This document shows positions 1 to 64,000 of a stretch of 64,000 bases of DNA, piece by piece; the first letter of the stretch is position 1; each line of letters starts with the position of its first letter. Below the pieces are notes generated by a model that saw nothing but the letters and a program-made list of their open reading frames with translations, had not been told where the DNA came from and made no database searches. Both the position numbers and the translations under genes were made by a program. Source of the DNA: Mucilaginibacter dorajii (GTDB lineage Bacteria > Bacteroidota > Bacteroidia > Sphingobacteriales > Sphingobacteriaceae); assembly GCF_024808255.1 (NCBI RefSeq), contig NZ_JANTYS010000002.1, positions 62,001 through 126,000 on the forward strand, in the 5' to 3' direction.

Positions 1-1943
1 TCGGCCCAATAATTTTCAATACTATGATCGGTCAGTGATACCCTGACAAATTCATTCACCTTGACACTGTCATCGATCAGGTGATCTTCGATCCATAACC
101 TGAATGCCCGGCGAATAGCGGGTTCATTGCCCAGCTGCGCAAACAAGGCCGAAGGGGTTGGATATTCTTCATATAACGCGTCAATATGATTGACTAAAGC
201 CCAGTCCTCCAATATATCATGAGCAGGCGCATACTTGCGATTTTCATTTTCCTGAATGATAAGTTCATCATTCTCTAAAAACACGATAGCCTCTTCGTCT
301 AAACCATCAACCTTGGAAAATAACTTCATTTCCTTTGCCCTGGTTATCGCTATTTTCATAAATGCGTCTTCCCGTTTAGCAGGCATTCCTTTGGCCCTGT
401 TAGTTACGTCTTTAACCAACTGGTTCCAAAGCATATTTTTAAACCCAATTATCGTAAGATCTGGCAAATTGCCCTGTTCTTTCGCCAAAGATTTTACGGC
501 AAAATCCAAATACTTAGGCGTTTGGATCAGCATTTTAATTTGGGGGTTGTTTAATAACCCTTTTAGTTGAGGAAATTGTACGGCGACAGCTAAGACTTCA
601 GCCTCACCAAGTAAAGGGATTTCCAATAACTGTAATGGCTGCTCCTTTAAATTGTATTTCAACAGTAACAAATCTACCGCATACCTGCGGGCTGTACAGA
701 CAATTTTCACTTCGGGAAATTGCCGCAATAAAATTAATAACTGCTTAAAAGCGTTATTTGGATCAATGTCTTCTAATAATTTCTCCAAACTATCAATCAG
801 GATGATTTTCTCTGGGATTAAAGCTAACCACCTGAACAAATCAACCAAGGGTTCACTAATCCCCTGGTTTGTTAATACATTGGCCAGGTGCGGCTCATTG
901 AACTGATCAGCTTTAAATGCAAAGATCGCAGCATCCGGAAATAACCCAGTTAAAACATCCTTCGTCAGCGCGGATTTACCTACGCCGGGTTTACCGGTAA
1001 TGATGGTTAAGGGCACCTCGTTAATTGCGGCAGCTAAAGTGTTGGCCAAATCGGTTCGGTTAAGATGTAAGTCATTGCCATCCGGTCCGATCGTGTTTTT
1101 TAACGGGTTCAGTAAAACTAAGCTGTCTTTATTTAACTTTTCTAGGGCTATATTTAGCGGATTAAATTTATTGTGACTGAAATTTTTATAAAACTCCTCG
1201 TTACGTACACTTTCGGAAGTCACGTTACCGCCGTTCGGGTTTAAATGACTTATAAATACCAATAGGCTATTCCAAATATCCCTCTCTGAAGCATTAGCAT
1301 CAGGAGCCTTACTCAACTTGATCAAATTGAGCAGGTGGGTCTCGTCAACACTGCCCTCATTCAAAAGATCATACCCTAAAACATCCAGACATTTTAGAAA
1401 TTGCCAAATTTCCTCCGTATCCGTAGTTTGACCATTGTTGATCTCTGTAATTATATTCTGAAATAGCTGGAGCCTTTCCTTCTTTTCTTTGATGCGGTTA
1501 ACTTCATTCACGAAGTCGGTCGCAGAGGTATGGTTTTTGGCATAGTTTAATATCCCCTTGATATGATTTTTTTCAAGATTGTTTAAACGGCTTTTTACAA
1601 TGACCAAACGATCCTGTTCTTTGTTGAATTGCGTATTATTAAAGTCATTCCAAAAAGCAGTGATTACCTCCTTAAATATCGTGTCTTTACCTGAAAATGT
1701 CAGGTTGTGCTTAATTTGGACGAGTAACCGATGTGTTCCTAAATCTGATTTTGCCGTCACTTCAAGATCGTCGGTATCCCAACCTTTCCTAGTGGTTTGA
1801 AGCGCAATTTCAACCACTTCGTTTGTCGGCAAACAAGGTGCATTTCCTTTGACAACCAATGTCGCTAAAAAAGCCGCCTGGACATACTGCTCAAAATTTG
1901 TACCGCCGCCACCTTTTTGAAAAACTGTTCCTTTATCCGCCAT
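1..1943 (-). CDS. Nuclease-STAND/AAA ATPase, probable anti-phage protein (partial, C-terminus outside window)
   Basis: The frame is open from the ATG at 1941-1943 to the window edge, giving about 647 N-terminal residues. Residues 1-130 resemble the DUF4297/Cap4-type dsDNA nuclease domain: GGTNFEQYV near residue 14, TDDLEV at 57-62 and VQIKH at 75-79 fit a PD-(D/E)xK core (E18, D59, Q76-x-K78). Walker A GKPGVGKS lies at 317-324 and a Walker B-like IILIDSLEK around D384, giving a nuclease-then-P-loop order as in Avs/STAND sensors. A C-terminal sensor region would be off the window. It is divergent from the retron operon. Nuclease plus ATPase is seen; the defence role is inferred from domain order and neighbours. 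Confidence 0.75.
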   Translation of the reverse strand, partial: MADKGTVFQKGGGGTNFEQYVQAAFLATLVVKGNAPCLPTNEVVEIALQTTRKGWDTDDLEVTAKSDLGTHRLLVQIKHNLTFSGKDTIFKEVITAFWNDFNNTQFNKEQDRLVIVKSRLNNLEKNHIKGILNYAKNHTSATDFVNEVNRIKEKKERLQLFQNIITEINNGQTTDTEEIWQFLKCLDVLGYDLLNEGSVDETHLLNLIKLSKAPDANASERDIWNSLLVFISHLNPNGGNVTSESVRNEEFYKNFSHNKFNPLNIALEKLNKDSLVLLNPLKNTIGPDGNDLHLNRTDLANTLAAAINEVPLTIITGKPGVGKSALTKDVLTGLFPDAAIFAFKADQFNEPHLANVLTNQGISEPLVDLFRWLALIPEKIILIDSLEKLLEDIDPNNAFKQLLILLRQFPEVKIVCTARRYAVDLLLLKYNLKEQPLQLLEIPLLGEAEVLAVAVQFPQLKGLLNNPQIKMLIQTPKYLDFAVKSLAKEQGNLPDLTIIGFKNMLWNQLVKDVTNRAKGMPAKREDAFMKIAITRAKEMKLFSKVDGLDEEAIVFLENDELIIQENENRKYAPAHDILEDWALVNHIDALYEEYPTPSALFAQLGNEPAIRRAFRLWIEDHLIDDSVKVNEFVRVSLTDHSIENYWA

Positions 1944-2141
1944 ACATAAGGTTAAGTCGAAAAGCTAAGTAAATTTATCTTGCAATTTACTATTTATTGA
2001 TTAAGCATAAATCTCTGATTGCTTTTAACAAAAAAACTAGCTTTCCGTGTTTCGGGAAGACAACTTGTTATTAAAGGTGTTTTTTTGTTATACAAACGTG
2101 ATTAAATTATTATTTTTATTGATTAATTCCTTATCAAAATT

Positions 2142-2279
2142 ATGACGTCCAAAATAGTCGAACACTTAATTATACTCCATAGTTATATAATCAACACTTT
2201 AGATAAATCAGTTGACGAGATAAATTCTGAGGCAAATAGTTCAGCGACAATTTATTTTCATAACGGTAAACTTCAATGA
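2142..2279 (+). CDS. 45-aa ORF at the head of the retron operon
   Basis: A short ORF (starts MTSKIVEHLI, ends NGKLQ) whose TGA overlaps the ATG of the next gene as ATGA, the usual mark of translational coupling. It is predicted mostly helical and acidic, with no membrane segment and no family I recognise. It may be a small component or a leader peptide of the retron operon. An AT-rich stretch of about 200 bp separates it from the divergent ATPase gene and should hold both promoters. Confidence 0.5.
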   Translation: MTSKIVEHLIILHSYIINTLDKSVDEINSEANSSATIYFHNGKLQ

Positions 2280-3121
2280 GCGACTTCACTGTTATAAATT
2301 GGCTGCGCCTTAGAGAATTGTTTAAATCTAAAGAATGGGATAAAAACGACAATGAAAGTGAGATTTTTAAACGTTATAGCTATCTTCTGAATAATTTAAC
2401 GGAAATCGAACAGGACTTGATACTAGATCTTTCGGAAAGATACCTTTGGGTAAATTATTCGAAATATTTGGGTTTGTTGGAAGAACTATTTAGGCTGCTA
2501 AGTGCAGTTGAAAATTTAGCTGATTGTAAAAGAGTTTATTTTTTTCCTGTAATTAAACCTGAAGACGAAGATGAAACCAAAAGTGGGAATGTTTTATTAT
2601 ACATGGTCAAAACAGTAAAATCTTTTCTGCCTTCACCATTAGATAAGATAGAATTTAAAATTATTGAACAATTCGATAAAATTACCGACTCCGCATTCCG
2701 ACTTGAGGAAAACGAATTGCTTGTTTTGATTGATGATTTTATCGGTTCGGGAACTACAATAAGCAGCACGTTTTCCGAAATTGATAAAAATGAATTTATT
2801 CCCGCTGCACAAATTAAAGTCATGGCTATCACGATCATGCGCGAAGCTGTAAACTTGTTGGACGAAAAGAATATTGCTCATTACCAAAAGTATATCGAGA
2901 CGAAGGGTATTTCAGATTATTATGGAGATGAAGTAGAGAAAAAAATGGCGATCATTAAAAAGATTGAAACCATGACAAAAGCCGGCGGCAAATTTAAGCT
3001 TGGCTATAAAAAGTCAGAAGCGCTGGTTACAATGGCCCGTACACCTAACAATACTTTTTCAATATTTTGGTCTAATCATATCAAAAATGATAAAGAATAT
3101 ACTGCACCGTTTCTTCGATAA
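2276..3121 (+). CDS. Phosphoribosyltransferase-like retron accessory/effector protein
   Basis: This 281-aa protein carries LIDDFIGSGTT at residues 151-161, which matches the PRPP-binding loop of type I phosphoribosyltransferases (two acidic residues, then the G-S-G-T-T turn). The N-terminal 80 residues are helical. PRTase-like genes next to a small winged-helix gene and a retron RT are known from one class of retrons (type III in the published classification, from memory), where they are candidate effectors. Here it lies between the 45-aa ORF and the winged-helix gene (3-nt gap). Base composition is AT-rich like the rest of the retron. The substrate is unknown; PRTase fold confidence is high, toxin role inferred. 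Confidence 0.78.
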   Translation: MSDFTVINWLRLRELFKSKEWDKNDNESEIFKRYSYLLNNLTEIEQDLILDLSERYLWVNYSKYLGLLEELFRLLSAVENLADCKRVYFFPVIKPEDEDETKSGNVLLYMVKTVKSFLPSPLDKIEFKIIEQFDKITDSAFRLEENELLVLIDDFIGSGTTISSTFSEIDKNEFIPAAQIKVMAITIMREAVNLLDEKNIAHYQKYIETKGISDYYGDEVEKKMAIIKKIETMTKAGGKFKLGYKKSEALVTMARTPNNTFSIFWSNHIKNDKEYTAPFLR

Positions 3122-3124
3122 TTT

Positions 3125-3436
3125 ATGACAGAAAAATATTTACATATTCTGCTTTCAAACGTAGAGACTAACGGAACTATAAATAGTCTAATTGATAGCG
3201 GCCTGGGATTTAAGGAAATCGCCGATCTCACTGAAGAAGCTTTAAAGGAGAACTTTATTATCTACTCGAACGGAGCAGTATCATTATCTGAAGCAGGGCG
3301 CCAAGCGCTTAATGGATTACGCAAAAAGATGAAAAGTACAGACAAAGACAAGTGGATTAGTAAAGAAGAAAAATCAAAAATTACGAAAATCACAACAGAT
3401 TTCATATTTTTACCTGATCAAGATGATATACCATAA
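3125..3436 (+). CDS. Small winged-helix-like retron protein
   Basis: A 103-aa protein starting 3 nt after the PRTase gene. Residues 1-70 read as a winged helix: helices around HILLSNVE, INSLIDSGL and EIADLTEEALK, then a beta-wing-like FIIYSNGAVSLSEAGRQAL with the T/S-E-A-G-R-x-A-L ending typical of MarR/PadR-type wings. A lysine-rich tail follows. In PRTase retrons a small HTH-like protein is the usual partner between the PRTase and the ncRNA. It could bind the msDNA or control the operon; that is inference. Confidence 0.65.
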   Translation: MTEKYLHILLSNVETNGTINSLIDSGLGFKEIADLTEEALKENFIIYSNGAVSLSEAGRQALNGLRKKMKSTDKDKWISKEEKSKITKITTDFIFLPDQDDIP

Positions 3437-3610
3437 TTTGGAAAGGACATTACTGGTGAATCCAGTGCGGGGCGGTGAGTCACTGCCCTGTAATGCGAAC
3501 CCTTTTTCAAGCTTATCTGTTAAAGTTCGCTCCGCTGAGCTACGCAAACTTTAACAGATTTCAATATTACCTGGAAGCACTGATGTGCTTCCAGGCAAAT
3601 ACTGCCACTT
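3437..3610 (+). ncRNA. Retron msr-msd non-coding RNA (candidate)
   Basis: This 174-nt gap directly upstream of the RT is dense in hairpins. CATTAC 3448-3453 pairs with GTAATG 3490-3495 and closes a junction holding hairpin 1 (ACTGG 3452-3456 with CCAGT 3462-3466, two bases shared with the closing stem) and hairpin 2 (GGGCGGT 3470-3476 with ACTGCCC 3482-3488). A long 13-bp stem ATCTGTTAAAGTT 3515-3527 / 3547-3559 has an inner GCTC/GAGC stem and looks like the msd. An 11-bp stem CCTGGAAGCAC 3570-3580 / 3585-3595 with a TGAT loop follows. The a1/a2 pairing and branching G were not identified. Confidence 0.72.
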
Positions 3611-4639
3611 ATGGATTTTCAACATTACCAAAAGAAATTTACTGAAAAAGCGCTTCAAGCAGGATATTCAGCTGATAAAATATCCAAATGCCTTGCTTAC
3701 GCTGAAAAATTATTTGACAGCGGAGTTCCAGTCATCTATAATATGGAACATCTATCTGGTTTAGTAGGTTATAACACCACCTATATCTCAAGAGCAATAG
3801 ATCATACTGAATATTTCTACAAGACCTTTGATGTACCCAAGCGGAATGGAGATAAAAGGAAAATTTCAGAACCCTTGCCTAGTCTTAAAGAAATCCAATA
3901 TTGGATTTTGCATGAAATTTTATACAAAGTAGAACCGAGTGTTTATGCCAAGGCCTATGTTCCACTTTCATCTTTAAAACAAAATCTAATATTTCACAGG
4001 AATCAACCCACAGTATTAACGCTTGATATCAAGGATTTTTTCACATCGATTAACCGTGTAAAAATAGGTAATGTATTTAAAACCCTAGGTTACTCTCTGG
4101 TTATGGCCAATCTGTTATCTAAACTTTGTTCTCTAGAAGACTCGTTACCGCAGGGTGCTCCAACCAGCCCTTATTTGTCGAATTTAATATTGAAGGACTT
4201 TGATGACGAAATCGCATTGTTTTGCTTACCTCAAAAAATCAGATACACAAGATATGCCGATGACTTAGCTTTTTCTGGCACGTTCAACAAAAACGAAATT
4301 ATTACCAAAGTTGAACAGCTACTCAAGAAAACGGGATTAGTATTAAATCAAGAGAAAACCAAATTAATGGCTAAAGGTGACCGACAGATAGTTACAGGAA
4401 TTGTTGTTAATGAAAAATTGCAGGCACGAAAAGAATTGCGTCTGGAGATAAGACAACAAATGTATTTTATTAAAAAATTCGGTATGGCTTCACATATTGA
4501 AAAAATTAAAAATGAAAAAGCCAATTATTTCCACCATCTATTGGGTCAAATAAACTTCATAATATATCTGAATCAAGATGACAAAGAATTTATTGAATAC
4601 CGGCAATATCTGAACGATTTAAACAGGCAAAAAGCGTAA
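3611..4639 (+). CDS. Retron reverse transcriptase
   Basis: A 342-aa stand-alone RT that would copy the adjacent ncRNA into msDNA. RT motifs in order: first catalytic Asp in TLDIKDFF (D139), QGAPTSPYLSN (about 181-191), YADD at 215-218, and the retron-typical VTG at 261-263 followed by a basic helix. Length is normal for retron RTs. There is no maturase, endonuclease or C-terminal fusion. It starts straight after the structured RNA and shares strand and AT-rich composition with the PRTase and winged-helix genes. It is distinct from the group II intron RT at 21.9-23.1 kb, which belongs to another RT class. Confidence 0.9.
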   Translation: MDFQHYQKKFTEKALQAGYSADKISKCLAYAEKLFDSGVPVIYNMEHLSGLVGYNTTYISRAIDHTEYFYKTFDVPKRNGDKRKISEPLPSLKEIQYWILHEILYKVEPSVYAKAYVPLSSLKQNLIFHRNQPTVLTLDIKDFFTSINRVKIGNVFKTLGYSLVMANLLSKLCSLEDSLPQGAPTSPYLSNLILKDFDDEIALFCLPQKIRYTRYADDLAFSGTFNKNEIITKVEQLLKKTGLVLNQEKTKLMAKGDRQIVTGIVVNEKLQARKELRLEIRQQMYFIKKFGMASHIEKIKNEKANYFHHLLGQINFIIYLNQDDKEFIEYRQYLNDLNRQKA

Positions 4640-4716
4640 TAGGACGGCTATTATGAGTTTTTTTGATAAACAGACAGTTTCTAATAGCAATTAAATTCCC
4701 GTTGATTTACTTCTTT

Positions 4717-5475
4717 ATGGACTGTATTATTTGTAATAAGCCTGTTATAAAAAATTCTCTGGAACATATTGTACCAGAAGGATTGGGGAATAAATCTTAT
4801 ACTTTAGATCTTGGCGCTATATGTGGTGTTTGCAACAATTCCTTTTCCAATTTTGAAGCGAAAGCCTTATCAAATGGCATATTGGCAATGTCTAGGCCGA
4901 TGGCTGGTATTCAGACAAAAAAAGGAAAACCGGCAAAAGGAACATCACATGGTTTAAGTTTTGAAGGGAACAAGAATTACACTGCGAATCAGGTAACAGT
5001 TTTTGGCTTAACCGAAGACAATGTCCTTGAAATAAAAGAAGATGGTTCGTACGTCGTTAACGTTCCGGATTTTGAGAAGAATGAAGTACCTGTGTCCAAG
5101 CTTTTACTTAAAATAAGCATAGAGGCCTTGTATCAATCACAACGGGCGTTATACCGAAAAACCGATTTGCAAGAAGTCCGCACCTATCTGGACAAGAAAA
5201 GTAATGTGGACTGGCCATTTGTCACGACCAAATTAAGACCCTCAGATTTCAAGTCGGTACCCCGTTTTCAGGACAAACTTTATCTAAAGAAAATCAACTG
5301 TGAAATCCTTTATAAGATCATCAATCCCCAGATTTTTTTAATCAATTTCAGATACAAGTTCTTGTCTTATTTGATCAATATCGCCAGCCGCGATATGAGT
5401 TGGATCGGACCTTATCAGGAATTGGATAACACCTTGGGGATACAACTACTTAAAAAAAAACACACGGGTGCCTAA
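4717..5475 (+). CDS. HNH endonuclease-like protein next to the retron
   Basis: The 252-aa reading begins at MDCIICNKP; an in-frame extension to 4663 adds a hydrophobic stretch and is less likely. Seen motifs: CIIC, then LEHIVPEGLGN, then CGVCN. This is the CxxC..EH..CxxCN zinc/HNH pattern, with His as the candidate catalytic residue. The remainder is a mixed alpha/beta region I do not recognise. It lies 77 nt after the RT on the same strand and may be an additional retron effector or a separate defence gene. A second protein with the same signature is at 59,897-60,919 on the chromosome. Confidence 0.65.
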   Translation: MDCIICNKPVIKNSLEHIVPEGLGNKSYTLDLGAICGVCNNSFSNFEAKALSNGILAMSRPMAGIQTKKGKPAKGTSHGLSFEGNKNYTANQVTVFGLTEDNVLEIKEDGSYVVNVPDFEKNEVPVSKLLLKISIEALYQSQRALYRKTDLQEVRTYLDKKSNVDWPFVTTKLRPSDFKSVPRFQDKLYLKKINCEILYKIINPQIFLINFRYKFLSYLINIASRDMSWIGPYQELDNTLGIQLLKKKHTGA

Positions 5476-5537
5476 AATTGGTTGATGCATCAGATGCTTC
5501 TACTTTAACGCAATCCCATTTGCACACAACGCTAAAA

Positions 5538-6662
5538 TTATTCAAATACCTTATCGATTTCGTTCGTTAAATCATAGATGATCTTTTCCTGTTCGTGTAT
5601 AGATAACGCGTTCATGGGCCGCTCCGGTTTATTGATGGCTTGATAATCCTTAAGGGTACTCTTTGTAAAGCGACATAAACCGACGATTACCGGGAGTATA
5701 CGCGCGCCGCTTTCTTCCGCTTTTTTTAATAAAGGTGGAACTTCCTGCTCGCGTATAAACTTCGAGGCAAGGAAACTATTAGACACTAATAAAATTGCAA
5801 CATCTGCTTTAGCAATGGCTGACTCAATTTCCTTTTTCCAGAGGTCACCAGCATTTAAACGGGTATCATCCCATATCTCTAGTTCTAACCCCTCGTACGC
5901 CATTGTCTGTAATGCGGTATTGATTTTATTTAACCATTCTATATCCGCGTGGCAGTAACTTATAAACAAATGTTTTTTTCCTGAAATAATCCGGCTCGGA
6001 GTCGTGCTTTCCATCTTTTTTTTGGGTTTATCTTTCAGAGCTAACAAATTAAACTGCGCCAGGCAATTTCCTTTTTTGGCTTGCAATAATTTATAGTTTG
6101 GATCCAAATCATGATTGCTTAAGGGACTGAAACAATAGATCGACTTGAGGTCAGGCATCTTGGAGTGAAGTTCAGTTACCGGTAAATCACTCAGCGGATT
6201 ATTGTTAAGCCAAAGCAGCTTCATTTTGGAAAATTTTAATAATTGTACCGGAAATGTGGAAAAGGCGTTATTGGCAAGACTTAGCTCTTCCAGATCGGCC
6301 AACCGAGTGATGTCATTGGGTAGTTCCACCAACTGGTTGCCGGAAAGATTCAACACTTTGAGCTTGTCCAGTGCGCCGATCTGGTGCGGCATCTTTTTTA
6401 ACTTATTGTTTCGTAAGATTAAAACCTCCAGTTGCGGCAAATCGAAATTTCCGGCATAAAGCGTACTGATTTGGTTATTGCCTAAATCTAAGTTTTGTAA
6501 TCGCTTGAGCTGGCTTAGTTCCGGCGGGAGTATCTTGATCTGGTTATGGCTAAGGTTGAGCTTGCGCAAGTTTTTACAGCGTAAAATGGCTTCCGGAACT
6601 TCGGTAAGCCCTTGGTTAGAAAGATCAAGTTTGGAAGCAAAAGGCGATATATCAGTCATCAT
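5538..6662 (-). CDS. LRR-TIR protein (leucine-rich repeats plus C-terminal TIR domain)
   Basis: The 374-aa protein has about seven leucine-rich repeats at residues 10-170 (pattern LxxLxLxxNxLxxLP) and a TIR domain from about 230. TIR motifs: HLFISYCHAD at the start, LEIWDDTRLNAGDLW in the BB-loop region, and SNSFLASKFIREQE with the candidate catalytic glutamate near 305-307. TIR domains of this kind usually cleave NAD+ or make cyclic ADP-ribose signals; an LRR sensor on an effector fits abortive-infection immunity. It faces away from two homologous RNA elements and starts 34 bp from the first promoter-like box. The domains are clear; role and link to the RNAs are inferred. Confidence 0.85.
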   Translation of the reverse strand: MMTDISPFASKLDLSNQGLTEVPEAILRCKNLRKLNLSHNQIKILPPELSQLKRLQNLDLGNNQISTLYAGNFDLPQLEVLILRNNKLKKMPHQIGALDKLKVLNLSGNQLVELPNDITRLADLEELSLANNAFSTFPVQLLKFSKMKLLWLNNNPLSDLPVTELHSKMPDLKSIYCFSPLSNHDLDPNYKLLQAKKGNCLAQFNLLALKDKPKKKMESTTPSRIISGKKHLFISYCHADIEWLNKINTALQTMAYEGLELEIWDDTRLNAGDLWKKEIESAIAKADVAILLVSNSFLASKFIREQEVPPLLKKAEESGARILPVIVGLCRFTKSTLKDYQAINKPERPMNALSIHEQEKIIYDLTNEIDKVFE

Positions 6663-6695
6663 AAATTAAGCGAAAACGAATATACAGGATTTACG

Positions 6696-6703
6696 TAACT
6701 TTG
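6696..6703 (+). promoter_or_regulatory. Promoter -7 box of RNA element A
   Basis: TAACTTTG matches the Bacteroidota -7 consensus TAnnTTTG exactly. The first stem of element A starts 5 nt later, so transcription would begin at about 6,708. No clear -33 TTG was seen. Confidence 0.55.
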
Positions 6704-6979
6704 TGTTCCTTGCGGAGGACAGGGCGGAACGACCGGCGGACCCGTGTCTAACACACTTCGCTGGCCCGGACAAAATCAGCGAGGATGACTGGGCCCTTTG
6801 AACCCTGGTATTATAAAACGGGGCGAGATGCCCCGCGGAGGCGAAAGTTATTGCCTCACTGCCCGAAACAACTTGGAAAAGGGCTAGACCGGTTCCTGGC
6901 AGACTCAGCTCAGCTACGGCAACCTCACAAAAAATGTACGCCCGCTAACCCGAGTGATCTCAGTTAGCGGGTTTTTTTA
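6704..6979 (+). ncRNA. Structured RNA element A (unassigned, paralogue of element B)
   Basis: A non-coding stretch bounded by a promoter box and an intrinsic terminator. The 5' hairpin is stem CCTTG 6708-6712, loop CGGAGGA 6713-6719, stem CAGGG 6720-6724. Further motifs shared with element B are GACCGGCGG at 6731-6739, CGGTTCC at 6890-6896 and CTACGGCAACCTCACAA at 6914-6930, the last just before the terminator. The 5' stem differs in sequence between the two copies while the loop is identical, which argues for a selected RNA fold. It does not look like RNase P, tmRNA, SRP or 6S RNA to me. Confidence 0.6.
6941..6978 (+). terminator. Intrinsic terminator of RNA element A
   Basis: A perfect 9-bp stem CCCGCTAAC (6941-6949) / GTTAGCGGG (6963-6971) followed by seven T residues. 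Confidence 0.85.
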
Positions 6980-6992
6980 TCCGAAAATTTAG

Positions 6993-7000
6993 TAATTTAG
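6993..7000 (+). promoter_or_regulatory. Promoter -7-like box of RNA element B
   Basis: TAATTTAG, one mismatch to TAnnTTTG, lies 4 nt before the first stem of element B, nearly the same spacing as in element A. Confidence 0.42.
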
Positions 7001-7218
7001 GCTGCCCGCGGAGGACGGGCTTTAAGACTTGCGCTATTTGCGCTCTGGCTTATCAAACACAAAGGGGACCGGCGGGCCGAACAATTCCGATGCGTGACAA
7101 GGGACGTTGCCTTCGGGTTAAAATTGGGCGGTTCCAAAAGCCAACTTTGCTTCGCTACGGCACCCTCACAATAAAGATCTTCCTCCAAGCCGGTGATGAG
7201 CCACTTGGAGGTTTTTTG
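7001..7218 (+). ncRNA. Structured RNA element B (unassigned, paralogue of element A)
   Basis: The 5' hairpin is GCCCG 7004-7008, loop CGGAGGA 7009-7015, CGGGC 7016-7020: the same loop as element A on a different but complementary stem. Shared internal motifs are GACCGGCGGG 7067-7076, CGGTTCC 7129-7135 and CTACGGCACCCTCACAA 7155-7171, then a terminator. The spacing CGGTTCC to CTACGG is 26 nt here and 24 nt in A; the spacing to GACCGG is about 40 nt longer than in A. Its terminator sits just before a membrane-protein gene, so readthrough control is possible. Confidence 0.6.
7182..7217 (+). terminator. Intrinsic terminator of RNA element B, upstream of a CDS
   Basis: Stem CCTCCAAG (7182-7189) / CTTGGAGG (7204-7211) followed by six T residues. 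An in-frame ATG occurs only 5 nt after the T-run, so this could also act as an attenuator for the following gene. Confidence 0.82.
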
Positions 7219-7264
7219 ATTAATGTCAGATCGTGTCGTATATTGCTTAACACTTAGTAAGATT

Positions 7265-7693
7265 ATGACTGATGAAGAATGCAGGAAACTCGGCATCATG
7301 ACCGAACAGGAATTAAAAGATATGGACTTGCGCTGGGAGCGCATCGAAGAAAGCGGCATCGCAGATACCCAGAAATATTTTGACCGGATGCATGACAAGG
7401 TATTCAGTTTGAATAATCTACTGATCGCTGCCTATTTTGCTTTAATCGCCATAAGAAAAGATGTGCCTAACTGGAGCCTGGTTATCCCAAGTTTAAATTC
7501 TGTTTTGTTATTGTACGTCGACTACCGCATGCTGGTTCGTGCAAGAATCCAAGGTAACATTACCAAAGTTGACGCAGAAACCCGCGAAAAATATGGAAGT
7601 TTGCAGACTGGAACCAATTTATATTCGCTTCTTTCTATTTTTTCTACACTTGCCGTATTGTTAATCTTCGGTTATTTTTTGTTATCCACTTAA
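7265..7693 (+). CDS. Small multi-pass membrane protein, possible effector
   Basis: A 142-aa protein starting MTDEECRKLG. The alternative ATG at 7223 adds 14 residues but begins 5 nt after the terminator T-run. About three hydrophobic segments are visible: FSLNNLLIAAYFALIAI, WSLVIPSLNSVLLLY, and a C-terminal LLSIFSTLAVLLIFGYFLL, with an acidic helical N-terminus. The layout recalls SLATT or 2TM membrane effectors of defence systems, but I see no diagnostic motif. It is downstream of RNA element B and followed by a bidirectional terminator. A pore-forming role is inference only. Confidence 0.6.
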   Translation: MTDEECRKLGIMTEQELKDMDLRWERIEESGIADTQKYFDRMHDKVFSLNNLLIAAYFALIAIRKDVPNWSLVIPSLNSVLLLYVDYRMLVRARIQGNITKVDAETREKYGSLQTGTNLYSLLSIFSTLAVLLIFGYFLLST

Positions 7694-7773
7694 ACATGCT
7701 GTTTTAGGCACGCTAAAGGTTATACTTAAAAAACGTGATCATAATCTCGAATATTTTATAAATCTGAATTGAA

Positions 7774-7803
7774 AAAAGCCTACCGGAATTCCGGCAGGCT
7801 TTT
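7774..7803. terminator. Bidirectional terminator
   Basis: AAAAGCCTACCGG / CCGGCAGGCTTTT around an AATT loop with one A-C mismatch. It sits between convergent genes and has A/T runs on both sides, so it can end the membrane-protein gene and the leftward tra operon. Confidence 0.8.
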
Positions 7804-7824
7804 ACCCAAACAGTTTATCTGCTG

Positions 7825-8007
7825 TTATTTACTGTCTTTATTTTTCAGTTCTGTTACCTCGGTACGGCCCGCCTGTGCCAATACCTTAATTTCCTGGTAA
7901 GCTTTACGCAGGCGTGTTCCTGCCGCTTTGTTACCTTTTTCATGGAATGCAACGGCATCCGCTTCTGTTGCTGCTACTAAGTCTTTTAACTTTTGAAATG
8001 TTGACAT
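7825..8007 (-). CDS. Histone H1-like (Hc1-type) small basic protein
   Basis: A 60-aa helical protein with a hydrophilic, lysine-rich C-terminus. The pattern FQKLKDLVAATEADA..FHEKGNKAAGTRLRKAYQEIK matches the short histone H1-like proteins common in Bacteroidota. Such proteins bind DNA non-specifically. It is the last gene of the leftward run and may coat or organise ICE DNA; that is inference. Confidence 0.75.
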   Translation of the reverse strand: MSTFQKLKDLVAATEADAVAFHEKGNKAAGTRLRKAYQEIKVLAQAGRTEVTELKNKDSK

Positions 8008-8066
8008 AATTTAAATTATTTAAAATTGAAGATATAAAAAATTGATTAATTACTATTTTAATTAGC

Positions 8067-9062
8067 CTACATGCTCATTTCCTGGCCTTCTGCCACCTGT
8101 TTCTGTTGGCCTTTATCTTTGGCCAGTGAAGTGCCCAGGCTGTTTTCCTTTTGCAGGTCTTCCCGTTTTTCAGGCTTGCCGTTCAAATTGTAAAAGTTGA
8201 TGTTGCCGTAACGCGGCACGGCCTCGATGCGCATCTGCACTTCTTTACCATCAGTTCCGGTAACACTGACCACAGGACGGTTGCCATCTTTGAGATCATT
8301 ATAAATGGCTTCCTGTTTTTTTGGGTCGTCCGGCATATTGATCTTGTATTCCGCTAACACCTGTTTCAGGTCAAAGCCGTAGTTTTCATTATACTGTTGG
8401 ATCTTGTAATTGCCATAATTGTCTTTGGGTTTATCAAAGGCGATCACATTCCATGCCTGGTACCCAGCGCCGGAGCGGCTCACCAGGTCGTCACGGAAAG
8501 CGGAACGGCCTTGCAGCATGTTGGAAGCCTGCGTAACATTGAACCCTTTGCCTTTGTCCACATAAAAAGAATTGGTTAGGGTTTGCCCGTAATAGGTCTG
8601 CTGAAACTCTTTGGCTACATAGTCCACTTTACCATCCTTCATGGTGGCCAGTGCAGTTTTAAATTGCAGGTCTTTTTCGGTTGGTTTACCTAATGCGAGT
8701 TCGCTTGCACCTTTCTGCGACTTGAAGAAATCGATGGCATCAACCGGACTCTGAAACGAACGCATAATGTTTTTGCCTTGCTCACCGGGAGAAATGACCA
8801 TGTATTTCTGCTCGTTTTCCAGCGGCTTAGCTTTGGCACTGTAGGCCAGTTCAAACTTGTTAAAGAAATAGTAATCGGACTGCCCGGATTGCTTAAAGTG
8901 CAACGTAGCATCCATCTGGCCTTTATCTGATGGCAACGTTGCTTTGAGCTGGAAAGCAGGCAGGTCTTTTTCCATGTTCTTTTCCATTTCGACAATGAGT
9001 TGCTTGTCGAATTTAAGGCCTTTCATTTCGGCTTTTAAATTTTCAAGATTGTTCTTGTTCAT
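8067..9062 (-). CDS. Hypothetical cytoplasmic protein in the position usually held by traN
   Basis: A 331-aa protein without signal peptide or membrane segment. It is rich in Lys, Asp, Gln and Asn, with tandem-like beta regions (ATLPSDKGQMDATLHFKQ; RPVVSVTGTDGKEVQMRIEA) and a final INFYNLNGKPEKREDL that recalls DUF3945-type proteins encoded near Bacteroidota mobile elements. It follows traM by 21 nt. The function is not known; it does not look like TraN, which is exported. Confidence 0.55.
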   Translation of the reverse strand: MNKNNLENLKAEMKGLKFDKQLIVEMEKNMEKDLPAFQLKATLPSDKGQMDATLHFKQSGQSDYYFFNKFELAYSAKAKPLENEQKYMVISPGEQGKNIMRSFQSPVDAIDFFKSQKGASELALGKPTEKDLQFKTALATMKDGKVDYVAKEFQQTYYGQTLTNSFYVDKGKGFNVTQASNMLQGRSAFRDDLVSRSGAGYQAWNVIAFDKPKDNYGNYKIQQYNENYGFDLKQVLAEYKINMPDDPKKQEAIYNDLKDGNRPVVSVTGTDGKEVQMRIEAVPRYGNINFYNLNGKPEKREDLQKENSLGTSLAKDKGQQKQVAEGQEMSM

Positions 9063-9083
9063 AATGATGATTTAAGTAAAACA

Positions 9084-10139
9084 TTAATGATTAGTTTTAA
9101 CTGTATTGTCGCGTAATAATAGCGGGTAACCTGATTTCAGCGGCTGTTTGATGCGCTTTAGCTTTTTGGTCAGCAAGCCCTTGGCCGCATCCAACCCCGC
9201 ACCGGCAAGCTGCGTGGTCAAACTCTGGTCAAAGCCCAGCCCGATACTGCTAATGGCATCTGCACCACCTGTACTGGCCGCATCGGACAACATCGCTTCG
9301 GGTGCGTTTATACCGATCATGGCATCCGTTTGATCAAACACGGTTAAGCTCACGGGGATAATGGAAGTCCCCAAACGTATATTGCGTATTTCCAGGTTAA
9401 GCCTTTGGTTACTGAATTTGGCCAGGCCAAAAATATTGTAGCCTTTCGGCACCAGTTGGCCGTTAATGGTGATGGTATCGAGTAGACGTAACTTCACTAC
9501 GGAACCTTCGGTAGCCTTTTGGTTGCCATCAATAACCGCAGGAATGGCTTTAAATACACTATCAGTTACTGCACCCGGCTTTAGTACCTGCTGCTTCACC
9601 TGGCCGGGATTTTGAACGGCCATGATCTTATCCATAAGGGTATTCAACTGCGCCATTTCAGGATCATCGCCCTTGCCGGATTCCTGCATGGTTTTCATCA
9701 GCTTTTCCAGTTTAGCTACATCTTTGGAAACAGGCGCATCATCCGTAATACCTCTGCTTACTTCTGGATAAGATTTCGGTGCGTTAACCGGTGTATTGAC
9801 CTGTTTATTGATAGCTGCCAGCTTTTCGTTGATGGCCTTGGTTTGGGGATCGTCTGCCTGGTCGAAACCCAAACGACCCGCAACCGCTGCGATGCTATTC
9901 GCATCAGCATGGGTAGAATCCTTTTTGGTCAGTTCATAGATGCCCATTTTATCAGCAGGTGCGTCTTTTTTAAACTGCGCGTCAGGTAGGGCCGTGTTGA
10001 TGCCTTTGTCAGCTGTGCCTTGCACAGCAACAACCTGCTGACCACCGCCCAGGGCATAAAAAGCGAGTGCCAAAAAAGGTAGGATGAGGAACGGTAGCAT
10101 AAGCAGCATTTTGCGCTTATCCATTTTTGTCTTAGTCAT
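9084..10139 (-). CDS. traM: Conjugative transposon protein TraM (VirB10-like)
   Basis: A 351-aa protein with a short cytoplasmic N-terminus (KTKMDKRK), one membrane segment (MLLMLPFLILPFLALAFYAL), a long disordered periplasmic linker of about 150 residues and a C-terminal beta domain (about 190-330). This is the VirB10 layout of the TraM family, which bridges inner and outer membrane in the type IV secretion channel. The beta domain holds VKLRLLDTITINGQLVPKG, like other TraM/VirB10 barrels. It sits at the usual place after traK and traL. Confidence 0.88.
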   Translation of the reverse strand: MTKTKMDKRKMLLMLPFLILPFLALAFYALGGGQQVVAVQGTADKGINTALPDAQFKKDAPADKMGIYELTKKDSTHADANSIAAVAGRLGFDQADDPQTKAINEKLAAINKQVNTPVNAPKSYPEVSRGITDDAPVSKDVAKLEKLMKTMQESGKGDDPEMAQLNTLMDKIMAVQNPGQVKQQVLKPGAVTDSVFKAIPAVIDGNQKATEGSVVKLRLLDTITINGQLVPKGYNIFGLAKFSNQRLNLEIRNIRLGTSIIPVSLTVFDQTDAMIGINAPEAMLSDAASTGGADAISSIGLGFDQSLTTQLAGAGLDAAKGLLTKKLKRIKQPLKSGYPLLLRDNTVKTNH

Positions 10140-10157
10140 TTTTAATAATTTTAAAGG

Positions 10158-10391
10158 TTAATGATTTAGTGAATTAACAGCCTGCATCAGCAGGTACAGG
10201 CAATAGCTGCCAAACGTGGCGCAGAACAAAATGAGCAGGATCAGCCAGTGTTTGCCTGATATCCCCGCCGTCCGACTGTTCAGGTAATCCGCCGCCTGCC
10301 GCTGCCTTTTCAAAATAGTCCCGGCGATCCGGCCTGCCCGCTGCTCCTGACGATGGCTTAATGCCTTTGGTTTTCTTTTAAATATCCTCAT
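10158..10391 (-). CDS. traL: Conjugative transposon protein TraL-like
   Basis: A 77-aa protein with a basic N-terminal half (KRKPKALSHRQEQRAGR) and one membrane segment (HWLILLILFCATFGSYCLYLLM). Its ATG overlaps the traK stop by 4 nt. Position between traK and traM and the single-TM small-protein layout fit TraL; sequence alone would be weak. Confidence 0.68.
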   Translation of the reverse strand: MRIFKRKPKALSHRQEQRAGRIAGTILKRQRQAADYLNSRTAGISGKHWLILLILFCATFGSYCLYLLMQAVNSLNH

Positions 10392-11011
10392 GGCTGCTGC
10401 GCATTAGTGGCATCACTGTTTTCCAGTATCTGCCATTGCTGGATCAGGAAGCCATGCGGGTTATCATCCGTTTTATCGCCCAGGTCACGTATCACGCCTT
10501 GCGTAACCAATTTGCGAACGACGGTATTACTTGCCCTGATCAGTTTTTCGGTGGCATAACAGGTGAATTGATAAGGCGCGGTATTGATATCCAGCTTAAT
10601 ACTGTCTATCTCCACCTCCTGTGAAATATTTGCAGAGATCAGGTTATTGTAATAGCCGGACTCCACGAGGTTATCGTATTGCTTTTTAGCAGAGTTATCG
10701 GCCAGGTAGAGCGCCTTGCTGATCTTCTTCTTGATCTCTTTATCATCAGGGCTTTGGTCAAAGAAATAATGATGAAAATCCTTGATATGGTCGCGCAGTT
10801 CAACCGGAAGATTGGCCTTCCGTGTGGAAGCAAATGCCTCGAACACCTTGCCGTTATACAGGATATGTACCCGCTGCTGCGCTTCGGTAACCGCTTTATA
10901 GGTTACAAATGACCAGAGGCAGCAGATCACTACATTGGCCGCGATCAGCACCAGGCTAAACCGCTTGATGTGCTGAAAGGCCGTATCGATATTTTTGAGT
11001 TGTTTAAACAT
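10388..11011 (-). CDS. traK: Conjugative transposon protein TraK (VirB8-like)
   Basis: A 207-aa protein with an N-terminal membrane anchor (LVLIAANVVICCLWSFVTYKAV) and a periplasmic domain; FHHYFFDQSPDDKEI and YNNLISANISQEVEIDSI are typical of the TraK family. It acts as a periplasmic scaffold of the type IV secretion system. It overlaps traL by 4 nt and follows traJ by 9 nt. Confidence 0.87.
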   Translation of the reverse strand: MFKQLKNIDTAFQHIKRFSLVLIAANVVICCLWSFVTYKAVTEAQQRVHILYNGKVFEAFASTRKANLPVELRDHIKDFHHYFFDQSPDDKEIKKKISKALYLADNSAKKQYDNLVESGYYNNLISANISQEVEIDSIKLDINTAPYQFTCYATEKLIRASNTVVRKLVTQGVIRDLGDKTDDNPHGFLIQQWQILENSDATNAQQP

Positions 11012-11020
11012 AATATGTGT

Positions 11021-12199
11021 TTATGATTTACCTGATATCTTGTCTTTGAAATAATCGTTGTCGTCCGACTGGTCGCCGCCTTTGAGCCTCCGGTAGATAT
11101 TGCCCATTGCATCAGCCGCCATGCCCGCGCCGGTTTGTGCCGTTGAAGCAGCGGTACTGGTGCCACCGACCACCAAGGTGTTGACCTTTTGCAGCATCGC
11201 GTTCCCACCACCGGCGTGGACAATGTAATTGGCCACATTGGGTACGGTGAAATAGCCGACAATGCCAATCACGAGAAATACTAAATATGCCGTATCACTG
11301 GTCGAAAAGAAGGTGTCGCCTGCTTGTCCGATCTGCGTAATGTCGATTTTGAGCATGTTCTGCTGTATCTTACCCAGTATAGCACCGAAGATATTGGCGA
11401 CAGGCAGCCACATAAAGATGTTGACGTACCGCGCCAGCCAGACCGTGAGGGTATGCTGAAAGCCATCGTAGACAGCAAAGCCAAATACCAGCGGTCCGAG
11501 TATAGCTAGCACAATCAGGTAAAAGGTGCGGATGGTGTTGATGCACAAAGCCGCCGCTGCAAATAAGACCTGTAATACCTCGCTCATCCATTCCTTAATC
11601 GAATTGCGGAAATTATAACTGGCCTTATCCATATAGAATTTCACATCATTGCCTAAACCTTCAAACATGCCTTCCTTTTCGCGGTTCGGGTCTTCCGGAT
11701 GGGTGTATTTGTACCAGCGATCCATGTCACCACGACCGCTCTCGCCCACATACATTTGCCATTGCCTGCTTTGCTTAACCGCTGCCTCTTTTTGCTTTAA
11801 CAGTGCGGCAATAGCATCATCGGAGTTCTTGACCATTGCGGCGGTAGCCGTGACCACCGGCTGCAAAACCCCGTTCATTAAGGCAATCACAGCCTGAAAA
11901 GCGATAATGGCGCCACCCAGCATGAACGGTCTGAGCAAAGGGTAGAAATCTACCGGTTCAGCATTGGCGATATGCCGCCATACCCTGGAAGCGATGTACC
12001 ATAATGCACCGAAACCGGCCAACCCCTGTGCTACGCCGATAAGGTTACCGCAAAGCGGTATCATTTCATTGTAGACATTATCCAGTACCGGCTGCATCCC
12101 GCCCAGATAGTCCGCCAGCCCTTCGGCATGGGAACTAAAAGGCAAGAGCATGGCCAGTGCCGCAATAAATGCGGTCATTAAAATTGGTTTGTTTTTCAT
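11021..12199 (-). CDS. traJ: Conjugative transposon protein TraJ (VirB6-like)
   Basis: A 392-aa polytopic membrane protein with a cleavable-looking signal (ALAMLLPFSSHAEG). Hydrophobic segments lie around residues 50-70, 90-120, 210-270 and 300-330, and the C-terminus is Gly/Ala-rich. The family forms the inner-membrane channel of the transfer apparatus. It sits between the traI-like genes and traK as in CTnDOT-type elements. Confidence 0.87.
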   Translation of the reverse strand: MKNKPILMTAFIAALAMLLPFSSHAEGLADYLGGMQPVLDNVYNEMIPLCGNLIGVAQGLAGFGALWYIASRVWRHIANAEPVDFYPLLRPFMLGGAIIAFQAVIALMNGVLQPVVTATAAMVKNSDDAIAALLKQKEAAVKQSRQWQMYVGESGRGDMDRWYKYTHPEDPNREKEGMFEGLGNDVKFYMDKASYNFRNSIKEWMSEVLQVLFAAAALCINTIRTFYLIVLAILGPLVFGFAVYDGFQHTLTVWLARYVNIFMWLPVANIFGAILGKIQQNMLKIDITQIGQAGDTFFSTSDTAYLVFLVIGIVGYFTVPNVANYIVHAGGGNAMLQKVNTLVVGGTSTAASTAQTGAGMAADAMGNIYRRLKGGDQSDDNDYFKDKISGKS

Positions 12200-12250
12200 G
12201 AATTGTTTATTTTTTTAAGGAATTCAAGCTTGCTTCGCAGGTCATAATTG

Positions 12251-12886
12251 CTACTTTAACTTATAATAGGCTGCTGTTCCCGAGATATCATCCTTTTCCT
12301 TTTGCCGTTGCAGGTCCAAAACCGTCGTTTCCCGGTTGAACGAACGGAGAAAAATCAGTTTGTCCTGCGTGTCGGCATGGATCTGGTCAATCGCCTGCAA
12401 GCGTTCATCATCGCTCATACGCAATTTACCGGCGGTAATTATCATAATCAACCGGTCAAGGTTTTCCAGGCTCTGGTTAAACAAAGATCCATAAACCCTG
12501 CCCAGGTAATCCAGTTCCCCCGCGTTGAAATTACCGCTGCTGCTGAACCGCTTATAAGCGGACTTATATTCTGAAACTATAGCGGACTGATCGCTGATGA
12601 TATCCGCAATCTTGTAATACTTGCGCACCTCCGGGCTGACCAGCATTAAGCCATCCAGAAAAGTCTCGTGCAAGGAAAAATTACCCTGGGCGATATTCTT
12701 TACCGAATTATAGCCCGTTGACAGGATGGTATAACCTTTTTTCATATCGGAAAGGATTTGCTTGAACTGCGCCAGCTTTTCTACGTTCAATAACAATTGC
12801 TGTATTTCGGTAGACTGGGCAGAAGCACTCTGCAAGCCGAAAACGGATAACAACAGGCCCAACAACATTATTTTAATTGTTTTCAT
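12251..12886 (-). CDS. TraI-like secreted protein, third tandem copy
   Basis: A 211-aa protein with a signal peptide ending SASAQS. The mature part is helical, with ITAGKLRMSDDERLQAIDQ near 150-170 and a C-terminal helix. The same motif block recurs in the next two upstream genes, so all three are paralogues. These proteins sit at the TraI position of Bacteroidota transfer operons and are probably periplasmic channel or pilus parts. It overlaps the second copy by 14 nt. Confidence 0.72.
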   Translation of the reverse strand: MKTIKIMLLGLLLSVFGLQSASAQSTEIQQLLLNVEKLAQFKQILSDMKKGYTILSTGYNSVKNIAQGNFSLHETFLDGLMLVSPEVRKYYKIADIISDQSAIVSEYKSAYKRFSSSGNFNAGELDYLGRVYGSLFNQSLENLDRLIMIITAGKLRMSDDERLQAIDQIHADTQDKLIFLRSFNRETTVLDLQRQKEKDDISGTAAYYKLK

Positions 12887-13520
12887 AATACCTCCTTACT
12901 AATTGCGTATCGTTTTGCTGCTGCCTGACCTGGATAACCAGGAGTATAACGTCGGTTGTAAACTGCTGTGTAAAAGCGTACTTGTCCAGCGTACTTTCAT
13001 ATACTTTACCCAGTCTTTGTAAACGCTCATCATCCTTCATTTCCAGTTTACCCGAAGTAATGACCAGTTCCAGTTCGTCCAGGTCTTTGAGGCATAAGAC
13101 CGTGATCGTTTGCTTTACTGAATTGATATACGCCTGGTTATCGGCGGGCAATACATTCAGACCTTCCAGTTCATTGAAGCGCTTCTGCAATTCAGTTTGC
13201 ATGGATAAAATACCACCGACCCGCTTATCATTCCGTATCACTGGGTTTACCTGTTTCAGGGAACTGATGTAAAGTAAATGCAGGTCGAACTCACCCCCGG
13301 TAATATTTTTGATGGTGCCCAGGCCCGATTTGGCAATACCGTATCCCTTTTCCAGGAAGCCGGTGTAAACCTGTAAGGCGGCGATTTGTTGCAGCAGATA
13401 CTTCTTTTGGGTACTCGTTTGTTTAAACCATTCCGCAAAAGTTTGCGCCTGGATAGCCGAACTACAGCAAACCAATACGATAATACACAGGCAATAGCCA
13501 CATTTTTTAATTGACCTCAT
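12873..13520 (-). CDS. TraI-like secreted protein, second tandem copy
   Basis: A 215-aa protein with a signal peptide (CLCIIVLVCCSSAIQAQT). The body is helical; ITSGKLEMKDDERLQRLG and IKNITGGEFDLHLLY align with VKNIAQGNFSLHETF of the third copy. It overlaps both neighbours by exactly 14 nt, as expected from tandem duplication of one gene. The role is as for the neighbouring copies. Confidence 0.72.
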   Translation of the reverse strand: MRSIKKCGYCLCIIVLVCCSSAIQAQTFAEWFKQTSTQKKYLLQQIAALQVYTGFLEKGYGIAKSGLGTIKNITGGEFDLHLLYISSLKQVNPVIRNDKRVGGILSMQTELQKRFNELEGLNVLPADNQAYINSVKQTITVLCLKDLDELELVITSGKLEMKDDERLQRLGKVYESTLDKYAFTQQFTTDVILLVIQVRQQQNDTQLVRRYYENN

Positions 13521-14211
13521 AAATTTGCTTTAAGGTTTTCACTTCCAGTGCAGATTGAGAACGCTGTATCGACAGCGTAATATTCTGCTGGTTGAACTGC
13601 TTTAAGTCCGAATAATTATCGTCCATTTTGGCCGAGGCTTCATTGATCAGCTCCAACCGCTTGCCATCGCTCATCTGCGTTTTAAAGGAGTTGGTGACGA
13701 TAAACACCTGGTCAAGATTTTTGATACTCGCTTCAAGTATGCCTTTATAGACCGATTCCATGTGCATCAGCTCATCCGGGCTGAAATGCTTGTCCTTATT
13801 GAACAGCGCAATCGCCCAGTGATATTCGCGGACAATGTTGGTCTGTGTTTCTGCCAGATGTTTGACCCGCTGATAAGTAGCGATCATCGCCTTCACTTTG
13901 ACCAGTTCATCGTAGTAATTCGCATAAAGCTTTCGCTGCTTTTCCGTCCAGTCCGATATTTCGTCCAGCTTAAACTTGGACAACTGGTTTTCAACCGTTT
14001 TCTGTGCGTTTTGCAACCAAATGGTTTGGTTCTGCAAGCGCTGCACCTTCAGGTCTATGGCTTTTACCACTTTTTTGATTGCCGCCTTAATCACCTCCGC
14101 GATCACCAGTTGGGCATTTGCCCCGGAGGGCAAAGCCACAAGTATGGTCGTGGCGCTCAGCGGCAGAACAACCATATAGGTTCTTATCATTCTCTTTAGT
14201 TTGTTTCTCAT
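13507..14211 (-). CDS. traI: TraI-like secreted protein, first tandem copy
   Basis: A 234-aa protein with a signal peptide ending SGANAQ. A long coiled-coil-like stretch (LKVQRLQNQTIWLQNAQK) is followed by the shared block around TNSFKTQMSDGKRLELINE. It is the longest and most diverged of the three copies and closest to the TraI proteins usually annotated in related elements. The symbol is tentative. Confidence 0.7.
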   Translation of the reverse strand: MRNKLKRMIRTYMVVLPLSATTILVALPSGANAQLVIAEVIKAAIKKVVKAIDLKVQRLQNQTIWLQNAQKTVENQLSKFKLDEISDWTEKQRKLYANYYDELVKVKAMIATYQRVKHLAETQTNIVREYHWAIALFNKDKHFSPDELMHMESVYKGILEASIKNLDQVFIVTNSFKTQMSDGKRLELINEASAKMDDNYSDLKQFNQQNITLSIQRSQSALEVKTLKQIYEVN

Positions 14212-14222
14212 AAATAATTCTG

Positions 14223-14609
14223 TTAATTGACTCGCCGGTAGTTGCTGCGCTCCAGTGTTAATGTTCCTTTTTCAAAAGTCAGCGTGCGCCCTTTCCGGCT
14301 TTCGGTCATCACCCCGGTACCAGGATCATAAACTGCTTGCCATTCCTCTGTACGCCATTGCAGTTTGCCTGGCTTACCATCTTCGGCGATTTCGCGGTAA
14401 CCCGTCTTTCGATGAATGAGATATTGCTGTTCCTTTACATGCTCCACCTGTAAGGTGTCATCAGCAAGACTGAACTCGCCGGAGGCATGGTTGACATAGG
14501 TGCCGTTAAAATCAGGCTGTGAATGGCAACCGAAAAAGGAAATAAATAGTACAGCGATAAGCGCCAGCCTTAAATAATTTGTTGATCGTGTTTTGAATAC
14601 TAGTTCCAT
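14223..14609 (-). CDS. Small lipoprotein in the tra operon
   Basis: A 128-aa protein with a lipobox ending FISFFGC at residue 28, so export and lipidation are expected. The rest is a small beta-rich domain (FNGTYVNHASGEFSLADDTLQVEHV) like DUF-type exclusion or assembly lipoproteins. It lies between traG and the traI copies; such lipoproteins may help outer-membrane assembly or entry exclusion. No specific family recognised. Confidence 0.68.
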   Translation of the reverse strand: MELVFKTRSTNYLRLALIAVLFISFFGCHSQPDFNGTYVNHASGEFSLADDTLQVEHVKEQQYLIHRKTGYREIAEDGKPGKLQWRTEEWQAVYDPGTGVMTESRKGRTLTFEKGTLTLERSNYRRVN

Positions 14610-14678
14610 AATGATTTTGATTTTTAAGTCTTTTATATTTATTTAATTGGCCTTAAAGCTGCCTTCGGCGGTAAATGG

Positions 14679-17150
14679 TTAAAAAATCTTCGCTCCGTTA
14701 CGGAGCTCAGCCGCAAGTACGGCGATCCCTTTACGGATATCGCCGTACTTTGCGGCGTATTCCTGTACTTTCATCTTCTCCTTTTCTTCGGTTGAATAGC
14801 AGAGGTATTCTTCCAAACTTACCTCTGTACGGTACACCTTGCTCTGCTGGCCGCCGAGTGAAATAAAAACCTCCTTGTACTTTTTAGTGGGGTCGTTAGC
14901 CTTGTTCATGGACAGGATCTGCGCCTTTTCTTTATCGGTCAAACCCATCAATGCCTGTACCTCATCAAACTTGTTCTGATACTTGCTCTGGTCAAGCAAT
15001 ATCTTGCAGTCGGAGTTATTGATAATGGCCTGTTTGACAATAGGCGAGGAAATGATGTCCTCGATCTCCTGCGTAACCACTACGGCCTCACCAAAGAACT
15101 TACGCACGGTCTTGAACAAATACTTAATGTATTCCGCAGTACCCTCGCGAGAGATGGCTTTCCACACTTCTTCCAATAGGATCATCTTACGCACCCCCTT
15201 CAGCTTGCGCATTTTCGAGATAAATACCTCCATGATGATGATGGTCACGATGGGTAGTAAAATGGCATGCTCCTTAATTTCGTCCAGTTCGAACACAATA
15301 AAGCGCTCATTAAGCAGGTCAAGGTTACTGGTCGCATTCAACAGGTAATCAAACTCGCCGCCCTTATAGTACGGGTTCAACACGTACAGGAAATTATCTA
15401 CATCAAAATTCCGTTCCTGTACCTTGCCATCTTCCAGCACTTGCAAGTATTCCTCCATCAGGAAATCATAAAAGGAATTAAAACAGGGGAACACATCAGA
15501 GTGCAACACCAGATATTCATAATACAATGTCAGCGCATTGGAAATGGCCACATACTCGGAACGGGTATAACTCTCATCATCTTTCTTCCAGAGCGTCATC
15601 AGTAAAGTTTTAATGCTTTCCTTTTTCTCGGTGTCTAACGTATCACCCTCAGCGATATAAAAGGGATTAAAACGAATGGGTGACTTTTCCGAATACGTAA
15701 AATAATAGCCGCTAACCAAGTCGCAAAGCCCCTTATAACTATGGCCCACATCTACCAATACCACGTGCGCACCCTGCTCATAGTATGACCTAACCATGTG
15801 ATTGGTGAAGAAACTCTTACCTGAACCGCTCGGCCCGATGATAAACTTATTGCGGTTGGTCGTCCAGCCCCGCAGGATCGGTTCATCTGAAATATCCACG
15901 TGCAAAGGATAACCAGAAGTGCGGTCGCCCAGGCGGATGCCGAAAGGCGACAATGACGAGCGGTAGCTCGTTTCCATATTGAAGAAACAAACCGCCTGTT
16001 CCGCAAAAGTGTCGAAGGTGTCGTTCATGGGGAAATCAGCCGCATTACCCGGCATCCCGGCGAACCAGATCTGTGCCGCGCCATCGGTTTCCTGCTTACA
16101 AACCGCATCCATCGAAGCCATAGCAGACCCCACTTTATTCCTCAATTCTGCCAGTTCGGAAACCTCATCCGCCCAGGCCAGCACATTAAAATGTGCCTTA
16201 ACCGGCAACCGCTGCTGCCCAATGGCTTCGTTCAGAAAATCATTGCAGGCATCCCGCGAGATCGCATTTTCCCTGGAATAAGCCGACAGCGATTGCAAAC
16301 GTAGCTTTTTCGCTTCCAGCGCCTTAATCGTTTTGTGGGCATCGCCAATAAACAGGTACTGGCTGTAAATGTGGTTACAGTCTAAAAACTGGCCGAGCGG
16401 CGAAGCAAAACCAATGCTGTATTTACTGCGGTCGGTAGAATACTTATCGTAATTGATGCGGCTACCGCAAAAGGCAGGCAGATCGGCTGCATCCGATAAA
16501 GTATATAACTCACAATGCTGGTCACCAATCCGCAGACCCTCGCGCAAATGAATATCCCTGATTACCGGCTGCTGGTTAGAGCGTAACAGGAACAGGTATT
16601 TTTCTATGATACCCGCCGTGTTAGCCGTGCCGCATAATTCAGGTTCAGCCATCCGGCGCAGGCTCATAAAACCACTGTCCGATACGATCCGCTCAAACTG
16701 CCCGCAGGCCGACACAAAATCTTTGTAGCGTTTTTCATCTTTCACCTCAACAGGTGTGATAGACTTGCGCAGGATATTTGCATAGGCCGAGGATGATAGC
16801 TTACGACCCAACGGCTTTAAAGTGATGAACAGGAAACATTCGTGGTCTAAATACGGCCTTTCATTAAAGAAGCGTTCCGAGGCCAGCGACAATACACCAT
16901 CACCGGCCCTCACAAAATCTGCCTTGACTTTACCTTTGGTATACCAATCCGCTTTGTGCAATACCGTATCTGGCAACAATACCCTCACCGCTTTCACCAT
17001 CGCTAAATGCTGCGCCTCAAAATTCTGCTGTGACAGCGTACCTGTTTCCGCATGTTCCACCCGCCAGGCAAACGTGATGTCCCCTGACATGGAGATCATT
17101 GCATCCCTTTCCACTTTCCAGACCGGGAGTATTTTTTCGATCTCTATCAT
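14679..17150 (-). CDS. traG: TraG conjugation ATPase (VirB4-like)
   Basis: An 823-aa protein, the usual length for Bacteroidota TraG. Walker A GPSGSGKS is at 439-446, then VVLVDVGHSYKGLC, and a Walker B-like MILLEEVWKAI near 655 followed by an arginine-rich motif. It powers assembly of the type IV secretion channel from the cytoplasmic side. Its ATG overlaps the traF stop by 4 nt. It should not be confused with the VirD4-type coupling protein at 43.6 kb. Confidence 0.93.
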   Translation of the reverse strand: MIEIEKILPVWKVERDAMISMSGDITFAWRVEHAETGTLSQQNFEAQHLAMVKAVRVLLPDTVLHKADWYTKGKVKADFVRAGDGVLSLASERFFNERPYLDHECFLFITLKPLGRKLSSSAYANILRKSITPVEVKDEKRYKDFVSACGQFERIVSDSGFMSLRRMAEPELCGTANTAGIIEKYLFLLRSNQQPVIRDIHLREGLRIGDQHCELYTLSDAADLPAFCGSRINYDKYSTDRSKYSIGFASPLGQFLDCNHIYSQYLFIGDAHKTIKALEAKKLRLQSLSAYSRENAISRDACNDFLNEAIGQQRLPVKAHFNVLAWADEVSELAELRNKVGSAMASMDAVCKQETDGAAQIWFAGMPGNAADFPMNDTFDTFAEQAVCFFNMETSYRSSLSPFGIRLGDRTSGYPLHVDISDEPILRGWTTNRNKFIIGPSGSGKSFFTNHMVRSYYEQGAHVVLVDVGHSYKGLCDLVSGYYFTYSEKSPIRFNPFYIAEGDTLDTEKKESIKTLLMTLWKKDDESYTRSEYVAISNALTLYYEYLVLHSDVFPCFNSFYDFLMEEYLQVLEDGKVQERNFDVDNFLYVLNPYYKGGEFDYLLNATSNLDLLNERFIVFELDEIKEHAILLPIVTIIIMEVFISKMRKLKGVRKMILLEEVWKAISREGTAEYIKYLFKTVRKFFGEAVVVTQEIEDIISSPIVKQAIINNSDCKILLDQSKYQNKFDEVQALMGLTDKEKAQILSMNKANDPTKKYKEVFISLGGQQSKVYRTEVSLEEYLCYSTEEKEKMKVQEYAAKYGDIRKGIAVLAAELRNGAKIF

Positions 17151-17482
17151 GCGCCCGCCTTTCCCGACGAACGCAACGTCGTAAATACCCGCCTGGAACT
17201 GAACCGTACGTAACTTGGTAATCCCCGCTTAGCCATATACTTTTGCAGGCCATGAACCCCAAAGCGTTTAGAAAGACGGTTGACTGAAAAGAACAAACCG
17301 CCGCCCAGCGCAAATACCAGCGGCACAATGACCATCAGGCCAGTACCAAGCAGGTAAAGGATAATAAAAGTCAGTAACAATACGACCAGCCCAACCGCCA
17401 GGTAGGCGATATACTGGCCGTACAGGCCCCGGAACTCTATGGGTTTATTAATCCCTTTATTAATTTGATATACTGTACTCAT
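17147..17482 (-). CDS. traF: TraF (DUF4133 family)
   Basis: A 111-aa protein starting MSTVYQINKGINKPIEF. The longer frame upstream lacks family similarity and runs through the intergenic region. A two-segment hydrophobic region (YIAYLAVGLVVLLLTFII; GTGLMVIVPLVFALGGG) precedes a basic tail. TraF is the small inner-membrane partner of TraE and TraG. A 4-nt ATGA overlap with traG shows co-translation. Confidence 0.88.
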   Translation of the reverse strand: MSTVYQINKGINKPIEFRGLYGQYIAYLAVGLVVLLLTFIILYLLGTGLMVIVPLVFALGGGLFFSVNRLSKRFGVHGLQKYMAKRGLPSYVRFSSRRVFTTLRSSGKAGA

Positions 17483-17583
17483 TATATAAATTTTTAAGAT
17501 CATCGGCAGGCGAAGCCGCCGTGCCATTCTTAGCCAGGCTTTGCGACCCGCCCGCCGTGATCTGTGAATCAATACCCTACTTT

Positions 17584-17955
17584 TTATATGCCAAAGAAGG
17601 ATTTTAGTACCGTGGCCACCACCACCAAAAAGATACAGGAACCAAACCAGGCCGCCGCCACTTTATTGGTGTCCGGCTCGCCGGCATTCCATTTGTTAAA
17701 CACTTTCACCGCCCCAATCAGGCCCACAACTGCACCGATGGCATACATCAGGTTACAGCCTGAATCGAAATACCCCTTGACCTTATTGGTCGCTTCATTT
17801 ATCCCCGCCGCGCCATCCTGGCAATAAGCAGTCACACTGCAAAGCATCTGGTAAACGCAAAGCGTTACCGTCAGCAGCCAGCCTTTGGCCAGCAATCGCT
17901 TTTTACCACTGTGTGCACTTACGGGATTGACTTGAACCCTTAATTTTTTCTTCAT
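17584..17955 (-). CDS. traE: TraE (DUF4134 family)
   Basis: A 123-aa protein; MKKKLRVQVN is chosen as start because a signal-like segment (GWLLTVTLCVYQMLCSVTAYCQ) follows. Two further hydrophobic segments, LMYAIGAVVGLIGAVKVF and AAWFGSCIFLVVVATVL, surround NKWNAGEPDTNKVAAAW, a hallmark of the family. It is a VirB2/VirB3-like pilin or membrane part of the transfer channel. Confidence 0.88.
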   Translation of the reverse strand: MKKKLRVQVNPVSAHSGKKRLLAKGWLLTVTLCVYQMLCSVTAYCQDGAAGINEATNKVKGYFDSGCNLMYAIGAVVGLIGAVKVFNKWNAGEPDTNKVAAAWFGSCIFLVVVATVLKSFFGI

Positions 17956-18059
17956 GCTGTCTTTGTTTAGTTTTCCAAATCGACAGTACCTTGATGTACC
18001 GCCTGTTTTTTCCGGAATGGAAACCAAACCCGACCCGCTATTAAAAAAGACTAAAAGAA

Positions 18060-18563
18060 CTATACCCAAAGGCTGTCCAGTTCCTCTTCAGAAAGAAAGA
18101 ACGGCACATGCTCACGGATAAAGGCATTAATAGCTGATAGTGCCGGACTGGAAGCAACCGCCGGGTATTTGCCTTTCACCAGCGCGAACAGGGACAGGAA
18201 ATACTCCTTGCCGCCGTCTTCTTTTTCCAGGATGCTGCAAATAGATTTTACTTCCTCCTGTACATCTGCTACCAGTCCAAGCTGCTCAGTCTTATCCACG
18301 AAAGAAAAATCCTCCGCCGATACCAGTGCTACGCCGTCATCCAAAGCAGACTTGCCCATCAGGTCATCCGTAGATGAATTTTCAACAAATTCGTCCACCT
18401 CATTTTGCCAGCCATGTGGTAAAGGTTCCGCATCGGCCTTACTGCCCGACAACAGGCCGAATACTTCTTTACGGTAAAAAAGCAGCCCGATAACCAGGAA
18501 CCAAAACAGGCTGAACACGCTTGCGGCCAGTAAAAAGTCCGGCCATGAAAATGATTTTAACAT
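18060..18563 (-). CDS. Membrane-anchored hypothetical protein, first gene of the tra operon
   Basis: A 167-aa protein with one N-terminal membrane segment (FLLAASVFSLFWFLVIGLLFY) and an acidic cytoplasmic domain (many Asp/Glu at 45-130). It is the promoter-proximal gene of the leftward tra operon, 104 nt before traE, and follows the palindromic operator at 18,643. No family recognised; similar short proteins open related tra operons. Confidence 0.6.
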   Translation of the reverse strand: MLKSFSWPDFLLAASVFSLFWFLVIGLLFYRKEVFGLLSGSKADAEPLPHGWQNEVDEFVENSSTDDLMGKSALDDGVALVSAEDFSFVDKTEQLGLVADVQEEVKSICSILEKEDGGKEYFLSLFALVKGKYPAVASSPALSAINAFIREHVPFFLSEEELDSLWV

Positions 18564-18642
18564 AAGATTGTAGTTTATTATTCCGGAGGCTCCATTGCCA
18601 CCGGATCACAAAATCAAAGGTCAGGATGCTGGAAACGGGCTT

Positions 18643-18657
18643 ATCAGTAGTACTGAT
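18643..18657. promoter_or_regulatory. Palindromic operator candidate, tra copy
   Basis: ATCAGTAGTACTGAT is a perfect 7+1+7 palindrome in the 119-bp gap before the first tra gene. Identical 15-mers occur at 47,783 and 47,824 next to the mob genes and recombinase. Confidence 0.65.
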
Positions 18658-18682
18658 GAATAAATTTAAATCGCCCCTGGAA

Positions 18683-19600
18683 CTAATTTAAACGGCCTTT
18701 TCCCAACAGTTCATCCGGGTCAAAGGCATCGTCTTCGTCTAAATAGGCGATAAATGCCGCCTGTAAAAAATCAAAGAAATGCGTACGGCTAATCCTTTTG
18801 CGCCGCTTGATCTCGGCCAACTTATTGGCCGGGTTAACGATCTTCAGCCCGAAGCTATCATTGAGCCAACGAAAGATATCAGTCAGGGTCGCATTACCGC
18901 CATTAAGCTGTTTGGAAAGATAAATGCCGTAGCCAAGTTCAACCACATTGATCAGCTCACCCGTCCACTCAAACCGCTGCCTACCCAAACTAGCACCTGT
19001 ACCGCCTGAAATGCCCATCTCAACATTGCCTGAAACACCAGCAGGGCGGTCTAATGCCAGCAATTCATTTAAGATATATTCCTGCAACGCTTCGTATGCA
19101 ATGAATTTGGAAAACAGGTAATCCCCATTGGTGGAATATTCAGGGTCTAGTTCAGGCACATCGTGCAACAATGGGGAAGCCATCACTGCACCTGGCACAA
19201 AAAGCACTTCGTCCATCGCGGTAAAGCCCGAACGGTAGTACTCATAATAAAAGGCATATTGTTTAAAATAACGAAGGATGTATTCCAGTTCTTCGAGATA
19301 GAACCTGCGGATCATTTCCGGCGGGCCTGCCGGTTTCTGGCTGAGTAGGGTAAACAAAGCCACCTGGTAAATTTTGAGGGCGTAATACTCCGGCTTCTCA
19401 AACTTGTAAAAATAGATTTGCTCCAGCTTATCCTTAAAAGGATTGGCCAGAACCAAAGTCCTGACATCCTTCAAATAATCCCTGATTAGGGCAATTGCCT
19501 CGTTGAACTTTTCCACCAAACCCAGGTCATCGTTTCCTGAGATTACTTTCAGCTTGCCCCGCAGTTCACGAAAAGCCACTTTGAAATTGTTTTTACGCAT
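18683..19600 (-). CDS. rteC: RteC-family regulator
   Basis: A 305-aa protein matching RteC in layout: an N-terminal helical half with LRYFKQYAFYYEYYRSGFTAMDE (split here by LEELEYI upstream) and a C-terminal winged-helix half with LTDIFRWLNDSFGLKIVNP and KRRKRISRTHFFDFL. In CTnDOT RteC activates excision genes. It lies directly upstream of the tra operon and its operator-like palindrome, so control of transfer is likely. The family call is fairly sure; targets are inferred. Confidence 0.8.
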   Translation of the reverse strand: MRKNNFKVAFRELRGKLKVISGNDDLGLVEKFNEAIALIRDYLKDVRTLVLANPFKDKLEQIYFYKFEKPEYYALKIYQVALFTLLSQKPAGPPEMIRRFYLEELEYILRYFKQYAFYYEYYRSGFTAMDEVLFVPGAVMASPLLHDVPELDPEYSTNGDYLFSKFIAYEALQEYILNELLALDRPAGVSGNVEMGISGGTGASLGRQRFEWTGELINVVELGYGIYLSKQLNGGNATLTDIFRWLNDSFGLKIVNPANKLAEIKRRKRISRTHFFDFLQAAFIAYLDEDDAFDPDELLGKGRLN

Positions 19601-19823
19601 ATATGATGATTTAAATAAACCCGCTGACGCCCGGAGGCTACCATTAGAAAATCAGCAGAATGAGTATCATTTGACCATAGGCATTATTTGTATTGGTTAT
19701 TGCCAAATGTGCGCCCAAAACCCATAAAAAAACAATAGTGAAAGTTCACGATTTTAGGCGGATATGCCTCAAAACAGTATAGAAAGCGGACAATTCAGGA
19801 ATTATCCCCATAAAAAAACCGGA

Positions 19824-20537
19824 TTATTTTACCGAATTCTGGTAAAGTTTATGGAGCAGGGTAACCCTGCTGTTGACGCCCGATTTTTTATAGATCTTTT
19901 GCGCATGGGAATCGACCGTTGAATTAGATATATGCAGCGTTTCCGCAATCTCAGTATAGGTCATTCCTTTGGCAAGCAACAGGCAAACATCGATCTCTCT
20001 TGCCGTAAATTGGAAGAGATGGCAGTTCTCCAGGAAAACCGCCGCCATCGCTTCAGTAATCTCCAGCATTTGAAAGGGAATGTCCGGTGTTTCCGCTGGC
20101 GGTTCCTCCTCCTTATTATTAGAGACATCCCTAACTTTCTTAGTTAAAAGGTAAACGACCAAAAATAAAACTGCCACGTTTATAGAGATATGTACCCAGA
20201 GCGCCAAAAGGTTTCCCGAAATACAATTGTAAATAATGGCCAGTAAACATAACATCGTAGCACGCCAGTGCCTGCCTTCGCCGGGATGGAAATAAACACG
20301 GACAAACTGGAAACAGAAAAGGGAAATATCAAGCAGGATAAATATCCAGGAAATTAAAGGTAATTGAATTTTGATCGTACGCATAAACAGGGTATAGGTA
20401 ATAAATGATTTAAAAACACCGCTTACCAATTCTGCAAGGTGACAAAACACAATAAATTTGGTGGGGAAACAATTCCATGCGCCTTTTAATCCTGCCGGGA
20501 AGCAGCCTGATATCGCTGAGATGGCGCGGGCTGCCAT
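19824..20537 (-). CDS. Membrane-linked LuxR-type response regulator
   Basis: A 237-aa protein with four or five hydrophobic segments in the first 140 residues (LISWIFILLDISLFCFQFV; ISINVAVLFLVVYLL) and a C-terminal LuxR-type HTH: FTAREIDVCLLLAKGMTYTEIAETLHISNSTVDSHAQKI in two linked pieces. It is probably a membrane sensor fused directly to a DNA-binding domain. The start is uncertain; a later in-frame ATG at MRTIKIQLPL would keep all hydrophobic segments. It lies among ICE regulators. Confidence 0.75.
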   Translation of the reverse strand: MAARAISAISGCFPAGLKGAWNCFPTKFIVFCHLAELVSGVFKSFITYTLFMRTIKIQLPLISWIFILLDISLFCFQFVRVYFHPGEGRHWRATMLCLLAIIYNCISGNLLALWVHISINVAVLFLVVYLLTKKVRDVSNNKEEEPPAETPDIPFQMLEITEAMAAVFLENCHLFQFTAREIDVCLLLAKGMTYTEIAETLHISNSTVDSHAQKIYKKSGVNSRVTLLHKLYQNSVK

Positions 20538-20970
20538 GGACTATTCGTTTAGCAGAGAGGTAAGGCCATTACCTAAATACAGAAAATAGAACAAGCAAAC
20601 CCGCGCGACCGCAGGCGTTGCATTTGTTCCCTTCTGTATCTATTCATTTGAAAATGGCCTTTTTCTCTGACTGTTGGGGAGCGTATGAAACGCAAAAATA
20701 TCTATATGTTAAAAAAGCTATGTCTGTTTTGTAGGATCTAATTTTGTTACTGGTCGTAAATATAAATAATTGTAACCTCTTATCCGGCAACATTCCGGAC
20801 GGAAGTTAGCTAACCTGTTATCAAACAGGCTTAAAATAAACTCAAATATTATTTTCATAGGATTGATTAATAAGATTCGAAACTGCAAAAAATACCATTC
20901 AGGATTTGCTAAAAAAGTGAGTTTAAAGAAGTGATAGAAAATGAACAAGTGATAAACAAGCACCACCTAA
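20538..20970. other. AT-rich intergenic region, regulator promoters
   Basis: This 433-bp stretch between two leftward regulators shows no convincing gene. An 82-codon frame on the minus strand is hydrophobic only because of the T-rich sequence. It should hold the promoter of the LuxR-type gene. Confidence 0.5.
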
Positions 20971-21579
20971 TCACAGTTTACCCTCCTTAAATAACTTCTG
21001 CCGTACATTTCGCAGGGTACTTTCGCTGATCAGCAAATAGGTACACAACTCCTTATCTGCCATCATGCCCGGATTATCCAGAAATTCCCGGTGATTTACA
21101 TAAAAAGTATAAACCACCGTTTCCGCATCCCGCTTTAATAATTTCAACCGCTCTAATTCCTTATCTGAAATATCCGCCATTACCAACCTGGCCAATTCTT
21201 CCGCATCTGGAAATTTCTCATAGACTTCCTTCATGGACACATAACTCACACGCATCACATAAGCGCCCGGCAGGCAAACCCATTCATAAGCCGAAGGCTC
21301 CTGGGCCGTAAAACTTTTACCCGCAATGATCGAATCCTTGCCGATAATACTGATCACCTGTTTGTCGTCAAATTCATCAAAACCCAAACAGGCTACATAA
21401 CCATCCGACACATAAAACGCTTCCCGTACCGTATCGCCTTGATGATACATCGAATAGCGATCAGGGTAATACTTACCTGTCATTTCCTTAAGCAAAAATT
21501 CCATCAATGCCACAGGCTGTTCCTTGTATCTGCACAAAATTTTAAATAGTCGTTTAATGATCTCTTCATGGTTTCTCAT
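20971..21579 (-). CDS. Crp/Fnr-family regulator-like protein
   Basis: A 202-aa protein. Residues 35-120 form a cyclic-nucleotide-binding-like beta barrel (YHQGDTVREAFYVSDGYVACL; EYAWVCL-like segment) and residues 160-202 a degenerate HTH (ADKELCTYLLISESTLRNVRQKL). The phosphate-binding cassette is not conserved, so cAMP binding is doubtful. Many Bacteroidota ICEs carry such proteins next to rteC. Target genes unknown. Confidence 0.75.
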   Translation of the reverse strand: MRNHEEIIKRLFKILCRYKEQPVALMEFLLKEMTGKYYPDRYSMYHQGDTVREAFYVSDGYVACLGFDEFDDKQVISIIGKDSIIAGKSFTAQEPSAYEWVCLPGAYVMRVSYVSMKEVYEKFPDAEELARLVMADISDKELERLKLLKRDAETVVYTFYVNHREFLDNPGMMADKELCTYLLISESTLRNVRQKLFKEGKL

Positions 21580-21658
21580 AGATTAGATTTTTAGAAAATA
21601 AGTAGATAGATATAAAAATATTAGCATAAGATTTTCACATAGGCATTAAATTTTAATT

Positions 21659-21694
21659 AAAAAGCGTACCCGGCGGTCATGCGCCGGGATACGC
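21659..21694 (-). terminator. Terminator displaced by the group II intron
   Basis: Read leftward: stem GCGTATCCCGGC / GCCGGGTACGC with a short loop, followed by TTTTT at 21659-21663. It lies 36 bp past the intron 3' end and probably ended the GNAT/dehydrogenase/28-aa operon before the intron inserted. Confidence 0.72.
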
Positions 21695-21788
21695 CACATT
21701 TAATTAACTAAAAACTAACTATTGTATTAGTAGGGTCGAGTACTGGCGCACGAATGTTGTACATTCTGTTTCCAGTACCCGCCACATC

Positions 21789-21821
21789 GAACGTAGCGTG
21801 CGGATTTCCCGCACTACGCTC
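21789..21821 (-). ncRNA. Group II intron domain V
   Basis: Read leftward: GAGCGTAGTGCGG, GAAA-type tetraloop, CCGCACGCTACGTTC. This is the catalytic hairpin with the AGC-type triad equivalent near its base and the two-base bulge expected of domain V. Confidence 0.9.
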
Positions 21822-21856
21822 TCTTAAAAGTTTCATATCAAGGTTTATGCGACTTA

Positions 21857-23149
21857 TCATATCGGTTCAACTTTCCATCTCGCCAGTGTATAATCATTGT
21901 AAATGTTATATACTTTAAACAAGCGGGACATACTCCATTTCTGCCGACCGAAGCCTCCTTTTCCTTTGGATCTTCGGATGTGCCTGATGACTTTCCTGCT
22001 AATCCAAGACTTGATATACCTAAATGCCGCATGTGAATGCCCATATTTAAAGTATTGTATCCAGCCCCGGATTGTCGGGTTCATTAGTTGCACCACCCTT
22101 TGTAAAGGCTGCGATCTGTAGCGTCTGAATATCTCTTTTAAAGCGTTCAGAAGTTTTGTACGGGCTCCTTCTTTGGGTATCAGGTTTGGCCGCATTTTAC
22201 CGCTTTGGGTTTTGACCATCCTGATATTAAACCCCATAAAGTTGAAACTCTCGTCCTTGTATAGGTTGATGTACCTCGTCTTTTCTTCATTGATCTCGAC
22301 TTTTACTTTGTTGAGTTCTTCACGAAGCCGTCGGTTTACACCATCCCATATCCAGTTACAGCTACTATTTGAGCTTACTAAAATCACCATGTCATCAGCG
22401 AAGCGGGCATATTCTATTTGATTGTACACACCATTGCGGGTTGTTTCCTTTGCCTTTTCCAGCATCTTGTCTACCTCGTTCAGGTAAATGTTGCTAAGTA
22501 GAGGTGAGATTACTCCCCCTTGGGGTACGCCAATTTTACCGCCAGCCTTAAGCATAAGTTTTAGCAGCTTCATGATTTTGTCATCGTCCACCCGTTCGGC
22601 TACCTTGTTCAGCAGAATGTCATGTCTGATGGTATCAAAGTAAGCTTTTAGGTCGAGGTCGATAACTCTTCGCAACCCTTTTACGGCCGCCTTTTCAACC
22701 CTTCTGACAGCAGTATGTGCTGTCCTTTTGGGACGGTAGCCGTAAGAGCCATCTTGAAAATCCGCTTCAAATATGGGTTCTATCACTAACTTTAGGGCTG
22801 CCTGTACTACACGATCACGGATAGTCGGAATACCTAATGTGCGGGTTTTCCCGTTATCTTTCAGTATTTCCTTTATTCGGTTCCGTGCAGGCAGGTAGCT
22901 GCCTGACATTAATGATTGCTGTATATCCAGTAAGAACACTTCTGCACCTGTTTCTTCAATCTGCTCAAAGGTAACGCCATCGATTCCTGGCGCACCATCC
23001 TTGGCTTTAGCCAGTCGGTAAGCTTCTTGTAGTGTTTCCATTTTCGTTACGTGAACATACATCCCCCAGAAGCGGTGGGCTTTTTCAGCCTTCGCCTTGA
23101 TGTATATTCTCCTTCTCAGTTCCTGCATTTTTGTTGACGTTTTTATCAT
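21857..23149 (-). CDS. ltrA: Group II intron reverse transcriptase/maturase
   Basis: A 430-aa intron-encoded protein. RT motifs: GIPTIRDRVVQAALK (about 105-120), GSYGYRPKRTAHTAV, VIDLDLKAYFDTI, GVPQGGVISPLLSNIYLNE, and the active site YARFADDMV. The maturase (X) domain includes FNFMGF and GWIQYFKYGHS. The protein ends about residue 430 with no HNH endonuclease domain, so mobility would rely on nicked or replicating target DNA. It helps splicing and reverse splicing of its own intron. Confidence 0.94.
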   Translation of the reverse strand: MIKTSTKMQELRRRIYIKAKAEKAHRFWGMYVHVTKMETLQEAYRLAKAKDGAPGIDGVTFEQIEETGAEVFLLDIQQSLMSGSYLPARNRIKEILKDNGKTRTLGIPTIRDRVVQAALKLVIEPIFEADFQDGSYGYRPKRTAHTAVRRVEKAAVKGLRRVIDLDLKAYFDTIRHDILLNKVAERVDDDKIMKLLKLMLKAGGKIGVPQGGVISPLLSNIYLNEVDKMLEKAKETTRNGVYNQIEYARFADDMVILVSSNSSCNWIWDGVNRRLREELNKVKVEINEEKTRYINLYKDESFNFMGFNIRMVKTQSGKMRPNLIPKEGARTKLLNALKEIFRRYRSQPLQRVVQLMNPTIRGWIQYFKYGHSHAAFRYIKSWISRKVIRHIRRSKGKGGFGRQKWSMSRLFKVYNIYNDYTLARWKVEPI

Positions 23150-23701
23150 TGTCGTCTTGCCTCACTTTGTTAAAGAATTTACTTTTAATATGGTCCCTTC
23201 GCTCCATTCCCATTACGGAACTTCATTGCTACTATGAACCACTCCGACTCCCTGTCATCTTCCGGCGCATTTCCCTGCGTTAGGTTATAGCGCCTTCCTT
23301 GCTCCGGCAATTTCTTACCGGGATAACGAGGGTCTCTCCAGTTACCCATCCATCAGTTTGTTCCATGCCATCGCTATCACCCCGCCAGTGCCTGATACCG
23401 TATCAGTCCATTTCGGTATCAGATGTTGTCTTCGCTCAGTCAGTAGAAGCTCGACCACTGGTGTACCTTATTTTCGAGGCTACTTTGCGTTCACTTTCAG
23501 TTATGGCCTGGTAACTCGCTTGCCCTGCTTACCAGAGCGTTTTCATCGGGCTTCAACGGCTTCATTTCTTCCGCCGTTGCCGATAATGCTTCGATGCTTT
23601 GACTATTGCATCGGTAGGATTTACACCTACTTGATGGATGCGCATTTGCTGGACGCACACTGACTTTATAAAGAACGAATGTCCGGCAAATGCTGACCCT
23701 G

Positions 23702-23788
23702 TTAGTCCTGGTCATCATCTTTGGATATTTTGTAAGCGATAAAAATGGCAAAGGCTACAATCAGCAGCATTCCGATTTTAAAGCTCAT
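23702..23788 (-). CDS. 28-aa single-span membrane peptide
   Basis: The peptide reads MSFKIGMLLIVAFAIFIAYK then ISKDDDQD: one hydrophobic helix with an acidic tail. Its ATG overlaps the stop of the upstream dehydrogenase gene as ATGA, indicating coupled translation. The intron begins 44 bp after its stop. The function is unknown; similar short proteins often modulate a membrane partner. Confidence 0.6.
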   Translation of the reverse strand: MSFKIGMLLIVAFAIFIAYKISKDDDQD

Positions 23789-24735
23789 GTTTGTGGTATT
23801 TCTTGTTTCAGGTTCTTGAACATATCGGTCACCATGGCACTCAGGTCGTATTGCGGCTGCCAGCCCCAATCGTTCCGGGCATACCGGTCATCAACGCTGG
23901 CAGGCCAGCTTTCCGCGATCAGTTGACGTGCATCAGGTTGATAATACATTTTGAAAGTCGGCAGATGCTTCCCGATTTCCTGGGCTAACTGTTCCGGCGC
24001 AAAACTTAAAGCATGTATATTGTAGCCAGTTCTTACAGTGAGCCTTTCAGCGGGCGCATCCATCAATTGTAAAGTCGCTCTGACTGCATCCTCCATATAC
24101 ATCATAGGCAGCGTGGTATGTGGTTTCAGAAAACAGGTATATTGACGAAACCTCAATGCCTGATAGAAAATATCAACCGCGTAATCTGTCGTGCCACCAC
24201 CTGGAGGAGCGGAATGGCTAATTAGGCCTGGATACCGGATACTACGCACATCGACACCATATAGATCATGATAATATTTACTCCACAATTCACCGGCAAC
24301 TTTACTGATACCGTAAACGGTTGACGGTTCGGTAATGGCGTGCTGCGGGCTGAAGGCTTTCGGGCCATTCGCACCAAATACGGCAATGCTGCTGGGCCAA
24401 AACACTTTCAAACCGTCTGTTTTAGCAATATCCAGCACATTAAGCAATCCCTGCATATTTAAGTCCCATGACTTTAAGGGATGTTTTTCAGCTGTAGCAG
24501 ATAAAGTTGCTGCCAAATGGTAAACCTGTGTGATCTTCTCCTTTAAAATCAGTGTGTGCAGGGTATGTCTGTCCAATACGTTTAATTGAACGTAAGGACG
24601 GATAGTAAACGGTGTATCGTTTAATAGCTTAACATCCGAAGCAAGGACATTTTCAGCACCGTTGACCTTTCTCAAGGCCGCACAAAGCTCTGTTCCGATC
24701 TGCCCGCAGGCACCTATGATTAATATTTTACTCAT
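23785..24735 (-). CDS. NAD-dependent epimerase/dehydratase, probable L-threonine 3-dehydrogenase (SDR type)
   Basis: A 316-aa extended SDR. The Rossmann start is ILIIGACGQIGTEL (G-x-x-G-x-x-G) and the catalytic pair is YGISK (Tyr/Lys, about 142-146) with Ser in WPSSIAVFG. RYPGLISHSAPPGGGTTDYAV matches the SDR-type L-threonine dehydrogenases closely. These oxidise L-threonine to 2-amino-3-ketobutyrate. It is cargo of the ICE, between a GNAT gene (49 nt upstream) and the 28-aa peptide. Confidence 0.78.
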   Translation of the reverse strand: MSKILIIGACGQIGTELCAALRKVNGAENVLASDVKLLNDTPFTIRPYVQLNVLDRHTLHTLILKEKITQVYHLAATLSATAEKHPLKSWDLNMQGLLNVLDIAKTDGLKVFWPSSIAVFGANGPKAFSPQHAITEPSTVYGISKVAGELWSKYYHDLYGVDVRSIRYPGLISHSAPPGGGTTDYAVDIFYQALRFRQYTCFLKPHTTLPMMYMEDAVRATLQLMDAPAERLTVRTGYNIHALSFAPEQLAQEIGKHLPTFKMYYQPDARQLIAESWPASVDDRYARNDWGWQPQYDLSAMVTDMFKNLKQEIPQT

Positions 24736-24783
24736 TCAGATATGATATGCTGTCGTTTATTTTTTTATTAGTTATGGAAAAAA

Positions 24784-25323
24784 TTAATTTGTCAATTCGT
24801 CCCATTCTGAAACTTGATCTTCGCTATCGATGATTCCAAGTTTTTGAAAGGCATCCCTTGGCGATCCATCTTTCAGATAAATGACGCCGCAATAGGTAAA
24901 GCCATATTTCCGCAAAAAATACTGCACTGGTCTGTTCTCCTTATGTGTATCCACTTTAATGTTGCCAATCTTAGTAAAAGCAAAATCAAAAACCGCTTGA
25001 GCGATACCTTTTACTTTTCTTCCCGAAGCCAGGCGATGAAGAACGCCATAAGGTTTGTCATCCAGCCACTTACCGTTTTCAATTACCTTATAGTTAGGAT
25101 CAGGCTCTATACCAATTGCCAAGCTGAAATAGCCGACGATAATTCCTTTAGCCGTGCAAACAAAAGCCTCCGCGCGACTAATGTCGTTTAAAATAATACT
25201 CCTGGAAGGATAACCATTCGTCCATTGCGCCAAGTTGTCGTTCTCTCTCATAATTGCTCGCCCTTCGGATATAACTTCCATGATCATATTTATATCGGTT
25301 AGGTCTGCTTTTTTGATTTCCAT
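24784..25323 (-). CDS. GNAT-family N-acetyltransferase
   Basis: A 179-aa protein starting MEIKKADLTDI. The GNAT core is visible: an IIVGYFSLAIG strand, RLASGRKVKGIAQAVFDFAF in the acetyl-CoA loop region, KVDTHKENRPVQYFLRKYGF and CGVIYL. It acetylates an unknown small molecule or protein amine. It is the first gene of a three-gene leftward group. The 285 bp downstream to 25,608 show only weak hairpins. Confidence 0.82.
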   Translation of the reverse strand: MEIKKADLTDINMIMEVISEGRAIMRENDNLAQWTNGYPSRSIILNDISRAEAFVCTAKGIIVGYFSLAIGIEPDPNYKVIENGKWLDDKPYGVLHRLASGRKVKGIAQAVFDFAFTKIGNIKVDTHKENRPVQYFLRKYGFTYCGVIYLKDGSPRDAFQKLGIIDSEDQVSEWDELTN

Positions 25324-25608
25324 TAATATGTTCTAAATTGAATAAAAAGGCCGCCAACGCACCTGATTGATATTGGCCATTAGTTGAGGATAACCGCTTC
25401 GTAGGTTGAGTTGGCTCCGCATAAAGGGCTCCACAACTTCTATGGGCGTTTATCATAAACTTGTTTTCAAATTGTCAATATGCCCCATTTCGGGATTCTA
25501 CCTTCTTGTCGTTTAATAAAGCAGGGCTTTACCTCGCGCATTGCTCCTGCTTAACCAATTTTACCTTTTAATGACCGGGAACATTGCCCGGGGTTACAGA
25601 TAAGCTCA

Positions 25609-28491
25609 TTAAGGTTGTCCCTGTGTTTTTTCCGGCAGCAATACCAGGCGGATATAATTATCCCAGCTGAGATATTGATTAGCAGCATTTTTTACACTCG
25701 TAGGTGAAATTTTGTCCAGTAGAGAAGCGTACTGATCCTGTTCATCCAGCGCATCCCCATTCTGCAATTGGGTGTCGAGATAATGTAACCAGTAGGCGTT
25801 GGTTTTCAATTGTGTTTCCTGCTGTCTGCGTTCCTCTGCTTTGTATTTGTCGATATTCCCTTGCGGTGGCCCCTCTGTTTTTAATTTCCTGATCTCATTC
25901 AAAGTGGAAGCGATCAGTTTATCTACGTTCTTCGGGGCGCATCCGAACGCGATTACGAAACTGTAGCGCCCATGCGGATATTTAACGGATGAAGCTTGTG
26001 CACTGGGGGAGTAAACGCCGCCTTCGTCTTCGCGCAGGCGTTCCAGTAGGCGGAACTCCAGGGTTTCTTTCAGGGCATCAAGCTGGATGGTGTTTGCCAA
26101 ACTATAATCAAAGGGGCCTGAAAATACCAGGCGCACGGTGGCTTTGTTCTCGCTGCCTTTGTAAATATTCTTTTCAATTTTGCCAGGCGGAATATGAATA
26201 CCTAAATCTTTTGCCTGTTCATGGCTGTTGGTTGCAGGTAAAGCGCCTAAATATTTTTCAAGCAGAGGCTTAATCGTATTGACATCAAAACTTCCCACGA
26301 AAGTAAATGTAAACCCGGATGCATCAGCGAAACGTTCTTTGTAGATGGCATAAGCCCGGTCAAGACTGATCTGGTCGAGTTTTTCGATGCTAGGCCCGGT
26401 GCGGCGAACGTTATAATTGCCTAAGATCGCTGATACGGAATCCTGAAATACCATAACCGGGTCAAGACCCCGGTTGGTCAGACTTGCTTTTGATTGTTCA
26501 ATGATTCCCCGGAAGATGGCGGTATCTTTTCTTGGTGATGTAAATTGTGCATATAGCAATTGCAGGGCAATTTCCAGGTCTTTGGGAACAGCTCCTCCTT
26601 TGAAACCCTGTATCCTGTCGCTGATCAGGGGCTGTACCTGTAATTGTTTGCCTGAAAGGAATTTTTGTAATTGGTTCAGGTCGTAATTTCCCGCGCCGAA
26701 GTTGGCTACAATGCCGGCGGCATTTGCAGCGCTTTGGTAATCCGCATCTATATAAACAGATGTGCCTCCCGGTTCAAAGGCGCTGAACAGGATCTCGTTG
26801 TTCTTAAAATCAGTGGGTTTCAGAAATACTTTGACACCGTTACTTAAAATCAGTGTAGTGATATTTAATTTTGCATCTTTTTGTTCCGAAACTATTTTTC
26901 CGGGTAAGGGTTCAGCACTTAGCAATCCGGCTTTGTTTACCTCGTCATTATAAGGCTCCAGTTTTTCCTGTTCTACTGCTTTGATCCATTGGTTCATGGT
27001 CGCCTCATTCGGGAGGGCGGTTTTATCTTTATTCGGGGCTAATACCAGGATATCACGATTGGTTTCTCTGATATAGGTTTTGGTTAAAGCATTTACTTCA
27101 AACAAGCTGATACCCGGCATTTGCTGTTGCGCAATTTGGTACTCTTTACTAATGCCCGGCGCGGCGACTGCGTTCAGAAAGTATTGCAGGTATTGTTTAA
27201 CAAAAGCCTCGGATTGGGTTTTATCTTTCTCCTTAAAACTGGTTTCCATTTGGCTGAGATAGGCTTGTTTAGCCCGGTCGAGTTCAGTTTGTGTAAATCC
27301 AAATAGTTTCGTTCTTTGCGTTTCCCTCCATACGGCTTTAAACCCTTTTTCCAGTTCACCAGGTTTGGCTACTACAGATACGCCGAAAGCATCCAATCCG
27401 CCAAGAAACGGTTCAATCCCCCCCGAACCCTGCACAAAAGGCGGGGTGGCTTGTTGTGATAATTCAGCATAACGCTGGCTGAGCATCTGGTTAAACAGTT
27501 CATGGATAATGCATTGCCGGTAATCGTTTTCAGTGCGTAATTTAGGGGCAGTATGTTTGATGAGTACCTCCGCCACGGTCGCGCTCATTTCTTTATCGGT
27601 TACTGCGATAAATTGGTTCTTTCCAGTTAAGAGTATGGTATATTTCGTCCTTACTTTTTCTTTAAGAGGATTTTTGAGGTCTGCGAATTTAGCCTTGATG
27701 GTTTGCTCCATTTGCTTGACATCAATATCGCCTACCACAATCAATGCCTGGAGGTCGGGTCGGTACCAGTCATGGTAATAACGGCGGATTACTTCCGGCT
27801 TAAATTGGGTCAGTATTTCTTCCTGCCCGATAGGTAAGCGCGATGCGTAACGCGAACCGTTCAGGATCACCGGCCAGTATTGCCTTTGCATTCTTTCCTG
27901 CGCCCCCATGCCCAGCCGTTTTTCTTCGAGCACCACACCACGTTCCTTATCGATCTCTACAGGATCAAGCGTGGCCTCCTGCGCCCAGTCCCTCATGATT
28001 TGTATCCCATTTTTCAGTATTTCAAGGTTGTCGGTGGGTAATGGTAACTGGTAGACAGTTTCATCAAAGTTGGTATAAGCATTCAGGTCGGCACCGAAAC
28101 GAACGCCTGATTTTTGCAGGTAATTCACCAGTTCATTCTTGGGAAAATGTTTGGTCCCGTTAAAGCTCATGTGTTCCATGAAATGCGCCAGTCCTTGTTG
28201 ATCATCCGTTTCCAGCACCGAACCCACTTTGTTGGCCATGTAAAAAACGACCCGGTTCTTTGGTTCTTCGTTGTGGCGGATATAGTAGGTAAAACCGTTC
28301 GGCAGTTTGCCTGTCCTAACCGCAGGGTCCAGCGGCAGGATGCGTTCGGGTGAACCGGTGGTGTTCTTATTTTTCCAGTTGGCCTGTGCTAAGGCCTGCT
28401 GGTTTAAGGTCATTAAACCCAACCAACTCCCCAATACCAGGCCCGCACAGGCCATCCGGATTTTTATTTTATTCATGCTGTTCTTCTTCAT
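25609..28491 (-). CDS. M16-family zinc peptidase (periplasmic, two-domain)
   Basis: About 960 aa from MKKNSMNKIK, chosen because a signal peptide ends QQALAQ; an upstream in-frame ATG would add 21 residues. The inverted zinc motif HFMEH (H103, E106, H107) is in GLAHFMEHMSFNGTKH. The second half repeats the M16 fold without zinc ligands, as in PqqL-like peptidases. It probably degrades imported or periplasmic peptides. It is the last gene of the uptake cluster. Confidence 0.9.
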   Translation of the reverse strand: MKKNSMNKIKIRMACAGLVLGSWLGLMTLNQQALAQANWKNKNTTGSPERILPLDPAVRTGKLPNGFTYYIRHNEEPKNRVVFYMANKVGSVLETDDQQGLAHFMEHMSFNGTKHFPKNELVNYLQKSGVRFGADLNAYTNFDETVYQLPLPTDNLEILKNGIQIMRDWAQEATLDPVEIDKERGVVLEEKRLGMGAQERMQRQYWPVILNGSRYASRLPIGQEEILTQFKPEVIRRYYHDWYRPDLQALIVVGDIDVKQMEQTIKAKFADLKNPLKEKVRTKYTILLTGKNQFIAVTDKEMSATVAEVLIKHTAPKLRTENDYRQCIIHELFNQMLSQRYAELSQQATPPFVQGSGGIEPFLGGLDAFGVSVVAKPGELEKGFKAVWRETQRTKLFGFTQTELDRAKQAYLSQMETSFKEKDKTQSEAFVKQYLQYFLNAVAAPGISKEYQIAQQQMPGISLFEVNALTKTYIRETNRDILVLAPNKDKTALPNEATMNQWIKAVEQEKLEPYNDEVNKAGLLSAEPLPGKIVSEQKDAKLNITTLILSNGVKVFLKPTDFKNNEILFSAFEPGGTSVYIDADYQSAANAAGIVANFGAGNYDLNQLQKFLSGKQLQVQPLISDRIQGFKGGAVPKDLEIALQLLYAQFTSPRKDTAIFRGIIEQSKASLTNRGLDPVMVFQDSVSAILGNYNVRRTGPSIEKLDQISLDRAYAIYKERFADASGFTFTFVGSFDVNTIKPLLEKYLGALPATNSHEQAKDLGIHIPPGKIEKNIYKGSENKATVRLVFSGPFDYSLANTIQLDALKETLEFRLLERLREDEGGVYSPSAQASSVKYPHGRYSFVIAFGCAPKNVDKLIASTLNEIRKLKTEGPPQGNIDKYKAEERRQQETQLKTNAYWLHYLDTQLQNGDALDEQDQYASLLDKISPTSVKNAANQYLSWDNYIRLVLLPEKTQGQP

Positions 28492-28592
28492 TTTAAATTT
28501 AAAAAACGGGGAACCGGAGTTCAGGCGGTCCCCGCTGTTCTCGAAATTGATCATTTGCTTACTCGCTAAGCTTCATTACCTGGTAAGTTTCC

Positions 28593-28622
28593 AATAAAGG
28601 CACCCCGCTATGCGGGATACCT
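28593..28622 (-). terminator. Terminator after galM
   Basis: Read leftward: GGTATCCCGC / GCGGGGTGCC around ATA, followed by TTTATT. A moderate stem; it may allow readthrough into the M16 gene. Confidence 0.5.
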
Positions 28623-28675
28623 TCACACTTTTTTAAAAACCATAATTATCGTATGGCTGCTCACCAGGAGCTTCT

Positions 28676-29809
28676 TTATTTAACTATACCAAACTGGTAT
28701 ATAGAATGACTTTGATACACTTCTCCTGGCTTTAAGACCGTGGAAGGAAATGATGGTTGGTTCGGGCTGTCCGGGAAATGCTGGGTCTCCAAACAAAAGG
28801 CAGTTCGGAAATCATCCTGCCCCTCGCGCATCTTGTTTTTTGACTGCATAAAATTGCCCGAATAGAATTGAAGCCCTGGTTCATCCGTGTACACCTGCAT
28901 TAATATCCCGCTTTTATCACCGACAACTTTTGCTATGGGCGTGCTCTGGCTGTGCGAGTTCAGGACAAAATTATGGTCATAGCCTTTGCCGTTTTTTAAC
29001 TGCACATGGTTATCATTAATCCGCGTACCGATGGTTGTTGACCTGGAAAAATCAAATGGCGTGCCTTTAACCCGTTCTATTTTCCCAGTCGGTATTAAAA
29101 CCTCATCAACCGGGGTATAATCATTTGCATTGATAAACAGCTGGTGTTGGCTGATGGTGCCGCTTCCTTCGCCGTTCAGATTGAAAAAGGCGTGATTGGT
29201 GAGGTTCACTATCGTGGTTTGGTCGGTACCGGCTTCGTAATCCAGCTTTAATTCGTTGGCAGCCGTAAGTGTATAGGTAACCTTTACTTTTAGTGTACCG
29301 GGAAAACCTTGTTCGCCTGCTGGGGAAACATAGCTTAACACCAAAGTGCTATCGCCATTTTGAACTGCGTCAAATACGCGGTGCTGAAAACCGAACTTGC
29401 CGCCATGTAGCGTGTTTGGCCCATTATTAACCGAAAGTTGGTACTGTTTTCCATCCAATTGAAATTGGCCTTTAGCAATCCGGTTGCCATAGCGTCCGAT
29501 GGTTGCCCCGAAGTAGGGTTCGGTGCTGTTAATATAGCCGTCAAGTCCGTCAAATCCCCACACTACGCTTGTGGGCACATCATCTTTATCCGGGACGATG
29601 AGCGATACCAGCCGCCCGCCGTAATTGGTGATGGCGGCGGTCATGCCTTTTCCATTACTCAGGATATAGAGGGCTGTATTTTTTCCGTCCGCAATATGAC
29701 GGAAATTTTCGGGATCGGGCATTAATTTCATATCAGTTTTTCGCTGTACCGCCCAGGCTGCAGCAAAGATTGCTACCACCAGGACAATGGGCATATATTT
29801 TTTAATCAT
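28676..29809 (-). CDS. galM: Aldose 1-epimerase (mutarotase), exported
   Basis: A 377-aa protein with an N-terminal signal or anchor (MPIVLVVAIFAAAWAVQ). Family motifs: ITNYGGRLVSLIVPD, FGATIGRYGNRIAKGQF, NNGPNTLHGGKFGF with the catalytic His, and LTNHAFFNLNGEGSG. It interconverts alpha and beta anomers of sugars, here outside the cytoplasm, fitting sugar release by the GH2 gene. It starts 8 nt after the thioredoxin-like gene ends. Confidence 0.92.
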   Translation of the reverse strand: MIKKYMPIVLVVAIFAAAWAVQRKTDMKLMPDPENFRHIADGKNTALYILSNGKGMTAAITNYGGRLVSLIVPDKDDVPTSVVWGFDGLDGYINSTEPYFGATIGRYGNRIAKGQFQLDGKQYQLSVNNGPNTLHGGKFGFQHRVFDAVQNGDSTLVLSYVSPAGEQGFPGTLKVKVTYTLTAANELKLDYEAGTDQTTIVNLTNHAFFNLNGEGSGTISQHQLFINANDYTPVDEVLIPTGKIERVKGTPFDFSRSTTIGTRINDNHVQLKNGKGYDHNFVLNSHSQSTPIAKVVGDKSGILMQVYTDEPGLQFYSGNFMQSKNKMREGQDDFRTAFCLETQHFPDSPNQPSFPSTVLKPGEVYQSHSIYQFGIVK

Positions 29810-29817
29810 AAGATATT

Positions 29818-30861
29818 CTATAGTAATTGTCTATTATATATCCCTCTTATTGTATACCCAGAGCCGTTATCTCTTACCAGCCGGGAGATGGTCAGAATTT
29901 TCCCGTCAGCGGAAAGATCCCATATATCCTTCACTATATACTCCAGCTCCAGTCTATTCAGGAAACTATATTCCGCGTATTCCACCAAACTCTGATCATC
30001 ACCCGGATAAAGCACCACGGTTTTGTTGCGCTGGCTGCTTTTTAATAGAATTGATTCTGGCGTTCCCGAAAAGTTGAGGTCGATAGTCGATTGAATCAAT
30101 TCTCCAGAACGGCCGCGGGTCGTTCTCGACAAATGAATACCCGAAGTGCCTTGTTTAACAGATAGCGAAGTACACATCACGTTTTTAGGCAGGTTTCCAA
30201 AATTTGTCTGAGTTGTATCCAGCACCCAGTAGCCGCTAAAATCGAGTTTCGGTTTGAACGGGGGGATCTTACCCATAACGCTAAGCTCATCGATACCCAA
30301 AATCTTTCTCGCCATGACTGCCCGCCCCATTTTTTCAGCTTGGATGGCCAGGGTTTCCAAAAAGGCAGGGGCACGTTTACCGGCAAAATACTGATTTAGT
30401 AAATGATTATATTGCTTTCCGGGATCTAAAGCCTCTTTCAAAAAGTACATCAGGGCATCTGCCTCCTGGTACCCGGCCATCCTTGCAACCGGTTCGCCTT
30501 CCGGGTTGAAGACCATCAGAGTTGGCAAGGCTGTTACCGACAGCTCAGCAGATAATTGCCTGGCATCCGAATACCACATTTTCGTATACTCGTCGTCCTT
30601 TGCGGTCTGATCTGTTTGCACCTTGATGGCAAGAAATCGCGCCTGAACAAACTCGCCAAGTATTGTATTAGGATAAACGGCATTCTCCATAGATCGGCAA
30701 GGGCCACACCAGGTAGCCATAAAATCGACAAAAATGTATTTATTTTCTGTCTTTGCTTTCGCTTTTAGTTGACTCCAAGATAACTGGTGGTCAAAGCGTA
30801 CTTGTGCCTGAGCAGATAAACTGCCTAGCGTCAGGATAATGGCTAATAGCTTTTTTTTCAT
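29818..30861 (-). CDS. Thioredoxin-fold protein, exported
   Basis: A 347-aa protein starting MKKKLLAIILTLG with a signal peptide ending SAQAQ. The thioredoxin domain at 30-140 carries WCGPC (FMATWCGPCRSMENAV) and cis-Pro in SVTALPTLMVF. The C-terminal 150 residues form a beta-rich domain of unknown role. The ATG lies 11 nt inside the 3' side of the GH2 gene. It is probably a disulfide reductase or chaperone for secreted proteins of the cluster. Confidence 0.82.
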   Translation of the reverse strand: MKKKLLAIILTLGSLSAQAQVRFDHQLSWSQLKAKAKTENKYIFVDFMATWCGPCRSMENAVYPNTILGEFVQARFLAIKVQTDQTAKDDEYTKMWYSDARQLSAELSVTALPTLMVFNPEGEPVARMAGYQEADALMYFLKEALDPGKQYNHLLNQYFAGKRAPAFLETLAIQAEKMGRAVMARKILGIDELSVMGKIPPFKPKLDFSGYWVLDTTQTNFGNLPKNVMCTSLSVKQGTSGIHLSRTTRGRSGELIQSTIDLNFSGTPESILLKSSQRNKTVVLYPGDDQSLVEYAEYSFLNRLELEYIVKDIWDLSADGKILTISRLVRDNGSGYTIRGIYNRQLL

Positions 30862-30869
30862 AATTCTTC

Positions 30870-33527
30870 TTATTTCCAAGTCGGCGCCCCCTTCTCCATC
30901 TTTGCGAGCGCATCCTTGTATTCCTGCTGGTCCGGTAAAAGTTTGAGTGCCTCCTTTTCTAAAGCAATCGCTTCCTCAATTCGGCCTAATTTATATAATA
31001 CATGGGCTTTCGTGTCCAAAGAGTAATGCAGATCCGGGTCTTTGGTCTTTCTTTCAATATCCTTATCGATCCATCGAAGCGCTTTGATCAACTGGCCTTG
31101 ATCGTTGCTATAGACAAAGGTGTACCAAGCCCAGAGGTTGTAGGAGCCCGCGTTGAACCGGTCGTCATAAGTGGTAGCAATTTCAACAAAGGGGTTCAAC
31201 GCGTTTTGATCTTTTTCAATAAGTTTGCCGAGATAAAATACCACTGCATTCCCGATTACAAACTCGCCGTCTGTTTGAGGATATTTCTTAAGAATTGCAT
31301 CTATAGCCGACCAGTCAGGTTTGTCATTAAGAAGGGGTTTAACTTCATCATTGAAAATGATCTCCTGGACTTTATAAGCGGCACGGCGGTTTCCTAATAC
31401 GGATTCCGCCTTAGCAAGATTATTGATCATCAGACCGAAAGCAGGTGAGTCCTCATGAATGGTATATCTAACTATGAATTGCAAGTTCGTTTCCAAAAAA
31501 GGATTCTTCAGTTGCCTGACATATTCATTGCAAAAAAATTCAGTCTTGGAAATATCTTTTTGCTGTCCTGCCATAATGGTTAGGCTTCTGAGCAACACTG
31601 AATCGCGTTTACCAGCTTCAAATGCAGCCTGACGCTCTTGGTAACTTTTACTTTCGTCTTTTACCGGCTTGAGTTCAAGTCCCTGTGTCGCGACGGCATA
31701 ACTAGTAGTTGGAGGATTGAGTTTGGCCTGTATCTTTCGGATGGTTTCGAGCGGCAACTTACTCAATTCTCGATCATAGGTCATCAGCCCGTTCTGCTCC
31801 GACTCCACGTCATAAGGCTGGGTGTAGATAGAACCTGACAAACCGTGTTGCTTCAAACGTACCAATATATTGATCATTGATTCGAATTGGCTTTCCATTT
31901 GCTTGGGTGTAACCAGCCCGTCATACCCCCAACCCACAACCAGGTCATCCCAGAGGTGCCCCTCAATTGGTACCCCGATGCCTCCGAATTCACCGCAGAC
32001 CTGCGCCTTTCCAGACTGTTTGATACTCATCATTGGATTAGGATAGCTGTGCACATCGGTCATATCCGCATTTACATAAGCATTGGGACTTGGACTCCGC
32101 AATTGTTCGTTAACGTATAAATATTCGCCGGAATGGCCGTTTACTATCCTACTTGGGTCAGTTTCTTTTACCCACTTGGTCAGCCTTTCCTGGTCATATT
32201 GCCCCCATTTTTCGTTGAACAACACCCAGGTGGTAATCGAAGGATAGTTATGCAATTGTTCCAACGTCTCTTTACATTGTTGCTCAAATGCTGCCTTTGC
32301 ACCTTCTGGTAAATTTTGATTGGGATTAACCATGTCCTGCCACACCAGCATACCTATTTTATCAGCATCATAGTACCACCTGGCAGGTTCTACCTTGATG
32401 TGTTTGCGGATCGTATTAAAGCCCATGGCTTTAATCGCTTTGATATCAAAGGCCAGTGCTTCATCCGTTGGTGCGGTATACAGCCCTTCTGGCCAAAAGC
32501 CCTGGTCTAATACGCCTAAGTTATAATAAGGCTCATTGTTCAGGCTGATACGGTCGATCCCCTTATTATCTTTTTGGATGGAGATCTTTCTCATCCCGAA
32601 ATAGCTTTTTACTTCGTCTACGATTTTGCCATACTGTTTTAACCTGACCGTCAGATCATACAAAAAAGGATGGTCGGGAGACCACAGCCGCGCGTTGGGC
32701 ATTTTAAGATACACACTGTTTTCGTCATTATGTTTGCCATGCCATATGGCAACCTGCTTGCCATTGGTTGTTACTATTGCATCGATTTGCTGGTTGGCTT
32801 TTGCATCGTTCAAGGTTACGTTTAAACGTAACTCTCCTTTATCAATATCTGGTGTGGTCTTGATTGCTGTGATATAAGTCCGCGGTACGTTTTCCAGCCA
32901 GACGGTCTGCCATATCCCTGAACTTGGTGTGTAATAGATACTCCCCGGATTAAGCACTTGTTTGCCGTGCGGGCCAATTCCCCTATCGCTAGGATCGAAT
33001 ACTTTTACAACAATTTCGTTAGTTCCTTTTTTTAACTTGTCGGTAATATCCACGGTAAATGCGGTGTAACCACCAGAATGGCTGCCGGCTTCCTGGCCAT
33101 TGATGAATATAGTCGCCTGCCAATCTACCGCGCCGAAATGGAGGAGAGTTTTAGCCCAACTACTGCCTGAAGGGGAAGTAAAAGTTCTTTTATACCAAAG
33201 GTTCTCGTCCGGCTGAAGCCCCTTCATGACTCCTGACAGGGCAGATTCGATGGGATAAGGCACCAATATATTTTTATCATAAGAGGTGGGCTGCTCCTCT
33301 TTTTTGGTGATCGCATAACTCCATAACCCGTTCAGGTTAGTCCAGTTTTTCCGGGTCATATTCGGACGCGGATAGCCTTCATGAGTATGCATCTGGTTCA
33401 CTTCTTTTGCCCAGCGTGTCTGTAGTACCACCGGCTTCATTTGCCAGCTTTGCTGCGCATATACTACCCCCGTCATTGCTGCTGTCAAAAGCAGCAATAG
33501 ATTAATTTTTTTCATCATTCTTTTCAT
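30870..33527 (-). CDS. GH2 glycoside hydrolase with C-terminal helical repeat domain
   Basis: An 885-aa protein with a signal peptide ending GVVYAQ. The GH2 sugar-binding domain is at about 60-215, the Ig-like domain to 310 and the TIM barrel to about 610. Catalytic acid E439 is in TTWVLFNEKWG; the nucleophile is probably E513 in VCGEFGG. The C-terminal 240 residues are helical with TPR-like segments, unusual for GH2. It is predicted to act on beta-galactoside- or beta-glucuronide-type substrates in the periplasm; substrate unknown. Confidence 0.88.
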   Translation of the reverse strand: MKRMMKKINLLLLLTAAMTGVVYAQQSWQMKPVVLQTRWAKEVNQMHTHEGYPRPNMTRKNWTNLNGLWSYAITKKEEQPTSYDKNILVPYPIESALSGVMKGLQPDENLWYKRTFTSPSGSSWAKTLLHFGAVDWQATIFINGQEAGSHSGGYTAFTVDITDKLKKGTNEIVVKVFDPSDRGIGPHGKQVLNPGSIYYTPSSGIWQTVWLENVPRTYITAIKTTPDIDKGELRLNVTLNDAKANQQIDAIVTTNGKQVAIWHGKHNDENSVYLKMPNARLWSPDHPFLYDLTVRLKQYGKIVDEVKSYFGMRKISIQKDNKGIDRISLNNEPYYNLGVLDQGFWPEGLYTAPTDEALAFDIKAIKAMGFNTIRKHIKVEPARWYYDADKIGMLVWQDMVNPNQNLPEGAKAAFEQQCKETLEQLHNYPSITTWVLFNEKWGQYDQERLTKWVKETDPSRIVNGHSGEYLYVNEQLRSPSPNAYVNADMTDVHSYPNPMMSIKQSGKAQVCGEFGGIGVPIEGHLWDDLVVGWGYDGLVTPKQMESQFESMINILVRLKQHGLSGSIYTQPYDVESEQNGLMTYDRELSKLPLETIRKIQAKLNPPTTSYAVATQGLELKPVKDESKSYQERQAAFEAGKRDSVLLRSLTIMAGQQKDISKTEFFCNEYVRQLKNPFLETNLQFIVRYTIHEDSPAFGLMINNLAKAESVLGNRRAAYKVQEIIFNDEVKPLLNDKPDWSAIDAILKKYPQTDGEFVIGNAVVFYLGKLIEKDQNALNPFVEIATTYDDRFNAGSYNLWAWYTFVYSNDQGQLIKALRWIDKDIERKTKDPDLHYSLDTKAHVLYKLGRIEEAIALEKEALKLLPDQQEYKDALAKMEKGAPTWK

Positions 33528-33655
33528 TTTGATCTTCTATTTTCTTTTTGTTTGTGCATAGCTCACGCATGGGCATGCTCTACAATAGCATTCCCCGCGC
33601 TTGGTTTATATCCTTTTATTTTAGCTTAATTTCTTTTGTTTATTCCCTTTTTCAA

Positions 33656-36361
33656 TCAAGGAATTTGTCCAGATGTATCTAATTCCAAGCCGGAATCAAT
33701 ACCCTTATATTTTGCAGCAATTCCTTGTGTCATCCATTTCGGCGGCAGAGTGCCCTTTAAGTAGTGGTCAAAAAACTGTTGCATCCTAATGGTGAAATCC
33801 AATTTATTATTTTCATTATAGATTGAGTGACCTTCTTTATCATATTCCAACATCCACGCTTTCTTATTAGATCTCCTCAATGCCATAAACAATTCCACAG
33901 CTTGTGAGAATAGTATTGACCCATCATTTCTATTATGCACGATCAAAAGTGGAGTTGTCATTTTACCAATATGAAAAATGGGGGAGTTTTCAACAAAAAT
34001 CGCGGGGTATTCCCAAGGCAAAACACCGAGGTTTCGCTGACCTATATCGGCAGAAACTTCATTATTATGTCCTCCCGGTCTAAGACTACCGTACTCACTG
34101 ATAATATCCGTCGGCCCGGCCATTTCACAAGCTGCCGCAAAAATATTTGTCCCAGTTGCGATTACGTTAGTTTCATACCCCCCAAAGCTTTGTCCCTGAA
34201 TGCCCATTCGCATTGTATCTATGTAGGTAAAACAACCCAAATATTTTGCAGCAGAGTTTACAACATTAATAATATTTTCAGCGGTTTTACCAGTCTTGTA
34301 GTACATATCAGGTTCAAATACTAAATAACCTCGACTTACATACCAAGGAATGTTTATGTTGTCGCCTGATAATTCCGGGTTCCGATAAACATTTAAACCT
34401 TCACTACGACGCTCATAATAGTTAAATATAATTGGATATTTTTTTTTTGAATCGAAGTCTTCAGGTTTAAAAAGAATCCCATCAGATTTTAACCCATCAG
34501 GTAAAGTCCAAGTAACCAATTCGGCAGTCAACCAATTATATCTGTTTTGTGGATGCAAATCGGATATAGGCGCAAATGATTTAAAGTCATAGGTATAGTA
34601 TAAGTTAGGAGCGTCGTTGGCGCTCATCCTTCTAACGACAAATACGTTTGCTTCCTTTGCCTTAATCGGGATAAAATTTGTCGGATCGTCAGCCCCTCTC
34701 CAAGTAACTAATGACGTTGGAGAAAAATAATAAGCATGAGAATCCATAGTCAGTTTTATAGGATCTTTATGTTGACGTCTTTTAACTTTCCAGAATCCAT
34801 TTTGTTTATTTTCAGAGTTAAACGCCCAAAGTAGAATTTCGTCCGGCTTGCTTAGACCGGCTTCATAATCACCCAATACCCTAAATCTTATTTTATTTCT
34901 ATTTCCATAACCATTTGTTACATTAGTAGGTTTGCCTTTCCCATTTGGATCTATTTGCCAAATATCATTTTGATCGTATACTAATAAAGTATGATCTTTT
35001 GTTAACCAAACAGGCATATCGTAAGTTGCTCCTTGATTACTTAATTTATCTGCTTCACCCCGTTGATTGATGCCTAATGGTTCTGTAATAGATGATGAAA
35101 TATTTCGAATATCTCCAGAAGAGATCTCGTAACTGTAATATTGTTGTGACTTACGATTAAACCAAACTACGAAACGCTCATCCGGCGAAATCATAGCATC
35201 TTGAAATGAAGGATAACTTGATTCAAAAATTTTGGTTTTCTTACCATCGTTAATATTGACAACATATAACGATTTCAATTCTTTATTCCAATGAAATTCA
35301 TCATCAGATACTTTTGCGGTTAACAAAACGTAATTTTTTACCATTCTATCAGGGATAAAAAAATAGTTTTCATCTTCCAATTGAATAGTTTTTCCATCGT
35401 TAATATTCACAACAGCCAAATAATTTTGATTGTATTGCTCTGACAATTCAAATAATTGTTTTTCTTGCAACACCTTATCCCTATAAGACCAAACATTTAT
35501 TGTTTTAGAAATTATAAGATTATTTAATGTGCTGAAACTGCTCTTTTTTGACAATTTAACTTGGAAAAACACCTTATTATCGTGTTTATTAAAGGAAATT
35601 TGGCCATCACTAATACAGAAGCCGTTTTGGATACCATCTTTACTATTATTTGCTAAATCCTTGGTAATCTCCGTTCCATGGTTAAAATACCTTAGCGATA
35701 CATTTTCCTGCTCTGAGGATATAAATGCAATGTTATTTCCACTATTATCAAATGCCAAGTTTAACGTGTTAAAACTTTCAGGAATTGCTCGCTCTATGTT
35801 TGTCTTAATATCAAGCCAGATCAGTCCATTGATGTTTTTTATGACTATAGCATTTCCTTCCTTATTAATCCATTGACGCTCCACTCCATAAAACGATTTT
35901 TCATTTTCAGAATCCAAGTTAATAACGGTAAATTTCTGTTGATCACCATTGAGTTGATAAGCTATAAATTGAGCTTTGCCATAATGTGGTGTCGAAAAGG
36001 ATTTCACATTCAAAATGTATTGTTTACTTTGTTTTAGTAAATCAAGCACTAATAAGCTATCACCTGGCAGCAACGCAACTAGTCTTCTGCTGTCGGAGGT
36101 AAAGCAAAGATTATCTGTCCCATTAAATTCAAATTTAAAACTACCAACTATTGATTTTACAATTATAAAACTCCCTTTTTGTTTGGAACCATACTGAAAC
36201 GCAACATATTTGCCATCATTAGTAAGTATGCTACTATTGAGATTTATATCTCGCAAGGAAGGCCAATTATCACATGCATCTTTATCAATAACCTTTTTTT
36301 GTGCCCATGTTAATGTAACGATAGAAAAGTTAAGCAAAAACACCGTCCAAAGTAATTTCAT
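33656..36361 (-). CDS. S9-family prolyl oligopeptidase-like serine peptidase, exported
   Basis: A 901-aa protein with a signal peptide (FLLNFSIVTLTWAQ). The N-terminal two thirds form a beta-propeller-like region. The alpha/beta hydrolase end has GIQGQSFGGYETN (Ser nucleophile in GQSFGG), Asp in VHNRNDGSILF and His in DKEGHSIY. It removes dipeptides or oligopeptides from extracellular peptides. It sits after SusD and matches its AT-rich style by eye. Confidence 0.9.
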   Translation of the reverse strand: MKLLWTVFLLNFSIVTLTWAQKKVIDKDACDNWPSLRDINLNSSILTNDGKYVAFQYGSKQKGSFIIVKSIVGSFKFEFNGTDNLCFTSDSRRLVALLPGDSLLVLDLLKQSKQYILNVKSFSTPHYGKAQFIAYQLNGDQQKFTVINLDSENEKSFYGVERQWINKEGNAIVIKNINGLIWLDIKTNIERAIPESFNTLNLAFDNSGNNIAFISSEQENVSLRYFNHGTEITKDLANNSKDGIQNGFCISDGQISFNKHDNKVFFQVKLSKKSSFSTLNNLIISKTINVWSYRDKVLQEKQLFELSEQYNQNYLAVVNINDGKTIQLEDENYFFIPDRMVKNYVLLTAKVSDDEFHWNKELKSLYVVNINDGKKTKIFESSYPSFQDAMISPDERFVVWFNRKSQQYYSYEISSGDIRNISSSITEPLGINQRGEADKLSNQGATYDMPVWLTKDHTLLVYDQNDIWQIDPNGKGKPTNVTNGYGNRNKIRFRVLGDYEAGLSKPDEILLWAFNSENKQNGFWKVKRRQHKDPIKLTMDSHAYYFSPTSLVTWRGADDPTNFIPIKAKEANVFVVRRMSANDAPNLYYTYDFKSFAPISDLHPQNRYNWLTAELVTWTLPDGLKSDGILFKPEDFDSKKKYPIIFNYYERRSEGLNVYRNPELSGDNINIPWYVSRGYLVFEPDMYYKTGKTAENIINVVNSAAKYLGCFTYIDTMRMGIQGQSFGGYETNVIATGTNIFAAACEMAGPTDIISEYGSLRPGGHNNEVSADIGQRNLGVLPWEYPAIFVENSPIFHIGKMTTPLLIVHNRNDGSILFSQAVELFMALRRSNKKAWMLEYDKEGHSIYNENNKLDFTIRMQQFFDHYLKGTLPPKWMTQGIAAKYKGIDSGLELDTSGQIP

Positions 36362-36405
36362 TTTTTATCTTTATTAGTTTGAATAAATTCCTTAAACTTT
36401 TTTAG

Positions 36406-36430
36406 TACCGCATAGCGCTTCTATGCGGTA
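36406..36430 (-). terminator. Hairpin after susD
   Basis: Read leftward: TACCGCATAG / CTATGCGGTA, a 10-bp perfect stem with a 5-nt loop, followed by TACT and an A-rich rather than T-rich tract. It lies between susD and the S9 gene. It could be a partial terminator or a processing/stability hairpin separating SusCD from the downstream enzymes. Confidence 0.55.
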
Positions 36431-36465
36431 ATAAAAAAATAAGCCTTTACAATAAAATTTATTTT

Positions 36466-37929
36466 CTATTGCTGTGGGTATCCAGGATTTTGATGCCCAG
36501 TTAAATTTGGGTTCGCTTTGAGATCTGCAACGGGAATAGCATACAAGGCTTTAAATGACGCCCATGTCCCTCCCTTACTGATAGAAACCGTTGGCATAAC
36601 ATTTTCTATCTCACCTGTTCGTTTTAGATCCAACCAGCGATGGCCCCCTTCGGTAAATAATTCAACTTGCCGCTCTTTATATATTAAATTTATTATTGCC
36701 GTCTGACTATTTGCATTAATATTTCCCAATCCAGCCCTAGCTCGAATTAAGTTAATATCTTCAGTTGCGGAATTTGCTCCTGTTATTTTACCCTGTTGTG
36801 CCCTAGCTTCCGCCCTGATCAAATATTGTTCCCCAAGTCGAAACATCATTGAATACTCTGTTATAGAAACACTATTACCATCAGTTTTATATTTATGAAC
36901 AAAAGGGTAGGTAGTCCCATTTGCAGATATGGAGTCGGCCCATTGAATTTTTCTGTTATCACCAGATTCAAATGATTTCCATAACTGTGAACTTAAAAAT
37001 ACTGGCCGTCCTTGAGAGGGGTTGGGGCCGTTATCTGAATGAAGAAGGTTAAATAAAAGGCCATCTAGATTATCAAGTGTTTGTCTGTTTTGCAGTGCCC
37101 AAATTGCTTCTTGACTGTTACTTAAAAAAACCTGGTCTAAGGATTCCAATTTATACTTACTATTTGCAATAATTGATGATGCTTGGGTCTCTGCTTTATC
37201 CCATTGCTTTGTGTATAGATAAACCCTAGCTAATAATGCGGTCGCAACTGATTTATTGGGACGAACCCGTTCCGAGGTAGTAGTGGATGCATCAGCGGAA
37301 ACATATTCGTCATTTAGCAATTCTTGTGCTTCCAATAAATCGCTGATTATTTTTTGATAAACTATAACATTGTTTGACCGCGGCGCGACGGAATTTATTT
37401 TATAATTTGTGCTTTCAAGCAGCGGAACATCACCATAAAGGTTGACCAAGTAAAAGTAGCAGAATGCTCGGATTACTTTGGCTTCGCCAAGGAGTTGCTT
37501 TTTAACCTGGTCAGATATACCTTTTGAAGATTGTATGCTTTCTATCGCGTCATTAGCTCTGAATATATATGCATATAGATCAGGCCAGAATTCTGATCCG
37601 GTCGGATAAGTCGATACATTTTGATACAAATTTTGTAAGCTCTGATCATTGCTACTTGGATCAAGAGTTAATTCATCCGAAGAGAGGCCTGTTCTTAAAG
37701 ATATTCCACTTATTCCTTGAACAAAGCTACCCTGCACCATTGATGCATAAATCCCAGTTAAAACACTTGCAGCACCCGAATTTGAATTGTATATTTCTGT
37801 TCCAGTAATTGCCTGGATCGGAGGATCGACCTCCACAAACTTTTTGCAACTTGATAAACATAAAATGATGGCAACACAAACTTTGGATAAGATCCTGAAT
37901 TTGGATATGTTATTTTTTAATGATTTCAT
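36466..37929 (-). CDS. susD: SusD/RagB-family outer-membrane lipoprotein
   Basis: A 487-aa protein with a lipobox ending CLSSC at about residue 28. Family features: a TPR-like helical frame, RANDAIESIQ, LGEAKVIRAFCYFYLVNLYGDVPLL and the C-terminal RQVELFTEGGHRWLDLKRTGE. It caps the SusC transporter and binds the oligomeric substrate. It starts 16 nt after susC ends. Confidence 0.94.
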   Translation of the reverse strand: MKSLKNNISKFRILSKVCVAIILCLSSCKKFVEVDPPIQAITGTEIYNSNSGAASVLTGIYASMVQGSFVQGISGISLRTGLSSDELTLDPSSNDQSLQNLYQNVSTYPTGSEFWPDLYAYIFRANDAIESIQSSKGISDQVKKQLLGEAKVIRAFCYFYLVNLYGDVPLLESTNYKINSVAPRSNNVIVYQKIISDLLEAQELLNDEYVSADASTTTSERVRPNKSVATALLARVYLYTKQWDKAETQASSIIANSKYKLESLDQVFLSNSQEAIWALQNRQTLDNLDGLLFNLLHSDNGPNPSQGRPVFLSSQLWKSFESGDNRKIQWADSISANGTTYPFVHKYKTDGNSVSITEYSMMFRLGEQYLIRAEARAQQGKITGANSATEDINLIRARAGLGNINANSQTAIINLIYKERQVELFTEGGHRWLDLKRTGEIENVMPTVSISKGGTWASFKALYAIPVADLKANPNLTGHQNPGYPQQ

Positions 37930-37945
37930 TTCGTTTAAATTTTAA

Positions 37946-40900
37946 TTAAAATCCAATCTTTATTCCGGCCATTATAGTTCTTAATGGAGGTAAATTAAAC
38001 ATGCTTTGGGTTTCAGGATCAAAACCTTTATATTTTGTAATAGTAAATAGATTTTGCCCTTGAATAGAAAATTTAAGAGTCTTCAATCGTAACTTTTGCC
38101 GCCATTTTTCAGGTATGGAATATGACAAAGCCGCGTTTTTTAAGCGAATAAACGAAGCATCGGTATAAGCTATATCGCTTTGCTTTTCAAAATCTCTATA
38201 GATGGACCCTAAACCGGTAGTTGAAAATTTTTGAAAGATGGCGATGTCCCCAGGCTTTTTCCATTCTAATCCAGATATTTCAGCTAACTGGTTATATCGT
38301 GAAGCGCCTGGAAAGGCCGAGTTTTGATATAATGGGTTAATGCCCATTTGTTTGGTAAATTGTAAAAACACATCAAAACTCCAGCCTCTATATGAGACCG
38401 TATTAGAGAATCCCCCATAAAACTTTGGCGAAGTCGTAATACGAACATACTTGCCAAATTTCGGAAAATCGTTTGTTGATGGATTACTTACGATGTTGCC
38501 GTTGGCATCCTTGAATTGATACAAACCAGTTGTTGGATTAACGCCTGCAGATTTGTATACGTCTACGTAGCCGTAGAATGGCTGCCCAATTACGCTTTGT
38601 GCATAAGCAGAATTCGATAAATTTGGATAGCTTATTAATTTGTTCCGGTTGATGGTAAAATTAAAATTAGTCACCCATTGCCATTCATTAGTTTTAATAT
38701 TAACTGTACTTAACGTAACCTCGATACCTGTATTTTGAATTAATGCTGGCAAGTTAGTCACGAGATTTCCATAACCGGCCATTGATGGAAAAGGGTAATT
38801 TATGAGTTGGTTATCTGATCGATTCCGGAAATAGCTGGCTGAAAAAAGAATGCGATCTTTTAAAAAACCGGACTCAAAACCAAGTTCCATTTTACGTGTA
38901 GTTTCCCAATGATAGTAAGGGTTATAAAGCCCGTTACTCATATAACCAGTTGCGCCTTGATAAGGAGTAGTCCCTGTACTTATATATTGTTGCAAATACT
39001 TGTAGTCACCAATTCCATCATTTCCAGAGGTGCCATAACTGAAGCGCAATTTACCGAAACTTAAAAAAGGTATTTTATTTTTAAAGAAGTTCTCCTCAGA
39101 AAATATCCATGCTGCTGCTGCCGATCCAAAATTTCCGAATTGATTACCAGGGCCAAAACGACTGCTGCCATCCCGTCTGGCGTTCAAACTAATTAGATAT
39201 TTACTTTCATAATTGTAAGTTACTCGTGCAAACAAAGCATTGTATTTATATTGCGATGAAGTATTCCTATGTACTAATATGTTAGACGCTGCGTCCTGGC
39301 TCATCAATAGCGCATCACTTGAAAACCCCTGTAAACTAAGAGCTTGGCTTTCTACAGCGTTACTTTGAATAGCTGCTCCGAATAAAACATTTATTGTCCC
39401 CTTTGAAAGTGCCGCATTATAGCTCATTTGGGGTTCAACGCTATAATTTTTTACCAAACTAGATTGAAACGATGATGTTCGTGCCAAATCCCCCATTGCC
39501 AAAGCAAAGTCCGGAGGATAACTGCTCGATGGCTGACCTTGATAGGAACTTCCTCGCAACTCATTGTATCCCGCATTGGTTTTAATTAAAAAATGTCCGA
39601 ATTTATAGCTCAAGCTTACGTTGGAGGTTAAGGTATTATTTTTAACTACATACTGTTGAGATAATAATGCAGAATATGGCAAATTCAACCAAGTTGTTGC
39701 AGCACCAGTGGCAGGATATAAAGCCCAGTTCACGCTGCCATCGCTATTGTACGCAGGTGGTGCATTTGGTTCAGTAATAATCCCTAAATTTGTAAAATCA
39801 ATAGCTGGCAAAGTCGAGTTCTCGACTATATAGCTGCCAGTTAGCATAGCAGAAAAATTTTTATCTTGAGAATTTCCAGTGATGCTAAAGTGAGTTCCTC
39901 CCTTATTTTGATTATTACTACCAGGAAAAACAGTAGACTCAGAATGATAATTTCCGCCAACCAAATACTGTATATTTTCGGTTCCACCTAAAACAGAGGC
40001 TTGCATATCGGTATTGTTACCTGTTCCTCCTATCAAAACTTTTTCCCAGTTAGTATACCTATTCTGATCCCACAACATTAAATCAGGATAAACTCCCGAA
40101 TAAGCTGGATCGCTAAGCCGTGAAATACGACCATCGTTAGTAAGTGCCTCCCTCCGCATTGAGAGGTATTGTTGAGTATTCATCATCTTAATCATATGTC
40201 CGACCTGAGAAATACCGTGTTGAACATTTACATCTACCTGTGTTGTACCGGGCTTCCCGGTTTTAGTAGTAATTAGTATTACTCCATTTGCTCCTCTAGA
40301 ACCATATATAGCTGTTGCATCGGCATCTTTTAAAATACTGATTGATTCGATGTCGTTAGGATTAATAAAACTTAGGGGTGAAACACCATCACCTAATGCG
40401 CCTACAGCATTCGAGATTCCGCCACCAGTAAGAGCTGGCGCTAAACTTGTATATGGCACTCCGTCAACTAAATAAAGAGGATCACTTTTTTGATTTAAAC
40501 TATTTTGGCCCCTTATCTGAACAGTCACTGGAGCACCGGGAAGTCCACTACTGGGTGTTACAATTACCCCTGCGACGCGCCCCTGCAATGCATATAATGG
40601 GTTATTAACCGGTTGCTTTTCAATATCAGCCGATCTTACTGATGCAACATTTCCTGTTGATAATCTTTCTGTAGTCTGACCATATGCAATGACCTTTACT
40701 TCGTCCAGTTTTGAATTACTGAGTTCTAGAGTAATTGTTCCGAGATCAGCACTCGCATTAACCTCTTTAGTCAAATAACCTATGTAAGAAATAACTATAA
40801 TGGCATTTTCATTCACCTTTTTTAAAATGAAGTTACCGTCTTTATCGGTTATGGTAACTTGGCTTTCATCCTTCAACTTCATAGTTACTCCTTGAAGCGG

Positions 40901-41338
40901 TAAACCTTTCTCATCCACCACACGGCCATGCACATCAATAACAGCAAAAGCAGCTTTAACATTGTCGAGAAAGGTGGCTTCTTTCTTTCTGATAGTTATG
41001 CGATTATCACTAATCTCATAGGTAAAGGGTAAATCCTTTAATACTGACTTTAAAGCATCTTCTACAGATACGTCCGTAACCGAAATACTTACACGTTGAT
41101 TGGGTTTAATCGCTTTTCCATCATAGAAAAAGTCATAGCCACTTTGTTTCCTTATTTCCTTAAAAACAGATTCCAGTGGCGTATTGCGCTGATTTAGAGT
41201 AATGCGCTGGGCAAAAGTCGCGGCGCTAACCTGCATTAGGGATGCTATTAATATTACGGTGGTTAATCGCATAATCAGCCATATTTTGTGGTATAGCCTC
41301 TCAGGTACACCAAGTTTCCTCGTATAAAATTTATACAT
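37946..41338 (-). CDS. susC: SusC/RagA TonB-linked outer-membrane transporter with STN domain
   Basis: 1,130 aa from MYKFYTRKLG (a longer frame exists but lacks sense as signal). After the signal peptide (ILIASLMQVSAATFAQ) comes an STN/secretin-like signalling domain (LESVFKEIRKQSGYDFFYD), then a carboxypeptidase-like domain (GRVVDEKGLPLQGVTMKL), then plug and barrel with LYALQGRVAGV and VDGVPY. The STN domain shows it can signal through FecR to the ECF sigma factor upstream. Confidence 0.93.
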   Translation of the reverse strand: MYKFYTRKLGVPERLYHKIWLIMRLTTVILIASLMQVSAATFAQRITLNQRNTPLESVFKEIRKQSGYDFFYDGKAIKPNQRVSISVTDVSVEDALKSVLKDLPFTYEISDNRITIRKKEATFLDNVKAAFAVIDVHGRVVDEKGLPLQGVTMKLKDESQVTITDKDGNFILKKVNENAIIVISYIGYLTKEVNASADLGTITLELSNSKLDEVKVIAYGQTTERLSTGNVASVRSADIEKQPVNNPLYALQGRVAGVIVTPSSGLPGAPVTVQIRGQNSLNQKSDPLYLVDGVPYTSLAPALTGGGISNAVGALGDGVSPLSFINPNDIESISILKDADATAIYGSRGANGVILITTKTGKPGTTQVDVNVQHGISQVGHMIKMMNTQQYLSMRREALTNDGRISRLSDPAYSGVYPDLMLWDQNRYTNWEKVLIGGTGNNTDMQASVLGGTENIQYLVGGNYHSESTVFPGSNNQNKGGTHFSITGNSQDKNFSAMLTGSYIVENSTLPAIDFTNLGIITEPNAPPAYNSDGSVNWALYPATGAATTWLNLPYSALLSQQYVVKNNTLTSNVSLSYKFGHFLIKTNAGYNELRGSSYQGQPSSSYPPDFALAMGDLARTSSFQSSLVKNYSVEPQMSYNAALSKGTINVLFGAAIQSNAVESQALSLQGFSSDALLMSQDAASNILVHRNTSSQYKYNALFARVTYNYESKYLISLNARRDGSSRFGPGNQFGNFGSAAAAWIFSEENFFKNKIPFLSFGKLRFSYGTSGNDGIGDYKYLQQYISTGTTPYQGATGYMSNGLYNPYYHWETTRKMELGFESGFLKDRILFSASYFRNRSDNQLINYPFPSMAGYGNLVTNLPALIQNTGIEVTLSTVNIKTNEWQWVTNFNFTINRNKLISYPNLSNSAYAQSVIGQPFYGYVDVYKSAGVNPTTGLYQFKDANGNIVSNPSTNDFPKFGKYVRITTSPKFYGGFSNTVSYRGWSFDVFLQFTKQMGINPLYQNSAFPGASRYNQLAEISGLEWKKPGDIAIFQKFSTTGLGSIYRDFEKQSDIAYTDASFIRLKNAALSYSIPEKWRQKLRLKTLKFSIQGQNLFTITKYKGFDPETQSMFNLPPLRTIMAGIKIGF

Positions 41339-41621
41339 TTGTTTAGTTTGGTTTATGCAGGCTGCCTCTTGCTTCGAAACTTGGGCATACTGCTGGTAAA
41401 CAGTTGATTTCAAATTAATTGTCCAAACGGCGACCAGGGGTGTTAGTAGCACTTCTGGTTTTTTCGCTTTAGGTCTGTTTTGCTATTGTGCTCAAGAGGC
41501 CTCTGGCGTTCGTTTTTAAGCCGCGGCTTTATCGTCGTAAATGTCTTATCATCTTCTCAATGGTTTAATGGTGATTGAATCTGTGAATAATCTGTTCATA
41601 GGAGATGATTTCTTTATAAAA

Positions 41622-42797
41622 CTATTTTGAGACATAGATCTTTTTACCTTCTACTTTAAAATGCACCAATCGGGAAGATTCGATGAATTTCAAAACCGCT
41701 GATAATTTTTGTTTCCTTGAAATCCACCCACCGGTTTCCATATCATCAGGAACTGACTTATCATATATGATTTCCACATCATACCAACGGGCAACCTTTC
41801 TCATAGCGACTTTAAAATCCACATGATTTAAGTTAAAGTCGCCGTTTTTCCAGTCTGTTATATTGTCTACATCAACTGTAGCGACCTTAATACCAGCACC
41901 ATTATTGATGGCTTGTTCTCCTGGCTTTATGACTTGCTTATTTGTACCGGATGTGACTTTTACTGAACCTTCCAAAAGTGTTGTTGCTACAGCAGGCTCG
42001 TCTTTATAAGAATTGATATTGAAATGTGTACCCAATACCTCTACATCCTGCTTATCCGTATGTACAATAAAAGGATGTGCCTTATCTTTTGCAATCTCAA
42101 AATAAGCTTCACCAGTCAGACTGACCATACGTTTACCGTTGTCATTAAGCGCCGTGTTATACGTAAGGCTTGATGCGGAATTTAACCACACGTCAGAACC
42201 ATCCGGTAAGTGGACTTTATAAGTTTCTCCATTGTCCGTAGAAAGTGTATTCATCTTACTGCCTTGGGACGCATCCTGAACATTGTAAACTAATTGCCCG
42301 TTTGCCGTTTTACTAATGGTGACACCCGCTTCTTTGACAAGTTTGCCATTGACTGCTTGAGTCAATATGATTTTTTTACCGCTGGCCAAAATCAGCGTTG
42401 CGCCCTGGTGGCCTGGGGCAACATCATTAGCGACCAATTGACTATTATCTTTCGATGGTTTATTTTGAGTATAATATAACAGGCCACCACCAGCCAATAT
42501 TAAAATGGCTGCCGCTGCTGCCCAGCGTCTAAAGAAAGGATAATTTGACTTTTCAGAGGATGGTTGCTGAATTCTTATAGCAGCCTCAATATTTCCGTAA
42601 ACCCGATTAATTCGTTCAATATCCTGTGGCTCCGGAAGTGCGTTATCTTTGAGTTCAGCCTGCATAAGCGCTGTGATTTCAGCATCTAAGCTGTTATCCT
42701 TAGTCAACTCAAAATAAGCCGCTAACTCTTCCTTACTGGCGGTGCCGTCGGCAAGCTTCTTAAAAAGGTAGGCAATATCTGATTCGTCCTCCGCCAT
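41622..42797 (-). CDS. FecR-type anti-sigma factor
   Basis: A 391-aa protein. The cytoplasmic N-terminus is about 90 residues and the single membrane segment is AAAAAILILAGGGLLYYTQ. The periplasmic FecR domain holds YKVHLPDGSDVWLNSASSLTYN and GEAYFEIAKDKAHPF; the C-terminal domain resembles DUF4974 (LNHVDFKVAMRKVARWYDVEI). It passes the SusC signal to the sigma factor. Confidence 0.93.
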   Translation of the reverse strand: MAEDESDIAYLFKKLADGTASKEELAAYFELTKDNSLDAEITALMQAELKDNALPEPQDIERINRVYGNIEAAIRIQQPSSEKSNYPFFRRWAAAAAILILAGGGLLYYTQNKPSKDNSQLVANDVAPGHQGATLILASGKKIILTQAVNGKLVKEAGVTISKTANGQLVYNVQDASQGSKMNTLSTDNGETYKVHLPDGSDVWLNSASSLTYNTALNDNGKRMVSLTGEAYFEIAKDKAHPFIVHTDKQDVEVLGTHFNINSYKDEPAVATTLLEGSVKVTSGTNKQVIKPGEQAINNGAGIKVATVDVDNITDWKNGDFNLNHVDFKVAMRKVARWYDVEIIYDKSVPDDMETGGWISRKQKLSAVLKFIESSRLVHFKVEGKKIYVSK

Positions 42798-42926
42798 AGC
42801 TTATCTAATAATTGTGTTATATGTGAATACTCTCACCATTTATCTCTAAGACGTAAGTACTCAAACGCAACTACTATTCGCGATATCGATTTTTTAACAA
42901 AAAAATAATGGGAATTTAATCTCGAC

Positions 42927-43529
42927 CTATTTTCGGGTAAGAAAATAGAAAACAGCATAGGAAAACAGGTCTGCTCTTTTCTCCATAAATGTGCGTATGT
43001 GCTTCATGGCAGATACCATCTGGTTGGCAACTGTACTTTTTGAAATATCCAGTCGCTCAGCAATCTGATCATGGCTTAAACCTTCCACACGGCTTAACTG
43101 GTAAATCAGCTTGCGTTGCTGCGGAAGTAAATTAATGGCCTCTTCCAACACAGCAGCGCTATCGTTGTAAAGCACTTTTTCTTCTGTCTCGTTACTTAAC
43201 TCCGTTGATAGATAAGTTACCTTTTCCAATAGCCGCTTATTACTGGCAATCTTTCGCTGGTAATCCAGCGTCTTATTGCTCGCCATTTGAAAGATATAAG
43301 AAGATTTATTGCTGACATCTACCAACTGCTCACGCTTTGACCAAAGTAAAATAAATACATCCTGTATGATCTCTTCCGTAAGTTCGGGTAGACGAACCAT
43401 CCGGTCAACAAAAGGGAACAGCCGTGAACTGTAATACCGGTAAATGGTTTCGAAAGCACGTTCATCGCCCTCGGACAGTTGCTTAAACAACTGCTCTTCG
43501 TTCAATAAATATTGGCTCGCTTTCGACAT
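42927..43529 (-). CDS. ECF RNA polymerase sigma factor
   Basis: A 200-aa sigma-70-like protein. Region 2 is at 20-85 (FETIYRYYSSRLFPF; LTEEIIQDVFILLW) and region 4 at 125-180 (LLPQQRKLIYQLSRVEGLSHDQIAERLDISKSTVANQM). The tail is short and hydrophobic. With FecR (129 nt downstream) and the STN-type SusC it forms a trans-envelope signalling set controlling the uptake cluster. Confidence 0.92.
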   Translation of the reverse strand: MSKASQYLLNEEQLFKQLSEGDERAFETIYRYYSSRLFPFVDRMVRLPELTEEIIQDVFILLWSKREQLVDVSNKSSYIFQMASNKTLDYQRKIASNKRLLEKVTYLSTELSNETEEKVLYNDSAAVLEEAINLLPQQRKLIYQLSRVEGLSHDQIAERLDISKSTVANQMVSAMKHIRTFMEKRADLFSYAVFYFLTRK

Positions 43530-43627
43530 GATTTACTTGTTCCCTTGCTTTAAATTTACGCAAAATTTACGGCAATGTTACTTATAAAATCTTTAAAAAG
43601 TGACAGATTAACCTATGATTGAAATGT

Positions 43628-45700
43628 TTACATAGAAATTGTTTGCTCAGAAGAAATCTTGTTTTTTTTATTAATTCGCCTTCCTGACGCTGGCAAGTTG
43701 TCCCCGGCAGTTTTCTTTTTTACTGGCTTTTTCTTCTCCTGGACAGGCTCGATCTCCGGCTTTAACTTTTCCAGTTCCGACTTTACCAAATTCGCCACTT
43801 CCTTTTTGATCCGCTCATAACAAACCATTACGTCATCATGGGCCACATTTTCAATAACCGGAATGTCCTTATAATTTTCTTCCTCCTGTTTTATGGCAGC
43901 ATGGTCATTTTGAATTTCGTTGTGAAACATTTTTAGCACGATCTTTTGTTCCGGGTTATCGGCAACAAAACCAACAAATTCACCGGATGAAAGGGCGGCA
44001 ATCTTTGATGCCGGTATCGCATAATCCATTTGGGTTGATTTCGAGAAAGAAGTATCTGAACTGCTGATGTTCCGGCTTTCTTTTTCCTGCATGATCTTGC
44101 CAAAATTCTCACTCAACTTTTTTGCTGTATCGCCGGTAACCTGGCCACTGATCAGGTTTCCTACTATGCCCGTAATCACATCAGCCTGTTCAGCGCCGTA
44201 GTCCTTCTTTAACTGGCTAAAATCCTGTACAGCTAATGTAGTGGCTACCTTATTGCTGCGGGCAGTCGCGATCAGGCTGTCCATATTGTTGAAATAAATA
44301 GTTGGGAATTCGTCAAACACCAGGCTGCTTTTCTGCTGACCTTTACGGTTGACCAACTTAATCATGCGCGAGATATAAAGTGATAACACTGCACCATAAG
44401 TTTGCAGCTTTTGAGGGTTATTACCCACGCAGATAATCTTCGGTTCATCAGGATTGTTAACGTCCAGCGTAAAGTCATGCCCGCTCAATACGTAGTACAG
44501 GGATGGAGAGGATAAACGTGCCAGCCCGATTTTCGCACTGGCAACCTGCCCCTCCAATTGTGCATTAGCATTGTTCTGATGTGCAGAGATAAAAGGATTG
44601 ATCAATACCTGTATTTCCGGTTGCTGTTTAAGGATGGCAAATAAGGGGTCATAGTCCACCTGCAACAATTCAATCACGTGCGGCAATGTACAATACTTGC
44701 CATCCTTGTATTTACGCAGGTACCAGATGATAGCAGTCAGGAAATTGATAGGGCTTTCTACAAAGAAATCGCCCTGCTTTTTGATCCACTCACGGTTTAA
44801 ACCCATCATAATGGTGCGGCTGGCTTCTGTTGCATCGGTCAGGTCGTCCATACTTTGTGGGTCGAGCGGATTACAACGGTGGGTACGGGTTAAGTCATCA
44901 AAGTTAATCAGGTAAAACGCTGGCTGAATTTTATAATTATGTCGGTATTGCAGCAGTTTGTTATAAGCGATCTTAGATAAGTCATCAAACTTAAAATCGT
45001 AAAGGAACATCGTAAATCCCTTTTTTAGGTGCTGTTCGATTATATGCCGGATAACGAAATAGGACTTACCTGCTCCAGGGGTACCCGACACCAGCAGCCC
45101 CCTGAACGGGTTAATCACATTTATCCAACTATCCCTAACCTTATCTTTTAACTTATACTTTGCCGGCAGGTTGACAGAATACTCGTTTTCTAATAACCGT
45201 TCCTCCTGTGGAAACGTTTCGTTCTCTGAATTGAAAACATCCTTAGTTAACCTGATTTTAATTAACCTCGACAGCCAGGTTCCGCCTGTTAAAATAAGCA
45301 GGTAGCCGCTAAGCGATAGGCCGATATACAAGACCGCTGTAAAGGCTATGCCACTATGCACGTAGAAGACAAGCGGGCTAAGGAAGTAGACCAGTAAGCC
45401 GCAGGACAGGTAGGCAACAATGCTGTTCCTTTGGATTTTCTCGTCCTTTTTGCCTTTCACCCCAAGCAGGGAAATCACTAACAGTAGTAAGGCAGCCAGT
45501 TTAGGTTTAAGAATGCCATTGAATAATCCCGTTCGTGCAAGGTTGCCAATTAAACGGTTTGTCAGCTCCGCTGTCCAGCCCCATTGCAGAAATGCCTTAT
45601 AGCAGATCATGTAAAAATGTATACTCAATATCGCCAGACTAATCAACCTGGTCAGATCAATGATTTTTCGTAAGCCTTGTGTATCTTCTCCTGTATTCAT
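43628..45700 (-). CDS. mobC: Type IV coupling protein (VirD4/TraG-like, MobC of Bacteroidota ICEs)
   Basis: A 690-aa protein with about four N-terminal membrane segments (residues 18-150), Walker A VSGTPGAGKS at 204-213, YDFKFDDLSKIAY, and SSLVFDEFPTIYF as Walker B. The C-terminus is Lys-rich. It brings the relaxase-DNA complex to the secretion channel. It follows the relaxase gene by 9 nt. Confidence 0.9.
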   Translation of the reverse strand: MNTGEDTQGLRKIIDLTRLISLAILSIHFYMICYKAFLQWGWTAELTNRLIGNLARTGLFNGILKPKLAALLLLVISLLGVKGKKDEKIQRNSIVAYLSCGLLVYFLSPLVFYVHSGIAFTAVLYIGLSLSGYLLILTGGTWLSRLIKIRLTKDVFNSENETFPQEERLLENEYSVNLPAKYKLKDKVRDSWINVINPFRGLLVSGTPGAGKSYFVIRHIIEQHLKKGFTMFLYDFKFDDLSKIAYNKLLQYRHNYKIQPAFYLINFDDLTRTHRCNPLDPQSMDDLTDATEASRTIMMGLNREWIKKQGDFFVESPINFLTAIIWYLRKYKDGKYCTLPHVIELLQVDYDPLFAILKQQPEIQVLINPFISAHQNNANAQLEGQVASAKIGLARLSSPSLYYVLSGHDFTLDVNNPDEPKIICVGNNPQKLQTYGAVLSLYISRMIKLVNRKGQQKSSLVFDEFPTIYFNNMDSLIATARSNKVATTLAVQDFSQLKKDYGAEQADVITGIVGNLISGQVTGDTAKKLSENFGKIMQEKESRNISSSDTSFSKSTQMDYAIPASKIAALSSGEFVGFVADNPEQKIVLKMFHNEIQNDHAAIKQEEENYKDIPVIENVAHDDVMVCYERIKKEVANLVKSELEKLKPEIEPVQEKKKPVKKKTAGDNLPASGRRINKKNKISSEQTISM

Positions 45701-45709
45701 AATGTAGAT

Positions 45710-46987
45710 TTATAAGGTTAATTCCTGGTCTTGTTGCTGACTTCGTTTTTTGCGTTTCTTTTTCCGTGGCACCCCTGCGCCATAATCCGGCTGTGTTTTC
45801 GCCAGCGCCATCGCCAGGAAATTGGTCTGCTTTGGTGTTTCTAAGTAAGTAGCGGGTGTATTTTCCTGGCCTTTGCTTATGCGCTGTGCCGGGCGCGATA
45901 TAAACTGCTCTTCCGATCTTGCGAAACGGTTTGTTTTTCCGAACCGTTCAGTGATTCCTTTAGCGCTGTAGGCCTTACCCAAATCACTGCCGTTGAAAAC
46001 ATTCTTATTTTTATGGTCAATATAGGTGATACCGAAAAGTTCGCCCTTGTCGTTCTTTCGGAAATTTACAGTAATGCTAACCTGCTTAGCTTCCGCTTCA
46101 AATTTGGAGGCGGTTATCGACCTGTAATTATCAAACAGGCCGTCTATTCTTTTAGCCAGTTCTTCTTTATACAATTTCCGGATGCCTTTATTGAGTTCAA
46201 ATTTTACTTCCAGATTCCTGAAAGTAGGTTTGGTATAGAATGCGCTGGCTTTGATTGGTACGCCAACAGGGTTGCCCTTATCATCCAATAATGAATACAT
46301 CAGGCCTTTCTTCTGAAACATCGCGGTATGTTCTTCGCCACGAAGTGCAACCACATTAAAACACTTTAAGGCTGCATTCAATTCCGCAAGGGAGGTAAAC
46401 CTATAGTCCCTTATTACAGCAGTTATCACGTTGCTCATAGCACGTTTAGTCGGCAGATGACCATACTTAGCCTTTTTGATATCGACAGGCTTTATAGCGG
46501 CTTCCATATTAAATGTTTTGCTCTCCGCTTTTACTAGCTTAAAATCTTCTTCAATCTGTTTTCTTGCTGGTTCTGATAACTTACGGCCAATATCATGCAG
46601 GTCGATGCGTTCACTGGCGGCAGTGATGTTCGTGGTCACAATGTGCAGGTGCTGATGTGCGGCATCATGGTGGCGGTAAACCAAAAATGGTTGGTCACCA
46701 AACCCGATCTTTTCCATATAAGCCGCCGCAATCTGCTGTAGTTTCGCATTGCTTAAATCTTCGCTGGAATGAAAATTCAGGGAGATGTGCAGCGCATTGG
46801 TTTTTACATTAGGCTTCAGTTGTGTGAGGTGGGTAAAGCGGTGCAGTTTCTGTCCCACACTCATGCTTTCAATATCCCCGGCAAAACCACTGGCCATGAT
46901 CAGATTGGCTTCTTTTTCGCCAACCTTGTTTTCATTATAATAGAGCATGGCCCTTATGCTCTTACCCGTGCTTATTCTTGCAACCAT
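45710..46987 (-). CDS. mobB: Relaxase MobB
   Basis: A 425-aa protein of the MobA/VirD2-type relaxase family. Tyrosines Y16/Y17 lie in IRAMLYYNENKVGE, and the metal motif HQHLH (H111, H113, H115) in DAAHQHLHIVTTNI. It nicks oriT and stays bound to the 5' end during transfer. The C-terminus is basic (RKKKRKKRS). It overlaps the mobA gene by 16 nt. Confidence 0.9.
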   Translation of the reverse strand: MVARISTGKSIRAMLYYNENKVGEKEANLIMASGFAGDIESMSVGQKLHRFTHLTQLKPNVKTNALHISLNFHSSEDLSNAKLQQIAAAYMEKIGFGDQPFLVYRHHDAAHQHLHIVTTNITAASERIDLHDIGRKLSEPARKQIEEDFKLVKAESKTFNMEAAIKPVDIKKAKYGHLPTKRAMSNVITAVIRDYRFTSLAELNAALKCFNVVALRGEEHTAMFQKKGLMYSLLDDKGNPVGVPIKASAFYTKPTFRNLEVKFELNKGIRKLYKEELAKRIDGLFDNYRSITASKFEAEAKQVSITVNFRKNDKGELFGITYIDHKNKNVFNGSDLGKAYSAKGITERFGKTNRFARSEEQFISRPAQRISKGQENTPATYLETPKQTNFLAMALAKTQPDYGAGVPRKKKRKKRSQQQDQELTL

Positions 46988-47379
46988 TTTTCAGCCAGTT
47001 TGGAAATGATCTTTAGCAAGATTTCTACCCGTTCATCAACTTTCTTGTACTGGTCAGCTACCTTCAAAGCGTAGAAACCCCTGTGCGTTTCCACTTTATC
47101 AGCGTTGAAATGCCTGGTGATCTGGTTAATGTTAATGCCGATGGCTTTGAGTTCTTTCCGGATCAGCGCCAGTTCTTCCATTACCGGGTTCATAGTAGCG
47201 TCGTAGGTAAACAGCTTGATCTTTTGGTTTTGTAATATCTTTCGGCACACGTCTGCGATGGACAGTACGCCGCTTTCTTTGCGCAGCTTTTCCAGTTTGT
47301 TGAACAAACTTTCAGTTACCCGGATGATGATATTGTGGCTGAGTAACTCTTCGGGATTACCCATTTTTCTTCTAGGCAT
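46972..47379 (-). CDS. mobA: Relaxosome accessory protein MobA
   Basis: 135 aa from MPRRKMGNPE (three extra N-terminal residues possible). The RHH-like region HNIIIRVTESLFNKLEKLRK is followed by helical ELKAIGININQITRHFN, a hallmark of MobC/BfmA-type relaxosome proteins. It binds oriT and helps the relaxase nick. A candidate oriT lies just upstream at 47,442. Confidence 0.85.
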   Translation of the reverse strand: MPRRKMGNPEELLSHNIIIRVTESLFNKLEKLRKESGVLSIADVCRKILQNQKIKLFTYDATMNPVMEELALIRKELKAIGININQITRHFNADKVETHRGFYALKVADQYKKVDERVEILLKIISKLAEKWLQE

Positions 47380-47441
47380 AAACATCACTTATATAAAGTT
47401 CAGGCAGCACGAGTTCCGAGTGATGCCCCGGACGGTAGGAC

Positions 47442-47480
47442 GGCAAAGATTTTTTGCGCATGCAAAAATACATCTTTGCC
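47442..47480. promoter_or_regulatory. Candidate oriT inverted repeat
   Basis: Nested inverted repeats: GGCAAAGAT 47442-47450 with ATCTTTGCC 47472-47480, and inside TTTTTGC 47451-47457 with GCAAAAA 47462-47468 around GCAT. It lies 63 bp upstream of mobA, the usual place of oriT. A terminator or regulator site is the alternative; the nic site is not identified. Confidence 0.5.
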
Positions 47481-47566
47481 TAGACCACGCGGGCTACAAA
47501 AAAGCTCCTCCCGAAGTGCTGTAAACTTTGGTTAATGGTTAAATGATTGACTGAATGGATGGGCCA

Positions 47567-47731
47567 TCAGCGGCTGACCTGATCCGCTTGACCGGCGTAT
47601 TCAAGTGAAACCGCCGACCGTAACCGCTGCTTGATTCCCCGTCTCGGGGATTGGCCTACCTTTTTCAGTTTGAGGTAGGGGCTGCCGTGGTATTTACGGC
47701 CTTTTACATTCGGATCTTTATGATCTTTCAT
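47567..47731 (-). CDS. 54-aa basic ORF upstream of mobA
   Basis: An ORF beginning MKDHKDPNVKGRKYHGSPYL, rich in Lys and Arg, ending QADQVSR. It has an ATG, a TGA stop and sensible composition, but the DNA also forms hairpins (GGTATTTACGGC region) and could simply be part of the oriT zone. No known family. Confidence 0.32.
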   Translation of the reverse strand: MKDHKDPNVKGRKYHGSPYLKLKKVGQSPRRGIKQRLRSAVSLEYAGQADQVSR

Positions 47732-47782
47732 TGGCTTATTATTTAATGAATGGCCAAAGGTGCCATGTCCTAAAATCTGCCC

Positions 47783-47797
47783 ATCAGTAGTACTGAT
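47783..47797. promoter_or_regulatory. Palindromic operator candidate, mob/recombinase copy 1
   Basis: ATCAGTAGTACTGAT, identical to the copy before the tra operon at 18,643. Confidence 0.65.
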
Positions 47798-47823
47798 AAA
47801 TAAAAAATCTTAAAAATATATCC

Positions 47824-47838
47824 ATCAGTAGTACTGAT
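47824..47838. promoter_or_regulatory. Palindromic operator candidate, mob/recombinase copy 2
   Basis: A second identical 15-mer, 41 bp centre to centre from copy 1 (about four helical turns), between divergent mob and recombinase genes. Confidence 0.65.
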
Positions 47839-47884
47839 GAAGGCTGGCGAAGTTGAGCGATGTTTGACGGCATAAAATTCATAT

Positions 47885-48094
47885 ATGCAACCTTATTTAA
47901 GAGAAGAAAAGCGCACCGTAACACCGAAAAAAGCCATGCAAATACTAGCTGAACATGGTACGCATATCAGCCTCGAAACCGCTGAACTGATGTTGGATTT
48001 CCTGTATAAATTGAGTAACTTGTCTGTATCGGAAGCCATTTTGAGCGTTTCAAGGCAGAAAAATGGCATTTCGCCCAAAAACAGAAAATCATGA
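47885..48094 (+). CDS. Small protein preceding the serine recombinase
   Basis: A 69-aa protein with an EEKRTVTPKKAMQILAEHGT..ISLETAELMLDFLYKLS pattern that looks helical and HTH-like. It precedes the recombinase by 16 nt on the same strand. Such short ORFs often pair with ICE recombinases in this phylum and may be directionality or regulatory factors; that is inference. Confidence 0.6.
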   Translation: MQPYLREEKRTVTPKKAMQILAEHGTHISLETAELMLDFLYKLSNLSVSEAILSVSRQKNGISPKNRKS

Positions 48095-48110
48095 ATTAAA
48101 AGAAAAAATT

Positions 48111-49634
48111 ATGAAGATTGCAGATTTATATGTCCGCGTCAGCACGGACGAACAGAAAAAGGGTTACTCGCCCCGAAGCCAGGAACACGTACTCCGGCAG
48201 TATTGCGAAATACGCAACATTACCGTCCGAAATGTGATTCATGAAGATCATTCCGCAAAAACCTTTAATCGTCCCGAGTGGAAAAAACTGCTCATTAACC
48301 TAAAGAAACACAAGGGTAAAACAGACCTGCTTTTATTTACGAAATGGGATAGGTTCAGCAGAAACACTTCCGATGCTTATCAAATGATAACGACACTAAA
48401 AAAACTGGGTGTTGAGCCGCAGGCAATCGAACAGCCTTTAGACACCAGTGTTCCGGAAAACAAAATGATGCTGGCCATTTATCTGACAACACCGGAAATC
48501 GAAAATGACCGCAGGGGATTAAATACCTTTTTTGGAATTCGCCAGGCCAAAAAAGAAGGTCGCTGGATGGGCAAAGCGCCGCTGGGTTATGCGAATAAAG
48601 CACGCGAAGATGGCAGGAGGTATATTGCTGTAAAAGAGCCGGAAGCATCTGTAATGAAATGGGTATTCGAGCAATTAAGCGAGGGCATCTTTTCAGGCGA
48701 ACACATACTTAATGCCATTCGGGAAAAGGGCATCAAGTGCAGTAAAAACAACTTTTACACCTGTGTCAGAAACCCGGCTTACTGCGGTAAAATAAGATTA
48801 GCAGAATATAAAGACGAACCCGCAAGGCTGGTACAGGCTTTACACGAACCTTTGATATCCGAAGGGCTATTCTATAAGGTGCAGGATGTGCTTGATGGCA
48901 GGAAGAAAGTTTATGGTTTAGCGATTGCTACTCCTAAAGACTTACCGCTTCGAAACTTTTTAAAATGCCCTAAATGCCCGAGAATGTTAACCGGCAGCGC
49001 TTCCAAAGGCAGGTCAACTTACCGGGTTTATTACCATTGCCGTTCATCCTGTGGTGTGCGTTATAGAGCTGAAGAGGTAAATAAAGCGTTCATGGAAGAA
49101 TTAATGATGTTTTTGCCGCGTAAAGGTTATTCAGAGTTATTTGTAGAAACCGTAACAGACTGCTATAACAATCAAACCCGTTCCATTAAAGAAGAACGCA
49201 AGGAATTGATCCAGCAGATCAACGAGCATAACAACCGCATTGATAAAGCCAGGGAATTGATGTTATCGGATGAGATTGATGCAGGGGAGTTCCGTAAAAT
49301 AAAGGATGATGCCAGCGAGCAGGTCTTGCGACTGGAAGCGAAGCTGAACACGGTTATGGAACAAAGTTCGAACCTTTTAAACATCAAACCGATAGCAGAA
49401 AAAGCGATTTTGAACCTGGAAATGCTGGATAGGTGGTTTGATGATTCGACAATTGGGGGTCAAAGATACTTAGTAGGGATGCTTTTTCCTGAAAAACTGA
49501 CCTATTCTGAGGGGGGATGTCGAACCACTAAAATGAACGAGGCTGCGTCTGTAATATATATGAAAAACAAGGAGTTACAGGCAAAAAAAATGGGGCAAAA
49601 ATCTGTTTTAAAGACCTTGCCCCATAAAGGGTAA
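48111..49634 (+). CDS. Large serine recombinase (ICE integrase)
   Basis: 507 aa from MKIADLYVRVSTDEQ; the upstream in-frame ATG at 48,063 overlaps the preceding gene. The resolvase domain has the nucleophile S11 in YVRVSTDEQ and TKWDRFSRN. The recombinase domain spans about 165-270. A zinc ribbon follows (CPKCP...CRSSC), then a coiled coil at 350-420. It integrates and excises the element. Its stop codon lies within the 3' end of tRNA-His and its last 17 codons overlap the tRNA terminator. Confidence 0.92.
   Translation: MKIADLYVRVSTDEQKKGYSPRSQEHVLRQYCEIRNITVRNVIHEDHSAKTFNRPEWKKLLINLKKHKGKTDLLLFTKWDRFSRNTSDAYQMITTLKKLGVEPQAIEQPLDTSVPENKMMLAIYLTTPEIENDRRGLNTFFGIRQAKKEGRWMGKAPLGYANKAREDGRRYIAVKEPEASVMKWVFEQLSEGIFSGEHILNAIREKGIKCSKNNFYTCVRNPAYCGKIRLAEYKDEPARLVQALHEPLISEGLFYKVQDVLDGRKKVYGLAIATPKDLPLRNFLKCPKCPRMLTGSASKGRSTYRVYYHCRSSCGVRYRAEEVNKAFMEELMMFLPRKGYSELFVETVTDCYNNQTRSIKEERKELIQQINEHNNRIDKARELMLSDEIDAGEFRKIKDDASEQVLRLEAKLNTVMEQSSNLLNIKPIAEKAILNLEMLDRWFDDSTIGGQRYLVGMLFPEKLTYSEGGCRTTKMNEAASVIYMKNKELQAKKMGQKSVLKTLPHKG
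49583..49624 (-). terminator. tRNA-His terminator overlapping the recombinase gene
   Basis: Read leftward: TGGGGCAA (49617-49624) pairs with TTGCCCCA (49591-49598) and is followed by eight T residues (49583-49590). It is a strong intrinsic terminator placed just after the tRNA, inside the recombinase coding end. Confidence 0.88.
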
Positions 49635-49640
49635 ATGATG
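49625..49640. other. Candidate ICE attachment core at the tRNA-His 3' end
   Basis: Content switches from ICE to chromosome here. The tRNA 3' end starts at 49630 and the recombinase ends at 49634, which fits a tRNA-3'-end att core. The matching copy at the left end lies outside the window, so the core cannot be delimited. Confidence 0.45.
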
Positions 49641-49704
49641 GGGCTCGAACCCACGACCCTCGGTACCACAAACCGATGCTCTAACCAACTGAGCTACATC
49701 TACC
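49630..49704 (-). tRNA. tRNA-His (GTG)
   Basis: Read leftward, an 8-bp acceptor stem GGTAGATG / CATTTACC including the extra G-1 to C73 pair typical of tRNA-His. D arm AGCTCAGTTGGTTAGAGC; anticodon stem TCGGT/ACCGA with loop TTGTGGT, anticodon GTG; T arm GGGTTCGAGCCC. All arms are intact, so the gene remains functional next to the ICE. Confidence 0.96.
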
Positions 49705-49806
49705 GTTTGGAGAGTGCAAAAGTAGAAAACTCCCGAGTATTTGCAAACTATTTTTAAAATTACATTTGGCTTACCTGTTTAATTTAGAACGATTATCATT
49801 AATAGT

Positions 49807-49814
49807 TAAATTTG
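49807..49814 (+). promoter_or_regulatory. Promoter -7 box of the P-type ATPase
   Basis: TAAATTTG fits TAnnTTTG and lies 5 nt before the chosen ATG at 49,820. This supports that start over an upstream in-frame one and suggests a near-leaderless mRNA. Confidence 0.6.
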
Positions 49815-49819
49815 TAACT

Positions 49820-51922
49820 ATGGCTGAGCAATTAATTGAACTGAACGTGACCGGGATGCATTGTAACAATTGCGCCATGTCTATCCATAAACTCCTCGAA
49901 AAAAAGGGGTTAAAAAATATCCTTGTTGATTTTGCCGGCGAAGAGGTAAAATTCTCTGCCGACGACAACAGCAAACTTCCCGAAGTAATTAAAGGCATAG
50001 AAAATTTAGGATTTAAAGTAATCGATGATATCGCGACGCATAATCCGCCGTTTTATGACAAGGTAGAGAACAAATTTATCTTTTGCGCCGTATTTACCGC
50101 CCCACTTTTGCTGCACATGTTGCTACCCTGGCATTTTTTACATCAGCCCATAGTACAATTATTTTTGTGCCTGCCGGTATTTATTGTAGGCTGCCTGCAT
50201 TTTGGCAAAAGCGCCTGGAGTTCGGTTAAAGGTGGTGTGCCCAACATGGATGTGTTGATCTTTATCGGCTCTACATCGGCATTTATATATAGCTTGGTGG
50301 GTACTATCCAAAATTTAGGCGAGCAATACCAGTTTTACGAAACCTGCGCTACCATTATTACGCTGGTATTGTTAGGTAACGTGTTTGAAAAACGTTCGGT
50401 TACCCAAACTACATCGGCAGTAAAAGACCTCATCAAATTTCAGCACGTTAATGCCAACCGAATTATCAACGGCAGCGTGGAAGTGATCAGCGCCAAAGAA
50501 GTTCGCCCGGGTGATACTTTGCTGGTTAACCAGGGAGATAAAATCCCTGTTGATGGCGAGATCCTGTCTGGCAGCGCCTCTGTTGATGAATCGATGCTTA
50601 CCGGCGAAAGCTTACCTGTTGAAAAAGAGAAATACGATAAAGTAATTGGCGGCACCATCCTGGTAAACGGCAATATCCATATGCTGGCTACCAAGGTAGG
50701 CTCCAATACCATCCTGTCGCAAATTATCGACCTGATGAAAAAAGCGCAGGCAGCAAAACCCCCTGTGCAAAAATTGGGCGATAAAGTGGCTTCCATTTTT
50801 GTGCCCGCTGTTTTATTCATAGCGCTCATCACCTTTATACTTACTTATTTCGTGGGTGGTGCAGGCTTGCAGCGCTCGCTCATGAACGCTATTGCCGTTA
50901 TGGTGATCTCCTGCCCCTGCGCTATGGGTTTGGCCACGCCTACCGCCATTATGGTTGGCCTGGGCAGGGCTGCTAAAAACGGCATCCTGATTAAAGGTGG
51001 CGATACTATTGAAGCCGTAGCCCACACCAAATATGTAGTATTTGATAAAACCGGCACCTTAACAACCGGCAAATTTGCCATTAACCAGATCAAAGCCGAA
51101 GCGGGCGCGGATCTTGAACAGATCAGGGGGATCATAACCGCTATTGAAGAACGCTCAAATCACCCTATAGCTAAATCACTGGTTGACGGCTTAAGCAAAC
51201 TGCCTAAACAAAAGGTGATACTCAAAACCGTTAAAGAGGAAAAAGGCCTGGGCATGCGCGCCGAAGATGTAGATGGCAATCACTACTTTTTAGGCACCGC
51301 CAAGCAAAACACCAACGATCATTTCAATCTTTCGCTTTACAAAAACCAGGCATTACTGGCCCAGGTAGCTATCGACGATGAGGTTAAACCCGAAACAGCT
51401 TCGCTGATCATTCAGCTTAAAAAAATGGGAATTGTGCCGGTATTGTTAAGCGGCGATAAAAAAGACCGCTGCTTAAAAGTAGCCAGCATGATAGGCATCA
51501 CCGAGGTACATTCCGAAAAACTGCCCGACGAAAAGCTTGCGGTTATAGACATTTACAAACAAAAAGGCAAAACCATTATGATAGGCGATGGCATTAACGA
51601 TGCCCCTGCCCTTACCAAGGCCGATGTTGGTGTATCCATGAATGATGCCAGCCAGGTAGCCATCCAATCGGCCAGTGTGGTGCTGTTAAATACCGACCTG
51701 CATTCGGTGATCAAGTTTTTGCAGATCAGCAAACATACCCTCATCACCATAAAACAAAACCTCTTTTGGGCATTCGCTTACAACATTGTAGCCATCCCCA
51801 TAGCCGCATTCGGCTTTTTAAACCCTATGGTGGGTGCCTTTGCCATGGCTTTTTCTGATGTGGTGGTAATTGGTAATTCATTGAGACTGAAGATTAAGAA
51901 AGTGAGCCCCCCGGCCCCCTAA
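49820..51922 (+). CDS. copA: Heavy-metal (copper-type) P1B ATPase
   Basis: 700 aa. The N-terminal HMA domain has GMHCNNC; two further features place it in the Cu+ group: the CPC motif in [15 protein letters not shown] and about eight membrane segments. The phosphorylation site DKTGTLTTG, actuator TGE in [10 protein letters not shown] and hinge [10 protein letters not shown] are all present. It exports copper from the cytoplasm. Its last codons (SPPAP) and stop lie in a palindromic repeat. Confidence 0.92.
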
Positions 51923-51972
51923 AGGGGGAGTTTTGAGGTCAGCATTTAAATTCTTGTTCCCCCTTTAGGGGG
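51915..51972. repeat. REP-like palindromic pair between copA and rnhA
   Basis: CCCCCTAAAGGGGGA (51915-51929) and TCCCCCTTTAGGGGG (51958-51972) are inverted copies and each is itself nearly palindromic. They form a strong hairpin over a 28-nt loop and probably act as a terminator and/or belong to a dispersed REP family. Confidence 0.7.
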
Positions 51973-51986
51973 TTAGGGGGCTTTAC

Positions 51987-51994
51987 TATATTTG
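51987..51994 (+). promoter_or_regulatory. Promoter -7 box of rnhA
   Basis: TATATTTG, exact match to TAnnTTTG, 4 nt before the rnhA ATG. Confidence 0.6.
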
Positions 51995-51998
51995 CACC

Positions 51999-52463
51999 AT
52001 GATCGAGATTTTTACAGACGGTGCATCAAGTGGTAACCCGGGACCGGGTGGTTATGGGGTAATATTGCGGTCGGGCAAGCATTATAAAGAGCTGGCCGAG
52101 GGTTTCCGCAAAACCACCAATAACCGCATGGAGCTACTGGCCGTTATCAAAGGACTGGAAGCTATAAAAACCCCAAACCAGCAGGTGATGATCTTTTCCG
52201 ACTCTAAATACGTGATCGATTCTATCGAGAAAAGATGGCTGAACGGCTGGGTGCAAAAAGGCTTCGCCGGTAAAAAAAACAAAGACCTGTGGCTACGCTA
52301 CATTGAAGTAAGCAAGCTGCACCAGGTACGGTTTACCTGGGTACGCGGCCACAACGGCCACCCCGAAAACGAGCGCTGCGATCAGCTGGCCGTGGCAGCC
52401 GGCAAACAAACCCCACTACTAATTGATTCCGTTTTCGAAGTAGAACACGCAAAGTCTATTTAG
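51999..52463 (+). CDS. rnhA: Ribonuclease HI
   Basis: A 154-aa protein. Active-site acids: D7 in IFTDGASSGNPGPGGYG, E45 in NNRMELLAVI, D67 in IFSDSKYVIDSI and a final Asp in NERCDQLAV. The basic handle region (KRWLNGWVQKGFAGKKNKDLW) is also present. It degrades RNA in RNA-DNA hybrids. A single gene with its own promoter box. Confidence 0.95.
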   Translation: MIEIFTDGASSGNPGPGGYGVILRSGKHYKELAEGFRKTTNNRMELLAVIKGLEAIKTPNQQVMIFSDSKYVIDSIEKRWLNGWVQKGFAGKKNKDLWLRYIEVSKLHQVRFTWVRGHNGHPENERCDQLAVAAGKQTPLLIDSVFEVEHAKSI

Positions 52464-52469
52464 TCATTT

Positions 52470-52640
52470 GCTGCGCGTCATTGGTCATTTCGCTACGCTG
52501 TCATTAGTCATTGGGTTTGCTTCTTTGTCTAACAGTCAAAAGTCCATCGTCCCAAAGTCTTTGCTCCTTAATCCAATAGTCCTACAATCCAAAAGTCCTT
52601 ACTCCTTAATCCAACAATCCTTCATCCCTCCAATGTAAAA
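52470..52640. repeat. Degenerate short-period repeats upstream of sucC
   Basis: CATTNGTCATT is repeated three times near 52,470-52,515, followed by an array of AAAGTCC / CAATCC / CCTTAATCC words with 8-14 nt spacing to about 52,625. It reads as a degenerate low-complexity array and no coding frame is present. Confidence 0.6.
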
Positions 52641-52736
52641 GCATTGTTATTAAATCCCTAACAGGCAAATAAACTCAACAAACGTCCCGCACGTTTAAAC
52701 AAAAATTGTAGATTTACCGCAAATTCTTCAAAAAGC

Positions 52737-53930
52737 ATGAATATTCACGAATATCAGGGCAAAGCGATATTAAAAAGCTTTGGCGTAAGAGTACAGGAAG
52801 GCATAGTTGCTGATACACCCGAAGAGGCTGTTGCAGCTGCCCAAAAATTGAAAGAAGACCTGGGATCGAGCTGGGTAGTGATCAAAGCGCAGATCCACGC
52901 TGGTGGTCGCGGTAAAGGCGGTGGCGTAAAGCTGGCCAAAAACCACGATCAGGTTAAAGAAATTGCAGGCAACATCATTGGCATGCAATTGGTTACCCCT
53001 CAAACCGGACCAGAAGGTAAAAAGGTTAAGAAAATTTTAGTAGCACAGGATGTTTACTACCCTGGCGAAAGCGAAACCAAAGAATTTTACATGAGCGTTT
53101 TGCTTGACAGGGCAAAAGGCCGCAACATTATCATGTACAGCACCGAAGGTGGTATGGACATTGAAGAAGTTGCACACTCAACCCCGGAATTGATCTTTAA
53201 AGAAGAAATTGACCCTAAAGTTGGTTTGCAAGGTTTCCAAACCCGTAAAATAGCTTTTAACTTAGGCTTATCGGGCGAGGCATTTAAAGATATGACCAAG
53301 TTCATCGCTGCTTTATACAAAGCTTACGATGCTACTGATTCATCTCAGTTTGAAATTAACCCGGTATTAAAAACATCTGATAACAAAATTTTAGCCGTTG
53401 ATGCTAAAGTTAACTTAGATGATAACGCGCTATACCGTCACCCGGATTACGCTGCCATGCGCGATACCGATGAGGAAGACCCTACCGAGGTTGAAGCAAG
53501 CAAATCAAACCTTAACTATGTAAAACTTGACGGTAACGTAGGCTGTATGGTTAACGGTGCCGGTTTAGCTATGGCAACCATGGATATTATTAAAATTGCC
53601 GGTGGCGAGCCTGCCAACTTCCTTGATGTTGGTGGTACTGCCAATGCCGAAACTGTTAAAGCAGGTTTTAACATCATTCTGAGCGATCCTAACGTTAAAG
53701 CCATCCTGATCAACATCTTTGGTGGTATCGTTCGTTGCGACCGCGTTGCACAAGGTGTAATTGATGCGTACAAAGAAATTGGCAACATCCCGGTTCCAAT
53801 CATTGTACGCTTACAAGGCACCAACGCTGCCGAAGCAAAAGCCCTGATTGATAACTCAGGTTTAAAAGTATTCTCGGCCATCCTGTTAAAAGAAGCCGCC
53901 GAAAGAGTAAAAGAAGTATTGGCTTTGTAA
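52737..53930 (+). CDS. sucC: Succinate-CoA ligase (ADP-forming) beta subunit
   Basis: 397 aa, normal length. ATP-grasp motifs: MNIHEYQGKAILK, VVIKAQIHAGGRGKGGGVKL, and the C-terminal GGTANAETVKAGFN plus NIFGGIVRCDRVA. It makes ATP and succinate from succinyl-CoA in the TCA cycle with the alpha subunit encoded elsewhere. A -7-like TAGATTTA lies about 25 nt upstream. Confidence 0.97.
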   Translation: MNIHEYQGKAILKSFGVRVQEGIVADTPEEAVAAAQKLKEDLGSSWVVIKAQIHAGGRGKGGGVKLAKNHDQVKEIAGNIIGMQLVTPQTGPEGKKVKKILVAQDVYYPGESETKEFYMSVLLDRAKGRNIIMYSTEGGMDIEEVAHSTPELIFKEEIDPKVGLQGFQTRKIAFNLGLSGEAFKDMTKFIAALYKAYDATDSSQFEINPVLKTSDNKILAVDAKVNLDDNALYRHPDYAAMRDTDEEDPTEVEASKSNLNYVKLDGNVGCMVNGAGLAMATMDIIKIAGGEPANFLDVGGTANAETVKAGFNIILSDPNVKAILINIFGGIVRCDRVAQGVIDAYKEIGNIPVPIIVRLQGTNAAEAKALIDNSGLKVFSAILLKEAAERVKEVLAL

Positions 53931-53952
53931 TTAAAGCTGATTGACATATCAG

Positions 53953-53985
53953 AGGCGATGGGTGTAAAGCTCATCGCCTTTTTTT
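53953..53985 (+). terminator. sucC terminator
   Basis: Stem AGGCGATG (53953-53960) / CATCGCCT (53972-53979) followed by seven T residues. Confidence 0.9.
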
Positions 53986-54635
53986 GTACGCTGAAACGCC
54001 GTCTGCGCTAAACTTAGACTGTTTTGAAAACTTCTAAATTTGATATTACCGACTACTTCATATCTGAAATTTTAGGGTTAACATAACTTAACATATTAAA
54101 AACACAATTAATTGATTATCAATATTTTATATTGTTTTTCTTAAAAAAGTGTTAACCCAAAAACCGGGCTAAATTAAGTGATTCTCCCGCATTACATCGC
54201 TCAAGACCTTGCGCTAAGGGAGGGTATCAAAATTACTTCGTTGTAACCGAGAACATCAGCCCAGCATTGTTTTGGCCGTTTTCGCCCGAAGCTGCTCTGC
54301 TGACCTAACCGAAAAGTTTTCGTGGAAAAAACACAGCACCTCCATTAACCTTAAATTCGACATTAGTCGCTTCCATAACACAGACAAAGGCAAAACACAA
54401 TGTGCCAACGTTTGCTTTTGTCGCCTTTTTAGCCTATTTGCTCCCTGTTTTGTAGAGACGCAACATTTTGCGTCTTCCGCCAGACAAGCGGATTTGCAAA
54501 TTCGCACATATCGCTACAAAACACAAGTAATGCATCTGCCACAAAAGCACCTCAAAACATTTTACCATCCTCCATCCATCAGCCCAAATAATTTGCTAAT
54601 TTTATTTCGCTGCAAAGCCTTATCGATATTGCCAT
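53986..54635. other. Long intergenic region with a dispersed repeat
   Basis: No supportable gene in 650 bp. The centre (54232-54330) is an inverted copy of a repeat at 61,376-61,671. Short ORFs here encode the repeat, not proteins. The right end holds the promoter of the SWIM gene. Confidence 0.6.
54232..54330 (+). repeat. Dispersed repeat, copy 1
   Basis: Contains GTTGTAACCGA, then GTTTTGGCCGTTTTCGCCCG, then CGAAGCTGCTCTGCTGAC and ACCGAAAAGTTTTCGTG. The same blocks in the same order occur on the other strand at 61,376-61,671 with few mismatches, but there the first two are split by about 200 bp. Confidence 0.75.
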
Positions 54636-55976
54636 ATGTCTGATACCATAACCTATCAATACAGCCAGCCATCAACCTTAAAAAAATCGACTTTAAGTGA
54701 CGAGCTTTTTTTGGCCAAATACAGCGAGGTGCAAAAAAATAACGCCCCCTGCTTTTTCTGGGGCAGCCTTACCGACCCTTATACCGTTGCCCGCTGCCTG
54801 CTTACGCTTAGCAACGTGGTAAAATCCAGCTTTAGCCTGTCGCCGTTTGAGCTGGCTATGCTTAAAGATCCTATTGTAACGGCCGGTAACGAGAAGATCC
54901 GTTTTGAGGGTTTCTCTCATTGCGCCGGGGTGTATGCCCGGGTGGATGTTTTGGGCGATGGACACGACGGCGAGTTCCTGGAAAACGGAACCACCAATGT
55001 AGATTTTAACCAACCCATGCTGGCCGCCTTAAGCAACATCCGCAGGAGCGAAAAAGTGCTGCTTTCCATCGGCCAAAAAGAAGTAGCCCTGCACCGCGAG
55101 GGCGAAAAGGTGGTGGAGCGCAAAGTGCCCCTGCCTGTCAAATGGATCAAAGGGCTTACATCGGTACAAATATTTTTGGCCGAATCTGAAAAGGTGCATT
55201 CCTTTAACCGCCTGCAGGCCTTGCAGCTGTTTAAAAGCATCCCGCCGGGCAAACCCAAAACAGATTATTATTTAATAACCCGGGGCGGCAAACCTATGTT
55301 TTCACCGGTAAAAGCGGGCGATGCTATTACCGTTGGCGGCATCCATCGCCTAAAACTGATAGAACCCTTGCTGGCTATTGCCGATGAATTGCGGGTGTTT
55401 CCGCATGCTACCATGCAATCAACTACCTGGCAAATTTATATCGGGGCGGTACGGTTCAGCCTGTCTATCTCGCGCGATGCCTGGCGTGGCTTCTCGGGCG
55501 AGGGCGCGGCGTTGGAGTCGCTCATTGAGGATGTGCCCGATAACTGGGTGCAATCGCTGGATAATTACAGCTATGCCAACCAGGCCTTTAACCCTACCCT
55601 GCTGGCTGTTAACGAAGGTTTGGATCTGCAAAAGGTTGATAACATTACCGGCCGGCTATCGGCCATTGGCTTGTTAGGCTACGACCTGGACGAGAACAAC
55701 TTTTTTTATCGCCGCCTGCCCTTTAAGCTTAACCGCATCATGAGCCTTAACCCGCGTTTAAAAGATGCCGAAAAGCTGTTACAGGAAGGCAAAGTGCAAA
55801 TCATCAACCGGCAGGATGATAAGGTAGAAGCCCGTGTTGAAGGCAGCGGCGTGCACCATATGGTGATGTTAAACGGCGATAAAGAACAATGCACCTGTAC
55901 CTGGTTCAGCAAAAACCAGGGCGAGCGGGGTATTTGCAAACATATTTTAGCGGTTAAAAAACTATTGGCCAACTGA
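54636..55976 (+). CDS. SWIM zinc-finger protein
   Basis: A 446-aa protein with a C-terminal SWIM motif: CTCTWFSK..GERGICKHILAVKKL, i.e. CxCxW and GxCxH ligands. The N-terminal 400 residues are an uncharacterised alpha/beta region. SWIM proteins bind DNA or proteins. It is 8 nt ahead of the DUF6493-like gene; in relatives the pair often stands with MoxR ATPase and VWA genes, absent here. Confidence 0.85.
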   Translation: MSDTITYQYSQPSTLKKSTLSDELFLAKYSEVQKNNAPCFFWGSLTDPYTVARCLLTLSNVVKSSFSLSPFELAMLKDPIVTAGNEKIRFEGFSHCAGVYARVDVLGDGHDGEFLENGTTNVDFNQPMLAALSNIRRSEKVLLSIGQKEVALHREGEKVVERKVPLPVKWIKGLTSVQIFLAESEKVHSFNRLQALQLFKSIPPGKPKTDYYLITRGGKPMFSPVKAGDAITVGGIHRLKLIEPLLAIADELRVFPHATMQSTTWQIYIGAVRFSLSISRDAWRGFSGEGAALESLIEDVPDNWVQSLDNYSYANQAFNPTLLAVNEGLDLQKVDNITGRLSAIGLLGYDLDENNFFYRRLPFKLNRIMSLNPRLKDAEKLLQEGKVQIINRQDDKVEARVEGSGVHHMVMLNGDKEQCTCTWFSKNQGERGICKHILAVKKLLAN

Positions 55977-55984
55977 TATCCCCC

Positions 55985-58894
55985 ATGAGCGTTACCGAAG
56001 ATTTTACCCTGATATTAGAGAAGGAACGGGAAGCAAAACTCATCCCCCTTTTGCAATCGCTTAATAAGGCACAAAAAAAAGAACTGGTACCCGAATTAAA
56101 AAGGCTATATAAAACTTATTCGGAATACAAGCAGGACCGCCTGGGTAACTTCGGACGTAAGGGGAGTAAGGCGCAGATCCAAATATTGGTTGCCGCCAGT
56201 TTTGTATGCTGCAACCGTAAGGATTTTGAACAGCTTGCTCTGTTTATTGATAACAGGGAAACCTTTGATAAACATTTACCCTGGTACCGCCCCGATTGGT
56301 TTAGCGATCACGTAAACCATTTTGCCGGCAACGATTTTATGCCCCTTTATATCAATTACGATTGGTATATGACCATGGTTGAACAAGGCTACGTAACGCT
56401 TAGCCCCGCCACGATAGCAAAGCTGCTGCCCAATCATCTTTTTAGTATAAGAACCGTACTCAACCAAACTTACCTGCCGCAAAACCTGTTAACAAGGGAG
56501 GTTACCCTTGCCCAGCATATCTGGTACTTTTTTGATCATGAATCGTATATACATGGCGCCGATAAGCATTTTAACCTGCCCACCGTACCTGCCGAAGGCA
56601 TCTGGACGCATGCCTTCAAAAAGCATAGTGACGAGGGAACCATCGACCGGCAACGGCTATTAAAAGAAACCTTACGGGCATCAAACAGCAATTTTAGCCA
56701 AACCTTATCGGGTTGGTTTATTGCTCTTTTTATGCACCTGGAGCCCTCAAAGGCCGAGCTGTTAAACCTGCAGGACCAGCTATTACAGGTGCTCAATTCG
56801 CCCCATAGCAAACCGGTAAATACGGTTGTAAAATACCTGAAAGATATCTGTGATGAAAAAGGTTTTAATGTGGATGCCTTTTTAGATCATGCCCCCCTGC
56901 TTTTGGCGTCCGAATCAAAAACAGCCATATCCACCACCTTAATGGCTATTGATAAATTAGCCAAAAAATACAAAGATAAAGCCGGTACGCTGATGGTTAT
57001 TGCCTGCCAGGCCTTTATTCACCAGGATAATAACGTGCAGGTGAGGGTGGCTAAATTGCTGCAAAAATATGGCGATGTCACTGCTGACGAATTAAAAACA
57101 GCCGTATCGGCCTACCAGGATGCCCTGCTTTTTGACGCCCGCAATTTATTATCGGCATTTATTGAACAGCGGGAAGCCACGCAACCGGCAGTTGATGAGG
57201 CGACAGTACAGTCACAATCCCCAACGGGTTTAGTAGCTATAGCATACCCCCAAACGTTTGATGAGCTGGTGTATTTAGCAAGCCAGGCCTTTGATCAAAA
57301 CGAAACATATCATTTCGATTTACTGCCTGCCGCCCTGCTGCGCTTTCAAACCGAAATGACCACCGAAAACATTGGCAAACTGATCCCCGCCTTTCAACGG
57401 GCCTGCAAAATTATCTCAAGCGATTTTACAAGCACCATGGGCCACCTGGATAATATGCTGGCTACCTTTTTTACAGATTATGGTCGGTTGCTGGTTGAGG
57501 TTTATCCCGATAGAACGGCAGCGTTGAAATTGCTTCGCGAATCGTTTAAGGAAGCGTTTGATAAAAAGGAACTTTGGGGCAAGTACCTGAGTCGGCTGGA
57601 TAATATCAAAAGCTGGAACAGAACATTAGCCTACAAAACGCTTAGACACGTACTGCTGGCTGCCTTTTTTATGCTGGAGCGCAAGCTGCAACTCCCCCTG
57701 TTATCTACCCCAACACATCAACCTTGCTGGGTATCGCCGCTTGCTTTGGTACAAAGGTTGATTGAATACCAGTCGGCCAAGGTGCTTCCTGCCGATGTAG
57801 ATTTCCAGGTGGCCGTATCCCGCTGCTCAGGCGAAGATCACCAGGAGGCCCTGATCCTGGCCAACGAAAAACTATCGGGCGAATACCGGCAGCTCATCAG
57901 CTTTTTGTTAGGCGGTGAATATTACCCGCGCCAAACCCTCAAATTTAAAGAGGTATGGCTGGTAGCAGCCCTTACCCGCAATAGCCCGGCACCGCTTAAC
58001 CCGCAATGGTTTGCTTACAGCAGCCTGCCCGAAGAGCACCTTACCGGCAATTTCAGGTGGACATCGGTAGTAGAACCCTTTACCTATAAAAAATGGGACT
58101 ACACCACCCGCAAAAACGTAGATACCGCGGCCAAACGGAGCAAACTCATCATTGAATTTGGCGATAAGCAAGCCAAACCATCCCTTATTAAAAGTCTGTT
58201 TACCAAACTAATGCCGGCAAAAACAGCCGTACCGCAATCGGTTTATGATTGGACTACGCTGCCATACCGCTATATTGGGGTCGAGGATAATGATGTAAAG
58301 CGCCTCCTGTTTTTAAACCCCAACCACCCCGAAGTATGGTTGGCCAGGATCATGGGCGCGGCGCTCCAAAGTCCGGATTTTGAAAGCGAAGCCGAAAAAC
58401 GACTGATCATCAACACCCTCGAAGCCCTGTTAACCCTCAACAAACCGCACGGCCCAATGGCGCACCTGCTCATCGCCTCGGCCATGATCAGCAGTGACAA
58501 AACCGTGCGCGCCTACGCCGCCGAGCTCTGGATCAGCGGCATAAGCCACAACACCATCAACAGCCAACAGATCGGCGAAATTATCGGCATTCACCAAAAC
58601 ATCGAACTAACGCCCTTTAAGCGCTTTACCGACCTAATATTATCCAACCTGTTCCAGGTATCCCAAACCCACAACCAGGCCCTGCAAACGCTGCTCAACG
58701 CCTGCCTGGGCAAGCTTGGTGATAAACCGGCCAACGGACTAAAAAAACTCCTCGAAATTTATACCGAAGTGCTGGCTGCCTATAAACCGGTGGTTATTCC
58801 CGCTGAGGTGTTGGTTAAGTTTGACGTTTGGGAAAAGGTGGATTCGATGGGGAAGATTGTGGGGAAGGTTAGGTTGGTGGGTGGGGTGAGGTAG
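55985..58894 (+). CDS. DUF6493-like large helical protein
   Basis: A 969-aa soluble protein, almost all helical, with HEAT-like stretches (LLQSLNKAQKKELVPELKRL; VQVRVAKLLQKYGDVTADEL). No catalytic motif seen. I place it in DUF6493 from its partnership with a SWIM gene and general look, not from a search. Probably a scaffold in a chaperone- or conflict-type complex; unproven. Confidence 0.6.
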   Translation: MSVTEDFTLILEKEREAKLIPLLQSLNKAQKKELVPELKRLYKTYSEYKQDRLGNFGRKGSKAQIQILVAASFVCCNRKDFEQLALFIDNRETFDKHLPWYRPDWFSDHVNHFAGNDFMPLYINYDWYMTMVEQGYVTLSPATIAKLLPNHLFSIRTVLNQTYLPQNLLTREVTLAQHIWYFFDHESYIHGADKHFNLPTVPAEGIWTHAFKKHSDEGTIDRQRLLKETLRASNSNFSQTLSGWFIALFMHLEPSKAELLNLQDQLLQVLNSPHSKPVNTVVKYLKDICDEKGFNVDAFLDHAPLLLASESKTAISTTLMAIDKLAKKYKDKAGTLMVIACQAFIHQDNNVQVRVAKLLQKYGDVTADELKTAVSAYQDALLFDARNLLSAFIEQREATQPAVDEATVQSQSPTGLVAIAYPQTFDELVYLASQAFDQNETYHFDLLPAALLRFQTEMTTENIGKLIPAFQRACKIISSDFTSTMGHLDNMLATFFTDYGRLLVEVYPDRTAALKLLRESFKEAFDKKELWGKYLSRLDNIKSWNRTLAYKTLRHVLLAAFFMLERKLQLPLLSTPTHQPCWVSPLALVQRLIEYQSAKVLPADVDFQVAVSRCSGEDHQEALILANEKLSGEYRQLISFLLGGEYYPRQTLKFKEVWLVAALTRNSPAPLNPQWFAYSSLPEEHLTGNFRWTSVVEPFTYKKWDYTTRKNVDTAAKRSKLIIEFGDKQAKPSLIKSLFTKLMPAKTAVPQSVYDWTTLPYRYIGVEDNDVKRLLFLNPNHPEVWLARIMGAALQSPDFESEAEKRLIINTLEALLTLNKPHGPMAHLLIASAMISSDKTVRAYAAELWISGISHNTINSQQIGEIIGIHQNIELTPFKRFTDLILSNLFQVSQTHNQALQTLLNACLGKLGDKPANGLKKLLEIYTEVLAAYKPVVIPAEVLVKFDVWEKVDSMGKIVGKVRLVGGVR

Positions 58895-58962
58895 GCGGTT
58901 GAGTGTATCTATTTTTGAACTTATTCTTACTTCTCTCGCACAACATTTTTAAATAAATTAGT

Positions 58963-58970
58963 TAAATTTG
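58963..58970 (+). promoter_or_regulatory. Promoter -7 box of the toxin-antitoxin pair
   Basis: TAAATTTG, exact TAnnTTTG, 18 nt before the antitoxin ATG at 58,989. Confidence 0.55.
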
Positions 58971-58988
58971 TTAATCAAGCTATCAGGT

Positions 58989-59219
58989 ATGGAACGGATT
59001 GTATTAGAAGTTGATGATCAAACAGCAAAAGCATGGCGTAATACCTCAGCCAAATTGCGAAATCAGATCAGCAAAAACCTCGAAAATATTTTAAGCGATT
59101 CATTGAATAAAACCCAGAAAGAAAATTTCGAACTGCTTTTGCAGGATGCTCGTAAAGAAGCAAGCAAAAACGGATTAACCGAAGAAGTGCTGGCACAATT
59201 GCTAAATGACGAAAACTAA
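58989..59219 (+). CDS. Antitoxin of a PIN-type pair
   Basis: A 76-aa protein from MERIVLEVDD; the ATG at 58,968 overlaps the promoter box and is less likely. Short beta start (RIVLEVDD) then helices (KAWRNTSAKLRNQISKNLENIL), acidic end (LLNDEN). The toxin gene overlaps its end by 14 nt. Probably neutralises the PIN RNase and represses the operon. Confidence 0.75.
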   Translation: MERIVLEVDDQTAKAWRNTSAKLRNQISKNLENILSDSLNKTQKENFELLLQDARKEASKNGLTEEVLAQLLNDEN

Positions 59220-59622
59220 GCACTTTGTACTGGATGCCAATACACTGATTAGTGCATTCCTGCTCGCCAAAACATCTATAGCAGCCAGGGCCTTTTACAA
59301 AGCCTCTGCCGAAGGAACTATAGTGCTCTCTGATGAAACATATGCTGAATTTAGCGATGTTTTCGTCAGACCTAAATTCGACAAATATGTTCCGTTCGAG
59401 ACACGACTTGCCATTATCGAAGATTTAAAATCAACAGTAAAATTTATTCCCATAACCGTAGAGATAAAAGCCTGTCGCGACGTTAAGGATAATAAATATT
59501 TAGAATTAGCCGTATCATCAGTTGCCGACTACATCATTACAGGCGATAAAGACTTATTGGTTTTACACCCCTTTCAAAATATCTCAATTTTAACAGCTGG
59601 TGACTTTCTGGAAAAGGGTTGA
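59206..59622 (+). CDS. PIN-domain ribonuclease toxin
   Basis: A 138-aa PIN protein. Acid residues: D10 in FVLDANTLISA, E in SDETYAEFSDV, D in CRDVKDNKYLELA and TGDKDLL. This is the COG1569-type variant. It would cut RNA when free of the antitoxin. Complete and in frame. Confidence 0.85.
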   Translation: MTKTKHFVLDANTLISAFLLAKTSIAARAFYKASAEGTIVLSDETYAEFSDVFVRPKFDKYVPFETRLAIIEDLKSTVKFIPITVEIKACRDVKDNKYLELAVSSVADYIITGDKDLLVLHPFQNISILTAGDFLEKG

Positions 59623-59679
59623 GATTTGTGATTAAAAAACGTTTATTCTTAATTCCTGACGCTAACATCTTGACTCTCT

Positions 59680-59775
59680 TCACAAGGGCGTGCCCCTTTG
59701 GGTCGGGCTATGCGTTCATACGCCTGCAGGCATTACGCTCATGGGCCGGTATCCACTTCTATCCCTCACGCAGGT
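59680..59775. repeat. Putative dispersed repeat (GGGCGTGCCCC type)
   Basis: GGGCGTGCCCCTTTGGGTCG and, 70 nt on, CCACTTCTATCCCTCACGC lie in a gene-free 274-bp gap. From memory this sequence type recurs across Sphingobacteriaceae genomes; there is no second copy in the window, so the call is tentative. Confidence 0.45.
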
Positions 59776-59896
59776 GGGTGGGTGGAGTTGGATTTGTGGG
59801 ATTATGGGATTTGCTTTTGTTGGTAGAAAGGGGAGATAAACAAGAAATATTTTCTTACCCCGATGTCGGTTATCAAGAATACATTTAACTTTAATA

Positions 59897-60919
59897 GTGA
59901 AAAAATCCACTCGGTATTCAAAATTAAACTTGTTCAAAATCTTTTCAAGAAACTTCGAATATGTAGATACTCACAACGGAGAGGTTAGGTTTGTACCAAC
60001 TGTACGAGATATCTATTTGTGTCCAATCTGTTTTGAAGGATTTAAAGAGCAAGACTTGGAAGCAACGTCAAAGACATACTTAACTTTAGAACACGTTCCA
60101 CCTGATTCCCTCGGCGGAAAAGGAGCGTTATTGACTTGCAGTAAGTGTAATTCAGAAAGCGGCAAATTATTAGATAAGCAATTGTTAACTTATCTGGAAG
60201 GGCTCGATTTTGCGGATTTTCTTCCCAACACCAAACAAAACCGGCCAATGACATTCAATGGAAATAAGATTAATGCTAGAATTAGAGTCGATGGTAATGG
60301 AACAGTAAATCTGCATCTCGATCCTACCCGCTCTAACCCCGTCATATTTCAAAATGTCATAAAAGAATTCAAAAAAGCTGAAGATAGTCTACATGAGTAT
60401 GTTATTTCTGGAAGCATGCCGTTGCCCGAAACGGACTCACGACTAGTAGAAATTGCATTACTTCGAATTGGTTATCTTGCAATTTTCTCAACCTTTGGAT
60501 ACTGTTCATTACTCAACCAAGGAATGTATTACGTTAAAGAACAAATATCTAAGCCTACTGAAAAAATAATAGAGCATCCTTATAGTATTGTACTACCAAG
60601 TTTTGAACCTGGAATTTACATCCTTAAAACACCTAAAGAACTCAACTGTTTTGTAGTAATATTCGATCTAAAGACTAAAAGTACAAGCCGACGTTTTTCA
60701 GTAATGCTTCCCGGGCCATCTGCACCCGGCGTAAAAATTTACTCTAATTTCAAAACTTTATTTGGGGAAATATCAAATAGCAACATACCGTTTGAATTAG
60801 AGCATCTGCCAGTAAAAAAATATGTTAGTGATATTAAGTTAGCATTTGGATATCATTTTTTTTGGCAAAAATTTAGTACTTCGAAATCTAACAATGAAAA
60901 TGATGAAAGAATTCTTTGA
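59897..60919 (+). CDS. HNH-like protein, relative of the retron-linked one
   Basis: A 340-aa protein. The zinc/HNH block at 43-95 is CPICFEGF, LEHVPPDSLGGKG and CSKCNSESG: the same CxxC..EH..P..LG..CxxCN order as the protein at 4,717. The rest is unrecognised. It is a single rightward gene after the PIN toxin. Nuclease activity is plausible but unproven. Confidence 0.62.
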   Translation: MKKSTRYSKLNLFKIFSRNFEYVDTHNGEVRFVPTVRDIYLCPICFEGFKEQDLEATSKTYLTLEHVPPDSLGGKGALLTCSKCNSESGKLLDKQLLTYLEGLDFADFLPNTKQNRPMTFNGNKINARIRVDGNGTVNLHLDPTRSNPVIFQNVIKEFKKAEDSLHEYVISGSMPLPETDSRLVEIALLRIGYLAIFSTFGYCSLLNQGMYYVKEQISKPTEKIIEHPYSIVLPSFEPGIYILKTPKELNCFVVIFDLKTKSTSRRFSVMLPGPSAPGVKIYSNFKTLFGEISNSNIPFELEHLPVKKYVSDIKLAFGYHFFWQKFSTSKSNNENDERIL

Positions 60920-60999
60920 AAATCACAGTACCCCCTTTGGCGCAAGTCTTGTGTGAAGGGTAGAGCGAGGATGACTTGTGATTATTTTGGTCACAAACA

Positions 61000-61140
61000 T
61001 TATCGCATAGCAACTTTCTTAATCTCCGTTTCCGGCTTTTTATGCCGAAAAATCTCTTGCTTAATCCTGAAGAAGGCGTAAAGCAGCAGGGCTAAACCCA
61101 GGATCCAAAACAAGGCATAAAAATTTCTTAACTTCTCCAT
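61000..61140 (-). CDS. 46-aa membrane peptide
   Basis: The ORF starts MEKLRNFYALFWILGLALLL and ends with a charged tail (RHKKPETEIKKVAMR). One clear membrane helix; positive-inside orientation would leave the tail in the cytoplasm. GATATTTG upstream resembles a -7 box. No known family. Confidence 0.55.
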   Translation of the reverse strand: MEKLRNFYALFWILGLALLLYAFFRIKQEIFRHKKPETEIKKVAMR

Positions 61141-61170
61141 TAAAACAAATATCGGGTAATAAATCAATAT

Positions 61171-61187
61171 CGGTTACAACGAAGTAA
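61171..61187 (-). repeat. Dispersed repeat, short third fragment
   Basis: Read leftward TTACTTCGTTGTAACCG, identical over 17 nt to the start of copy 1 at 54,232. Confidence 0.6.
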
Positions 61188-61221
61188 AGTCGATACCTAA
61201 ATAGTTCGTTCTGTAGGGCTA

Positions 61222-61360
61222 CGGGATTGCCGCGCTGCGCTCGCAATGACATAGTTATAAACGGAGGTTGTCCCCAACTTGTTTCGGGGCCTCACAGGAC
61301 AGGTAACCCACATGATGTATACTTAGCGAGTGGGATGCTGAAACAAGTTCAGCATGACAT
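61222..61360. repeat. Cluster of short repeat-like palindromes
   Basis: GGGATTGCCGCGCTGCGCTC at 61,223 and ATGCTGAA/TTCAGCAT (61335-61355, 5-nt loop) are typical of repeat sequences dispersed in related genomes. No gene is present. Confidence 0.5.
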
Positions 61361-61375
61361 TGGGGTTAGAGACAT

Positions 61376-61671
61376 GATTTCACGAAAGCTTTTCGGTTTC
61401 CCGTCAGCAGAGCAGCTTCGGGCGAAAACGGCCAAAACGATGCGGGGCTGTGTGGCGGCAGGGCATAGGATGTTTTTGCGGCAGGGGAAATGAGGCTGAG
61501 GGCAAAATAATTCCAGCCCAGGTTTTGGCCGTTTTGCAGGGCAAAGGCCTTGGGCGCAAAGAAGCATTTCTGCTGACTTGAATTTTTTGGTCCTTTTTGT
61601 TTCAAGACAGAAAGGACTTGGCCCACCCGCGGCCAAGAGCGGGCCGATGTTGTCGGTTACAACAAAGTAAT
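61376..61671 (-). repeat. Dispersed repeat, copy 2 (with internal extension)
   Basis: Inverted relative to copy 1 at 54,232. End blocks match closely (GTCAGCAGAGCAGCTTCGGG; CGGTTACAACAAAGTAAT). Between them are about 200 extra bp that include a second CAAAACGGCCAAAAC, as if the unit carries an internal duplication or copy 1 a deletion. Confidence 0.72.
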
Positions 61672-61805
61672 GTAGTTATCCAAACAATCGTAAAGCCCAG
61701 TTCTATTACCCTCCGGTTTATTTCTATTCTTTTTATTCACACTCATTAGGAATATTTAATATTATTCTTTAATCTTATATTGTGCCACCTAATTAACTAT
61801 CCTGT

Positions 61806-63773
61806 ATGGGGAAACCACTATTTATCCATAAACTTCGTTTATATACGCGGTGTATTATGATGTATAGTGTGCTGATAGGTACCGTTCACATCAATACCGG
61901 TACATTCTCCTGCCAGGCACAACCCAGTCGCATAAATACGTTAATTAAGAGCCTCGATAAGGCAAAGCACGACACAGACAGGGTCAATATTTACTATTCA
62001 ATTTCCAGGTTATATTGGAGTAAAAATGCCGATAGCGCCCTGTTAATGGCCGGAAAATCCCTTGATCTGGCAAAAAAAATTCATTTCGAAAAAGGTATTG
62101 CGCTGGCGTATCTTGCAAAAGGGGTAGCCCTGGGATACAAAGGAAATTGGCCCGAAGCACTGGACTCCCATTTGCAGTGCCTGCGCATCAGCGAAAAACT
62201 GGGTATGGAAGGATTGAGCGAGAACGAATATGGTAACATAGCGGGCCTGTACACCTCTATGGACGATTACCCCAAAGCACTTTATTATAACCAGCAAGCT
62301 TATAAGATAGCCATCAAACAAAAAGGCCCCGCACGTAATGGCATCTTCAACCTGCTGGTAAACATGGGGGAAATATTTAAGAAAAAAGGTCAGCCAGATT
62401 CGGCTATTGCCTATAACTCCAGGGCACTGGTTATAGCTAAACGAATCAAAGATCCCGTCGATATGGCTGCTGCAATGTATAATATTGCCGAAAATTTGAT
62501 TACCAACAAAAAATACCTGGTGGCCAACACTTATTTGACAGGGGCCCTTTATATTGCCAAAAAAGCAGGAGATGACGAAGATGTTGCCTACTGCCATGGT
62601 GGCCTGGCACTCACCTCCTATTATACCGGCAAATACCATTTGAGTATGTTGTATGCCCAAAAATGTCTTAAAGAAAGCAAAAAATCCGGCATTCTTGAAC
62701 TCATTCAAACCGCCTATAGGGTATTGTATTTAACCCATCAAAAAACCGGAGGGTATAAGCAGGCCTTATATTACCGGAACCTTGAAATTGCATTAAACGA
62801 CAGCCTAAAAACGGCGGAAAAAGAAAAAGCCATTAAAGACATACAGTTAACCTACGAACTGGATAAAAAACAGGCACAAATTAACCTGTTGAATAAAGAT
62901 AAAATTATCAATAGAAAAGAGCTGGAAAAAGTGCGGTTAAAACGGGACATCTTAACAGGCGGAGCCATACTTTTATTGTTACTGGCTATGATCCAGTTCC
63001 GCAGTTATCGGCAAAAGAGGAAGCTCAATGAGCAGCTTGCTTTGCAAAATAAAAATATATCAGCACAAAATCTTCAACTGGAAGAATTGGTGCATGTGAA
63101 AGACCGCCTGTTTTCTATTATCGGGCACGACCTGAGGGGTCCCATCCAAACCGTGAGCCAGATGATGAACATTGTAAAGGAAAAAAGTTTGCCCCAGGAA
63201 GAACATGAATTTTGGATCGAGAAAATATGCGATACGCTTTTAATGACCTCCAAATTAGCCGAAAACCTGTTGTATTGGGCAAAAAGCCAATTAGACGGAA
63301 TACAGCCCAACCCTACCTGCTTTGATGTGCAAAAGGTAATCGATCAAAATATTACGCTGCTGAAACAACGGGCGGCTGAAAAGAAAGTGCTGATAACCGG
63401 TATGGAGAAAGCCGGACCGGAAACCGTATATGGCGACGAAACGATGATTGATATTGTGATCAGGAACTTATTAGAAAACGCGGTAAAGTTTTCAAAAGCA
63501 GGCGATCAGATCACGGTAACCGCCGAAAAACAAGAGAACTTTACGGTAGTAACAATAAAAGACAACGGAAGGGGCATCCCGGCGGAAGCACAGTCCCTGA
63601 TATTTAACAAGTTTGTTTCGCACACTACTTTTGGCACGGCCAGCGAAAAAGGAAGCGGGCTTGGTCTTTTATTATGTAAAGAATTGGTAGAAAGCAACAA
63701 TGGCACCCTATGGTTTGAAAGCAGGGAAGGCATCGGAAGTTCGTTCTATTTCAGTATACCAGCATCGAAATGA
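61806..63773 (+). CDS. TPR sensor histidine kinase
   Basis: A 655-aa protein. Export signal or anchor near 15-38, TPR repeats at 60-330 (ALYYNQQAYKIA; IAYNSRALVIAKRI), then a coiled coil, membrane segment (ILTGGAILLLLLAMIQF), HisKA with H in FSIIGHDLRGPIQTVSQ, and HATPase with N box NLLENAVKF, DNGRGIP and GSGLGLLLCKEL. A periplasmic TPR-sensing kinase; its regulator is not in the window. Confidence 0.9.
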   Translation: MGKPLFIHKLRLYTRCIMMYSVLIGTVHINTGTFSCQAQPSRINTLIKSLDKAKHDTDRVNIYYSISRLYWSKNADSALLMAGKSLDLAKKIHFEKGIALAYLAKGVALGYKGNWPEALDSHLQCLRISEKLGMEGLSENEYGNIAGLYTSMDDYPKALYYNQQAYKIAIKQKGPARNGIFNLLVNMGEIFKKKGQPDSAIAYNSRALVIAKRIKDPVDMAAAMYNIAENLITNKKYLVANTYLTGALYIAKKAGDDEDVAYCHGGLALTSYYTGKYHLSMLYAQKCLKESKKSGILELIQTAYRVLYLTHQKTGGYKQALYYRNLEIALNDSLKTAEKEKAIKDIQLTYELDKKQAQINLLNKDKIINRKELEKVRLKRDILTGGAILLLLLAMIQFRSYRQKRKLNEQLALQNKNISAQNLQLEELVHVKDRLFSIIGHDLRGPIQTVSQMMNIVKEKSLPQEEHEFWIEKICDTLLMTSKLAENLLYWAKSQLDGIQPNPTCFDVQKVIDQNITLLKQRAAEKKVLITGMEKAGPETVYGDETMIDIVIRNLLENAVKFSKAGDQITVTAEKQENFTVVTIKDNGRGIPAEAQSLIFNKFVSHTTFGTASEKGSGLGLLLCKELVESNNGTLWFESREGIGSSFYFSIPASK

Positions 63774-63789
63774 ATCTTGATACCTGACA

Positions 63790-64000
63790 CTAACTACTTG
63801 CTACCGAATACGAACTCACATTACTATAATCTATATTAGTAACCACCGTATAATCGGGTACAAAGGTATTTTCGCTGCTTAGGGCCATGTCAAGCTCAAA
63901 GGTGGCCGGGTATGGAGTTTTCAGCAGACTACCTTTGGGGATGTAGGGAAACAGTTCGCCGTAGGTTTGAATCTGGCTGTGGTTAATGCGGCGGTAAATG
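63790..64000 (-). CDS. Unidentified gene, C-terminal fragment at window edge
   Basis: The open frame on the minus strand ends at TAG 63790-63792. The 69 visible residues include YGELFPYIPKGSLLKTPYPA and FVPDYTVVTNIDYS. No family recognised; start outside the window. Confidence 0.55.
   Translation of the reverse strand, partial: IYRRINHSQIQTYGELFPYIPKGSLLKTPYPATFELDMALSSENTFVPDYTVVTNIDYSNVSSYSVASS

Follow-up and report, generated by a model that had tools for sequence, protein, structure and literature searches.

The LRR-TIR gene of the window (the whole stretch of DNA analysed, 64,000 nucleotides) is accompanied by two copies, A and B, of an RNA family that is new to Rfam 15 and probably represents a trans-acting, pseudoknotted non-coding RNA. 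Relatives of the gene found in other species have this RNA too, likewise placed back to back with them, which argues that the RNA and the LRR-TIR protein probably work together in defence. Our preferred reading, held with a probability of roughly 0.6, is a two-component defence cassette in which the dedicated trans-acting RNA would control an LRR-TIR/SEFIR effector, presumably by binding it and presumably as a restraint. Across the nine RNAs in eight paired loci that form the evidence base, sequence comparison establishes a conserved divergent pairing, a covarying RNA core and an RNA form that follows the LRR half of the protein.

The RNA elements and their covarying core

Elements A and B lie in tandem, flanked by the LRR-TIR gene (minus strand, 5538-6662) on one side and a membrane-protein gene (7223-7693) on the other. 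Each consists of a -7-type box, a hairpin at the 5' end, the motif GCTACGGCA(A/C)CCTCAC and a terminator hairpin plus U-tract. Their parts are:

5538-6662, minus strand: LRR-TIR gene, 374 aa, with an LRR half (about residues 1-229) and a TIR half (230-374), from Pfam LRR and TIR_2
6696-6703, plus strand: predicted -7-type promoter box of RNA A, TAACTTTG, from the sequence
6706-6978, plus strand: RNA A, about 270 nt, ends approximate, from homology to B and to seven loci in other genomes
6708-6724, plus strand: P1 hairpin of RNA A, CCTTG-CGGAGGA-CAGGG, loop at 6713-6719, from covariation in eight sequences
6913-6920, plus strand: UNCG-type mini-hairpin of RNA A (GCTACGGCAACCTCAC begins at 6913)
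6923-6926, plus strand: CCTC of RNA A, complementary to the P1 loop, from reading the sequence
6941-6978, plus strand: 3' hairpin of RNA A (6941-6971) with an asymmetric CC/A loop, an inner 3-bp stem and a U-tract (terminator), from covariation
6993-7000, plus strand: predicted -7-type promoter box of RNA B, TAATTTAG, from the sequence
7002-7217, plus strand: RNA B, about 215 nt, ends approximate, the second and diverged copy, from homology
7004-7020, plus strand: P1 hairpin of RNA B, GCCCG-CGGAGGA-CGGGC, loop at 7009-7015, from covariation
7154-7161, plus strand: UNCG-type mini-hairpin of RNA B (GCTACGGCACCCTCAC begins at 7154)
7164-7167, plus strand: CCTC of RNA B, from reading the sequence
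7182-7217, plus strand: 3' hairpin of RNA B (7182-7211) and U-tract, from covariation

The initial annotation had described two homologous structured RNAs of this place and architecture, and both elements were located there, with a local alignment score of 38, where 1000 mononucleotide shuffles reach at most 28 (33 against a shuffle maximum of 28 once the terminators are removed). It is mainly in the 3' ~95 nt that A and B resemble each other. Their folding energies by themselves do not stand out (z -1.78 for A and -0.11 for B), and structure is argued from the covariation seen among homologues. The covarying hairpin stems of the initial annotation are borne out by P1, where four of the five pairs are changed on both sides across eight aligned sequences; 97.5% of cells are paired, against at most 57.5% when the strands are slid, and the count of doubly changed pairs was equalled in 13 of 500 shuffles. 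In all nine RNAs, P1 has 4-5 bp and a 7-nt loop of the form NGG(A/U)GGR. By contrast with these elements, GACCGGCGG and CGGTTCC, also put forward as conserved, are present in A and B and absent from the three homologues checked (L100, L101 and L102), which places them outside the family core.

The mini-hairpin (CTACGGCA of the initial annotation) is of UNCG type, and both of its pairs form in all nine RNAs, the outer one as G-C in six and as A-U in three; its forms are GC(UACG)GC, AC(UACG)GU and GC(UUCG)GC, with AC(UUAG)GU in G777. After it, CC(U/A)C complements the G(A/U)GG of the P1 loop in 9/9 sequences, and in G858 both sides are swapped together, from GAGG/CCUC to GUGG/CCAC. This suggests that the P1 loop and CC(U/A)C form a pseudoknot, with the one compensatory event being supportive and not conclusive. 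The 3' hairpin, which contains an asymmetric CC/A loop, was compared in nine sequences (G006 included, G858 left out): nine of its 12 pairs are changed on both sides, and 90.7% of cells are paired, against at most 53.7% when slid, with one of five measures, the number of further pair types, not above shuffles (reached in 187 of 500). The search strings for the core were composed after inspecting the sequences, and the structures were read from those same sequences, which somewhat favours them.

The stretch from P1 to the mini-hairpin is variable, ranging from 55 to 188 nt. The RNAs of G343 and G858 represent a short form, with spacers of 55 and 56 nt and a UUCG loop, and in both a 7-bp helix of differing sequence (AAATAAG/CTTATTT and AAATTTG/CAAATTT) abuts the mini-hairpin. 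This helix was rejected as a core part, having shuffle fractions of 0.05 and 0.027 in the short RNAs and at least 0.167 in the seven long ones. A conserved small peptide was likewise set aside on the position and length of the small ORFs, both of which vary. Pairing of CTACGG with 16S rRNA was dropped because the motif is altered to CTTAGG in G777 and to CTTCGG in G343 and G858.

Distribution and divergent pairing with LRR-TIR/SEFIR genes

Relatives of the LRR-TIR protein, defined as protein matches at E<=1e-30, were found in four of 121 genomes of the family, its own included, and the other three (L100, L101 and L102; 39-53% identity) all carry the RNA directly upstream on the opposite strand. 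In 395 genomes of the phylum there were 12 protein matches, three of which (G000, G016 and G343) extend over the LRR part, while nine match only from residue 188 onwards, on the TIR side. G343, from another family, encodes an LRR-SEFIR protein and a short RNA (42.6 bits, E 2.9e-10 with model R1, which was built from A, B and L100-L102). The nine TIR-only loci (L104-L112), which serve as a negative control, contain no RNA in the stretches covered, with a best score of 10.4 bits and no core; the start of the long ORF lies inside the stretch in four of the nine (L105, L106, L109 and L112), the ORF runs off in three, and the start was not placed in L107 and L111. Among 93 genomes of the genus of G117, three protein matches were found, all three with the RNA.

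Searching from the RNA side extends this set. With R1, 107 of 399 family genomes matched at E<=0.1, and G000, G025, G117, G016, G152, G006 and G777 were accepted; the new RNAs are G152 (72.9 bits), G006 (49.6 bits) and G777 (36.1 bits), the rest scoring at most 34.6 bits. A divergent LRR-TIR gene is present in G152 and G777. Of 30 loci fetched from R1 matches, 23 were rejected, scoring at most 31.4 bits with R2 (a model built from nine sequences) and lacking the combined core. R2 gave seven matches in 138 genomes of the family of G343, where G343 and G858 were accepted (G858 with 45.8 bits and a divergent LRR-TIR gene) and the other five rejected (at most 28.9 bits, without the core). Both model matches in a third family (143 genomes) were also rejected.

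In total, the RNA is present in all eight LRR-TIR/SEFIR loci found, and nine of ten RNAs lie in such loci. The window aside, four loci were found by protein, all with the RNA, and four by RNA, three of them with the protein. The initial annotation's link to the TIR gene is supported, the RNA adjoining an LRR-TIR/SEFIR gene in 8/8 loci, seven of them in other Bacteroidota genomes. A scan of 57 loci for P1, mini-hairpin and CCWC in combination picked out nine, each an LRR-TIR/SEFIR locus, and 0 of the 48 others. With R2 the ten RNAs score 45.8-81.4 bits, and the rejected loci examined at most 31.7 bits. The tenth RNA, G006 (L118), is a 3' half with no P1 and with CCTT instead of CCTC, and no LRR-TIR gene occurs in the fetched 3.1 kb. 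This may be a copy that has decayed or strayed, or else a version that serves a different partner. Near it lie an ATPase/HNH pair and a gene with an FRG domain.

Scans with exact motifs were fruitless, largely because the strings were too strict, and it was the protein search that then found relatives. These pattern searches hit one of 251 family genomes and four of 395 phylum genomes, and three extra pattern loci (L012-L014) were rejected, with no R2 match at E<=0.1 and no combined core. GCTACGGCANCCTCACA gave 79 matches at 78 loci in genome contigs, none of which was accepted; these loci were script-flagged for other motifs, and those with two flags, those from Bacteroidota and L029/L044 were read. 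The scan is uninformative on rarity because the pattern, with its leading G and trailing A, fits none of the seven other loci. In viral contigs, six loci with CTACGGCAMCCTCACAA read as coding sequence without other motifs, three contigs with the 3' hairpin loop were rejected, and no LRR-TIR gene was found. Plasmid searches returned 20, 2 and 0 records, none in the first two covering 80% of the query, and R2 matched nothing at E<=1 in L144, a Spirosoma TIR locus.

The geometry of the pair is constant. In 8/8 loci the RNA lies back to back with the LRR gene, and P1 begins 22-52 bp from the start codon (for G025 an internal ATG, chosen because it lines up with the starts of the other proteins; the longer version of that ORF would overlap the RNA), so the two predicted promoters must be back to back. 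A TAnnTTTG-like box precedes P1 by 3-5 nt in all nine RNAs, with the departures TTAATTTG in G025 and TATTTTTA in G016. Downstream of the RNA, the next gene points towards it in six loci and is unrelated, by reading, in two, so the RNA is not a leader; each RNA moreover ends in a terminator hairpin and U-tract, and with no conserved downstream gene a cis-acting leader or riboswitch was rejected. Two RNA copies occur only in the window, with one RNA at each other locus. All eight loci keep orientation and spacing despite differing surroundings.

The partner protein and the proposed working of the cassette

Relatives of the LRR-TIR protein occur in seven other Bacteroidota genomes at 29-52% identity. 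The effector half matches the PADLOC ThsB-type TIR model PDLC00420 in all seven TIR members, whereas that of G343 is a SEFIR domain (Pfam SEFIR 47.9 bits, cut-off 23; bSEFIR E 1.7e-30) that also exceeds the TIR_2 cut-off (42.9 against 28 bits). Between G343 (SEFIR) and G858 (TIR), the LRR halves are 54% identical, the highest of any pair, and the effector halves 14%. Because these two share the LRR half and the RNA form and differ in the effector, the type of RNA follows the LRR half. The simplest account would be an effector exchanged under a constant LRR-RNA pair, and such an exchange in turn makes the LRR half the likely point of contact with the RNA. A WxxEI motif, whose glutamate we take to be the catalytic residue of TIR NADases, is aligned in five of the seven TIR members and absent in G117 (L101) and G777 (L119), whose effector chemistry may differ from that of the other members.

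In the AlphaFold2 model the LRR-TIR protein has a mean pLDDT of 84.9 and a pTM of 0.60, with a weak linker at 214-227, and its Pfam domain hits reveal no evident nucleotide-binding or membrane part. Among solved structures, its LRR half comes closest to Leptospira LRR proteins and SHOC2-like scaffolds, which by their titles are not RNA binders. Charge was rejected as a sign of RNA binding, since the net charge of the LRR half (+8 to +19) is not clearly unusual against the +6 of an unrelated control LRR from the same genome. With PADLOC 2.0.0, at the limits used, all eight proteins gave matches of the effector half only and none to a model spanning both LRR and TIR.

In the proposed working, the LRR half would bind the closed 5'-3' core of the RNA, and in the resting cell the RNA would keep the effector inactive. 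Phage infection may then damage, titrate or remodel the RNA, perhaps via its variable middle domain, and the freed effector, NAD-consuming if the TIR is typical, would cause the infected cell to stop growing or die. Restraint, and not activation, is proposed here as the role of the RNA by analogy with toxin control. A more detailed picture, which we put forward tentatively, is an RNA-gated immune receptor whose LRR half is occupied by its own pseudoknotted RNA, with the variable middle as the infection sensor and the TIR/SEFIR half exchangeable.

The same pairing and covariation would also suit an RNA that acts as activator or co-receptor. The LRR-TIR protein would then be inactive by itself, and the RNA, once a phage product had changed or bound it, would assemble the protein and turn the effector on. 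The second copy in the window, which has diverged and has a middle domain of its own, would fit a second specificity. We consider this activating role rather unlikely; the present evidence would fit either activation or restraint. Lower still in probability is a small RNA outside any effector complex, which would set the level of the LRR-TIR mRNA or protein or act on other mRNAs or ribosomes via an exposed GGAGG loop. The back-to-back promoters (22-52 bp) fit such co-regulation, and the P1 loop resembles a Shine-Dalgarno sequence; against this, the loop in G858 is GGUGG and has changed together with the 3' strand, which fits internal pairing, and the best duplex between RNA and mRNA is no stronger than in shuffles by conventional limits (fractions of 0.06 and 0.065, at least 0.22 in the other seven), so that simple antisense control of the LRR-TIR mRNA was rejected. 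A separate element, either a small RNA gene or a small mobile RNA unit merely travelling with the LRR-TIR gene, accords with the one orphan 3' half in G006 and is nevertheless highly improbable, given the same orientation and spacing in 8/8 loci at 29-52% protein identity and in differing surroundings.

Known systems and genomic neighbourhood

The initial annotation assigned the RNAs to no recognised family, and the Rfam check agrees, without a match at the gathering cut-off: the sole Rfam 15 families recognised in the window are a group II intron and a tRNA, both away from these RNAs, the best chance match over A and B has 14.5 bits, and the eight homologue loci gave no match. An effector with a partner RNA is, as a broad idea, already known from retrons and type III toxin-antitoxin systems. 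Retrons, including the type III-A retron of the window, share an effector module and a partner ncRNA, but no reverse transcriptase is recognised at the other loci of this RNA family; long ORFs of the seven paired loci and the orphan contain four YxDD-type strings, none of them reverse-transcriptase-like by reading (one locus covers 3.4 kb). In type III toxin-antitoxin systems such as ToxIN, which act in phage abortive infection, a structured and pseudoknotted RNA beside a toxic effector holds that effector in check; the RNA consists of tandem repeats, is processed by the endoribonuclease toxin and shares one operon with it. The cassette resembles these in having a structured, probably pseudoknotted RNA encoded beside an effector, with restraint proposed by analogy, but its RNA is a single unit with its own predicted divergent promoter and its protein is of the LRR-TIR/SEFIR kind. 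On gene architecture, membership in the type III class was rejected, as the partner is a divergent LRR plus TIR/SEFIR protein and there is one RNA per locus except in the window.

AbiF-type systems also combine a single effector with a dedicated ncRNA, but there the effector is of HEPN type, and it is by the effector, not by RNA comparison, that they are set apart. Thoeris ThsB and bSEFIR effectors share the effector half according to PADLOC (seven TIR members, the eighth being bSEFIR), whereas here that half is joined to an LRR half in one protein and has an RNA gene as its partner; we know of no RNA partner for ThsB or bSEFIR systems. Plant TIR-NLR and animal TLR receptors join an LRR sensor and a TIR signalling part in one protein, and the bacterial protein differs from them in having no evident nucleotide-binding or membrane part and in having a dedicated RNA gene. 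Bacteria, plants and animals all use LRR and TIR parts in immunity; with a conserved LRR-TIR/SEFIR-RNA pair, control by RNA would join the ways in which TIR effectors are known to be triggered. The cassette is a small two-gene unit that is directly testable, and the clear covariation signature of the new RNA family is usable for surveys. To our knowledge, no LRR-TIR/SEFIR protein with its own RNA gene has been described. The literature search found no report of such a pair, which is weak evidence as most subscription papers and preprints lay outside it. The part of PMC13142454 consulted describes no such LRR-TIR-RNA pair.

The type III-A retron next to the LRR-TIR and RNA genes of the window occupies 2276-4639, some 2 kb past the LRR-TIR gene (PRTase 2276-3121, winged-helix gene 3125-3436, reverse transcriptase 3611-4639, the last matching PADLOC RT_III-A with E 4e-149). 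Its ncRNA is probably located between the winged-helix and reverse transcriptase genes, where an inverted repeat can be read at about 3515-3559, and an HNH_5 endonuclease gene (4663-5475) follows directly after the reverse transcriptase. The small membrane protein (7223-7693) has no Pfam hit at E<=0.1. The initial annotation had also suggested a link of the RNAs to this protein; that link is not supported, since R2 matches nothing at E<=0.1 in the stretch fetched for the sole relative found (G647). That relative (46% identity; L017) is followed by a gene reading as DUF3800-type. Neither the membrane protein nor the retron is a conserved partner of the RNA.

The PADLOC neighbourhood scan covered ten proteins, nine of them neighbours. 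Candidate defence genes came up near two further paired loci: next to G777 a PDC-M62-like pair, and at G025 an FRG-type gene at a distance of about 7 kb from the LRR-TIR gene. The one neighbour scanned at each of G117 and G016 gave no match. Beyond the membrane-protein gene, the window region 7825-10139 holds an Hc1 histone-like gene (7825-8007) and a conjugative-transposon TraM gene (9084-10139), which suggests that an integrative conjugative element probably carries the window cluster as cargo. The group II intron (RF02005, 86.7 bits) is located further along the window, at 23370-23623.
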